From: Hericium rajendrae
Taxonomy: Eukaryota > Basidiomycota > Agaricomycetes > Russulales > Hericiaceae
Direction of reading: 5' to 3'
Assembly: GCA_033439255.1 (NCBI GenBank)
Contig: CM065882.1
Location: forward strand, 2,046,001 to 2,110,000
Length of the DNA: 64,000 nt
Positions 1 through 64,000 of the stretch are shown here, one piece after another. The notes beneath the pieces are model-generated. The model searched no databases and was not told the origin of the DNA. It saw only the letters and a program-made list of their open reading frames with translations. Position 1 is the first letter of the stretch, and each line of letters begins with the position of its first letter. Position numbers and translations under genes: made by a program.

Positions 1-101
1 GTTTGGAACGAGCCGAATACCACAAGAGGCTCAGTCAAGCTTGCATCCGATAGCTCAAGTCTAGAAGCATGCGGAAGCAAGAAAATTATAAGCGCAGCAC
101 T

Positions 102-444
102 CTACAGATCAATGTGCTTATACCCCTTCACCTATCCCCGGCGTTAGCAAAACTAGACCGACAGCGCACAAGACACAATGAACGTACCCGGTTCTCCCGC
201 AGCATGGTGATGTACTTATCCGCGAGCTCCCGGCACGTCTCGTACGCATTGACGCCCTCTATGCGGTGGCATGTCTGCAGCTGCTCCTGCACGATGCGAC
301 CCTCCATCGCGCGCACCCAGGACTCGCGCATGTGTGCTTCCCGGGCGGCGACGCGCGCTGCGAAGCCAGGGTTAGTCATCGGGTGGAGAGCAGCGCGAGT
401 GACAACGGACCTTTGAGTTCTGCTGCCTTGGTAGAATCCGCCAT
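102..444 (-). CDS. NADH:ubiquinone oxidoreductase subunit, NDUFB10/nuo-12.3 type
   Basis: This is a small accessory subunit of mitochondrial complex I. Three exons (444-411, 357-188, 131-102) join by GT-AG introns to a protein of about 77 residues. It starts MADSTKAAELK and ends RENRVKGYKHIDL. The family signature is visible: a basic helix (RESWVRAMEGRIVQEQL), then a cysteine pair spaced as in CHRIEGVNAYETC, then RENRVKGY, as in the Neurospora 12.3 kDa subunit and the human PDSW protein. The two cysteines fit the family's disulphide helical hairpin on the intermembrane-space side. The intron containing GTACGT was chosen because reading through it replaces the conserved C-terminus with unrelated sequence. 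The protein is slightly shorter than ascomycete relatives. The start is the first ATG giving a sensible exon 1. Confidence 0.75.
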
Positions 445-705
445 GGGTGGGCGTGTATTGGGTGTGTTGGATACGGTGCAAAGGCGCGCTTGACACTCGG
501 AGTCGGAGAGCTGGGCTGATGCTGACTAATCCAGGTCTTCTTCCGCGTTACTATTAGACGCAGGAAACGGTGACAATCCACACACTCGATCCCATCAGTC
601 TGTTACATTAGCAGCCTGGAGAGCAAAAAAAAAGTAAGTACATGGATCCCTCAACTTATCACAATACATAGCCAAAAATGTTTTCCATATCATCAAGACT
701 TACAA

Positions 706-776
706 TGCATTAAGGGGGAATCGAACCCCCGGCGGGTCGATGGCAACGACCCAGGTTACCACTACCCCATTAATGC
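706..776 (-). tRNA. tRNA-Gly (GCC)
   Basis: Read on the minus strand, this folds as a full cloverleaf without an intron. The acceptor pairs GCATTAA with TTAATGC and is followed by discriminator A. The D arm is GGGT/ACCT. The anticodon stem GGTCG/CGACC encloses the loop TTGCCAT with anticodon GCC. The T arm contains the GGTTCGATTCC consensus. I see no coding overlap. Confidence 0.95.
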
Positions 777-1042
777 TTGAATGTTATTGCCTTTTCTATA
801 TACTGTAGCTTCTTGTTCTCGGAAAGCAAGTCACCGAGCCGGCAACGGGCTCGGGGACAAATCAGTCAGTAATGTCTCGATGAAAATCACGATCACGGTC
901 CGTAAGCGCGCCTGCTACGCTTCAAGGGATGGATCCCCAACCCTGATGTTCGTGTGATGCGGAGCTAGTACCCAGCCGGCCAGGCTTCATAAATACCGCT
1001 CACCTGCCCAGCCCATCAAGCGTGTATCGACGCGACTTCACC

Positions 1043-2171
1043 ATGTCTTCCCCCGTCTTCCCCATCCGTTACCCCGTCGGTGCGACCGAGCCTCTGCTCA
1101 CTCTCTCCAAAGGTGCACCACTTTCCCGCCCCCCTCGTGCTTGGCGGGCGTTGACTTCTTTCCAGCGACTCCCACCGTCTACCAGATCGAGCTGCACAAC
1201 GGCGTGGACAGCCGTCTGACACGCGCCCTCATCGAGGACGGGCTGCGCCCCGCCCTCGACGCCATCGAGCGCGAATGGCGCGGCTCATTCCGCGCGTACA
1301 AGGCCGCGGCAGCCAAGGACCCCAAGTCCGCGCCGAAGGAGCTTGGCGCGGGCGCGGTGGTCATCGTCGGGCGCCGCGGGCAGGAGAAATTCTTCAGCAA
1401 CGGTGCGTACCGCGTCCGGCGTGAATGTGCACGTCACTGATGATCTGGTAGGCTTCGACTATGCTAGCGTTGTTGCCGACCCGAATTGGTTCGCTCGTAC
1501 GTACTCCAGCCTCGGTTCACATTCACAGTTCACCACAACCGACGCGTCGTAACAGTCGTTTGGAACCCCTTGCTCGTCCGCCTGCTCTCCTTCCCTCGTA
1601 AGTCATCTGCTCTGGCCGACCCGCAGACCCCAATTAACATGACATCCGACAGTGCCCACCGTCGCCGCGATCAACGGCCACTGCTTCGCCGCAGGCTTCA
1701 TTCTCTCCATGGCCTGCGACTATCGCATCCTGCTCGATCCCCCGCCCAAGCGCAACCTCTGGCTCTCCATGAACGAGATTCATTTCGGCGCGCCGTACCC
1801 TCCGTCCTTCGCCGCGCTCTTGCGCGCGAAGCTCCCCTCCGCCGCGACGCTACGCACGCTCGCGCTCGAGGGTCACCGTTGGACGCCGCCCGACGCGATC
1901 AAGGCCGGCATCGTCGACGAGCTCGTGTCCGGCGGGACGGAGATCGTGCTCGAGCGCGCCGTGCGGGTCGGTTCAGAGAAGGCGGCGCTGGCGCGCGAGG
2001 GCGCGTGGGGCCTAATTCGGGTGAGCGCCTGGCCCTGTACATGTGCAACGGGGACCTGACTGATGCGTGGGTTAGGCTGAGATTTACAGGCCCGTTATTG
2101 CTCAGGCCCAACAGGACCTGAGGCCCATCAACGTCGAAGCGGATGATGCAGCTGCCAAGGCCAAGCTGTAG
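1043..2171 (+). CDS. Peroxisomal crotonase (enoyl-CoA hydratase/isomerase family)
   Basis: A crotonase-fold protein of about 284 residues, probably a delta3-delta2-enoyl-CoA isomerase in beta-oxidation of unsaturated fatty acids. Six exons join across short GT-AG introns, giving WNPLLVRLLSFPLPTVAAIN across two of them. The CoA-binding and oxyanion-hole segment INGHCFAAGF and the following CDYRIL match the family. The segment NEIHFGAPYP lies where ECI-type isomerases carry the catalytic glutamate. The last three residues are AKL, a variant of the peroxisomal PTS1 signal, so I infer a peroxisomal location. The final exon was chosen because the GTGAGC donor after GLIR extends the protein to this signal. 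Hydratase versus isomerase is not settled by sequence alone. Confidence 0.88.
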
Positions 2172-2416
2172 GAACAGGGTCATATGCGAAGTCAGGCACT
2201 GTAGATACAGGTGCGTTCATGAGCAACCATAAAGTTTATCCAGCGTTCCCTAACTTTACAGTATAAGAAACATTTTGAAACAGCTTTATCAACCATATGC
2301 AATGCTATCTCACGGTCAAGGATCTGTTTGTACAGTACCAATTCTTACTATTGCTCTTCGAGTGCCTTCACTTCCTGCGTGTAGTCTTGACGTCGGATTA
2401 CGTCGCTCACCGGATT

Positions 2417-3765
2417 CAGTTGGTCCTGTCGCGGCCACCACCAAGCATTGGCCAGAAGACTGGGACCGTTCTATCAGGGACATCATGTCAACCACTTAGA
2501 CGGGTGAGGAAGCCTGAAAATTTGGGACTAACCTTTTGTATTCCTTCCACTTCGGATCGTCGCCAAACTTCTTGTCACCCGCTGTCTGTTATGGAAGAAT
2601 CAGCCAAAAAATGACATCCATGTATCTCTGTTTAATGACCTCGAGGGGCGGCACACCAGAGACCTGTTGATGTTAGCGACACAACATGAAGAGAATTGGT
2701 TGTTCTCACCATACGCAGAAGGAAGTACGTCGTGACCGGACTGATGGCACCCAGGAGCACCGTTCCTGTCGGGAAGTATGGCAACTGGAGGGACCTGGTC
2801 GACAAAAGCCATATACCGGTCCAAATGCCTACTTCGCCAACGTAACTGCATCGAGCGTCAGCTGGAAAGAAGCAGGACAAGTCAAGACTAGACTATATGC
2901 GCACTTCGGATGGCGACTCAGAGACCACAATCCACTGGTGAGGAATTTCTCATTGTGCTGCTTTGCATCTTTGGCCTTGCGCCATGCCGACTTTTGACGA
3001 TCTGCGGTGGCTTCAAACAGCAGTGAACCTGCGTACAGGCCAATGGCAAGGTAGTCTCGCGGACCAAGTGGAGGGTGAAGGGCAGCCGGGAGGGTGTTAA
3101 CCTGAGCAAACAGTGAGTAATAAGTAGTCCACCAATTTGGAATGGACGCTGAAGCCAGCAGGAAAATGAAAACAGACCATATAGACCGGAAGACCAACAA
3201 CGAAAATCCATGTTGCTAGTCGGCAACTTCAGAATTTGTTTGGTAAATGGATGGAGGAACGAGCATACCTTGCACCATCCAGAAGGCGGTGAACTTGGCT
3301 GGCTGGTGCTTGACTTCGTCAAATCTGGAATCCCCGCCCGCCTTGAGTGCCCGCTATCACCGGAGTTGATGAGCGAAAGTCCCAAAGAAGGCACATTACC
3401 ACACCTGAGCCAAAAATGAGCCAAGCCTGACGCTCCATATGCCCAGCGCTGCGCTCAGCAAAAGCTGTCGCGGCGCGAAACTGGAGAGCGGGGGCCACTG
3501 GACGTTGCGCCCGATGCCGTCCCAGAACTTGGCTTTGATCGTTGGGTAGTATAAAGACACAAACGTCGTGGAGAGGAACCCGAGCGCGCCTCCGAGATCG
3601 TAGAACCTCTCATTCGCGGCGGGAACGAAGACGGCAGCAAGGGCTGGAACGATGTACAGGTAAGTACTTTGAATGATAGTATACAGTGGGCACACTGGGC
3701 AACTCACCTGCTTGGAGACCATATGCGCATCCTGCGACGGGGAGAAGGCGGGAAAAGGAGTTCAT
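2417..3765 (-). CDS. DUF1295 membrane protein (steroid 5-alpha-reductase-like fold)
   Basis: A multi-pass membrane protein of the DUF1295 family, related to steroid 5-alpha reductases and isoprenylcysteine methyltransferases; the substrate is unknown. About eight exons assemble from MNSFSRLLPVAGCAYG to a C-terminus ending GGGRDRTN. Family landmarks appear in order: the short motif GGDSRFDE, a hydrophobic WIFVVGLPVYM, the block VNTLPAALHPPLG, FLTSGLWSLSRHPNYVGE and the closing VSGVPPLE. RHPNYVGE is split by an intron (AA|T), which strongly supports the splice model. The start is 213 bp from the divergent GFA-domain gene, so the two may share a promoter region. Function is known only at family level. 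Confidence 0.85.
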
Positions 3766-3977
3766 GGCTGCACGTTGGAGCGGGTCAGAGAAGAGGAGGA
3801 CTGTGCATCAAACTGATGTGCGCTGACCTTATGAGTGATTCCGCGCGCGATCTGATGCCGTCGCGACGCGTTCATCGCACGTGATGCGGGGAAATGACGT
3901 CACAGCGCATCAGGTCCTCGGTGAGTTGGTGGGTTCTGCTCGGTTGACTTTCTCTGCATGCATAGACAGTGAACAAA

Positions 3978-5189
3978 ATGCCCAACCCAACCCACCCGCA
4001 GGCACACCCCGACTCTATAATCGAATCTGGCACGGGCGGGGTCAACATTGTGCATCCTCCGCCCCAGGACCACCCTGCCCTCAATGTACCGAATAACCAA
4101 CGGCCTATACCCGACACGGGATGGCGAGGACAGCCGCCCGTCCCCAGTTCAGCCGGAGGCGATAACGAGAAGGATTTTATGAACAAGCCGCCTTACTTTT
4201 GGAAAGGAGAACCGGGCATGTTTATACCCAAATATACAAGGTAAGGCTGGCTTGGTGTGTCAAACATCACTAACTGCTTCATGTACTTTCATAGCATGTG
4301 TTGGTGTGGTAAAGGTATATAACGATATTTTTGTCACTCACAGCATATTTTACCCTGCTGTCTGAAAGTGAGGTTCCAATTCCACGGCGAACCACTGGAC
4401 GCGAAGCATTGCCATTGCACGCAATGCCAGACCCTACATGGTGCCCCCTTCCAATGGGCTGTCATCTTCCCAAAGGTCACCATCCGGAAAATCCCATCTC
4501 ATATAGTAGAAATATCTGACGCCCATTTAGACCTTTGTCCGTCTTGTCAAAAATGACACCGACTCGCTGCACTTTTACAGTACCGAGACGTAAGCATGTC
4601 TTATGTGAGCCAATTGGGCGAAGCTCACTATATCACCATCTCCAGATGCACATCGATGCACCATGTCCCATGCAAGGTAATATATACCTTTAACCCTTTT
4701 CCAGGGAAGTTTATTTTTTATAGGTATCTTGTGACAATTGCCGTGCCCCGCTCTTTGATGAAGGCCGAAACACCGTTCTGGCATACCCCTCCTCATTCCA
4801 CTTCCCACCATGTGGCGTCCCGCTCTCCTTCCAGCCGACGGCCCACATCTTCTATGGCCAGCGCGTCATGGACGTGATAGATGGAATGTACGTATCCCAC
4901 ATGTCGTCATCTTGACAACCGCTCATATGCTTTCCACGTGAAGACCAAAGTGGGAGGGCCATAAAGGACAAAGCGTACGCGTCCTGTTCAGTTCTGTTTC
5001 GGCTGACTTGTTGAACAACCCTTCTTGCAGCGGCTCTTGCCGGAGGCGTCCGGACGAGAAGGGTGCGTGTTGCCGCCACTTCTGCGAGGCGGGGGACTGA
5101 CGGCTGTCGCGTGCAGCATGCTACCACGCTATCAAAACAACAAGGACCTTGATATCTCACCCTACGAAAACGTGATCAGCAGTCCTTAA
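3978..5189 (+). CDS. GFA/CENP-V zinc-binding domain protein
   Basis: A protein with a GFA (glutathione-dependent formaldehyde-activating/CENP-V) domain, a zinc-binding fold found in putative C-S lyases. Exon 1 encodes a hydrophilic N-terminus of about 88 residues (MPNPTHPQAHPDS..). The domain follows across introns: CWCGKVRFQFHGEPLDAKH, HCHCTQCQTLHGAPFQW and later CDNCRAPLFDEGRN. These cysteines are the zinc ligands. The C-terminus reads IPKWEGHKGQS and on to ISSP before TAA at 5187-5189. I start at the ATG at 3978 because the upstream in-frame codon is GTG. Exon limits around 4500-4740 and after 4990 are uncertain. The substrate is unknown, and an N-terminal extension this long is not needed for the domain. 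Confidence 0.8.
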
Positions 5190-5578
5190 GCCGGTTCTAG
5201 AGTAGACAGGTTGGGCTTTGGTATGGCGAGACGGACACGACGGATAATGCATAGCAAAAATGTGACTTTCCAATCCATAGAACAGTCATGTTTGTACAAA
5301 TGCACTTCACATGAATATACAGACTGAAAGCTCGAAGTATAAGCATCTGCGCCTGCAACAAGAGCGCGCTGATTACTCGAAAACCTATACACCAACCGAA
5401 GTAGACCAAACCCGCCGCAAAGGAAAGAGCAGAGCACAGGAACAAACACAGAACTAGTAGAAGCACGAATGGAAATACAGTATGGCAAATCTATCGTTAC
5501 ACGGGGAAGCTTTAGAGCAAAAAGTTCGGTGGGGGATATGGTATGAAAATAAGGTATGGTGTGGACAGAATGGCTATT
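5190..5578. other. Convergent 3' intergenic region
   Basis: This lies between the stops of the GFA protein and the MYST gene and presumably holds both 3' UTRs. Open frames on the minus strand reach 100 codons but show low-complexity Cys/Leu/Val composition and no recognisable domain. I see no RNA gene or repeat. Confidence 0.6.
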
Positions 5579-10094
<4,516 letters not shown>

Positions 10095-11176
10095 GGCGAG
10101 CAGCACACTGCGCACGGATACGGGAGTGCTGACGACGGCGAGAGGGGAGGGCGGGACAGCGGGGAGAACGTCGTCGTCGTCGGGTTTGCCGTCGTACGGC
10201 GAGTTGTCGTCTGTTTGGTCGAGAACGCCGAGCGCCCAGAACGCCGCGCCCCGGGGTCCCGCCCCCGCACTCGACTTCTGACACCGGTGGACGCCCGGAT
10301 CAGGTTCTCCATTCCATCAACGCCGTCCTCAGCTCTTAAGGGCAGTCCCTTTCTTTCTGTCCGTGCATGCTTTCGGCGAACAATGGAGGAACGTTCCTTC
10401 CAGCGTTGCAGAACCTGTGCATGTCTTTTGCTTCGTGGCTCATCGGTTGTTGGACTAGACCACGTTCAATCTGTGCGTCTAGATCTGCTCGAGATATTCA
10501 TTTACCATCGACATCTTTACGCGTACTGCATCTGGAGTCCCGCAGCGGCCACGACTATGGTAAGTATTTGGTCCTCGTCGACTCCTGCCGGCCGACGAAC
10601 GATGAAACCTCGGATAGCTCGGGATCAGTCTGAGGGGCTGGAGCGGCAGATGCCCATCAGCCACCATAGCCTCCGCAGGTGAATTCCTCAGTGAGATCGC
10701 TGTGAAGAGATGCTGGGCCGGGCTGCTGACGCAACCGGGCGCCCTCTGCATGGCTCCTGCTTATTCGACCCACTGCCTGGGCGGATTCACGTTGGAGGCA
10801 GCGGCAGTTCCCGTAGGACGATGTAACGGGGGCGTGATAACAATAGAGGGCTTTGTGGGCCCGTGCGCTGAACAGAAATGCTGGGCCGCATCGGGTTGTA
10901 GCAGCTGCTGTAGTGCAGATTATTCTAGGATGCAGGGCTGGAGTGGGCTGGATACGATGAGCCCTCGAGCTTTAGAGGATGTGAACAGTGGACTGCGAGC
11001 GAGTAAGTATAAAGTGGGGTGGCACCGCGGCCAAACAGACGGCAACAAGGACCGGGAGTGCACACAGATTCACAAGAGAGCTGGCCTGTCTGTTTCCCTC
11101 CGCCTGTATCTGCCGCAATCTGCCCCCTCTCATCGTCTACCACATCCCCGACGCTCCCTGCTCGTCCCTCAGAACG
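10095..11176. promoter_or_regulatory. Divergent region between MYST and LAMMER genes
   Basis: About 1.1 kb separates the two divergent starts. The minus strand near 10095-10316 continues the MYST reading frame without an ATG. Minus-strand stretches near 10440-10720 look faintly protein-like, for example an acidic PQTDPELSEVSS segment, and could hold a 5' exon. A good plus-strand donor-like GTAAGT lies at 10559. I cannot assemble a separate gene here; it is otherwise promoter and 5' UTR. Confidence 0.5.
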
Positions 11177-13189
11177 ATGCAGACAGCTGTACAACATCTC
11201 CCAGCTCATTTGGTGCACCAGTACCCGCGCCAGTCCCTTTCCAGCGCCAACAGGAACGCCAACGGCCTCCCCACGCCCCCAGTCGCATCCCGCAAACGCA
11301 AGCGCGCCCATCAGTACACCGTCAGCTATTCTGAGGTCCACGAAGTCGATTCGCAAGGCAGGCTCAGGGAGGTCATCGTTATCGAGGACACCCCTCCGCC
11401 CCCGACTGCTTCTCCGGCCACAACTACGCACACCAATGGTTATTCTGCCTCTTACCAACCACCCGCTCTCTCGGCGTCAGGCAGAGTAACCCGAGCCCGT
11501 GCTGCCGCTGAGGCTCAGGCCATGTCTAGCAGCTCATCTTCCACCGCCGCCGCTGCGCTGCCGGCTCCGGCCGCCAAGAAGCGAAAGCGCGAGAACGGCG
11601 ATGACGCAGGCACGATCACCAGGCGCGCCCTTCCAACTAGCCAACTAGCTGTTGCACAACCTGTCGCCACTGCTCCGACATGGCCTGTGACTGTTCCAGC
11701 TCCCACTGCAGACGTACGCTCCCGCCGTTTTGTGTGTGCATTTGCCTATCAGACCTAATCATCACAATTCACAGGCGTCTAAAGCTCCCAATCCATGTGA
11801 TGATAAAGAAGGTCACTATATTATTGTCTCAGACGACATTATTTATAAACGCTGTGAGTATTTGGTTGTCAAACAGCATCTTGTTCCCGTCTTACCCGAA
11901 CTTGGCAGATCGAACCGTGCGACTGCTGGGTCAAGGAACATTTGGCAAAGTCGTGGAAGCCGTCGACATCGAGACTGGCCGACGAGTTGCTATCAAGATC
12001 ATCCGTGCTATTCAGAAATATCGTGACGCAAGCAAGATCGAAGTACGCGTACTTCAGCGTCTCAAGGAGCGAGACCCCTTGAATCGGCAGTACGTGTTGA
12101 CCGGCGCTTAATGATCAACACTCTCATGTTGTTCTGCGACAGCAAATGCATTCATCTTCTTCACTGGTTCGACCATCGAAACCACATTTGCTTAGTCTCA
12201 GAGTTGTTGGGGATGTGCGTCTACGACTTCCTCAAAGAGAACGAATTTGCCCCTTTTCCCCGCCACCATATCCAATCGTTCGCACGACAGCTGCTGGGAA
12301 GTGTTGCATGTATGGAGTTCTATTTTGTTAACCCTCGCCATTCATTGACTTACTTCCGTAGTCTTGCACGATCTGCACCTAATCCACACGGATCTGAAGC
12401 CGGAAAACATACTTCTGGTCCATAACGACTATCGGGTGGTACAAATTCCAGGCACAGGCAAGGTGAGGACGAAAATCAGGATTTGCTGACGCATAATTGA
12501 TGGCTTTACCCAACAGCGGAACTCGCAACCGCGGCCGAAGAGACTATTAGAATCGACGGATATTCGGCTTATAGACTTCGGCTCTGCAACTTTTCAAGAA
12601 GAGTACCACTCGACAGTCGTTTCAACACGGCATTACCGTGCGCCAGAGATCATTCTTGGTATGAGTCTTTTTCTATTTCGTTTCGGAAGACAGTTACTTA
12701 TAGGTGCTCTCCAGGTCTTGGCTGGTCGTATCCATGCGACGCTTTCTCGCTTGGTTGCATTCTTGTGGAATTTTACACTGGTGTCGCGCTGTTCCAAACG
12801 CACGACAACCTGGAGCATCTCGCGATGATGGAAATGGTCATGGGCAAGATGCCTGACCGCTTTGCGCGCGCCGGTGCGCGTTCAAAACCGGAATTCTTCA
12901 AGGAAGGCAATAAGCTTGACTGGCCGAAGCCTAAGTCAACGACCAGACAGAGCAAGAAGGAGGTGCGGGCGACCCGGAGTCTCCAGGTTTGTTCTCCTTC
13001 TCTACCTGTACAAGACAGCAACTCACCGCATATGAATCTCAGGAGATCATCCCACAGACGGATCCCATCAATCGACAGTTTTTGGACCTTGTACGAAAAC
13101 TGCTCGCATTTGATCCGGCACAACGCATCACGGTCAAGGAGGCGCTACAGCATCCGTATTTCTTGCAAGCCATCCCCGCCGAATACTAG
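11177..13189 (+). CDS. LAMMER-family dual-specificity kinase (Kns1/Lkh1/CLK type)
   Basis: A CMGC-group kinase of the LAMMER/CLK family, which phosphorylates SR-type splicing factors and links nutrient state to transcription. The N-terminus of about 180 residues is Ser/Pro/Ala-rich with basic, NLS-like clusters ([16 protein letters not shown]). The kinase domain follows: [13 protein letters not shown] glycine loop, VAIKII lysine, [13 protein letters not shown] catalytic loop, LIDFGSATF (DFG) and [13 protein letters not shown]. The diagnostic motif [14 protein letters not shown] replaces canonical EHLAMMERILG, with the LAMM core intact. The C-lobe ends [20 protein letters not shown]. About eight introns split the domain. 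The ATG at 11177 is the first in frame. The 3' end is firm. Confidence 0.93.
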
Positions 13190-14912
13190 ATTTTTTTGTT
13201 CGATGGGACAAAACGATGCCACTGCGTGTATCGCTCTGCTTCGCGCGACGAATACTTAGATGACTGCTGCGCATCCTGGTCCGGTCGGACGCTCATTCAA
13301 TTTTGGTCTCGCCATCACTTGTATTACCTCACAGCGCAGAAGTTGGCCTTGACGCGGCTGCTACGAGTTTGGATCTTCGATGGGCTTCATCTCGGGTTCC
13401 ATGTAATCGTACGTCCCACTCGTGTACGCCTTGTTTTACTCGCTCCGTTTAGTAGTCACTCTTTCACTTTCATTGTATATCTTCATTTTCCCTTGCATAC
13501 ATTACACCCATCTTCATCCGCAGCGCACCACGACACCGTAGTTGTCTGCCATGCCTTTTTATACTTTTTTTTTCTGATGCAGGTCTTGTATATCTCTCCT
13601 TTGGCTGCCGGCGCTGTTTCTGTCTGCGGATCCTTGTCTATCTCTGCTCTCGCTCTCCATTCTGTGTTACTTATGTGTACACTTTCAACCATCATAGAAC
13701 AGGAACGACGCATATGAGTATATGAAGCCATGCCCGACGAACCGCGATCACAGCCCCCGTGCAAATGGTATGCAGATCGCTGCATTCAGTGCCGATTTTT
13801 GGGGTGAGCGGTGTATCGATTGGCCATCGACCCCGAGGACGCGAAGATCCGTGGCGATACCGCGGCTCCTCGCCCGCATCTGCGATCTCGTGCGGAACAA
13901 GCACGAAGCAAGCCACAACCCCTCTTTGTCCGCGACACGGAAAGGCACCGTCCACGTTCCACAGGTCGCACGCGCACTGACCAGGAGCCCAAGGTAGCTC
14001 GGGCGCACGCGCGGCAGCTCTGTTGCCTGATGTCGCCGCGTTGGGCGCAATGATGGGTGCGTGTTGCGCTACTGATTCATATCTATCAGTGCAGCAGTCC
14101 CATGCGGTATTCTACGCAGTTGGGGGGCCTGTCTGAATCCCAGGGGAGTCATGCTGACATGTGGGGGCTCAAATTAGACAATTGTCGCCCGGAAGGCTGA
14201 GTTACTGGTGGAGCATCTTTTCCATCGTCGTACCGCCGCCGTCGATAGGCAGCGTGGGGCCGTCGGCGAAATAACGGACTTGGGATTGGTGAGCACGGTT
14301 GACTTCTATGCTGACTTACAGCTCAGAATCAGATTACGTTCTTCAAGTCAAATTCGTGTCGGTCTCTGTTCTCAGACTTTCTCAGGCTGCTTCTGACTGT
14401 CAGCCTTCGGGACGCTCTGAGGATGCTGGCTGCGAAACTTATCACGAGGTACGAAGATTGGCGTAATTATCTGCTCTACTTTATAGGAAACCAAAAAGCT
14501 ATCTGCCAAACTAAACGTAGCTCCAAAGAGACCGCCGTACATGCCGCACGTCTCAAGCTGTCACTGACCAACCAGCGCATGTGCGTCGTCATGCGGTGAT
14601 GCAAATTTGTTCCCGCATACGATAGACATCTTCCACCATGTTGCCAGCACAACCCCAGGCTGTGCTCGACTATTCATATCGACTCGCACAACGATTGGTG
14701 ATAACAACTGTTATATCCCTTTCTCCCAAAGCATGTCAACTGTATAATACAACGGGGCAAAATGATAACAGCCCTGCCTCCAAAAATTGCGGTAGTAAGT
14801 AACGAGTGCACATGCGAAGCTACGAAAGCGTTGCAGTATCAGAAAACCCAATCCACTACAGAGCCCTGCCCTGCAGAATAAGAAAGAAGCAAACGAGAAG
14901 AAATCCGTCCAT
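13190..14912. other. Gene-free region between kinase and protease 3' ends
   Basis: About 1.7 kb lie between two convergent genes, longer than most gaps here. 13190-13730 is pyrimidine-rich on the plus strand and is probably the kinase 3' UTR. 13740-14050 is GC-rich with frames open on both strands, as expected from composition, and no domain. 14060-14900 is AT-richer and includes the protease 3' UTR. I find no RNA gene or repeat. Confidence 0.5.
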
Positions 14913-16701
14913 TCAAACCAGCGTCGCCAGCTGAATCTGGTTCTGGTTGACGTTTGTTGAGAAGTACGCGTTCTTGAGGAACGTGTCGCCGACGAGCCAC
15001 TCATTCGCGCCGCCGACGTTGCCCGCCGAGATGCCTGATGCGCAGTCGCCCTGGAGGTTATTCGGGTCCACGGGCGAAAATGCGATGTCGCGCGGGTCGA
15101 TGTTGAACGCCTTCCCGCCGAACGTGAGCGCGACCTGGTCGGTCGTTGTGCAGGGTACCGTGAATCCACCCTGCCCATCGGACTTGGCGCCCGTGATAGC
15201 TGCGTGGATCGTCGCTGCGTCCTGCTGGGGGACGAGCATGAGCGTGGTGCCAGTGTCGAGGATCGCGGTGCGGCCCTGGAAGCCGAGATCCTTCCCGTTG
15301 ACGGAGGCGGCGTCGAGGTCTGCCTCCCAGAAGCCCTGCTGGTTGACATTCTGAAGCGTCACGAGTGAGGCCTGGTCGAATTTGGTCGTGTCGAGGCCGC
15401 CGAAGGTCACCTCGCCGTTGTTGTTCTGATCCGCAACACGCGCGAGTTTGAAGGAGGTGATGGCCTCTTTGATAAGGCCGGCGGAAGCCATGGCCTCGAC
15501 GGGAGTTGCGACCTTTTGCTGAGAAAGCGTCTGATCACAGATTCCGGATCAGTTTTGACATCTGATGAGTGAGAGTAAAGGAGCTTACGCTCTGTGCAAG
15601 ACCCATGAGACCATCGAAGGGAACAGTGTTCGATGAGAAATCGACACTCTCGGTTGTAGCGACACCGTACGTGTGCGCGTCCAGCGCCAATCCGGCAACA
15701 TTGATGTTGTCCTTTATGATCGCACCAGAAACATCACCAGTTCCATACGAAACCTGGAACGGCGTCTTGCTGGCGACGAAAGACGAGGATGATTGCGGGC
15801 CTAAGAATACGTGGTTACCCTGCAAAAGGAACAGGGTTAGCGTGCGGACAGAGGCGGAACACATCAGCACGTACGCAGCCTCCACCGGCCTCGCTCTGGC
15901 AGCCCTCAGCACCAACCCACAGATCGGCAGACCCCGAATCCATGAGCAGTTTGAAGTCGCGGGGCGGGGTGCCCATCTGCACGGTAGCAATATAGCCGAC
16001 GTCGTTGGCCTCAATGTCCAAGCCAAGAGAATTGTCGGCGGTGGCGTTGGATGCGGGCGTCAGAGTATTGTCTTCTGCCGCCTGTTCCGCTACTGGGCTA
16101 AAGCCAGCACTGCTGGTCGAGTTGGCAGCACTGCTGGTCGAGTTGGCAGCACTGCTGGTCGAGTTGGCAGAAGCGGTTGCACCTGCCGCAGCGGCGGCGG
16201 CACCACCACCAGCAGCTGCACCGCCGGCGGCGGCAGCACCACCTTTGCCCTTGCCTCCGGCGCCCTTCCCATTAGCTGCCGCGCTAACGACCTTATTGAC
16301 GGCGGCCTTGGCCGATGCCGGTGTGACTTTAGCGCCTTGACGGTTGTAACGTGCCTCAAGGCCACCGGATGCCTCGACCGAAAGGACACGTTTCCTCAGG
16401 GCATGGGAGAGCTCTTCGTCGGAGGGGGCATCCCGACCGGAAAGACGAGCCAGACGCTTATTGGAGCGATTGATGTGCTGTTGCAAGAGCTGACGGATAT
16501 TTTGATATTAGTTTACAGGATGGACAAAAATATGCAACAGGTGCGTACCACAAGGGGATGGACATCGCTCCTAGGCCCGTGGACGCGCTTCAACGGCAAA
16601 GTGACGATGCCGGCGTTCCCGTCAACGGGAAGGGCAGAGACTTGGGTGAGTGCGATGAGAAGGCTTCCCAGAAGCACGGAGAAAGAGAGAGCGAGCTGCA
16701 T
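14913..16701 (-). CDS. Secreted pepsin-like aspartic protease
   Basis: A family A1 aspartic endopeptidase. It starts with a signal peptide (MQLALSFSVLLGSLLIAL..). The propeptide follows, then a Gly/Ala-rich stretch and three copies of the heptapeptide ANSTSSA encoded by a 21-bp tandem repeat. The mature enzyme shows YIATVQMGTPPRDF, first catalytic motif LMDSGSADLW, flap region VSYGTGDVSG, and second motif AILDTGTTLM. It ends in a conserved NEWLVGDTFLKNAYF block. DSG and DTG are both intact, so it should be active. Introns interrupt after AEGCQSEAGGGC, after GLAQS and in the propeptide. The ATG at 16701 is preferred over an upstream TTG because it gives a clean signal peptide. Likely role: extracellular protein breakdown. 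Confidence 0.93.
16108..16171. repeat. 21-bp tandem repeat inside the protease gene
   Basis: About three copies of a 21-bp unit (GCACTGCTGGTCGAGTTGGC plus A on the plus strand) stand head to tail. The copies are nearly identical, which suggests recent expansion. The unit keeps the frame and encodes ANSTSSA in the linker ahead of the catalytic domain. Confidence 0.9.
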
Positions 16702-18233
16702 GGCTGGCCAGTGCAAAGCAAGAGAATGGAAAGCTAGGACGTGAAGGAGAAAGCAAGAGACAAAGCCAGTATCTCAAAGAAGGAATAAAGGCCCAGCCTA
16801 ATGCGTGGAGGGTATGAGGAGGAGTGCGGAGGGAAGGAGGAGGAGGAGGACATCGTTTCACAATGGGACAAGTATTTATACCGGCTGTTGCTTAAAGACA
16901 CAATTGCTTCCCTTCCTCATTGGTTCCGACAATTCTGCTACCGGCCCGGCACGTGACCCTTGTCGCCATGCAGAAGCCTGCTGCGGCGCCCTATGGCGCT
17001 GTCGGTTGTCATCGCCGCGTCGCTTCATCCTCTCATCTTCTTTTTGTTCATAACTCGAGACTGAAAAACTGCAGAGCTTATATTCGGCCGTGCCTAGGTA
17101 GAAAAATCTTCAATCATCCGCACGCCGTCGCGTCAGCGACGCTTCAGCTGCCTTCATCTCTCCCATTACAAGCTGAGAATAGCCAAGCTTGTATCATGAT
17201 GTGCCTATGCGCACAGCGAGGGCTGGTAAATCTGATTGCCCTTGATGCTCACTTATACTATAACAGATCTCTGTCTTTAAGCGCAAGAGGACAAAGCCGC
17301 AGCACTTTCGTCGGTGCCTGTTCATCAGCTCGGACTTCCGCTCATGGGTCGGGTGCACTCGCTTCACATCCGCTCATCCGGTGAACCAGTCATTCAGGAC
17401 CCGTGTGCGACAACGTATGGATGGACGGCTTGTCTGATAGACATGCAAAGTGATCTTCCCATGATAAGTGGACTTACCAGCATTTCGTAGCAGCCTGAGA
17501 CATTCTTCTGACAGAAGATGCCGATGTTCGCACTGTGTACCACGAGGTAACAACTGTCTGCCTTACCAAGGCCAGCAACGGTGACCACCATGAGGTAACC
17601 TGCCTCAGCACTGACGGTCATATATTGGTTGCGTCTGGGCAACCGTTGACACAAAGAAGCCTTCGGCGTGATGCCCCAAACTTTGCCTTGATTTATTTAA
17701 TGCAGATGAGATGGTGGTTTTACGACGTATCTACTGCCTTACAACATGAATCAAGACTTTCTCACTTGACAAGTTGTTTCTGATCCCGTTGGTTGCTGTT
17801 CGTGCGTAAGCTTTGACTTCGTGGAACTGTCTGGAGTTGTGCACTTGAGCGCTCGACGCGACGCGATGCAACGCGCGATCGACGCGGCTGGTCTCACCAG
17901 GAGTCGAAAGACTTTCGTCACTCACGCAGGTAGCCCGCTGTAGACTGATACGTTCCTCTCTCGTCACAGAAATATGACCTGACATTGCACACTCGCTGCG
18001 CCGAGAGCGCGCACCTAGAGTGGATCATGTGCTCGGGGCCACGCACCGAGCTGCACCGAGATGCATGTTATCTAATCCATCTTACGACTGCGCGCTTAAA
18101 GTAAACCTCGAGTGGTGTGATTTCGCGAAGGACACAACAAAATAAAACCAAGGGTGTGTGAGAGCATCCACTCCATCTCTGACCTGCGCCCGACGTGTCC
18201 TTTGTCGCCCTCGTCTGATCTATCTCCTTTCCC
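16702..18233. promoter_or_regulatory. Divergent intergenic region, protease and ERG3 promoters
   Basis: About 1.5 kb separate the two divergent starts. I see no coding exon with family support, no tRNA and no clear repeat. Short frames are present at 17394-17654 (-) and elsewhere, but composition is mixed and they match nothing I recognise. It probably holds both promoters. Confidence 0.5.
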
Positions 18234-19421
18234 ATGGATCTCGTGCTGAACATCTGCGACAACTACGCGCTCGACGCCGTCTGGGCGCGTCTTGTCCCGC
18301 TTTCCGCATTCGAACCCGTCGCAAAGTCCGCGCACTATCCTATACCGTCAACGTGGGAGCACCTCGTCTCGCATCTTCCTCATCCGTCCCTTCCCCAATT
18401 CAATGCCTCTATCGCCATCGAGTCCGCCGTGTCTGCGTGGCCACGCGACTATGTCCCCCGCCAGCTCGTGTCGCTCACAGCCATCACACTGATCGGCATC
18501 TACGTGGTCTACTTTACCTTCGCGTGGCTCTCTTATGAGTTTATCTTCAACCATGAGATGATGAAGCATCCGCGATTCCTCAAGAACCAAGTCAAGCAGG
18601 AGATCCAGTGCAGCATGCGCGCGTTCCCCGGCATGACCATGCTCACGCTGCCTTGGTTCCAAGCTGAGGTCATGGGTTACTCGAAGTTGTATGACAAGAT
18701 TGAGGATTACGGTTGGCTGTACTTCTTCGCCTCAATACCGTTGTACGCTCGCTTTCGTTCTTGCGGCAAGCACGAAATTGATATCTGATTTACAGGTTCC
18801 TGATCTTTACCGACTACGGTATCTACTGGGTCCACCGCACGCTGCACCACCCCGTGCTCTACAAGCATATCCACAAACCTCATCACAAATGGCTCAGTAC
18901 GTCTGTCCGCTCGCTACAGCCAATCAATCCACTAAGACTTGTTTTACAGTTCCGACGCCCTTCGCCTCGCACGCCTTCAACTATATCGACGGTTACCTGC
19001 AATCCGTCCCGTACCACGTCTTCATCTTCTGCCTCCCTCTCCAACGCTGGCTCTACCTCGGTCTCTTCGTCTTCGTGAACTTTTGGAGCATACTTGTACG
19101 TCGCTTCCTTTTGCCCGCTGTACGCATCCTGATGCCTCCTCCGCAGATTCATGACTCCGACATGATCACCGGCCACCCGCTCGAGACCGTCATCAATGGA
19201 CCCGCACACCATACCCTGCATCATCTGTACTTCACAGTCAACTACGGCCAGGTATGCACGCGCCCTTTCCCTCACCGTATCATCATGCTCATAATTATAC
19301 TGTTCCGCAGTACTTCACATGGGCTGACAAGTGGGGCGGGTCGTACCGTCAGCCGGCCTCAGAGCTGGACCCGCTGCTCGAGGTCAAGGCCGCGGAGCAG
19401 CAAAAGCTCAAGGCGCAATAA
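18234..19421 (+). CDS. ERG3: Sterol C-5 desaturase
   Basis: A membrane di-iron oxygenase that introduces the C5-6 double bond in ergosterol biosynthesis, in the ER. Five exons give about 330 residues. Transmembrane segments appear at [20 protein letters not shown] and [20 protein letters not shown]. The three histidine clusters of the fatty-acid-hydroxylase family are present: HRTLHH, HKPHH and HHTLHH. The exon junction [16 protein letters not shown] confirms the first intron. The C-terminus [15 protein letters not shown] followed by a charged tail is typical. The ATG at 18234 follows a pyrimidine-rich leader. All metal ligands I can check are intact. Confidence 0.94.
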
Positions 19422-19802
19422 AACCTGACAGAGAGGCAGTATTTATGTCATTATATACTGTGGTAGCAGGGAGGGAGGGGAAGAGGGCACTTAAATGTGG
19501 TCTATGGTAGACTGCATTCTATACGCTAATCTACGAATACTAATATTGACATGTACTGGTCTACTTGCCGACTGGAAGCTGGTATAGAGTGAAGACTTTG
19601 CATCAATGGGATGTACTTAGGCGGCGCATGCCTGGACTTGTAATAGAAGTGAGAGGCCTTGCGGGCTATTTGCCCGTCGTGCTCTCGCTGCTGGGGTGAC
19701 CATCACAAGCTCAGCCTTGCTCTTGTACAATGTATACAGACTTTTAATATTTTCGAGCTGCAATTTTTCCAATCTGATATAATACTTTTCTACGTCAATA
19801 TC
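19422..19802. other. ERG3 downstream region
   Basis: This AT-rich stretch holds the ERG3 3' UTR and the 5' flank of the tRNA gene. A TATA-like ATATAATA lies about 25 bp upstream of the tRNA. I see nothing else. Confidence 0.5.
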
Positions 19803-19919
19803 GGCGGACTAGCGTAATGGTCAACGCGCTAGTTTCCGGTTCCGATTACGTAATCGCATTACGGTCGTAATCACAAGCCTGTTAGCTAGAGATTCTGGGT
19901 TCGAGTCCCAGGCCCGTCG
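19803..19919 (+). tRNA. tRNA-Arg (CCG) with a 44-nt intron
   Basis: Cloverleaf parts: acceptor GGCGGAC against GCCCGTC, with one A-C mismatch; D arm GCGT/ACGC; anticodon stem CTAGT/GCTAG; loop TTCCGG..A with anticodon CCG; T arm CTGGG-TTCGAGT-CCCAG. An intron of about 44 nt (19840-19883) sits at the standard position between 37 and 38. A run of T residues directly follows and would serve as a Pol III terminator. The acceptor mismatch leaves some doubt about full function. Confidence 0.8.
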
Positions 19920-20604
19920 ATTTTTTTTTTGCTGCCCATTCCAACACTATTCCAACAATATATAGTCACCTTCAGTAGAAGGGGGACGAACGACTATATT
20001 GTGTACCTGAATAACCTGAATAGACTATCGGGTAAGAGTAACAGGATCAAACATTAGGTAAAGGGAAAAGATGCTCACCTCAGTCGTAAAAGGGGGGAAG
20101 GAAGAGTGAGGGAGAGCGACGAGAGTCGTACAGTTTAAGTACCGAACGAGCTAGGGAAGACGCGGGCGGGACAATACATGAGAATGACAGACATGACATC
20201 ATGAGCAGACACAGCAGGTAGAGAAAGAGTCTGAAAGCAGACATAAGAGACCCAAAACGGGACGAGGAGAGATTAGCGTCTCCCGGCGGACAGCGCGTAC
20301 TCTCACGTGTTTATTCTTACACAGTCTGCACAATGAGACGTAGCTAACTTGAAGCACTGAGCAGCTTCAACTGAGATGTGCTACAGTATTGCGTCGAGTC
20401 GAACTTGAGGCCTTGAGCTCAGGACGAAGTAAACATAGCTTTGAGGCCGGGCCCAAGGGTCGTATTACGTAAGCTGCGTCACTCTGGCAAGTGGCGGCGG
20501 TGCGAGGCAAGTTGAAAGCAGCATTGACAAGACAATAGCACGCTCACCCATCTCTATCATAAAAGCCGCGTTGTCATTGCCAGTATTCTGCTATAACTAC
20601 CCCA
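19920..20604. other. Intergenic region before RAE1
   Basis: It opens with the Pol III T-run of the tRNA. A purine-rich plus strand (19980-20300) and the RAE1 promoter follow. No coding frame, repeat or RNA gene is apparent. Confidence 0.5.
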
Positions 20605-22095
20605 ATGTCGTTCTTTGGCGCTGCGTCGACAACCACGGCGGCTGCGGAGAAGGATGTCGAGCTCGTGGACCCGCCGCCGGACTCGATCTCCAGCCTTGCG
20701 TTCTCGCCCCTTGCGGATTACCTCGCGGTCGGAAGCTGGGACAACAATGTACGTGCTCTGGGCTGCTGTTTCGCTGGTTTTGACTTAAGTGTTGGTGTTG
20801 TCAGGTGCGAATCTATGAAATTGGCGCGAACGGGCAGTCGCAGGGGAAGGCGATGTACTCGCATCAGGGGCCCGTGCTCGGTGTCTGCTGGAACAAAGTG
20901 CGTCTTGTCTTTCTAGTAGACCAGCTGCGCATGCTATTGCCTGCTTGTGCAAAGAGCTTGTCTGACTTTCAACGCGCTTGTTCAGGAGGGCAACAAGATT
21001 ATCTCGGGCGGCTGCGACAACGCCGCGCGCCTTTTTGATGTCTCGACGGGCCAGTCCCAACAAGTCGCGCAACATGACGCGCCCGTCAAATCCGTGAAAT
21101 GGATCGAGACCCCGCAGGGCGGAATCCTCGCGACGGGGAGCTGGGACAAGACGCTGAAGGTGCGCTGTTGCTGCTGAGACTCCCTGCGCGCTTTCGTCTG
21201 ATCGGCTCCGTTTCTATCCCTTGGTGTGCAGTACTGGGACTTGCGCTCACCCCAGCCAATCTCAACGGTACAGCTTCCAGAACGGTGCTATACTATGGAT
21301 GTCGCGTATCCTCTATTGGTTGTAGGTACGGCGGAGCGTCACATACAGATCTTCAACCTGAGTAACCCAACTACACCATATAAAGTGCGCGACCCTTTTG
21401 CTATGTCCTACTTTGGAGCATGGACCCATGCTAATCTTTCTATCCCATACTAGAGCATAACGTCGCCGCTGAAATGGCAGACACGCGTGGTGGCATGCTT
21501 CCCGTCTGCCAATGGGTTTGCCATTGGCAGCGTAGAGGGCCGAGTGGCCATTCAGTGCGTACCTTCCTCCCGTCAAACACAGATCACAACAGCTGACCGA
21601 CACCTACAGATATGTCGACGAGAAAGACTCTTCGTACGTCTTCTTCGTACCGCGCCCGTGAAATGATGCTCATATTGGCTACAGGAATAACTTTTCATTC
21701 AAATGCCACCGCCGCGACCAAGCGCCGAGCTCCAAAGACCAGTCGCTCGTGTTCGCGGTAAACGACATCACCTTCCACCCCGTGCACGGCACGTTCTCCA
21801 CATGCGGTTCGTCCTCCCCCTCGCTTTGAAGCGCTTGAGTACTCACGACGCTGCAGGCTCGGACGGCACGATCAACTTCTGGGACAAGGATGCGCGCACG
21901 CGTCTCAAGACGTTCGAGCCGTGCCCGGGCCCGGTCACCGCGACCGCGTTCAATCGCACGGGCACCATCTTCGCGTATGCGGTCTCGTACGACTGGTCCA
22001 AGGGCCACTCGGGCGCGACGCCCGGCCACCCGAACAAGGTCATGCTGCACGCAGTGAAAGACGACGAGGTGAAGAAGCGGTCCACGAAGCGGTGA
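20605..22095 (+). CDS. RAE1: mRNA export factor RAE1/Gle2, WD40 protein
   Basis: A seven-bladed WD40 protein of the nuclear pore that binds the Nup98 GLEBS motif and supports mRNA export. About nine exons join into the conserved family sequence: [55 protein letters not shown] and [13 protein letters not shown]. The C-terminal blocks are [30 protein letters not shown] and [20 protein letters not shown]. The end [19 protein letters not shown] is family-typical. Length is normal. The start matches the family (MSFFGAAS..). Splice sites are consistent throughout. Confidence 0.95.
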
Positions 22096-22562
22096 GTCGT
22101 ACGCGTTGCGGAGGCGGCAGACGGCCTGAGGGTCAAATCTTTCTTGTGGTGTTATTGCTTGTCAATGTTGTTTACTGTATCCATATCTATGCATCAATTT
22201 TTATGATCGAAGGTGAACTTCGGAATGCCTGCTGTTATTGTGTTTTTGCCCGTCGCCTATTCTACAATGCTCGACGCGTTTCTTGCGCTGCCCCGACCAG
22301 CCAACCTACTCAGAAACGAGGCATTCACATCGCTGGATTGCGCCAACAATCAGCGTTAATCATTAGAGTACGACATGGTTACTATACACATAGTACGGTA
22401 CAAATGTAGAATCCAACAGAACGATCGTTACCGTACTGTCAAACATAAGGTCATCACAACAGCGTAGCAATGAACATAAAGTACCGAGAACATAAGGTAC
22501 CGAGAACACAAGAAATCAGAACGCAAGGATATAGGAAACGAGTCGGTCAACTGTCGCCCACA
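22096..22562. other. Convergent 3' region of RAE1 and the SLM1-like gene
   Basis: AT-rich 3' flanks of both genes. Near 22471-22509 there is a short direct repeat, two tandem copies of AACATAAAGTACCGAG (second copy AACATAAGGTACCGAG) and a partial third. I see no gene. Confidence 0.6.
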
Positions 22563-24664
22563 TCACAACTGCTCCTGGAACCTGCTCTCAACGGGCGCCT
22601 GGCCAGGCTCAGGCTGGGGCGACTCCGCCCGCTCGGCGTGCTGAGGCTGCTCTTCGCCATAGCTCGGACCATGCTGCTCCGAGCTCTCGGCATCGGCAGG
22701 CCCAGCACCCTCGGTATCACCCTCCGTGCGGCCATACGGAGAGCGCGTCCCCTCAGGCGCCTTCTCCTGCTGGCGCTCGCTCAGGCGACGGTTGAGACCG
22801 CTGCCGCTGCCATTGGCACTGCCCGCGCGCACGTCAGGAGACGGCGTCAGGTTCTCGCGCTCGCGAGGTTTCTTATCAGCCTGCGCGAAAAAGATCAGCG
22901 AAGACATGTTCGACAAATTGATTGTCGCTTACCAGGTACCCGTTCTGCCCGACTTCAAGTCCAGCCTCTCTAGATGGGTGCGTGTAAGAGGGAGGCTCCT
23001 CATGCGCGACGCCCTCTTCGGCAGTCCTCGCTTCCTGATAAGCCTCTTCATCTTCCTGCTCCTCCTCGATGCTGCTTCCCTCTTCTTCCTCACCCTCCTC
23101 CTCGCTGACATACCCAGCGGCGCGCACAGCGGCCGCAACGGGCCCACTGCGTTCCATCTGCTCGCTGGCGACGAGGTAGCGCGCGCACAGCATGCGGATA
23201 TCATTCCACCACTCCATCATGTCCTCATGGCTGCGCGCACGGAAGCTCCACGCGTGCCCGGTGCGCCCGAGGTGCAGCGAACCTGTCTTCGTCGAGCCAA
23301 CGCCATCGCGGCGGCCCTCGATATGGAACTTGTGCGACGTGGCCGACTGTGAGGAGGGCGGGCCGAGCGTGCACATTGGCAGGAAGAGGCTGAAAAGCGG
23401 CGCCGTTGCCTGCGTCGGATCAGACGACGCATACTCGTGCAGGAAGCCCGCGGCCGTGAGCACGAAGTACGACTCGCGGTACGCACGCGTGAAGCGCTTC
23501 TTGCGCTCCAGAAAGCCCGTGTGTACGGCAATAACAGAAGGGTCTTCCTTGGAGGGGTACATGATCGTGTCGGGGTTGCGCAGCGGCGTCTCGGGGTCGA
23601 GCAGATGGTCAGAGCGCGCGGCGAAGGAGATCCACTCGTAGTCGGGAGGAATGGAAGCCATGTTTTCGCCAAGCCCGCGCCATATGTCCTGCACCGTGGA
23701 AGACATGCGCGACTGCCATTCGTCGAAGGTCTGCCAGGCGGATTGGACAGCGCGGACAATACCCTCTTCGAAGTGGGCAGAATTCTGCTGCATGATGATA
23801 ATAGACTTTTGCAACAAGTTCTCCTCGTGCACTTGCTTGTGCAGCTGACGGGCGACTGCCATATTGGCCACGAAGCTACGAACCATTAGAGAATGACAGC
23901 TAGCACAAGTGAGCAAAGGCACTTACGGGTCATTCTTTGCGGTCACTTGGAGGGGCGTGTTCTTAGCGATGGAGATGCTTGTCGCAAGCTCACCGACGAA
24001 TTTTGCAGAGAGCTCGCGCTCTTTGGCAACACTTGTGGCCAGCCTTCCGGTGTCATTTTGGACATTCTACGAGGGCGTTAGATAGGGGCTGTGCAGGGCC
24101 GCGAGCTAAACTATACCTTGATGTGCGCCTTGATCTCAATGCGCAGTTTCTGCAGATGCTGGACAATCGAGCTGTCGATCGTGCGTCCCAGATTTGCATG
24201 CTGATCTGCAATAGAACGGGTTTTATCCCTAATGCCGTAGTAGACATCCTTGACCCAGCCATCAGACGACTAGGCGGAGACTACACTACTAATATCGCTG
24301 ACCTGAAGACCGCCTTCGCCGAGGAACTGGTTGCCAGAGCGGAATGGCACCTGGATGACAGCACTGAGCTTGGTCATTTCTTTCGCAGTATTGTTTTCGA
24401 TGTCCGCAATGCCCTGCGCCCGGCGGTCAGCGGCTACCCCTAATGGCACGATATCGACTCGCGCACCTCGAAGTACGCGACGAGCTGCTTCACGATAGCC
24501 TTCCAGGCCACAAAACGCTCGATGAGGAGATCGGAGGGCTTGAGATCCTGCGGGGCGATGTTCCTCTTGATGAGGGACTGATTCTTGGACACGGTAGAGC
24601 CTTGTCTACTGGCCCTCGAGATGGAGGTCGCGCGCGACATGGACGCGGCTTCATTGTTCATCAT
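22563..24664 (-). CDS. SLM1/SLM2-like BAR and PH domain protein
   Basis: Resembles yeast Slm1/2, plasma-membrane eisosome-associated PI(4,5)P2 sensors acting downstream of TORC2. The N-terminus (SLIKRNIAPQDLKPSDLL, ERFVAWKAIVKQLVAYFE) begins the family's F-BAR-like helical region, which continues through FVANMAVARQLHKQVHEENLLQK. The PH domain follows, starting about VIAVHTGFLERKKRF, with KRFTRAYRESYFVLTAAGFL and closing around GHAWSFRARSHEDMMEWWND. A Glu-rich segment (SEEEGEEEEGSSIEEE) and a hydrophilic tail follow. About seven exons are present. The exon junction GYL|ADKKPRE near 22880 is supported by a GTAAGC donor. The divergent PHO88 start is 297 bp away. Confidence 0.88.
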
Positions 24665-24961
24665 GGTGGGCAGTAACGATCTTGTCGACGCGGGGGGGTC
24701 AGGGGGAAGAGAGAGGGCGGTGAAAAGAGAGCGGTGGAGTGCGGAAGGCGGCTAGTGGTTTATGAAGGCGAGGAGTTGAATGCTGCGAATCGCCTGACGT
24801 CAGATCGGGACCCCTGGAGCCTGCGCTAGACCCCGGCCACTGCACACGTCCGGCGTACGTGACCGTTGGCGCCTGCTGTCTTTGCCAGCATCGTCACCTC
24901 CTGCAACCTCTACTTTGCTCATCCTCCCGTCCTCCCGCTCTCCTGCTTTTCAGACACCAAC

Positions 24962-25844
24962 ATGAACGCACCCATTCAGCAGCTCGCTATTTCCCTCGGT
25001 GTCATGCAGGGTGCGTTGTGCGCCCCCAATGTTTCCACGTCCTGCTGATCTTCCTTTCAGTGGCCCGCAAAGTGCCCTTTGAAGATCCTCAAATTCTGCA
25101 CTACGTCCGCATTGGCTATATCGTCAGCCAGCTGATCATCCTCGCGACGTACTTCTACGTCTCGCAAAAGGTGCGCCCGTGCTGTCTACAGAGACTGCGT
25201 CATGTTTGCCAACTCACGCGCCCGCTTTTAGATCAAGTCAAAGAACGATTTGACGGTGCTCAAATATGGTGTGTGCTTATCCGAATCCAAATGGACACTG
25301 GAGCTCATACTTTCCTCCTTCTTTTCCAGTGGATGCGCCCAGTCCTATGGTAAGCAAATCTGCACGCGAGCTGTATCCCATGCTTATCGCCCCGCAGTCC
25401 CAGGACGAGCCGCAACTAGTCACCACCACCGTGCGGGATTATGACCTCGCCGAGACCTCCAAACTTGCATGTCTCTTTTCTTCACCTTCTCCATCAGACA
25501 TCTCACCATATCCGCAGATCCGCTCCGCGTACACTGGCATTGCCATGATGACCTTCCTGCACCTCTACATGAAGTACACGCAGCCGCTCTTCGTGCAAGC
25601 CATCATGGGCCTCAAGGGCCTGTACGACGCGAAGACGGTCAAGATTCACATCCTCGGACGGGCCACGGAGGGCGACCTCAAGCGGCCGTTCAAGGCTGCT
25701 CCCGGCATGTTCGGTGGTGCGTCTGATATCTCGCTTCCTTTTGCAATTGTACTGACGAATCGTGTAGCTACTGCGGGCCCACAGACGGACAAGGCTGCCA
25801 TTGACGAGGCCGAGAAGCGGATCGGTGCCAAGAAGGAGGAGTGA
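24962..25844 (+). CDS. PHO88: PHO88/SND3 family ER membrane protein
   Basis: An ER membrane protein first named for phosphate uptake and later described as Snd3 of the SRP-independent targeting pathway. About seven exons give some 185 residues. The N-terminus is MNAPIQQLAISLGVMQVARK, followed by FEDPQILHYVRIGYIVSQL, a membrane segment LIILATYFYVSQKIK, then KNDLTVLKYVDAPSPM. The second half holds TTTVRDYDLAETSKL, a hydrophobic MMTFLHLYMKYTQPLFVQ segment, and a charged C-terminus ending GAKKEE. Several introns interrupt short exons. It is normal length and conserved along its whole run. Confidence 0.92.
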
Positions 25845-26340
25845 GCGCGCCGACGCGCGTCCTCGCTTGGCTGGCAACGCATGATGGGTTGCTGGAAGAG
25901 GGACTGGGACTGTCATTTTTCCACTCGTGTTGGCAGTATACTATAGCATCGTTGTGTCGTCACTCGGAGGCTGGCTTGGGTACGTTTTGTACCCCTCGGT
26001 GTAGGAGTCGGAGTAATTTAAGGTCTGTGCTGCCACTGGCTGAGACGGACAAAAATGCAAGGTTGACTTCCTCGCTCACCGGCAAGATAGTCATCTTCAG
26101 TGCCATGTTTTCTTTTTCTCAAACATTAGGACTCCATTCATATGCTATACTTCCATACTAGCATTTGAAGGAAGCATATCAAAATGGAGAATAAGATACC
26201 AAGTCCTTACGCGCGCCAAACGCGTGAAAATGAACAACGAAAAGTGCTCGCATTAGGACAAGAACGTGTGGGTGCGCGGATATTAACCACGTCTATGCCT
26301 CAACAGCGTCCTCTCCTCTCACTAACACAACAACCACCAC
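25845..26340. other. Convergent 3' region of PHO88 and ATP synthase g
   Basis: About 0.5 kb of non-coding flank between two convergent stops. No repeat, RNA gene or supported frame. Confidence 0.6.
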
Positions 26341-26945
26341 CTAGTGGTCGACGACCTTGTAGCCCACCAACGACCGCCGCCCAATAATCTCGCCAATCTG
26401 CAATTGCATCCTGATTCAGCAACCTACATACAACCACGCACGGCAAGACCCACCTTGAAAATACCGTATGCCTCGACGGCGTACACGCCGACGCGCGCCC
26501 AGTCGCCGGTGCGCGCGATCTCGCGCCAGTACGCGGCGCTGCTCGCGCGCCGCCAGAGCGTGCGGTACACATCCGCGACCTCCGCAAGCGAGCTCGGCGG
26601 CGCGAGGCCTTCACGAATGTAGATCTGCTTCGCGACCTCGCGCGCGACCGCCAGGTTGTACACCAGCGGCTCGCGGTACGCTGTCCCACAACGCAAACCG
26701 TCAGTTCGTGGACGACGGAGAGGGCAGGGAGACGCACCGCCGAGCAGGCTGCCGAGGCGCTCGCCGACGGGGCCGAGGAACTTCGTCGTCGCAGCCCACA
26801 CCTGCTCCGCGCCTCTCTGCGCGGCGCCGAGCGCGTCCTGCGCCTTCTTCTGCGCGGCCTCGGTGCTCGTGCTCGCGAGGCGTTTTGCGGCGGGCGCGCG
26901 GCGCGCGAGGCGGAAGGGCTTCAGCGCGGGTCGCAGGGAATTCAT
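26341..26945 (-). CDS. ATP20: Mitochondrial F1Fo-ATP synthase subunit g
   Basis: A small Fo subunit that helps ATP synthase dimerise at cristae rims. Three exons assemble: a presequence-like basic N-terminus (MNSLRPALKPFRLARRAPAAK), a helical region AQDALGAAQRGAEQVWAATTK, then YREPLVYNLAVAREVAKQIY and YWREIARTGDWARVGVYAVEAYGIFKVG. The last exon ends GEIIGRRSLVGYKVVDH. EIIGRR and the GYKV end are diagnostic of subunit g; the glycine-bearing membrane helix precedes them. The last exon (26341 to about 26400) is short. The divergent urate oxidase starts 475 bp away. Confidence 0.9.
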
Positions 26946-27420
26946 TTTTGTCGCCTGGGGATGGGCAAGAGTAGAAGGGCGGGGAGGGGCGTGCAGAGAC
27001 GGCAGTGACGGTGAGGAAGACGATTCGCGAGTGGGAGGAGCGCTGGAGACGAGACGGCCGGGTTCCGCCGAGCGAGCGGCTGCTGTCGGATTGTGCGCAT
27101 CTTATCTTATCGCGTCTGGGACTGTTCGCCAACACTCACTCTCGCGTCGCTGCCTTGAGCTGGACCGGTGACCATCTGTCTAGACGTTGAAAGGCAAGCA
27201 TTCTGTTGCAGATATTGTCAATGTCGACTCAGATGGCCTGGTTACGAGGCTAGCCTTGACCTGCCCAGATCCGTTCTGGAGGCGAATGCGATAGATACAC
27301 CAGCGCCTATCCGATACGCAGTATCTCTCGACATTGCTATAAAGCAGGTACCGATTTGTCCACGAGCTATCTCACACATCTACCAGGTAACCTTACAACC
27401 CCCTACATCGCTAACGAACC
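26946..27420. promoter_or_regulatory. Divergent promoter region, ATP20 and urate oxidase
   Basis: The intergenic region of 475 bp between two divergent ATGs. Nothing coding is apparent; it must hold both promoters. Confidence 0.6.
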
Positions 27421-29475
27421 ATGTCTACCCCAACAAGCAACGAATCTGGCACGCTCGCGGCTGCGCGCTACGGCAAGGACAAGATCCGCGTCTTTCGCGT
27501 CGTGCGTGAGCCCGCGCCGTCGAAGGTGCACCATATTGTCGAGTACAACGTGACCGCGCTCGTTGAGGGCGACATCGCTACCAGGTGCGTGCGCTTGCTG
27601 TCCTTTAATGCAGCGTAGGATAAACGGCCTGGAACAGCTTCACGCAGGCGGACAACTCGGTCGTGGTTGCCACGGACTCTAGTGCGTGAGCCTGGAATTT
27701 CTGATCTAACAGCATCGCTGAACGGAATGCATGCGTGAACAGTCAAGAATATCACCTACTGTCCGTCCCCCTCTCTCCGTACTCATACACATTTCTTATA
27801 TGCACATATAGATCTCGCGAAGACCTCCCCGCACGTCCTCGACCCGACGCGCTTCGCACTGCATCTCGGCACGCTACTCGTCTCCAAGTACGCGCACCTC
27901 CACCGCGCGTACATCACCATCCAGCAGCTGCGCTGGGCGCGCATCGACGAGTCCGGCGCCCCGCACACGCACGCCTTCTGGCGCGACGGCGACGAGAAGA
28001 AGATCGTGCGCGCGGAGATCGAGAAGCTTGCCCCGGGCAAGCTGACCGCGCGCGTCGCGGCGGGACTGAGCGATCTCCTCGGTGTGTCACTTCGCTTAGT
28101 GATGTATGGAATTTGTAAGGTGACGGAAGCGCGCAGTGCTCAAGACGACGGGGTCGGCATTCGAGAACTTCGTGCGCGATGAGTTTACGACGCTTGTGGA
28201 GGTCGGGGACCGGATTTTCAGCACGTCGGTGGACCTTACATACCACTTCAAGCCGCTCACGATTAATGTCGGCGGCGCGGGTGATGGGCTAGAGCTGCTG
28301 GAAAAGTGGGTTGAAGGACGTGAAAAGGTGTGTGAAGACCCTCTTTGCTGGATTTACGGAAGCGTTCAAGTTGGACAGGGCTCGGCGTGGGATGGCGAGG
28401 AAGTTGCAAAGGCGGCTAGGCAGACCACGTTGGAGGTGTTTGCGACCGATGAGAGTGCAAGTGTGCAGGTGTGTGCTTGTTCCCGGTGTGATCTATTTTC
28501 ACCTTGTGAACGCATGGGAACAGGCAACGCTGTACAAGATGGGACAAGCCCTGCTCGCGCATCACAGCCAGCTTGACAGCGTCAGCTATTCGCTCCCGAA
28601 CAAGCACTACATTCCGGTTGACATGCGCTACATTAACGCGGACAATCTTACGCCGTACGTCTGCCCATCAGCTTCTCTTTTGGTCATGGGGCTTCTTTGC
28701 TGTCTATCTGTCGACCGGCTGTCCTCGTGTCTGCCTCGTCGCTGCGCCTCGGTTCCGTAAGAGCCTCGCGTGCACGGACTGGCGGGCGACGCGACGCGAT
28801 GCGTCTGTGCTTTACGGATGATCGCATCTATCATGTCACGTTGAGATGCGCACGATTACGCATCTCGGGGGCATTAGAGGGGCCGCGCTTCTTTCGCCTT
28901 CTGTCTTCTGGGGGCGGTACGTGCGATAAGTGTCGGTATCAGCTGTCCATGTCAGGATGCAGTTCCCCCGGAGGCATTCACATGCACGGACGTGCAGCAG
29001 CAGTGCCGGTGCAGTGCGGCGGCGTGGATAAGGCGGGAGGAAGCCGGCGATCTATTGATGGACACCGCTGGTATTGACGGGTGCGGGGATGATCGCAAGT
29101 GTGCGTCGGGAGATCTGTTATCTGGGACGGGACGCGTATAATTGCTGCCGGTTCGGGGGTATTGATGGGGCGTACGCGAGCGCGCCACGTGGTTGGCGGG
29201 GGACGAAGAAGAGCAGAAGGCGCGATGGTAGGCTCGCGACAGTGACAACGGGGGTTGTGCACTATAGCGGCCGGATCTGTGATGCCTTTTTTTTTGCTGC
29301 TGTGCTGGTCGGCGTGTATTTTGGCCCAGCGACTGACACGGAGGACAGGAGCGCAGCAGAGGTATTTGTCCCGGTGGATGCACCGAGGTAAGTTTGCAGT
29401 GTCATTGGGCGACTGAAATTGACGTGCGTGACGTCATGCGGCAGTGGGTTGATTTCAGCCACGATCTCGCGCTAA
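27421..29475 (+). CDS. Urate oxidase (uricase)
   Basis: Oxidises urate to 5-hydroxyisourate in purine breakdown, normally in peroxisomes. Exons give ARYGKDKIRVFRVVRE, HHIVEYNVTALVEGDI, SFTQADNSVVVATDS (catalytic Thr in the ATDS-type motif) and LAKTSPHVLDPTRFALHLG. They continue with FVRDEFTTLVEVGDRIFSTS, TLEVFATDESASVQATLYKM and VSYSLPNKHYIPVDMRYINA. The end is NLTPSAAEVFVPVDAPSGL and ISATISR. The junction NLTP|SAAEVF requires an intron of 694 nt (28655-29348), far longer than the other introns here. The C-terminus ISR is not a canonical SKL-type PTS1. Catalytic residues look intact. Confidence 0.88.
28843..28866. repeat. Perfect 8-bp hairpin inside the long uricase intron
   Basis: GAGATGCG and CGCATCTC flank an 8-nt loop (28851-28858). 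It is a perfect inverted repeat within the 694-nt intron. No function can be assigned. Confidence 0.7.
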
Positions 29476-29771
29476 GTGCGCGTCATGGCCCTAACCCATC
29501 GAGGCCAGACGGCGACGACGACGAGGAGCAGCGAGGGAGGAGAAAGGAAATACAGAACATCTTTGTAGTAACAGTAACAATAGCAATCGTGCTTGCGAGA
29601 GACTCGAAAGAACAACATTGTCGGAAGAGAGAAACGGGGGAGGAGAGAGATGACGTCATATTCGCACGGGGGGACTGTTGTATGGAGGTTATTAGACTTA
29701 GTCGGGAGTCGTCTTTCAGTGTTTGCTCAGCGTACTCCATCTCGTTTCCCTCCCGTCCACCATTGATCAGT

Positions 29772-32540
29772 ATGGCTGGAGACCACAAGTGTCCCGTATG
29801 TCAAGCCACCTTCACCCGTCCCCAGCATGTTGCGAGGCACATGCGCTCCCGTACGTATCCTCCCGTCCATCTATCCGATACACCACCATTCTCCGTGGAG
29901 GCGCTTTGGAGCTGCTGGCTCCCGTACCGATTGATGGCGCGATGCCGCCCCGCCCAATTCTCTTCTCCGCCTCTCCACCGTTTTACGCTTGCAGCCGGGA
30001 GCTTACCTCCCTTCTCGTTCTCCCGCAGACACCGGCGATCGTCCTTATAAGTGTCAGCATTGCGGTGATCAATTTGCCAGAAGGTTCGTCTGTCCGTTGT
30101 CTCCATCGCAACACCTCTTCTGACGCCCTTTCCCCCGCGCAGCGATCTTCTCTCCAGGCATATTAACAAGTGCCACGCTAATGAGAAGCCACCCACTACC
30201 TCTAATACACGCCGGAAAGGTGCAGCCTCGGCCTGCCGGGCAACCACCTCCAAACAGGCCTGCGACCAATGTGTCCAGTCCAGCCTTCCCTGCGACGGTG
30301 CTAACCCATGCTGTACGTTTCTTCTATCGCTACTTCATTAACCCACTCACGTTTGCTCGCAGCGAAATGCATCCATCGCAAATGCCGATGCACCTACGTC
30401 AAGTTCCACCGTCAGACCGCTCCACAAGGCCCGGGGCATCCCTCTCGCCCGAATGACCCCAACTCCCTTGCCCCCGACCTCAATGCTCTCCCATCCATAC
30501 CCGCCTCCTTCCGCCTCTCCGATTCGTTCCTCCTCGGGCCCTCCGCACCCGCCGCCCCCCAGCCTGGCGCTCAAGGCAACACGCTCTACAACCACCAATT
30601 TAACTTCCCTCCCGGCACCCAGCTCTACTCTGGCACTGCTTCTGGCCTCGATGGTTCTGGCCTCCACCTGCCCGGGGCTCATCTCAATAGAGATTCCTTC
30701 GAGAACGTCGCGGACTACTCGGCGCGGTATCGTGCCCAGGCGGACCTTCTCTCACGACAAGGAATGATTCCGTCGGCCACAGAATTAGCAAACGGCAGAA
30801 GTGGAAGCGTGGGGCATGCGGGGATGTATGCTGATATGCAGCAGCATCAGCCATCGCAGAACCCGAGATACACCGGCCAGCAATACGGGATTCAGAATGA
30901 TCCGAGCTATCCCCACAACTATGATGACAACAAGGTAAGGTCGAGGTCTTCTATTCAGAAAGGCAGCTCATTGGGTTCAATGACAATAGCTCTTCTCCAG
31001 AGAAGGTAGCGAGCATTATATGCCCAACCAGCATTTGTCGAATTATGGCGTCAACTCTGGTGATACGTTCAACCAGTCCGGCGTCCCCATTTCCTACATC
31101 GCAGAACATCGTCCGCATCATCTTCAACACCAACCGCATCGTCGTGGATCGACGTCATTGGCCAGTGACGGCGGCAGCTCCACGAGTGCGAGTCAGTCAC
31201 AGCCATCGTCTGCCGCCTCTTCCTCGGTACACCTCCCCATCTCGACCGACTACCAACAGCAGCAGCACCATGGCTTTCCTGTGGACTATGCGCCATCGCC
31301 CGTGGACGGCCAGCGGCCACCCTCGCACCACGGCCATCCGCAGCAGGGTCAACACCCCCCACAAGGCGACGGCGAAGGTGGCTTCTCCAGTGCCTTTGGC
31401 CTGATGTCGCTTGACGATCCCAATGTACTTGCCGGTCTCACCCAAGGTGCCCCCTTCTTTGAGCACGCCATGGAGAATGGGGGGAGCTGGTCAGGCGACG
31501 GCATCACACCTCGACCGGGCCCCACGCAGTCTTCTCATCATGAAGGCAACAAAGAAGGGAATGGCAACTTGCCGGCAGCGACGCCGAGCTCGCTAAAGGA
31601 GTTGAAGGAGATGTGGAAGCAGTACATGCGGACGCCGTTCACTGGTCCCCTCGCCACCCCCCTCGCGCACACAACCTCGGATCAGCTCGCCGCCGCGGGC
31701 GGGGGACTCGACCCATCGCTGCCGCGTGGCAGCCCGAAGAAAGAGCGCGGCCTCACGCGGGTCGCGAGCCTTCCAAGCGTAAAAACCCCTGACGCCAACA
31801 ACGCCAACGGCGGTGGCGTCGGGCTGCGCTCGCTCTACAACCCCGAGGACTTGCGCAGCTATGAGGCAGCCGTGCTTGCGCGCAAGACGCCGCTCAACCT
31901 CAACCTCCAGGCGCGTCGACGCGGTACGCTCGCATCGGTGTCCATGTCTGGGTCCGGTGGGGCAGGCAGCGGTAGCGGGAGCAGCGACGGGAAGAGTACG
32001 AGCGCGAGCCCGCAGCATCACCCCAATGCTGCTGCCATGTTGGCCATTGGCCGGCCAATGCCGAGCCAACTCACCGCGATGAACGTTAGCCGGCCGTCAA
32101 GCAGCAGCAGCACGTCGAGTCTCGCGCACGCGTTCGGCGTCAGCAGCGATGGGCGCAGCAGCGAGTCGCCCGCACCCGGCGCATATGCCCACGCGCCGTC
32201 TCCCGTGATGCCACCCCACGCGCACGGGCTGCCGGCGGACGGCGAGCGTGATATGCGCCCGTCGTTCAAGCGCCTGCCGTCGCAGACGCTCGTGCCGGAC
32301 TATTCGAAGCGCGCCGCGGTCCACCCGCAGTACCCCGTGCAGCACCTGCGCGGCGGCGGGGACGACAGCGCACTCGACGAGCGCGATGGCGAGGATCGCG
32401 TCGGTGGGCGCATGGGTCCGCCACCGGTGGCCGCGGGCATGGGGTATGCGCAGCGGATGTCGGAGGCGCAGGCACATGCGCAGGCGAGCCGGGAGCGCGC
32501 GCGGCGGATGAGCGCGCCGGGGGGTGTCGGGCTTGCGTGA
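29772..32540 (+). CDS. Transcription factor with C2H2 fingers and a Zn2Cys6 cluster
   Basis: A fungal regulator combining two DNA-binding modules. The first exons encode two C2H2 fingers: CPVCQATFTRPQHVARHMRS, then a second spread over introns (TGDRPYKCQHCGDQFAR, DLLSRHINKCH). A Zn2Cys6 cluster follows within 45 residues: CDQCVQSSLPCDGANPCSKC, then HRKCRC, split by an intron near 30314. The rest is a long, low-complexity region (Ser, Pro, Gln, His, Gly) with a short conserved-looking stretch SSLKELKEMWKQYMRTPFTG. I see no fungal-specific middle homology domain. The last exon (from about 31020) has no intron and ends at 32540. Target genes cannot be inferred. Confidence 0.85.
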
Positions 32541-35002
32541 CGTCTCGAGCGTCAGTGTGGTGCGTGTGATATATTGTCGCCGCCGTTGGGCGCGTAATAC
32601 GAACGGTGCGTTTCGACCTGCGGACGACTGCTTTGCCTATAATCTAGTCCTGTGTGCTGTGCCTTTGACTTTTGTTATGATACGATAATCCGCCCGCGTA
32701 GGCGCGCCACGTTCTATACATGCGTTCTCTGCCCCATCTTGCTGTCGGTGTTTCGATCGCTTCCCATGTCTCGTTTGGTGACGTTAGGCTGCTGAAGTAC
32801 TGTAGTATTTAATGCGGCTCGGCCTGTCGCGCTCATAGTGAAGCTGGGCCTGATACCATCGAGCTTTGATAATTGCGAGTGTATTGTTGTTGGCGGTGTG
32901 CATCATGAGGTCTGATTTCCACAGGAGAGCGTATAATGGCCTAGATGGAGAAGGGAGGTGATAAGTCGGCCCCGAGGTGGACAACGTAAAAGGTCCTGAA
33001 TTGTCTTCTGCATGTTGCGGATATGCAGACAAGGAATGAATTGCACCAATTTGAGAGTGATGAAGTACTTTGTTGTTGATGGTCAAGGCGACGTTGAATG
33101 GTGGCCGTTGAAGTACTGTGTGGCCCGGCTCCGTTGTTGATCTGTCCTGACTACGTAGACAGGCGTGGGGCCATCAAGGACAGATTGGAATGCTTGTTGA
33201 AAGCTCCGTTCCCTGGCCACAAAAAGAACAAGCGATAGCGCTCAAAATCCGCGGACGAAGCATGATGTCCCCTGGTCCGTCGATTTGGTGCAGACGGAGC
33301 GCTGGGTCTTCTCGACGCAGCAACAGGGCGATTTTTCATCTAGTGCAAAGGATGCTGTTTCGTGCAGCTCGCCCTTCGACGCCTAGCTGGACAGCGCCGG
33401 GACGGGGCCTGCAACTCATCGAATTTTAATAATTGCCAGCTATATGTTTTTAGCCGTGAGGATAGGTGTCTGACGATAGAAAGCGTAATTCATACCGAGC
33501 AGGGACATAGAAGCTGCAGATGATTTGCAGCATGGAGACGGAAGAATGGACTGCACCGCTTTGACGGAGAAATGGTTATCACTGTGGGCGTCCGAGCCTT
33601 TGAATAGGTTCACTCCGTCAAGTCCTGAATGAATACTCATTTTCAGCGGTCAACAGACCTTCAGCGCGTCCCTGTGGATTGCAAGCGGCGCCGGCTGTCA
33701 AAATCTGCGGACGTCGGACTGTTGTCCCTGAGCGAGGGAGCTCACAAGTTGAATTTTGTCAGGCGCAAAACATGGTCTTACGCAGGCTCGCAGTCGAGTC
33801 TGTACCAGGAATGGTCAATCGATCTCTCGTTAAAGAAAGTGAAGGCGCCACGGTCGAAAGAACCGGCGCCTCCGACTAGCTCGGTCCCGTTTATTTATGA
33901 TGACAAAAGGCCTGCGCAGAGATGAGTGGCGGCAGTGTCTCCGCTCTGAGAGCAAGCATCGCGCACGGGCAAAATTTGTGAAGCAAAGAGTATTTTCCCT
34001 GGGGGAGGCCGGCTTGACGAAGCGCCAGGCACTGTACACGCACGATGTCACGGAACCAGGAAGCGCATTTTTATCCGGTGCAGACCACGCACCATATGAA
34101 GCTTTCTGTTCTGTGCCTCCCGAAGGCAAGCTGACAAAATATATGCAGCTCGAGTGGCCGAACTAGGCTACCATATTTTGTTTCAATGGGCGAGAAGACG
34201 GAGCCCGAGGGGTAGGTTGCTCCTGATAAGAGATCTGCTGGCAGGGAAGTCTGGAATGACTCGGGTCAGTTCCAACGTGAGCGATATACATGTCCCAAGG
34301 AGCCGGCGGATAGACCTCTTCCAATGCAGAGGAACTCACGGGGGCGAGCGGGGAACCGCGAGCAGATGCGGCGAACGTGGATCGGGTTTAAAATTCGCAG
34401 GCAAGAGTTTCAGCTTAGTGCAGATTATCCACATCCACGGAGCCAAGCAGTAGGTAGAACTCTTCGCAATGCAGAACATCCACCGTGACACACGGTGATA
34501 TGGCACTAAAATGGACTGACTGACGGCTTTGAGCACAAGCTAGACTCCATGAATCCGCGAGCAAGCTTGCTTTTTATCAGGCTGACTATCTGCTCCCCTA
34601 TAGTCTTCATCGAAGGCCGTAGACAGGATATGTCCTAAACGTGGTTGGATTTGCGGCGACAGGACTGTCTTAGGCGAGATCAAAAGGGGAGCAGTCACCC
34701 TGACTCAGGGTCACTGGCATCTAGAGCTGAGCTGGACGAAAGAATGCTCCGTTGTTTGTTGTGCCCCTCTTCCCCCCTCCTGAACAAGCCACGTACATGT
34801 TCAGAGCGTTGTAGGCATGGCAACAGCACTGTCGAAGCTTGGATCGAATAGTGGTTGGTGTGGATATATAGTGATTCATTTGAAAGCAGATGATCATAGG
34901 GCAGGGAGAATAAGGAGCTTGGTTCTGGAAAATGATACAGGCTTCTGACATGCCCAGCGTGCTAAAAATCCGAAGAAGTAACGATAGTAAGATACATCGA
35001 GT
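32541..35002. repeat. Gene-free region with decayed tandem duplications
   Basis: Nearly 2.5 kb separate the transcription factor and SWD2 3' ends. From about 32860 to 34430 the sequence is built of diverged repeats. One anchor (CAAAATCCGCGGACGAAGCA at 33243) recurs in altered form near 33699, 33970 and 34389. A second (GATTTTTCATCTAGTGCA at 33330) recurs near 33751, 34067 and 34405. A third (ATAATTGCGAGTGTATTGTT at 32869) recurs near 33429. No frame shares these repeats as protein, and I see no transposase, reverse transcriptase or terminal repeats. Confidence 0.5.
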
Positions 35003-36381
35003 TCAACTTGGTTTTTTGAGTAGCTCTTTGGCCACCTCCTCGTTATCTGCGGCCTGATCAGGCAGCCAGAATGCCTGAATGAACACCCCATAAGCATGAT
35101 AACGGCAGCCATCGAAGTCCACTTACCAGCTCGATGCCAGCCGTGGCCATCATCGCCAACCGGGGGTTGAACTTGATGCATCTTGACGGTCCGGGATGGC
35201 CATCCATCTTTGACATAGGCTGCAACCTCAATGGTGCGCTCTTCAGATCTATGGGCCCTGGTTTGCTCTGCAAATTCTGTACATCCCATATGCATACTCG
35301 TCCGTCCAGGCTTCCTCCGACGATATACTTGCTGTCTGGGGTCCAACAGACCTCCTCTCCGCTACATCCACGTTGCGGCTCGATGCTGACAGGCGTGTCG
35401 AGCCGTCGGCGCTCGAGTCCAATATGCCCCTCGAGCTTCGCGAGCAGATGGCCTTCGAAGGCGTCAATCACGTAGTGACTGTCCCCCGAGCATCCGACAA
35501 GGAGAAATTTGCCGTTGCTGGAAAAGGCAAGGGATGTCATGTATATCGCCCGAGGCGGGTAGGATATGAGGGAAAGCGTCGGGTCCTCGAGCGTGATGGT
35601 GAGGAACGGTGCCTTATCGAAGTTCGCATGGTCGTAGAGTAGGATACGTGAATATTGGTTCACGCCGACAGCGAAGACGACACCAGTGCTGTCATATGCA
35701 ACTACCGGAGAAGCGGGAAGGTTGAGCAAGCCGCGGCAGGAGGGCGTTCGTAGATCCCAGAGTCGCACGGTTTTGTCCATGGAGCCGGACATGAACCCAT
35801 CGTCGACGGGAGAAACCTCGAGTGAGATTACACGCTGCTTGTGACCTTTGAAATATTGAAGGTACTTGTTATCGTGCAAGGAATGATACCGAATTGTGTC
35901 GTCCTCCTTTGTAGACGCATGCACTATCGCGGTGTTCTTGTGTGTGAAACGCGGTAGATCAACACCGTATTTCTTGGAATACAGCGTCTTTACGATCCTG
36001 TGTAATGCATTCTGTTATCAGTTAAATTCGATGATACACGAACCTGGAATGAAAGAGTGACTTGCTTGCCGGATTTACAGTTATACAGACGGAACGTCTC
36101 GTCCTCTGCCGCCGTGATAATTTGATCCCCCCTGTCGTCAAACGACATTCCTGTGATGTGTCGGATTGTCTGATTCTGTGTTCGACTGCCTGGTGTTGGC
36201 GGAGGGGCAGGTTCCACTGCGGTTTTGAAGATTTTGGCGGGCTTCAACTTGCTCTGTTTATACACCGATGTCAATGATATTTCTCACAAGACCACTGCTC
36301 ATCTACCATTATCGTGGGTGTAAGTGACACCATGGCGGCTGTCGATGATGAGGCAGCATTGTTCGCTACTGGTGGGGCCAT
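35003..36381 (-). CDS. SWD2: SWD2/WDR82-type WD40 protein
   Basis: A WD40 subunit shared by the COMPASS (Set1) H3K4 methyltransferase and the cleavage and polyadenylation machinery. The core reads SKLKPAKIFKTAVEP, ITGMSFDDRGDQIITAAEDE, TLYSKKYGVDLPRFTHKN, DDTIRYHSLHDNKYLQYFKG and GSMDKTVRLWDLRTPSCRGL. It closes VGGSLDGRVCIWDV, CIKFNPRLAMMATAG and AFWLPDQAADNEE, with the AFWLP end typical of the family. Exon 1 was placed upstream at the ATG at 36381 (MAPPVANNAASSS..) and spliced into SKLKPAKI, because the long frame around 36270 has no ATG. One insertion (HIGLERRRLDTPV region) is longer than in WDR82. The RPB5 start is 112 bp away on the other strand. Confidence 0.9.
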
Positions 36382-36493
36382 GTAAATATTGTTGACGGCG
36401 TTTGTCGTGGTCGCGGTGAAGCTTGAGATCGACGCGTAAGGCGCGTCTCTGAAAACACGTGCGGAGTTTGAACTGCTCTTGCCACTGCTCATC

Positions 36494-37390
36494 ATGTCCG
36501 ACGGTGACGACTCTGCGGCACTATGGAAGGTCAACCGCACAATACACGAACTGGTCAAAGATAGAGTGAGTCGTAAATCCAGATCGAAATTCTTCCGATA
36601 TTCACTGTCGTCTGGATCAGGGTTTCCAAGTCTCTGACGATGAGATTAACATGGACTTAGCCACCTTCAAGTCACACTATGCGAACAACGCAGGGAGTGT
36701 AGAGTGCGTTCCACCTCATCTCTAGTCGGCGATTAGTTGAAGGTGTTTGATTAATTCAGCCGGAATCAGCTTAACTTCTTCACCAACTCTCGATATAATC
36801 CAGAAGATCAAATATTCGTATTCTTCTCGGATGAAAAGAGCGTAGGCGTCAAGACGATGCGAAAGTGAGTCATCGTTCTTCATTATCTGCGCCGTCGTCT
36901 TACATGCTCCAGACTACTCGGTATCTTAGAGGAGAAAAACATCAACCGTGGTATCATTATCTTCCCAGGAAGCATGACTTCCTCGGCAAGAAAAGTCCGA
37001 ATCCCATTCAGCAACTCTGAGCGTCGCTGACAACGGCACGATCATAGGTTATTTTGGCAATGCAGGCGCGTTTTAAGCTTGAGGAATTCGCTGAGGCCGA
37101 TTTGCTGGTCAACATCACTCATCATAAGCTCGTCCCTCGGCACGAAGTTCTTACCCCCGAACAGAAGAAACTACTTCTAGAAAAATAGTTCGTCCTTCAT
37201 TCACATCTTTTCTAGTTCTTTTCTTAGTCGGCCCCTTTCATCTAGTCGTTTGAAGGAGACACAACTGCCCCGCATCCAGATTGCCGACCCTATCGCTCGT
37301 TACTACGGTCTCCGCCGCGGTCAGGTCGTCAAAATTACAAGACCTAGCGAAACGGCGGGCCGCTATGCTAGCTATCGCATCTGTTTCTGA
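36494..37390 (+). CDS. RPB5: DNA-directed RNA polymerases I, II and III subunit RPB5 (ABC1)
   Basis: The shared 24-kDa-class subunit at the jaw of all three nuclear RNA polymerases. Six short exons assemble by GT-AG introns from the ATG at 36494: [80 protein letters not shown], and [20 protein letters not shown]. They end [40 protein letters not shown] and ASYRICF. The C-terminal block is the near-invariant RPB5/RpoH assembly domain. No exon exceeds about 155 nt, so single-frame ORF calling misses the gene. Length (about 215 aa) is normal and every key block is present. Confidence 0.95.
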
Positions 37391-40027
37391 TGCATCTGTT
37401 TTCTGATGCACCCGTGCTATCCCGTAGCAATTTGGGATCCAGCTTGCTCGCAATGCCTTCTTTTCTGTATCATGGCTAGTTGTTAACATTAATCTGTCCC
37501 AAGATCCAATAGCGTCCCTTATGTTATGCCCATTTTTCCCAACCACCGTCGGACACACCGATTCCACCATAATCACATTGTATGTGTGATCTATTCGAAG
37601 GTTTGGATAGGCCTGATGGTGGACCGCACCTTCAACCTCTGAGACGTTGATCACGTAGGATCTCGCGATAGCATCGCCATTATCGAGCCTTTTCGCAAAT
37701 CATCAATGCCGGTCTCGAGTATGTTGTCCGAGGGACGATTGACTGACTGCACGTAGCTCAGGGTCAGTGACTCACAATCATATGCTGTTGTCGTTTGAGT
37801 GTTGCTCCATTGGGCTTTTCGGTGGTGGCAACATGGCCGTCATGGGGCTATTGGTGAGGTGAGCGTCCCGTTGCTTCTCTAGGTTCGTACAGCTCTCGGC
37901 TGATGGATTGTGTCCACACTTTTCCGTGCCTACGGATGATGCTCCGGTTTCTTCTTCCCAGGATCTCCTGTGTAGGTCAGGTTCATCGGAGAGCTAAGTT
38001 GTTTCACGAGTTTTTCTGGCGCTCAGGAATTGTGCATCAGCGCGTACTTACGCTTGAGGTTGCGTAGCGCCCGGGATATATCGGCGTTACTGCAAATGCG
38101 CCGCCAAAAAAGTATAATGAAGTCTGGGCGCTCGGAATAGTCATGAAGTGACGCCTTTTTCGCTCTCAACAGGCAAGCCATGAGCGCTCAAACACTGTCG
38201 CATGCAGCGATGCTGCGCAGGATTGATGTGTCCACAGAGAATCTGGAATGGTGGTGCAATATTTTCCGTAAGTTCATTCAGTAGATGGCGGCGTTGCATG
38301 AACTATTTTTCTGCGGAAATTTGATATATCCTTAAGAGCAGAACATGTTCTGCCATGTATGAACAGCAATTCGGCATGTGTGTAAGTCGTTACATGGCGC
38401 TTGCCCTGTTGCGTCAAAAGTATGACCCCTTGGTTTTAGCGCTTGGGAAGTTCGTCGAACGGCCCGTAGCCGTCGTCTCTTCTGAAAAAAGTCTGCAAGC
38501 CTGCTGTCGACGCGTGGGTCGTAGCGCCTCGTCGGCCATGTCATGTTTCACCGTCGGCGTGATTGTCTGACATAGTAACTAAGGCCGTTCCGCACAGATC
38601 CCATCGACGCGGCAGTATGTGCCATCCTGCGGGTGTCCGCCCCCTGTCACGATAAGTGGCGTTATTGGGCTCAGCATCCCGAGGATCACGCCGCTGACGC
38701 CATGCACATACGAACATGGTACAAACCTCATGAAGTTACGCATCGTTTATTCCAATTTATCCTTTGATGCGTCTGATATTCCCGCGTCGATACCACTACA
38801 ATGTCTCTCTTCGACACCGCTGGGTTTGGTTTAGAATGGTGGGCTTAATGTGTTCATAAGCTCTCGACATGGAAGGAGGGATGTCGAACTTATCAAAAGA
38901 CATGCAGTGTTTTTTTTTATCCTTCCTCGTTGAACGTGTCCGCCTGAAAGTCGACCATGAAGATCGTGTGAGCGTTGTATGCGTCGATATTATTGTCATT
39001 TATACTTACCTTGCTCCTCAGACCCAACCCCATGTCTCTGGTAGTATGATCCGATTGCTCTGCATCGCTTAACATGATCCTTATGAGACGCATGATATCC
39101 TACGGTACTAGTCGAAACATCACGGGCCCGCGCGTAGTCCGTGATCATGGTCCTGCGATCGCATTAATCGCGTACCCGATAGTACGTAGGGGTTATTAGA
39201 CATGCGTTGAGCGGTAAGGCTGTTCCTCCTTGCGTTTCTGCGTTGAACAGTGGATCTCTACACAATGATGCGACTTACAGATATTGCTTTTCAGGCGCCT
39301 ATGGTAATTCATAACGTACAGCGGAATGCCACGAGTCTCGACAAAGTGAGGTACGCGCACCTTGACGTGCACAGCATCGCTGTTTGGCTCCGAGACGTCC
39401 GTAAAAGGTAAGTAAGTATGGAAATCGTGGTTCCTAAATCTCATCGGGTTCCGTTCATCATGGGGGAATCGAGAGAAACCCACTACTCTCGAAAAGTATC
39501 TTCAGGGCCTGACAGATCTTTCGTATGTGTATCTGTGATTGGTGGTGTCCGCGGAGAGCTAACCATCTAGCTGGTTAGTCGGCGCCATCTTCTCGTCAGC
39601 ATGTCACCCTGTTTGCAACACGTTTGAGGAACTTGGCTCCAATGCCTGTGACGTGCGCACACTGCCATCTCCCCAATGACTGTGATTCCGTCGCCGCTTA
39701 TTCATTTAGACATGCTATGAAGCCGCCCAGCAACGGGCGTTTGTCATGTGGCCTATCGACATGCCAGGAGGTACACGGCCCCAAGATACCAAGGTCAAAC
39801 AAGATCGGTTCGTCCGTCTATGCTTCAGGTTCATTATCATTGGAGATTGGATCTGGATTGTGCATTACGCAGATCCCATCGTCAGCTCATGCCAATTGTG
39901 TATGTTTGAAGGCCGGCTCAGCACGGCATAGGACAAGTCGCTCTATAAAAGCCATATAGCCATCGGACGAGTTCAGCATCTCACCTCATCCCTTCACCTC
40001 TCATCGACCCCTCACTCCGCCTTCAAC
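37391..40027. other. Gene-poor 2.6-kb region between RPB5 and the terpene synthase
   Basis: No frame here can be assigned. The RPB5 stop lies in a tandem duplication of about 16 bp (CATCTGTTT(T)CTGATG twice, near 37380-37410). A minus-strand frame at 39196-39483 reads protein-like (FRNHDFHTYLPFTDVSE) but matches no family I know. A plus-strand ATG frame at 38179 (MSAQTLSHAAMLRRIDVS) is followed by a GTAAGT donor but cannot be extended with support. The last part is the terpene synthase promoter, with a TATA-like TATAAA near 39944. Confidence 0.45.
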
Positions 40028-41174
40028 ATGCCCTCTCTCATTCAACCCATGGCTCGTTCCTTCTACCTCCCCGATCTCCTATCTCTCTCGACGCCCTTCA
40101 AGGGCTCCACCAACCCGCACTACAAGAAGGCTGCGGCCGAGTCAAGAGCCTGGGTCAACAGTTACAATGTCTTCACTGACCGCAAGAGGGCATTTTTCGT
40201 CCAAGGATGCAACGAGCTGCTCGTCTCTCGCACCTACCCTCACGCAGGATACGAGGAGTTCCGCACCTGCTGCGACTTCGTCAATCTCCTCTTCGTCGTC
40301 GATGAAGTTAGTGACGACCAAAATGGTGAGGATGCCCGCCGCACTGGCGAGGTGTACCTCAACGCTATGCGTGATTCGGAGTTTGATGATGGCTCTGCGC
40401 TTGCCAAGATGACGAAAGAGTGCGTTGATTACCATTTTCATCTGCTTTGGACAGTCTCTAAACTGATAGTGGGCGGTCAGGTTCCGGGCCCGATTATTAC
40501 GCTCCACTGGTCCACACGCGTTCGCCCGATTCTTGAAGCACAGCGAAGACTACATCGATTGTGTCGCCAAGGAGGCCGAATACCGAGAGCGTGGCGAGGT
40601 CCTCGACATGGAGTCCTTCAAGCATCTTCGCCGCGAGAACAGCGCCATTCGGCTTTGCTTCGGTCTTTTCGAATTCACTCTCGGAATTGATCTTCCCGAC
40701 GAAGTCTTCCAAGACCCCGTCTTTTCCCGTCTGTATTGGGCAGCTGCCGACATGGTCTGCTGGGCGAACGTGAATTGCATTTTATTCTGATCTCGTATCT
40801 GACCCTAACTATGTGGCATGCAGGATGTCTACTCCTACAACGTGGAGCAAGCGAAAGGCCACACTGGCAACAATATTGTCACTGTCCTCATGAAGGCGAC
40901 TGGACTCGACCTGCAGGGCGCAAGCGACTTCATCGGTGTATACTATAAGGAGCTGATGGAGCGCTACCTCGCGGACAAGGCCCAGCTGCCTTCGTTCGGC
41001 CCATCACTCGACAGGGACGTCGCACTATACATCCGCGCCATGGAGAATTGGCCGATCGGCAATTTGGAGTGGAGTTTCGAGACCAACCGCTACTTCGGGC
41101 CTATACATGACCAGGTGAAGCGCACACGTCTCGTCCTTCTGAAGCCGGCCGCGGTCGAAGATGATGATGAATGA
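40028..41174 (+). CDS. Sesquiterpene synthase (class I terpene cyclase)
   Basis: Cyclises a prenyl diphosphate, most likely farnesyl diphosphate, to a sesquiterpene. The aspartate-rich metal motif is DEVSD within [13 protein letters not shown]. The NSE-type motif is formed over an intron as [10 protein letters not shown]. The Arg-Tyr pair near the C-terminus (ETNRYFGP) is the diphosphate sensor of basidiomycete enzymes. Four exons give about 340 residues, normal for the family. The start ([18 protein letters not shown]) is family-like. Metal-binding residues are intact, so the enzyme should be active. The product cannot be read from the sequence. No P450 or other tailoring gene is recognisable alongside; the nearest gene is the mevalonate kinase fusion about 2 kb away, on the opposite strand. 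Confidence 0.95.
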
Positions 41175-43117
41175 GGTACGCATCGCACGCTCTGTGATCT
41201 TTCTTTTGGCCGACGTGCTGACTCGTCCGATTAGCGAACCGTATCCCACATTCGCAAACACCAACTATCTCTGCCGGCACGTGTCATAACCATGTACCAT
41301 TGCTACCATTGCTATCATCACCTTCCACATTGAATGTGGTCGTACAAAACTCATTCTATTTATCACTGGACATTCCTTAAATCCAGTAGTTATTCGCCCT
41401 CTCTACCATAGCTTTGAACACTTCTATGTTCAGTAATAGCTAATTCGACACAGTACATATTACTATTTACCCACCCTCGACTATCATATATGTATTTTCC
41501 GATCAGAGACTTACGGATGCTCGTTCGAAAGTCAAGGCCCGTATCAAACATCGCTTGGACTTCTTTCCCGAAGCATTTCTCGTCCGCAAAGCCGCGGCTG
41601 GTGACAAAAATCACTTCACCCGTCCAGGCCCAGAAGAAGTTCATCGGCGAGATCAGTAGGGCATGATGAACAAATGCACCCGTGCCCATCAGCGCACCCA
41701 ATGCCAGGGTATTGCCCTTCAAAATTAAATGCAGGTGCAGGTGGTTGGACATGCGACTGACCGTCAGCCTTCAAGTGGGGATGTATGTTTCCTTTCATCA
41801 TGTTGATTTCATGATAATGGACACAGGGACGGTAGATTTCGTGCACGAACATGACCTTCGGCTTCGCTCATCGTGCAAGCGCGGCGTACACCAGAGTCGA
41901 TCGGGTTTCTCGTCTTGGAAACTCGAAGCTCAACGTATGGTATCCGCTGCCTCTCCCCACGTCCATGTCGGTTTTGTACTAGGCCCATGATATTAATATT
42001 GCAGTATAAGTAAATCAACGATTTATGTCGGCAATCGTTTGTCGAGTTTGTCAAAGGCTGGTTGGTGACCGATCTCTATGTGGAAGAATGTCTGGGAGCA
42101 ATGGGAGAGGGTGGTTTCCTTGGCTTATCATGCCTAAAACCTTCGAGAACCTCGCTCCTCATACAAGTTTCTAGAGCGTACATCATAGAGTTAACTTTGC
42201 TCATGCATGATGCTGTTTTTCTCATCCCGGAAATCCTTGAGAACAATAATGATATACAATGGTATCAGAAACCTGACCTACCATGCCGAGCTCACCGTGA
42301 ATAATATTGCAGTACATACTTCATCATTGGGACCTGATTATCCCATACGGTATTAAAGGCACTACGCCAGTTCTGATCGGCATAGGACCTACGAGCTTCG
42401 GCTCGTAACAAGCATTATCAGTTTTCTTGAGCTCATCTTGGAAACTTGAAAAGCGTCTGGAGCGAGCTGTCATCGCTCGTCATGCTACAAAGCTGATGAT
42501 CGGTGTCGGCAACAGTTGGTCGGGACGTCTGGACGCCACTACTGGGTCATCGGAGTCAGCAATCGTCAGTCGGGGACAATGGACTGGGCCAGTACTGGGC
42601 CGAATGTAGCCAGCTGCCCACCATGTGAAATGCGTTAACCATGGACATCTGCCGTGAGCCTGGCGTTCGTGTAAATAACGTGGATAACATGGACCCATTT
42701 GTAGGAAGAGCACAATCAGAGATAGCCGATATACGATACGAGCGCCATCATCAGCTGTCGGTGGAGGGGAATACATCGACACCACTCACCAGTGCCAGTG
42801 CGGCGTAGAGTTGATGCCAACTATCTTCTGTGCGTGTAAGGTCTGCATCATAGGCGAACTTGATGCAGTGCAATAATTGGGCGAGGACCGATACCGGAGA
42901 AACTTGCATGCATCTCCGTTGGCGACTCGGAGTCATCATCAGCAAGACGGCCGAAACGCATGCGCCTGTCGTCAGCCGCCTGACGTTGAGTATAGCGCGC
43001 AAAATCGCGCCTCCAAGCTCAAACTAGTACCAACAGCACACAGCAATCCGTACATATCGCCCTTGCATTGCAGGACTAAATCTTACAACAACATACCGCT
43101 AGATACCCCTTTCTAAA
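41175..43117. other. Intergenic region with a coding-like fragment and diverged repeats
   Basis: Between the convergent terpene synthase and fusion gene. On the minus strand about 41530-41710, spliced-looking sequence (GNTLALGALMGTGAFVHHAL, MNFFWAWTGEVIFV) has acceptor- and donor-like borders and could be an exon of an unrecognised membrane protein or a remnant. Two blocks near 41909/42431 and 42022/42497 resemble each other (CTTGGAAACT, TGTCGGCAA), suggesting an old duplication of about 0.5 kb. No full gene can be supported. Confidence 0.4.
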
Positions 43118-46100
43118 TCAGACATATAGCCACCTGCCGCGGCCCGCAGCCCACTCAGCCAACTCCGTGATTGCCTTCTCTTCGAAAGCAGCCTGCAATG
43201 ACGCCCGTCGAACTTCGCGCTCGCCCTCACCAGGTGTCTCGGGCGGCGTGGCGGGGCCAGCGTAGTTGTCCGGCTGATGCGGCGAGAGTACGCCGAGTCC
43301 ACTGCCGCCGACCGATGTCAGGTAGGGTACGAAAGCCGTGTCGGAGAGGCTGTCCACAAGCTCGCGGAGGACGTTCTCATCGAGATCTGTGGAGAGCAGT
43401 CAGTAAGGAGAAAACTCTGGAAAGGGGACCAGCCTTACCGTCGGGGATTAGGGTGACGGCGCAGCCGCCACCACCTGCGCCGGTCAGCTTCGTGCTCAGG
43501 CGGTACGGCTCCGCGGCGGTCCTAGCTCTGATGTCCTCGAGGACGGGATGCGAAACGCCGAGCGAAACAAGATGAGCGTGGTTCTCGTTGATCAAAGCCT
43601 TGACGCCATTCAATATCAGTAAGATGCGCGAGCTAGTACCTGCGAACAAACGCACCGACAAAGCAGAAAGCAGGGCGTCGCGAGACAGCTCGGTGTCCAT
43701 GAGCGCTCGCCTGGCTTCATCCGTGATAGTCTGGATGGCATCCAGGATACGCCCAATTGTCTCCGGGTCCTGTCGCTACCATGAGCCGCCTGGCATGTAC
43801 CCATCAAGGAAGAAACTTACCTCCAACTTCTTCTGGGAGACACCGGCGACGAGGCGCTTCGTGTCGCGCGGAACCTTTGAATCTGTCAACAGGAACCGCA
43901 AGGACTTGAATCTGACAGATCTCCGTCAGTCAAGTTAACTTCTTTGCACGATGAGAACGGCAGGAACTTACCCTGAGATTGCTTCCATTCCGCTCTTGCG
44001 TGTGAACCCAGGCCGTGTGTAAGCCAGCGCGCCTCCGAACACGGCGACGGAGTTGTCTACGCCGCTGGGGTTCCCATGTAGGATCTTCTCCGCGACGAAA
44101 GCCCAGCGGTTGGCCTCCTCCGCGATGGCGCTCGGAATAGCGTGCCGACCGCCGTGCGAGACGTGGATGTGGCCGGGGTCGCCCGCGTGCGGCTCGCGGC
44201 TCGGAGGCGGTGGACCCGGAAGGTCGACGCGCTGATGCAGCAGCAGCAAGGCCGTCGCGGTGCAGACCGAGAACGACGCGGACGAGCCCAGGCCGGCGCC
44301 GACGGGCAAGGTCGAACGGACGGTGAAATTGAACGAGGGCCTCTCGCCTCCGTGAGCCATAATCATGTATAAGTACAAGAAGGCAATGCATGCAGCCTTG
44401 GCCGCGGAATGTATGTCTTCTGGGAGGGCACGCTTCGAAATAGCATCGACGAGAATCTGGTCCAGCTGCTCAGGATGATCATTACCAAGATCCACGGGAG
44501 TCACTGCCTCCCAGGGTAGATTGTCGACGGCCCACTCGTTATAGAAGTTGCCCAGGTCGGAAAAGTTCAATGCAACCTTGCCATCATGACGGGGCGAAGT
44601 CAGCCCATAGCAGCGTAGATCCACAGCCGCCGCGACCGCCGTCTAGAAACACAAAAGATGTTCAAGCCCATGTCTACATTCCAGGAACACGAAAAACGCA
44701 CCACTCCATGCACGACCGCATGCTCTCCGAATAAGATGACCTTCCCAGGCGCGCTGACAAACCATTCGCGGTTCTCGACCGGTCGAACCGCGTTCTCGTT
44801 GAATGCAAGCTTCTCGACCGCGCGGCTGATCGCTGCGCCCTGGCGCTGGACGCCCGCGCGGACGAAGCGTTGCTCGTCGGCGCCGGCGGAGACCGTGATC
44901 GCGCCCGCCTCAAGGAGCGCGCGCTCAAGATCGTCGAGTAAATCCGCAGGGTCCTCAATGCCGACGCACAGGCGGATCAGGTCCTCCGGTAGCCCGCGAG
45001 CCGCCCGCGTCGCGGCGTCAATGGAGGCGTGCCTGTTGCAGCAAACTGAGTAACGAAACGCTCGGGGCGGGGCGGGCAGGAGCTTACGACATGACGCAGG
45101 GCATGCTTATAAGCGAGTTGACGCAACCGAAGCTCACAGAGATGCCCCAGAGGCGCGTCGCGCCGACGATGCGCTCGCTGAGGGCTTTGTCGCCCGTTGT
45201 GAAGCTAAGCACCGCGCCGTAGCCGTCCGCGATACGCTCATGCACCTCGCGGCCGGGGTGGTTGGGAAGACCCGGATAGTGCGTCTTGAATCCAAGGCGA
45301 TCGAGCATCTGCGCGACGGCCATGGCCGTCGTCTGCTGACGATCCATGCGGATCGCGAGGGTCTTGACGCCGCGCAGGAGAAGGAAGCAGTCGAACGGCG
45401 TGAGCGCATTTCCGGATGCGTTAATCACGAAGGCCATTTGCTGAAAGGAGCTGTCATCAGAAACGCTTATTCTTGGATCGCCCGTAAAAATAACGCACCT
45501 TGGCGAGGTCGTCACTATTGCACGTTATGACGCCGGCCATGAGATCGTGGTGTCCGCTGAGATACTTCGTCGCACTGTCGTACACAATGTCCGCGCCGTG
45601 TTCGAGCGGCCGCTGGAGGTACGGGCTCATCATCGTGTTGTCGACGACGATGATCGCGTTCGGCGCGCGCTCTTTGACGTCCACCGCGATCTGTGCCAAA
45701 TCGGCGATCTTGAGCAGCGGGTTCGTCGGGCTCTCCAGGAGAACCATGGCCGTTTTCCCATTCTTGATGTGCGGTATCAAGTTCTTCGGGTCGGTGGTGT
45801 CTACGTGGTGCACGACCACGCCGACGTGCTTGTTGATGTACGTGAGCAGGCGGTTGGTGCCGCCGTAGACGTCGTCGCCGGCGATGACCTCGTCTCCTGG
45901 CTTCAGCACGCGGAGGATGACGTCCAGCGCGGACATGCCAGACGAAACGGCGAATGCATGCGCGGCGGACGAGATTTTGGCGATGTGGTGCTCTAGAATT
46001 TGTGGTCAGATCAAATGCTCCTAGAAATGGGATGCGGGTTGCCAGGATTGATGCGACAGTCCGACCATTCTCGGACGATGAATCTAAGCAGCAGAATCGG

Positions 46101-46460
46101 CCCACACCACGCCTCAGATAGCACCTCTCAATTCCCACCATGAGAACCCAACATTCATGGCCTCTGCCGTTCCCCACACGACCAAGTAATGCGGGGCTCA
46201 CCTAGATGGCTTCTGGTGGGGTTTCCGCTCCTGGAGTAATCATACTCGCCCCCGATGCCTTTAAAAGTACTAGACTGGTAAATGGGAACTGAGCTCGAGC
46301 CGAATTGGTCCTTCTGCGCCGGATTTTCGACGGTAGCGCACAATGTGCTGAAGCGGTACGGCTTGCGCGGACGGTTCGGTGACTCGGGCTCGGGGGTCGG
46401 AAGATTATGGCCCATGATTGTCGTCACCTTTGGTTTGCTGAAGTCTATAGCAGGCGTCAT
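43118..46460 (-). CDS. Cystathionine beta-lyase / mevalonate kinase fusion
   Basis: One continuous frame encodes two enzymes. Residues about 1-395 are a PLP-dependent cystathionine beta-lyase (methionine synthesis): SSVPIYQSSTFKG, YDYSRSGNPTRSHLEHH, PLP-lysine motif SATKYLSGHHD, VINASGNALTPFDCFLL, and MSHASIDAATRAARGLPEDL followed by IRLCVGIEDPADLLDDLE. A linker of about 45 residues follows. The remaining 430 or so are mevalonate kinase: FVSAPGKVILFGEHAVVHG, GHMP motif LPVGAGLGSSAS, NPSGVDNSVAVFGG and LTGAGGGGCAV. The exon 45032-44702 carries the lyase end, the linker and the kinase start without a stop codon. No ATG occurs in that linker frame. Junctions before (MS|HASI, phase 2) and after (HGV|TAVAAAVDL, phase 0) are family-consistent. 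Both catalytic halves look complete. The start is the ATG at 46460; an upstream TTG is ignored. VPS71 starts 203 bp away, divergently. Confidence 0.88.
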
Positions 46461-46663
46461 AGGGCCAGAAGAGAAGGAGAAAGAGAGCAAAAGAGAGATG
46501 TGGGGGGTGCGGGACTATGTACAAGTGGGGAAGTGATCGTGAGAGACGATGGCGAAATGGTCGCTTAGACGGCTTCAATGCATCGCGTCACCGCCGCGTC
46601 CCGCGGCTGCGCTCTCTTATACTCCATCGTCCGAGCCGATGATCCCGGGGGCTGAAGCGTATC

Positions 46664-47326
46664 ATGGCGCCCAGACGACAACGTGAGTGGATAATACTCC
46701 TTGTGCGAACGGAACATTGACCGATATGCTGTGGCGTAGCATCCCGCCAGACGCAGGCAGCCGCGCATACACTTGACGTTGAGGTCGTTGCAAAACGGAC
46801 AAAGAGACATCTCGACGAGCTTGAGGTCAGTCTTTTACGTATAATCGACTGTCGTTTCGTGCTCAAGTATGGCGTGATAGCGGTCGAACTATTCCGAACC
46901 GTCTGCATCTTACGTCGGCGAAGATGAGGAAGAGGAAGCAGCAGGCAAGACGGCCAAAGGACGTGCGAGGCAGACGATCTCAGACAAGCGGGGCGCTGGA
47001 AAGAAGAAAAAGTCGACGATGAACATCCGGACAGCGGTTCTGTACAGGAAGAACCTCGCGACGGTCATCGAGGAGTCGGCAAGTCTCCTTCAGCCTGCTC
47101 CGCTCTGCGCTCACTCACTTGTCTCCAGGGCATCGCCCGTCTACCATCAACAATCCCGACGTACCTGACTGCTGTGACTGGCCCTCCTCAGGTGCCATCC
47201 CGGCTGCTGTGCACGATCTGCGGATACTGGGGCCGATACAAATGCAAGAAATGCTCGATGGCATACTGCGATATGAACTGCCAAGGCGTCCACGACGAGA
47301 CCAGATGCGAACGACGGGTCTTGTGA
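46664..47326 (+). CDS. VPS71: HIT zinc-finger protein VPS71/SWC6 (ZNHIT1 type)
   Basis: A subunit of the SWR1 chromatin remodeller that deposits histone H2A.Z. Four exons assemble: MAPRRQPSRQTQAAAHTLDV and EVVAKRTKRHLDELE, then RSNYSEPSASYVGEDEEEE, then KKKKSTMNIRTAVLYRKNLA ending IEES, then GIARLPSTIPTYLTAVTGPP and the HIT finger. The finger reads CTICGYWGRYKC-KKCSMAYC and QGVHDETRC, supplying the Cys/His zinc ligands. Length (about 160 aa) is usual. The last intron begins GCAAGT and ends CAG, a GC-AG intron, because IEES must join GIARLPS. Exons are short and no single frame is long, so the gene is easily missed. Confidence 0.87.
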
Positions 47327-47780
47327 ATCTTTCGACTTTGTCTCAATATCCCGCATCCGACTCGGACTTGGTCACCTTTTGTCGCCTCCGTCGTCGGACA
47401 GGGACCCTAACCCTGGTTCCAGGTTCGGGGCGCAGATTTCGATTCGGACCGATGACTTCGGTTCCAGCAAGATGTTGCCCGAGATTTCTCATAGCACGAG
47501 GTTTTTCAGAAATCTCTTACTAGATCCATATTCCATTGGCGGAACTTGCTCTGCCTTGCCGAGACTGCGTCGAGACTGCAATTTCGATTGGAGGCCGTCG
47601 CAGTCACACGACGGTTCTTCCGTAACGGGTCAGAGGGCGGGCCCGAGAGCTCGTCTTGCATTGCACGGGATGTCAGTACCCAGTCACGCTATTAGATGGA
47701 TTTCAGCTGTATGAGCATTGTTGATCTGTCATTAATGAGATATATGAAAATTTAAATGGTGTGTAAATCGGCGACTCTGC
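47327..47780. other. Convergent 3' region of VPS71 and mL46
   Basis: Non-coding flank of about 450 bp between two stops. Plus-strand frames continue by chance but match nothing. No repeat or RNA gene. Confidence 0.6.
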
Positions 47781-48798
47781 TCAGAAGTCAGACAGCATGT
47801 CCTTGACGTCGTTCCAGTACGTCGGATCCACGCGCTGGGAAATCTCCTCCTTCGTTAGCCACGCAAAATCCGCGGCAGACTGCCCGTCGAGGGTAACCTG
47901 TCCCGATAGAATATGTGCCTTGAAGAAGAACACAGAGGTCTGCAATTTACTAATGAGTATGCAGGAAACGGTAATGAACTCTAGCCACGTACTTTAGAAG
48001 GACCTGAGGGCTCTGCAGGAGGTGTCGCAGACGGAATCTCGGCCAAGCCTATCGGGTGCCTCCCAACAACCCACGTGTCCATGGCCTCTCCGCATTGCGA
48101 GCCCAACTCTCGCTCAGCAGCCTACCGCGAACGTCAAGACCAGCAAACAAACAAAGTTAATTGACCGTACCTGATGCAACAGCTCGCCCGCCTGGACATC
48201 GCCGCGCGGGAAAGTCCACACCTCCTTCCCGCCCTCCGTCTTCTTCAGCAGAAGGTACACATTCCTCTGCCCATTCCGATCCAAACTCTTCACGTCCCCA
48301 CTGAGATCGCTCGCATGCACACGCGACACGGTATTCTCTTCCTCTTCCTGCCCGAACTGCTTCTCCGTCGCGCCAACGTCCTTTTCCTTCGCAGACTCCG
48401 CATCCGCGCCGAAGCCGGGCCCGAAGGCCTTACGGTCACGCCGGCGCTCCTCCGCGTTGAAGCGCGCCTCGAGCAGCGAGCCCGGCTTGAAGTAAAGCTC
48501 GTGCGGGAACGGGTTGTGCAGCGCGCGCTGGATGCGCGCCTGGTAGGTGAAGTACGCGCGCTCGAAGGGCGTCGGTGTACGTGTGATGATCGGCGAGCGG
48601 TTCAGGATGACGGAGGTTTGGAGGATGGGCTTGTCTGCCACCTTTTTGCGAGGGAGTGAAGGGGTGGGTGCGGCAGGGGTAGAGGTGCTGGCTGCTTCCT
48701 GCGTCGCAACGCCACGGAAAAATGAAAGCGGACGCGCTATGGTTCGCAAAGCAGGTTAGCGGGTTTGCATATTGTTAGTGAGGTGGCTCGCCTTTCAT
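47781..48798 (-). CDS. Mitochondrial large-subunit ribosomal protein mL46 (Nudix-like fold)
   Basis: Homologue of human MRPL46 and yeast Mrpl17, a Nudix-fold protein of the mitochondrial ribosome. It has a targeting-like N-terminus (RPLSFFRGVATQEA), then TSVILNRSPIITRTPTPFER, YFTYQARIQRALHNPFP and a charged linker. The Nudix-like part is NVYLLLKKTEGGKEVWTFPR, GDVQAGELLHQAAERELGS, and after two introns VFFFKAHILSGQVTLDG and FAWLTKEEISQRV. The catalytic Nudix glutamates are not all kept, as in the family. The start is tentative. No ATG opens the main frame, so I use the ATG at 48798 with a GC-AG intron giving MKARPLSFF. The homocitrate synthase start lies 474 bp away, divergently. Confidence 0.82.
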
Positions 48799-49272
48799 AT
48801 TCCGTCTACATGACGAGAAAATGATGCTCGACATTGTTTGCGCCTGAGCCTTACCAGAAACCAGAGATGCAGCCAAAGTGAAGGACAGACGCGAGACTTT
48901 CGTCGAGCGCGCTCGCTGGCTGTGCTTACCTAAGCAAAGTAGAACGGCGCGTCGCGGACTGGTTCTGCTCAATTGCTGCAATGGCTCTGGGTGCTGTGGT
49001 GTCATCTCTGCTGGCATCATAGGTACTTTCTCCAAGATTATGGTCATCCCAACGTCTAAAAATACTATGATTTCGAGGTGACTGACAGAACATGCACATC
49101 GGCCGTGTTCAAGGCATGCAGAAGCAGCAGGTGTCGGCCGTAAGGTCTGCCGGATTATGCCGAGAGCAGCAAGGGGGCATGACTCGAAGTTTTGAGCAGC
49201 TTCAAATGAGCTCCACTCAAATCGCTTGCTTTGACAACCAACCCTCCCACTCCTTCCCGAACATACAAAAAA
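48799..49272. promoter_or_regulatory. Divergent promoter region, mL46 and homocitrate synthase
   Basis: The region of 474 bp between two divergent starts. A long minus-strand frame crosses it (48775-49755) but opposes conserved coding sequence and shows no domain. It presumably holds both promoters. Confidence 0.6.
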
Positions 49273-51065
<1,793 letters not shown>

Positions 51066-51724
51066 GCCGCTCCCCTTTCCCCCACTCCCCTCTAGAATAG
51101 ATTTCTACACCGTAGAGACAGTGCTAGAAATACTTGCTAATAGGTCCGTCGACGTGCGTCGGCGCTCACGTTCCTTCATCGTGTACCATCTTTCTCCCCT
51201 TGCATCCTCCCTGTAGAGTGTACAACACCTCCAAAAAAGTCGGCACGTGCGGACGCGGACCGTAGGAGAAGAGTTGCATGGTGTCTGTATTCTTACAATA
51301 TCTACGCGATGCATAGCAATCGCAAGCAATATATCGTTGCTCAGCTTGTTTATCCTGCTGTCTACTCGTAAGGGTGAAACTGGCCGGACATATTCCAGTG
51401 TTCAACTAAGAACTCGAGTCTGAGCTCGCTCGTAGATCAAATATCTGACATGGCATGGCATATCGTGACAATGGACAGAATTCGCGAATTATGACTACAC
51501 CAAACGAAAAGGACTTCGTTTATCGAGAGACAGGGAATAACTAAAATATGACAACTAAGACGCTACAGTGACAACAGATGCAAAGGGCGAGCAGGAGCGG
51601 ACCAGGCGAGACAGTGTGGATAGGATGCCAGTTAGGTTCAGATGCTGAAAAGAAGGGCGAAGGCAAGGCGCATAGATAAATTGGGGAGGCGTCCGGACGT
51701 CTATGCCCGATAAATAAGTGGAGG
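51066..51724. other. Convergent 3' region of homocitrate synthase and histidine kinase
   Basis: About 660 bp of 3' flank. Frames to 81 codons on the minus strand match no family. I see no RNA gene or repeat. Confidence 0.55.
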
Positions 51725-54700
51725 TCATGAGATGCCGAGGCGATGGAACATTTCAGTGAGGGTCTTGAATGCAACGGGTTTGACAAGGCTGGAGAGGCAT
51801 CGATGAGTATGATGATGTGAAAGTGCTTTCAGGTGATACTCACTAGCCATCGACTCCCGCTTCAAATGCCCTCCTCTTGTCATCGAGGGATGACATACCA
51901 GTTAGCGCCAGTATGCGAGCAGGTCGGTCTTTCTCGGTGCGCGTCGCCTCGATACTTCGTATCCGCAAGGCCGCTCCCACACCTGTACCCAGGCTCAGTA
52001 TAAGTGTCACGGTGTAAGAGACCGGCTGCTTACCGTCGAGAACTGGCATTGAAAGGTCAAGTAGAACGACACTGAAAGAATTCATGAATACAGCAGCATG
52101 ACATCAGACGGGTTTGCTTACTCAAAATGACCGTCAGACTCAAAGACATGCACGCCCTCTAGGCCATCCTCCGCATCGCGGTATTCATAGCCCTGCAAGA
52201 TACGTCAATTTCATCTCATAAAACCAGCTTTGGGAACACAGCTTACCTTGCTTTGCAGCCACCGGACGCTTAAAGGAAGCTTCAGCCTCATCTGCATTAC
52301 AGACAACAGAAGGATGTACGTACAGGAGATTTCGAAGCACGCTATTGTCCTCTACTACAAGGACCCGTATGCGATCCTTCGATTCAAGGGAGTTGATTGA
52401 CGTCCTCAGCAGCGTCCTCCATTGCCTACCGCAATCGTCGGACTCGACGTGCTGTGCGTGTGGCTGAGAGATCGTGTCCGAAGCATGGACGCCATGTCCG
52501 GGTTCAATTCCCCCTCCTCCTCTTCCGAAGGACTAGCCATAGTGGCCCAAGATGCCACGGGATGCACCGTGATAGACCGCGGACCCATCAACGGCCGACG
52601 AGAAGGCGGGCCCTGCCCTGACGACTCTTCCGAGTTCCGACGTGCGACAGCAGGAGCAACAGGAGCTTGAGAATTGAGGTACTTCACCGACTGCGGGAAA
52701 GTGACATTCTGGTGTGAAGGACTGCCGGCCATGCTCGGGGCTCCAGTAATGGTCGGTGAATGCCTACCGATTTTGAGGGCGTGCAGACACAAGTTCAATA
52801 TGGCCCGCAGCCGTGACGGCCCCCCAGGCTTGTATAGCACGCGACAGAACCCACCGATCCGCTCATAATCGTTGACGGTCGTCATGAGCCGCTCACTTCC
52901 GCGGGCAGTCGTGAGGATTACAAATGGCCTGCTGGCATCCCTCTGGTCGACAGCTTGCTGCAATGATGATAAGTCCTCGTTGACGATGACCACGTGTCCG
53001 CTTGTACCGTCGGGAGCGATCTGGAAACCCCACCATGCTGTTAGGTAGTGGACGAGCACCTTGTGCAGAAGGAGTACGCCACGATGCGAGTTATCGAAGC
53101 CGACGAGTGAGACAGTCCGAGGCTCCTCGAGCTGAAGAGGATCCATGACCGACGGCTGTGGGTCACCGTTCTCAAGCAGGTCTGCAGTGAAGGTGACTTT
53201 GATCTCAGTACCGACGTTCTCTGCACTCCAGACGTCGACCTTGCCGTCGACACCTTTCGACTGAACGATGCTGTTGACGATGGCGAGCCCAAGTCCCGTG
53301 CCAGTCTGCATAGGGTTTTCTTGCGAGAACGGGTGGAAAAGTTGATTCTATAAGAGACATTGAGCGCAAATTCTCATCCACGATGTCATCTCTCCACGGT
53401 ACCTTCAAGAAATCCTGGCTTATTCCCTGTGGGTCTTGTCAGCACGTTTGGAGAGACGAGAGAGCGATGCTTATTACCTTGCCTGTGTCAATTACCGACA
53501 GCTCTATTTTGGTCTTGTTAGCGGGTGTATCTGAAGTCCGTGGCAACTGGCGCAAGACAACGTGAACGTATCCATCCTGACACAAAGTCTCAGTCCAATG
53601 AACACAAATAGTACGGATACCGATGCTGACCGTAGTGAACTTGAGACTATTTCCGAATATATTCATGAGAACCCTCCTGATGCCCCCCCGTTCGCACTTG
53701 ACGGTCCAGCCTTTGCCCTGATGGAAAATATCAGCTTCCACAGCAGTGACAGTGGTAGTTTGGCTCACCTTCTCATGGTCACCGATCTCTATGACGATCT
53801 CTACATGTTTCGAAGCCTTGCTCATATCCTGCTGGGGCGGCGAATACAAACTTCCTATCTCCGAGTCGTTAAGCATAGATGTCCGGGCGCGATAGCCTAT
53901 CCAACAACCCTCCACGGCCTCTTCCACGAACTGCATCAAGTCCACCCTATAGGCCGATAGCTAATTAGATGGGTGTCTACACCTCGGGAAAGTTGCGACT
54001 CACTTGGTGGAACTGATAACATTCTCAACGCCACCGGCTTTCGAGTTTCCACTGAGCTTAGTGAAATCTAAAACATGGTTGACGGTCTCAACCAGGGACG
54101 TTCCGCATGCTTGTACTGTTTGCAGGAACGAGACCTGGCTGTGGTTCAATGGAGTGTCAAACAGTAGCTCTGCTGCTGCAAGGATGCCATGCAGTGGTGT
54201 CCGTAGTTCATGAGAGATGCTGATAAAGGGAGACGATGAGCATTGAGCGAGACAGCCCAGCGTTAGCCTTACTTTGAAATGAACAGGCTTTTCGCCTTAT
54301 CCGCAAGGGTCATCCTGCGTTTCAGAACCGCAGACAGAATGATGACGCCTAATCCGCCTACGTCAGAAGCTAGGCAAAATCAAATGAGCACTCCTTACCT
54401 ATGGCGCGGAGGTAGGACAATTCATGGCCCTCGAGCTATAAACCCATCTTGAGCAAGGGGTGCAGTTTTCACAAGAAGAACTTACGAAACGTTGTCCATG
54501 TTCCGACGAGTTGTATGCACAGATCATAGCAAATGGTCGCTTGTCGATGTTAAATATTGGAACACCTGCACAAAAAAATGAATATCGGCCCTGCCCCATC
54601 CCCAATGGAGCCATTTCTCACTTAATGCATACTGGATGCCGTTCGGGATGAACGGCTTCAGCGGACCAGGAACCAATCCCTCGGAGATACGGCCCTCCGG

Positions 54701-57700
54701 ATACTTCATGAACGCGTCATAGAGCTTCGTCGATTCCTCTGCCGACAGCACGTGCGACGCGGTACCAACGGAGGCGTCCGCGCTGTGGACGATCACAGAC
54801 ACGTTCCCCTCCGCACTGATCGTTTCGACAACTTCGCCGTGCGACACATCCATGACGATGGCGCCTTCGACGTCGAGCGTCTTCTTAACGAGCCTCGCGG
54901 CACGCTCATAGACTTTGTCCATGGAGAACTTGGAGCCCAGGCTGTCCTGCAAATTGCTGGTCTCCGAATCGATCTCAAGGCATTCGCGGGTAAATTGCTC
55001 CATCTGCCGGCAGACTCAGAAGCTGGAAAAGGGGAGAACAAACGTAAACTCACAGAGGTCTGTATTCGATCACGAATCCGAAGCTGGATCTGCGGGGGGT
55101 TTAGTACCAGTTCCGAGTATCTCGGATTACGTCCACCGACCTTGTCCCTCCACAGCTCCATCTCCCGCATAGCGATGGCCTAGTCTTCAGTCAGATGAAT
55201 GTCCATGCTCCCACCGGACCGACGCACCGCAAATTCCTTCAGGGTATGCCGTTGCCGCGGATTAAACTCCGTACGCGGCACATCGTCCATAATGGCCAGC
55301 GTGCCAACGTTGTACCCATCCTGCGTCCGCAAAGGCGCTGCCGCGTAAAAAGCGGACACGCAGCGGACCCGTGACGAGCGGCTGTATGACAAGTGAAAAT
55401 TTGTTTCCCCCGCGACAAAAGACGATCCATACATTCCGGGCAAATCGCCAATCCTCCAACGTATCAAGAATGACAGTCGGCTCGTCCCCTCTACCGAAGA
55501 TGCTCAGTCAGTTTACGCAGTTAGCAGACAAGCGAAGGCTTTACCGCTGTAATATGGTGTGTGCACACAGCGAGGCGGTCCTCGGATAAGTTTGTACCCC
55601 GATACCGGCTGCAATAATCAGGGGAACGCGCAGCACGCCCATAAAAGTAGAACGTACATTCACATTTGAACCACCTGCACACAGCCGCAGACCGGAATTA
55701 ACATTCTAGATGAGTCAACGTCTGTCGCCAGGACTTACTGTTCTGTTCCGTCGACCAGGCCGATGCCCACCGCCTTCGTATTGAAGACCAGCTTCGTAAG
55801 GTGCTCGATCCGGTCAAAGTTCGCGTCCGGCCCGGTGTTCCAGATGTTGAACTGGTAGAGCGCACGCCGGCGCTCGAGTTCGTCGGGTGGATATGGGGGC
55901 GCGAGGTAGCCCAGCTCCATGAACATGGACTCTTCCTTGATAGCGCGGCTGGCCTTGAGCGACGCAGCCGCGTCCGAGCCCGACCGATGGCTGTGAAAGT
56001 GCGTTTCGTGTGCATGCGAATTTGGAAGCGGCGATGACGTCTGGCGCGTGAGGCAGACCCGGCGCGGTATCGCAGGCACCGTATGCACGTCCGTCTCCAT
56101 GGGGGGCGCGGTATTTTGCCGCTGCAGCGCGTGCATATCCCTTCCCATGGCCACGGCGTCTGTACTGCTCCGGGAAGACCCCGACGTCATAGAAGCCGGA
56201 TCGCCTGCCGACCCGAAGTAATCGTCCTCCTGCTCGGTCCTGTGGGACACCGGCGCGGTGGCAGCAGGCCTGGCAGGGGCTGCAGTTGCGTGCTGGAGAT
56301 ACGAAGGGAAATCTGACGGATCGGATAACGGGTCCGGGGAGTTGAACACAGGTGGAGTAGACGCTGGGCTGCCCTGGATTGGATGTAAACCCTCCCCTGG
56401 GTAGTCAACATCCTGCGCGCCCTCCCAAAAACTGTCTAGGCGCGTCCGTCGGCCCGGAGACAGGGGACCACTGCCTGTAAAGTGCTCTTGCGGGTAAGAG
56501 CCGGGGATCGCGGCGGTCACACCGCGCATGGGATCCATGAGCTCATGTTCGGGAGACGGGAGGGCAAGGGGGGCGATGCTGACGCGTGCGGCTGCCCAGC
56601 GCATCGCCGCAGCTGCGGCAGCCACATCTGTATGCGGTGGTGCAGGGAGGGAGTCTAGCGAAAGCGGGGGCGCCGCAGATGAAGAGCGAATGTCAGCAAA
56701 GGAGCTACGGAGACGGCTGGGATTCGAGGAGGCGGAGGGAGCAGCCGGTGGACGCCGCGATAGTGACGGCACGCGGGGATGTAGTGATGGTGACGGCAAT
56801 GGACTCCTGATCTGGACGTGGGACGCGTCTCGTTGTTGCGATGGTGTCTTAGGCAACAACTTGGTCGCCCCCGCGACCCCAGGGGTGGACGGTACATCAT
56901 TCGGAGCCGGACGGGGCAAGGAAGGAGGTATAACGAAATCAGCTGCAGGTGGTGTCTCGAGATGCAGATTCTGAGCGAGGTCGCCGGGTGCGGGTGATGC
57001 CAAAAGCGACGATGCGTGATACGGAGCGTCGGATTGAAAGCAGGATCGGGGTGGATGGGGCGTTCTATGGGGATCCCAGCGACCCATAGAGTACGCGAGG
57101 ATAAAGCTTGCCCAGTCATAATCGGCGATGGAGGGCTCCGGCCTTGTATGGGGACGAGACAAGTCGAGGGAGCGATCGCTGGGAGTGGACGGATCGAGAG
57201 CTATCGGCAACGACCCTGCGTTTACGAGCGCATATGAGCGCAAGGGCGCGATCACAGTCAAAGTGTAGCTCACCAAGATCGGATCTCTTTCCCATTTCCT
57301 CGCGCAGATTGGTTGCGGAACGATGCGTCCCCCTCTCGAGTGCAGGCATGGAAGCCGGGACAGACGTGTGCGCGCGACCTGTCTCTAAAACTCTAGTGAG
57401 GAACCCCGAGTTGGGGGCGGAATCAGATCTGGGAGAGCTGAGTGGAGTGTTGCCCTCGCTGGCCGAAACGGGCGGGGGCATAGAAGGGAGATGGAATGGC
57501 TTCTCGTCGGCAGCAGAAGCCGTGGATGGCCTAGGCGAACGACGTGTGCCGCGTTTGGCGGGCGTCAGAAGGACATGCGGCACGAACGACACCGGATGCT
57601 GCTGTGCGCTCAAGGAAAGCGGCAGGGTGTCATTAAGCAGGAAGCTCGAGGGAGGGCTAAGGGGATCGGTCGGCAAGCGCACCGGTGGCTGCTCGTCTTC

Positions 57701-57703
57701 CAT
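51725..57703 (-). CDS. Hybrid histidine kinase with GAF domains and receiver
   Basis: A large cytosolic two-component sensor, probably signalling through HPt to the stress MAP kinase path. The disordered N-terminus (about 600 aa, Pro/Ser-rich) includes a fungal-conserved ADYDWASFILAYSMGRWDPH. Next: ALYQFNIWNTGPDANFDRIE into a GAF domain (VGIGLVDGTEQWFKCEC, RTQDGYNVGTLAIMDDV), then a second GAF-like unit (FSMDKVYERAARLVKKTLDV). The kinase core shows H-box SISHELRTPLHG, N-box NIFGNSLKFT, G1 DTGKGIS and G2 QTGTGLGLAIV. A degenerate receiver-like stretch (VVIVNEDLSSL, ILTTARG, VLYKPGGPS) precedes the true receiver: VLVVEDN, phospho-Asp in VVLLDLSMPVLDG, LTGMSS and YLVKPVAFK. About 15 exons, roughly 1,600 residues. 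The start at 57703 is the first ATG of the frame. Confidence 0.88.
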
Positions 57704-58070
57704 ATACTTAAACGCGTCGCCAAAAATTGCAGGGCCGAGGGCCGAGCACGAGGGAGTCGAAAGTGGAATGCGGTCAAGGAGCAGAGAAAGAAGGAATATT
57801 AGGAGGACGCTGCGCGGGCTCCTGGGCGATCAAGCTGTGCTATGGATGCGCATAGGGGCGAACTGAAGAGTCCAGCAGAAGATGGAGTAGAGGGAGGAGA
57901 GCGATGGGACGTGATCTGCTTCATCCAAGTCGAGCGGGAGAGCGACGCTCCACTTGCCTGAAGCTGACTCAATTCTTTTTACTCCGCGGCTCTCAATTTA
58001 CGGCATCCCCCCTCATCATATTTCGTTTGCTACAACACACTGCCATAGTCCCTTTTCTACACAACACGAA
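57704..58070. other. Region between histidine kinase start and dolichol kinase end
   Basis: This holds the kinase promoter and 5' UTR and the 3' flank of the next gene on the same strand. No further feature is apparent. Confidence 0.6.
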
Positions 58071-61000
58071 CTACAAGTCTCCGATCGTCAGCACGCTCCA
58101 CATATATACCGGTAGGGTGAGGTTATCGTTCTGCACAGACAGTCCTTCCAGCACCGACGACATCCCGATGATCACTGCGTAGCGCACCATCTGCCAAGAC
58201 ATCTTAGACTCCTCTCACATACGCACTGAATACATCGCAACTCACCGAAAAGTCCTCCGTAAGCCCACAGAGCCGTAGCATCCATGCAACCGCGACGACC
58301 GAGATCGTGAACGCTGCACTTCCTTCCACCGTCTTTGACGTCGTGGGGGACCACTTGTGTCTCCCGAACCGCTTGCCCACGACGGATGCCTGTGGTCACA
58401 TAATTCAGCCAAATAAGTTCATCGCAGCGTGGACCATCGAACACTGACCACCGCATCTCCCACACCTACCGCCAGCACGCCCGAGTACTGCAACAACCGC
58501 GACGGCCTGCAACGAAAATCAGCCTATGACGTCACGCAAATCGAAGAGCCAACGCACCCCTCGAACCACAGTGCGCCCGCGCACCCCGTTAGCAGGTAGA
58601 AGTGGCTCAGAATCGCCGTCCCGCTGTCCTTGTGGTCGAGAAACTCGTTCATGAACAGGTGTACGCTCGCGCCGAACGGGTACAGCGCAAAGTATCGCAC
58701 GTACTCCGCGAACGTGAACAGCGCGAACGCCGCGCTGAACGACAGGTGCGTGAACGCGGGGTCCGCCGCAATCCCTGGCAGGAACATCAGGACGGCCTCC
58801 GCGTGGAAGAACTTGCGCCGCGCGTTCAGCCCCAGCGTTGGCACCCGCTTGTCCGCCGCGTCGAGTGCCGCACCGAAATTCGCGCCATTCGGAAAATTTG
58901 GGAGATTCGGAAGGTGTGGCATCGTTACGGTGGGGAAGGTAAGTCCCATCGCAGAGGTCGGCGGCGGGAGGGGCGTCGTAGGCGGGCTACTTGGCTCGCT
59001 GGGTGCTGCTGCTCCATTCTCAGTGGGTTGCGGTACGAAGCTCTCGCTTAATCCGGTGGGACCGCGTATGCGGAACCGCCGCGAACGGGCTAGCTGCCTA
59101 TTCCACCCCCAGATGCTGATAGTCGCTAAACTCCCCCAATATGCCAGTAGCGCGACCCTAGTCCATTTACTCCTGCCTTCGAAGAGCCAATATATCACCC
59201 AGAGCCAGGGATCCCGACTCTGGAGGCACCAGCGCGTCCACATACCGATCAGGCCGCCGACGATGAGCAACGCGCCCAAATAAAATCCAGCGGCGAGCGC
59301 TCGGCGGTGAGTTTCCTTTTCTTGGGGAAACCGCAGACGGCGGACGGGTCTTTGCGCAATGTGCCGGGACAGCACGAGGACGGGAGATAGTAAGAACCCT
59401 GTCATGAACGACCCGGGGATCAAGGCAATCTGGAAGATAAGGAGAGGTGTAGGAAGACGGTAAGTCTTGATGTACGGCGTAGACAGTGGCCATATCTACG
59501 GTGAGAAACTGCCTGTGAGCAGGCAGCGAACGCACAGAACAAGATTACTAGACTGACCCTAGCTATGGTGAGATTGACCAACTCCATATACAGTGCCGTT
59601 GCACCGAAGGCCGTGAGACCAAGTTCGCCCAGGGTAAAACCGCGATGGGCCAGCCTGATGGCACTATACAGAGTGAACTGATAAAATGTTGAAGCGACAG
59701 CAATATCGAAGTACGTCATGTCTGCAACCAGACCATCAGCAAGCTTCATGAATAATTTAGTGTGAGTCTTACTTTGCCAGATGCCAATGCTCATTTCTTG
59801 GAATAAATATCGAAGCGCAAGGAGGCTGGCAGTGACAGTAAAGGTGAAGGCAACGTAATACCATGCTCTGCGCGCCTCGCTCCGCGGTACGGATCCTCGC
59901 TCACCCTCGACAACAGCGCGCCGTCTGCGGTAACGGGCCTCAAACCACCATGACGCGCACACATGAATCAATGTCAATGTCCCGCACAGGGTAGCGAGGT
60001 GCACTGCGTTGTGGCGGGAAGCCACGAGGGCTTCAAGTGCGGTGAGGGGATTGCCAGAATTTGGGAGCGTGAGAGGGGGTTCGATGTACCAGAAAGGGGG
60101 GAGAGATATGCTATCGGTGGTGGTATTTGCAGTCTTAAGGGACGAGTAAAGGAGGGAAGATGCAATGAGAGGGCCGAGGATGACGCCAGACAGCAAGCCG
60201 TCATCAGTTGAAGTTCTGGATGAACGCTGGTCAACGGAGAACCAGGCTAGCGAAGGATCGGACATACCTGTAGTTTTTGGGTACCGTCATCCATACATAA
60301 CCGAAATTATCCTTGCGAGGAATGCTTGGTGGAGGTAAAGCCGACCGCTTCTGTTCTCGGAGGCTGGGAGATGCGGGGCGGAGAGGTATTGCTGGGGGGG
60401 ATTTCGGACTGGGTACTGCAGGAATAGTTGAGGATGTGATATGTATCCGTATTATATAAATAAGTGAGGCAAGGGCGAGGAGACCGATTTCTGCGACACA
60501 GGGGAAGATGGGTCAGTTTAGAAAACCGCAAATGCAGGTTAGACAGACCTATGGATAGCCATGCAGTAGAGGAGTTATTTGGATCAATGGCAACGAGTTT
60601 ACCCGAGACGAAACAAAGAGCGAAAAGCAGCAAGAGGCATTCGCCGGCATACTTGGCATCCATGGCGAACTTGAAACTGATGTGCGTCATGGGCACCCGA
60701 AACGAGAAGCTCATCTCCCCAGGAAGGACATGACGTGAATCGGACGCGGCTGTCTGCCTAGAACGGAAGTACGCAGAAGGCGATGGTGTTCGGGCAGGAT
60801 ATCCAGATCCGTTGGTAGGAGGGGCTGGGGAACGCGACCGGGTGAACGAGCGGCGTGCAGGTTTCGTGCTTCTTCGCTTTAAGTCGTCCGCATCAAGTAT
60901 AGGCCGGCGGGGACTCGCAGAACGAAGAGTCAAGGTCGACGATCTCTTCAGACCATTGGTGCTGCCAGAAGCTTCATGGTACGAACTGCGCCTTCCGCTA

Positions 61001-61074
61001 ACCACAGTCCCCGCACCATCGCTGTCGTCCGAATCATCCTCTGAACTCGGCCCGGACGCAGAACTACGAGACAT
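58071..61074 (-). CDS. SEC59: Dolichol kinase (SEC59-like)
   Basis: An ER membrane CTP-dependent kinase that makes dolichyl phosphate for N-glycosylation. The C-terminal catalytic region reads RRKFFHAEAVLMFLPGI, MNEFLDHKDSGTAILSHFYL, LLQYSGVLAVGVGDAVASVV, and GKRFGRHKWSPTTSKTVEGS. The GDAVASVVGKR..KW block is the CTP-binding signature and is formed across two introns. Many hydrophobic segments precede it (VILGPLIASSLL, HLATLCGTLTLIHVCASWW). The N-terminal part (SRSSASGPSSEDDSDDSD, FKFAMDAKYAGECLLLLFAL) joins by an intron at NYR|TSTDDGLLSGV. I start at the ATG at 61074. An open frame upstream at 61231-61668 may be an extra 5' exon but does not splice in phase with the sites I see. Confidence 0.85.
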
Positions 61075-64000
61075 GAGGTCAGCAAGCACGCCAGGACAAG
61101 CTGTCTGCGGCGCTCGTGTCGGGATTCACACCCCGACCACAGTTAATGTGATGCATCTGGGAAGGATGCAATGCCGGTCCGCGGGACAAGCCTCGCGCGA
61201 CAGGACTAGATCGGAAAGAAGAAGAAGAGCTCACCTGGACGACCCTGCCTGATAGCTCGTGCTCCAATCCACCGAGGGCGAGGGCTGCATAGCGCCACTC
61301 ACCCCGAAGGACCCTAAGCGGGGTCGTCGTCCGACCCGGACATTGGCAGTGCCTCTGAGGGAGTCGAGGCGCGCAGAGGGAGGCGGCCGTGACGGAGGCG
61401 GCGACGGAGACGACTTTGAGCGCGGCGTTGTGGAGAGGGGGCCAAATAGGCCGAGGATAAGTGGACTGCGACTTGGACTTAGCTCGGTGGTGACCGCGAA
61501 ATCGGGATGCACAGTGTTACTCGGCAAGACAGCGCTGGCACCGTCGCGCGCAACATTAGCTACCCACGTGACTTCCATCCCTCCTCTCGGTGACGCGTTT
61601 CCGCGAACATCCTTCCTCCTGATCATCAGCATCCTGAAGTAGCGGTGTCCGCCAGCATCTCCCTCCATCCGTTGTACGGCTAAGAAATACTACCTCCGTC
61701 TCCCAGTGCCTTGCAGAATATTCGAAGTGATGAAATGTGTCTGAATTTCTGCCGGTGCTCGCTGATGATCATGATGCTTCCAGGCATATCTGATGTCAGG
61801 CAACCGCTTGAGCACTCCGTACACAGGTCGTGTACGGTATGAGGCATCAAAATGAAGGTGACACATAATATTCACTAATCGACGGCGCGGCGGCTACGGC
61901 ATCGACAGAGAAATTAATGAAGCGGACCGAACTAACGCATCAGACGTGCCATTCGCCTTCCAAGTGAGGGGCATAAAAAATGACATGGCCGTTTTTCCCC
62001 CGACAAACGGAGCCCGTAGGAAGAATCAATTGACAAGCTTCCGTTTTGCACCCGGTTGACCGCTCCTGGATCAACATCAGCGTATTGAAGTCCGAATATG
62101 GAGCGGGATTTTCTTACCAAGCCACCGTGGTCTCTTCAAGCTCATCGGGCCAAGTCGTTGGGCTATTCTGGTCCGTATTTAGTTAGCAGTTGACGTCGAT
62201 ATTGATCGCATCCATGCCGGAGTCGCTGGAAGCAGTTCATTCAGTACAAAGGAAGAGACAATCCCGATACGCATGTCAACGGAGGCAGGTGAAGGAGACC
62301 AAGGATAGCGAGGATGAAATTTAAACATACTCTCGAAAGTTCTGAACGCACGCAAGAGCAAAATCCTTCGGCGCGATGGCAGTGCGCAGTAGGGAGACAT
62401 CTTTGAAAGTTCCGCCTCGCCCAACCCCAAGAAAAGCGGTAAGGGTGCGCCTGAGCCTCGAGCATTTCTGGCGTGTAGTTACACCAGACCTGAGCCACGA
62501 GCACATGACTTTGCATTCGCATAGAACACCTCCACGTTCTCCATGTGTCAGAATACTATAGTACACCCCAGCAGGACAGAGCATACACCAAGTGAACTCC
62601 GGTAAACTTGCGTACCGTACCCGATTTTTTCCGGTTGTTTAAGCACAGCTCATTCATTGATGATAACCATCCTCACGACCCATGATCACCATCCCCGATT
62701 ACTCTTCTGTTCAGGCAGAAGATGGGCGTCCCGCAGTCTCAGTCGATCATCAGGGCCCAGTGCATGACTTTGAAAGCCAGCATTATCGATGCTGAGTGCT
62801 GTAGCGATCGGCGGCGGCGGGTGAGTGAACAATGGGAAGGAAATTTTGCATTTCCAGGGGGCGCACGCCTGCTTCCTAAAGGCCCAAAGATACGTCACAA
62901 TTGCCTGATGGACCACCACTTTTAGTCGCGAAAGTTTCGGCACCAATGAGGATGAAATCGACCTATCCACAGCAATTGAGGCCAACATACCTGTTCAAAG
63001 ATCCTGGCCCCGTCTATCGGTTAGAATACAGTGGTGCTTCAGTATCTGTGGATCTGCGATGATTTACAACCTCGACAGCGACACGATGGCCAATGACCAT
63101 GCACCACTCACCGAGGGCACAGAAAAGGCTCTACAGGAAGCAGATAGACTTACAGCTTTGGCATCATCGGCATCGTAGAGAGCAATCTCAGGCAGTTCTA
63201 CCCGTTCGTGGTTGAGCTTATTCATCCTTAGAAGCTGAGGGGCACGTACCTCAGCACTGGAGTCTGTCGGCTGGTCATTGTGGATATCGTCAATGTACAC
63301 AAGCATACGACGATGAACTGCCGGGGATATGAAGCATTATGCATTACAACGCACTACTATGATCAGGACGAGTTGGGTCCGAGGCCAAGAACGAAACGAG
63401 GCTGCCGGTGGCGGCGATTTGCAAATTCCTGCTCTCAGAAGCAAGAATTGCAGAACCCTTGAGCCAATCGTTGCACGCACAACCCGACTGCATGAATTTC
63501 ACACTTACGAGAAGCTGGAAAGTACTTTTGCTGTCGATATCGTGATATGTAGACATACAGTTTCCGGTCCCGGCTATGGCAAAGCATCTGACCCGTTCGT
63601 CGGGGCACGGAGTCCATCACCTGGAAACTTCTCAGCTCCGAAATTCAGACTTCTTTCCAGGTCTTGAAACCGCACATGATTCTATGCGGGGTGTTATGGT
63701 ATCAGATTGGCCCCGATCTGCGGCTTGAAACGACTGTGAGCGATGAGAGCGGCACTGATGTGCGAAGAACAATAGAACTTAGCATCTGGAGGAGTGGGGT
63801 TTCTGATCAAGGCGGACTGATACTGGCATGTGGATGATCCTGATTGCAGACAAAGGATACGGATTGCAGAGTGCAGACAAAGGATGCGGATTACAGAGTG
63901 CAGACAAAGGATACGGATTGCAGAGTGCAGACAAAGCAGACGAGCAGAAGGACGGGAATATTGTCGGCCGCGGATCAGCGACGTCGGACGTCCAGAGACA
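61075..64000. other. Unassigned 2.9-kb end of the window
   Basis: A minus-strand frame at 61231-61668 has Ser/Pro/Arg-rich, protein-like composition (LSPSRSPLILGLFGPLS) and could be the 5' end of the dolichol kinase transcript. Beyond it, short exon-like pieces appear on the minus strand with splice-like borders: PEIALYDADDAKA near 63145-63190 and IDGARIFEQ near 62997-63025. They may belong to a multi-exon gene I cannot identify. No tRNA or transposon feature is seen before the minisatellite. Confidence 0.35.
63846..63937. repeat. 27-bp minisatellite, about 3.4 copies
   Basis: Units begin GCAGACAAAGGATACGG at 63846, 63873, 63900 and 63927, exactly 27 bp apart. The copies differ at one or two positions and the last is partial. 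It is followed by GCAGACGAGCAGAAGG. No reading frame is involved. Confidence 0.95.

Follow-up and report, generated by a model that had tools for sequence, protein, structure and literature searches.

Within the window, the whole stretch of 64,000 nucleotides of Hericium rajendrae DNA that was analysed, the minus strand carries a gene that joins a cystathionine beta-lyase to a mevalonate kinase (Table 1). Upstream of this gene and on the opposite strand lies a HIT zinc finger frame (PF04438, E 4e-07), an arrangement that makes a divergent promoter shared by the two possible. Pfam matches were obtained for 4 of 10 frames scanned, and each of the two tRNA searches listed a single gene that the other did not. 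More specifically, the tRNA-Gly is the only listing of ARAGORN and is absent from the Rfam result, and the second tRNA is the only Rfam listing at the gathering threshold and was missed by ARAGORN; because the latter is 117 bases long, it perhaps contains an intron.

Table 1. Features of the window (positions count from its first letter)
Feature	Position	Strand	Remarks
Whole lyase–kinase fusion gene	43118-46460	minus	913 aa over nine exons, with stop codon
Exons 1-5	46460-46202, 45992-45499, 45440-45088, 45032-44702, 44642-43972	minus	
Exons 6-9	43911-43821, 43769-43656, 43598-43439, 43386-43118	minus	
Cystathionine beta-lyase domain	44903-46331	minus	residues 44-412, introns between; TIGR01329, PF01053, 1ibj
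Exon 4	44702-45032	minus	lyase end, linker and kinase start
Linker	44759-44902	minus	residues 413-460; without Met, without stop; third-position GC 0.83
Intron 4	44643-44701	minus	59 bases; originally proposed as a switch
Mevalonate kinase domain	43274-44758	minus	residues about 461-862, introns between; 1kvk, 2r3v, PF00288, PF08544
C-terminal tail beyond kinase match	43121-43273	minus	residues 863-913; ends LYV
Terpene synthase gene	40028-41174	plus	PF19086
HIT zinc finger frame	46928-47323	plus	PF04438
tRNA-Gly	706-776	minus	ARAGORN
tRNA	19803-19919	plus	Rfam
Start of aspartyl protease domain, frame	15818-16507	minus	Pfam
BAR-like and PH domain frame	22879-23922	minus	Pfam
WD40 repeats frame	35061-36014	minus	Pfam
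End of histidine-kinase-type ATPase domain, frame	52409-53347	minus	Pfam

Gene model and domains

The exons of the fusion gene form a single frame from an ATG at 46460 to a stop codon that ends at 43118, and GT...AG borders are present at 8 of 8 introns. The original prediction that the lyase and the kinase share one frame with fitting splice phases is borne out by this model, in which an open frame of 913 aa joins both domains inside exon 45032-44702; the computed mass of the predicted fusion product is 98.1 kDa rather than the originally estimated value of about 95 kDa. VGIEDPADLLDDLERAL and SAPGKVILFGEHAVVHG both lie within this exon and in the same frame, and the other two frames of the exon contain four stops and one stop.

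The lyase domain matches the eukaryotic cystathionine beta-lyase family TIGR01329 with 535.4 bits against a curated cut-off of 487.5 (E 6.1e-161), and among the best 25 of 53 NCBIfam matches this is the only family above its cut-off. PF01053 also matches above cut-off (E 3.2e-128). Among solved structures, this half is matched best by 1ibj (E 6.8e-107), a cystathionine beta-lyase of Arabidopsis. K229 of the lyase aligns with K278 of 1ibj and is presumably the PLP-binding lysine.

The kinase half matches the solved structures 1kvk (phmmer, E 7.7e-64) and 2r3v (E 2.3e-62), the 1kvk alignment covering query residues 2-400 of 454 and chain residues 8-381 of 395. Residues K13, E19, S146, E193 and D204 of 1kvk correspond to K466, E472, S600, E664 and D675 of the fusion and are all kept, as is T243 of 1kvk; these residues are assumed here to have catalytic or ATP-site roles. 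Compared with 1kvk, the middle of the fusion kinase is longer by 17 residues, which are split into one stretch of 10 and another of 7. PF00288 and PF08544 are above cut-off in this half, and both are general GHMP kinase models; no curated mevalonate kinase model is found among the best 25 of 53 NCBIfam matches, all of which are lyase-type families. Thus, the name mevalonate kinase derives from the solved-structure matches and the literature.

Between the end of the lyase model at residue 412 and the start of the kinase alignment at residue 461 there is a linker of only 48 residues (144 bases). As originally stated, this linker contains no in-frame ATG (0 Met across residues 413-460), and the closest in-frame methionines around it are residue 368 (45092), within the lyase, and residue 572 (44366), within the kinase. 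GC content at the three codon positions is 0.73, 0.48 and 0.83 in the linker, similar to the values for the lyase (0.62, 0.42, 0.80) and for the kinase (0.65, 0.47, 0.73). The openness of the linker was considered as proof of the fusion and dropped, because 32% of its composition shuffles (n=20,000) are also open and openness alone is therefore weak evidence. The case for a fusion rests on the presence of both domains in one frame and one exon, the small spacing between them and the fusions that have been published.

Fusions described in other basidiomycetes

The original prediction knew of no description of such a fusion; in fact, fusions of this kind have been in print since 2012 (PMC3342255, PMC3468542) and appear in further papers (PMC3720577, PMC4129116). 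In PMC3342255, the fusion is named metC-MVK and is reported from 12 basidiomycetes, with L. bicolor as an exception, and not outside basidiomycetes. There, metC-MVK is given a mean length of about 886 aa and is described as the sole mevalonate kinase homologue of the basidiomycetes included in that analysis, its function and the reason for it being under study. According to an independent report (PMC3468542), STR3 orthologues are fused in all Basidiomycota examined except Postia placenta, the extra C-terminal part being about 450 aa long and mevalonate kinase-like with 30-40% identity; a preliminary analysis described there found no stand-alone mevalonate kinase in the examined Basidiomycota. 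PMC3720577 describes a mycelial unigene of Pleurocybella with an N-terminal lyase and a C-terminal kinase, and PMC4129116 describes GME67_g of Lignosus rhinocerotis, a 918-aa fusion that is the only mevalonate kinase match there.

As far as the published descriptions allow comparison, the gene in the window has the same domain order, with the lyase N-terminal and the kinase C-terminal, as metC-MVK (PMC3342255), the STR3 fusions (PMC3468542) and GME67_g (PMC4129116), and nothing in these descriptions sets it apart from metC-MVK or the STR3 fusions. Its length of 913 aa is close to the metC-MVK mean of about 886 aa and to the 918 aa of GME67_g. PMC3342255 also reports that 7 of 12 members (the legend of its figure gives 7 of 13) carry 16 inserted residues midway through the kinase region; the 17 extra residues relative to 1kvk found here, divided between two stretches, are at most a candidate for this insertion. 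In yeast, by contrast, the same two enzymes are the separate proteins Str3p and Erg12p (PMC3468542).

The observation of a lyase–kinase fusion in one frame is thus real, and since such fusions in basidiomycetes were described in 2012, its presence here is expected. The gene is a known kind of fusion and adds little beyond one more full gene model. No enzyme or functional test of the fusion was found in the available portions of the literature searched, no mention of the fusion was found in the parts available of PMC13412983, PMC11121823 and PMC4393869, and searches for literature on the fusion in Cryptococcus returned none. A scan of prokaryote genomes with the whole protein gave 24 pattern stretches and a scan of viral contigs with the kinase half gave 11, with no relatives confirmed in either; both scans reach close relatives only, so the absence of distant prokaryotic or viral relatives does not follow from them.

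Alternative readings of the locus

The gene is very probably a basidiomycete STR3/metC–mevalonate kinase fusion, most likely encoding one bifunctional protein. One frame, both domains and the conservation of the compared catalytic residues are established in the window, and gene models in many basidiomycetes together with one fused unigene have been established by others; from these we infer one stable polypeptide with both activities. The arrangement could alternatively comprise two near-adjacent genes, with the kinase driven by a promoter of its own within the lyase gene and starting at Met 364 or 368 or in an unseen exon. In-frame methionines at 45104 and 45092, within the lyase C-terminus, make such an internal start physically possible; however, the two domains are just 48 residues apart within one exon, and the fused gene models and unigene described in other basidiomycetes also count against two genes, which makes this reading very unlikely. 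The absence of all seven poly(A)-like hexamers sought at 45100-44600 on the minus strand points in the same direction, but as an argument against separate genes it is weak, because beyond the stop codon of the fusion itself (43130-42700) just a single such hexamer is present, TATGTA at 43056. An assembly or base error that joined two separate genes is conceivable in a single window, yet the matching domain order and similar length of the fusions described in other basidiomycetes render it exceedingly improbable.

A further reading, compatible with one bifunctional protein, is that the fused protein is made and that regulated retention of intron 4 switches expression to a product with the lyase alone. 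Retention of this intron does give a 512-aa product that contains the whole lyase, as originally proposed; the proposed switch is not specific, however, since six of the seven other introns also shorten the product. When introns 1 to 8 are retained singly, the products have 101, 264, 369, 512, 703, 747, 932 and 844 aa, respectively, and because retention has a shortening effect for 7 of 8 introns, nothing singles out intron 4. A switch specific to intron 4 was therefore rejected as a candidate, and its regulated use is very unlikely.

Predicted function and location of the fused protein

In the favoured reading of one bifunctional protein, the N-terminal PLP-dependent cystathionine beta-lyase would provide homocysteine for methionine and the C-terminal mevalonate kinase would feed sterol and terpenoid synthesis. 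Catalysis by the two domains is probably independent, at two separate active sites. The lyase and kinase reactions have no common substrate, and shared dose and location would thus be the simplest effects of the fusion. As to its purpose, we infer that fusion would keep both enzymes at the same level and in the same place and would not serve to hand on an intermediate. A putative metabolic link between the two enzymes through S-adenosylmethionine and sterols is possible. The mevalonate kinase step is needed by fungi for sterol synthesis. Because the basidiomycetes of PMC3342255 are described as having no mevalonate kinase homologue other than the fusion, the gene in the window probably represents the usual mevalonate kinase gene of a basidiomycete, tied to methionine synthesis.

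The LYV ending of the fused protein does not fit the usual peroxisome signal consensus. Yeast Str3p is described as a peroxisomal protein ending in SKL (PMC9929924); in contrast, the lyase end of the fusion is internal and buried by the kinase. The internal lyase end and the LYV terminus raise the possibility that the lyase is no longer peroxisomal. A general move of cystathionine beta-lyase out of this organelle through the fusion in basidiomycetes, an idea based on a single yeast protein and a single window, is rather doubtful; if true, homocysteine supply and mevalonate flux would be tied to one dose and one compartment.

The terpene synthase gene (PF19086, E 1.4e-49) and the fusion gene are convergently oriented, with about 1.9 kb between the former and the end of the latter; that a gene of the mevalonate pathway lies so near may be due to chance. 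A three-exon model of 343 aa fits this gene, one of four splice variants longer than 300 aa having been scanned against Pfam. The model contains DEVSD and NDVYSYNVE, which resemble the metal-binding motifs.
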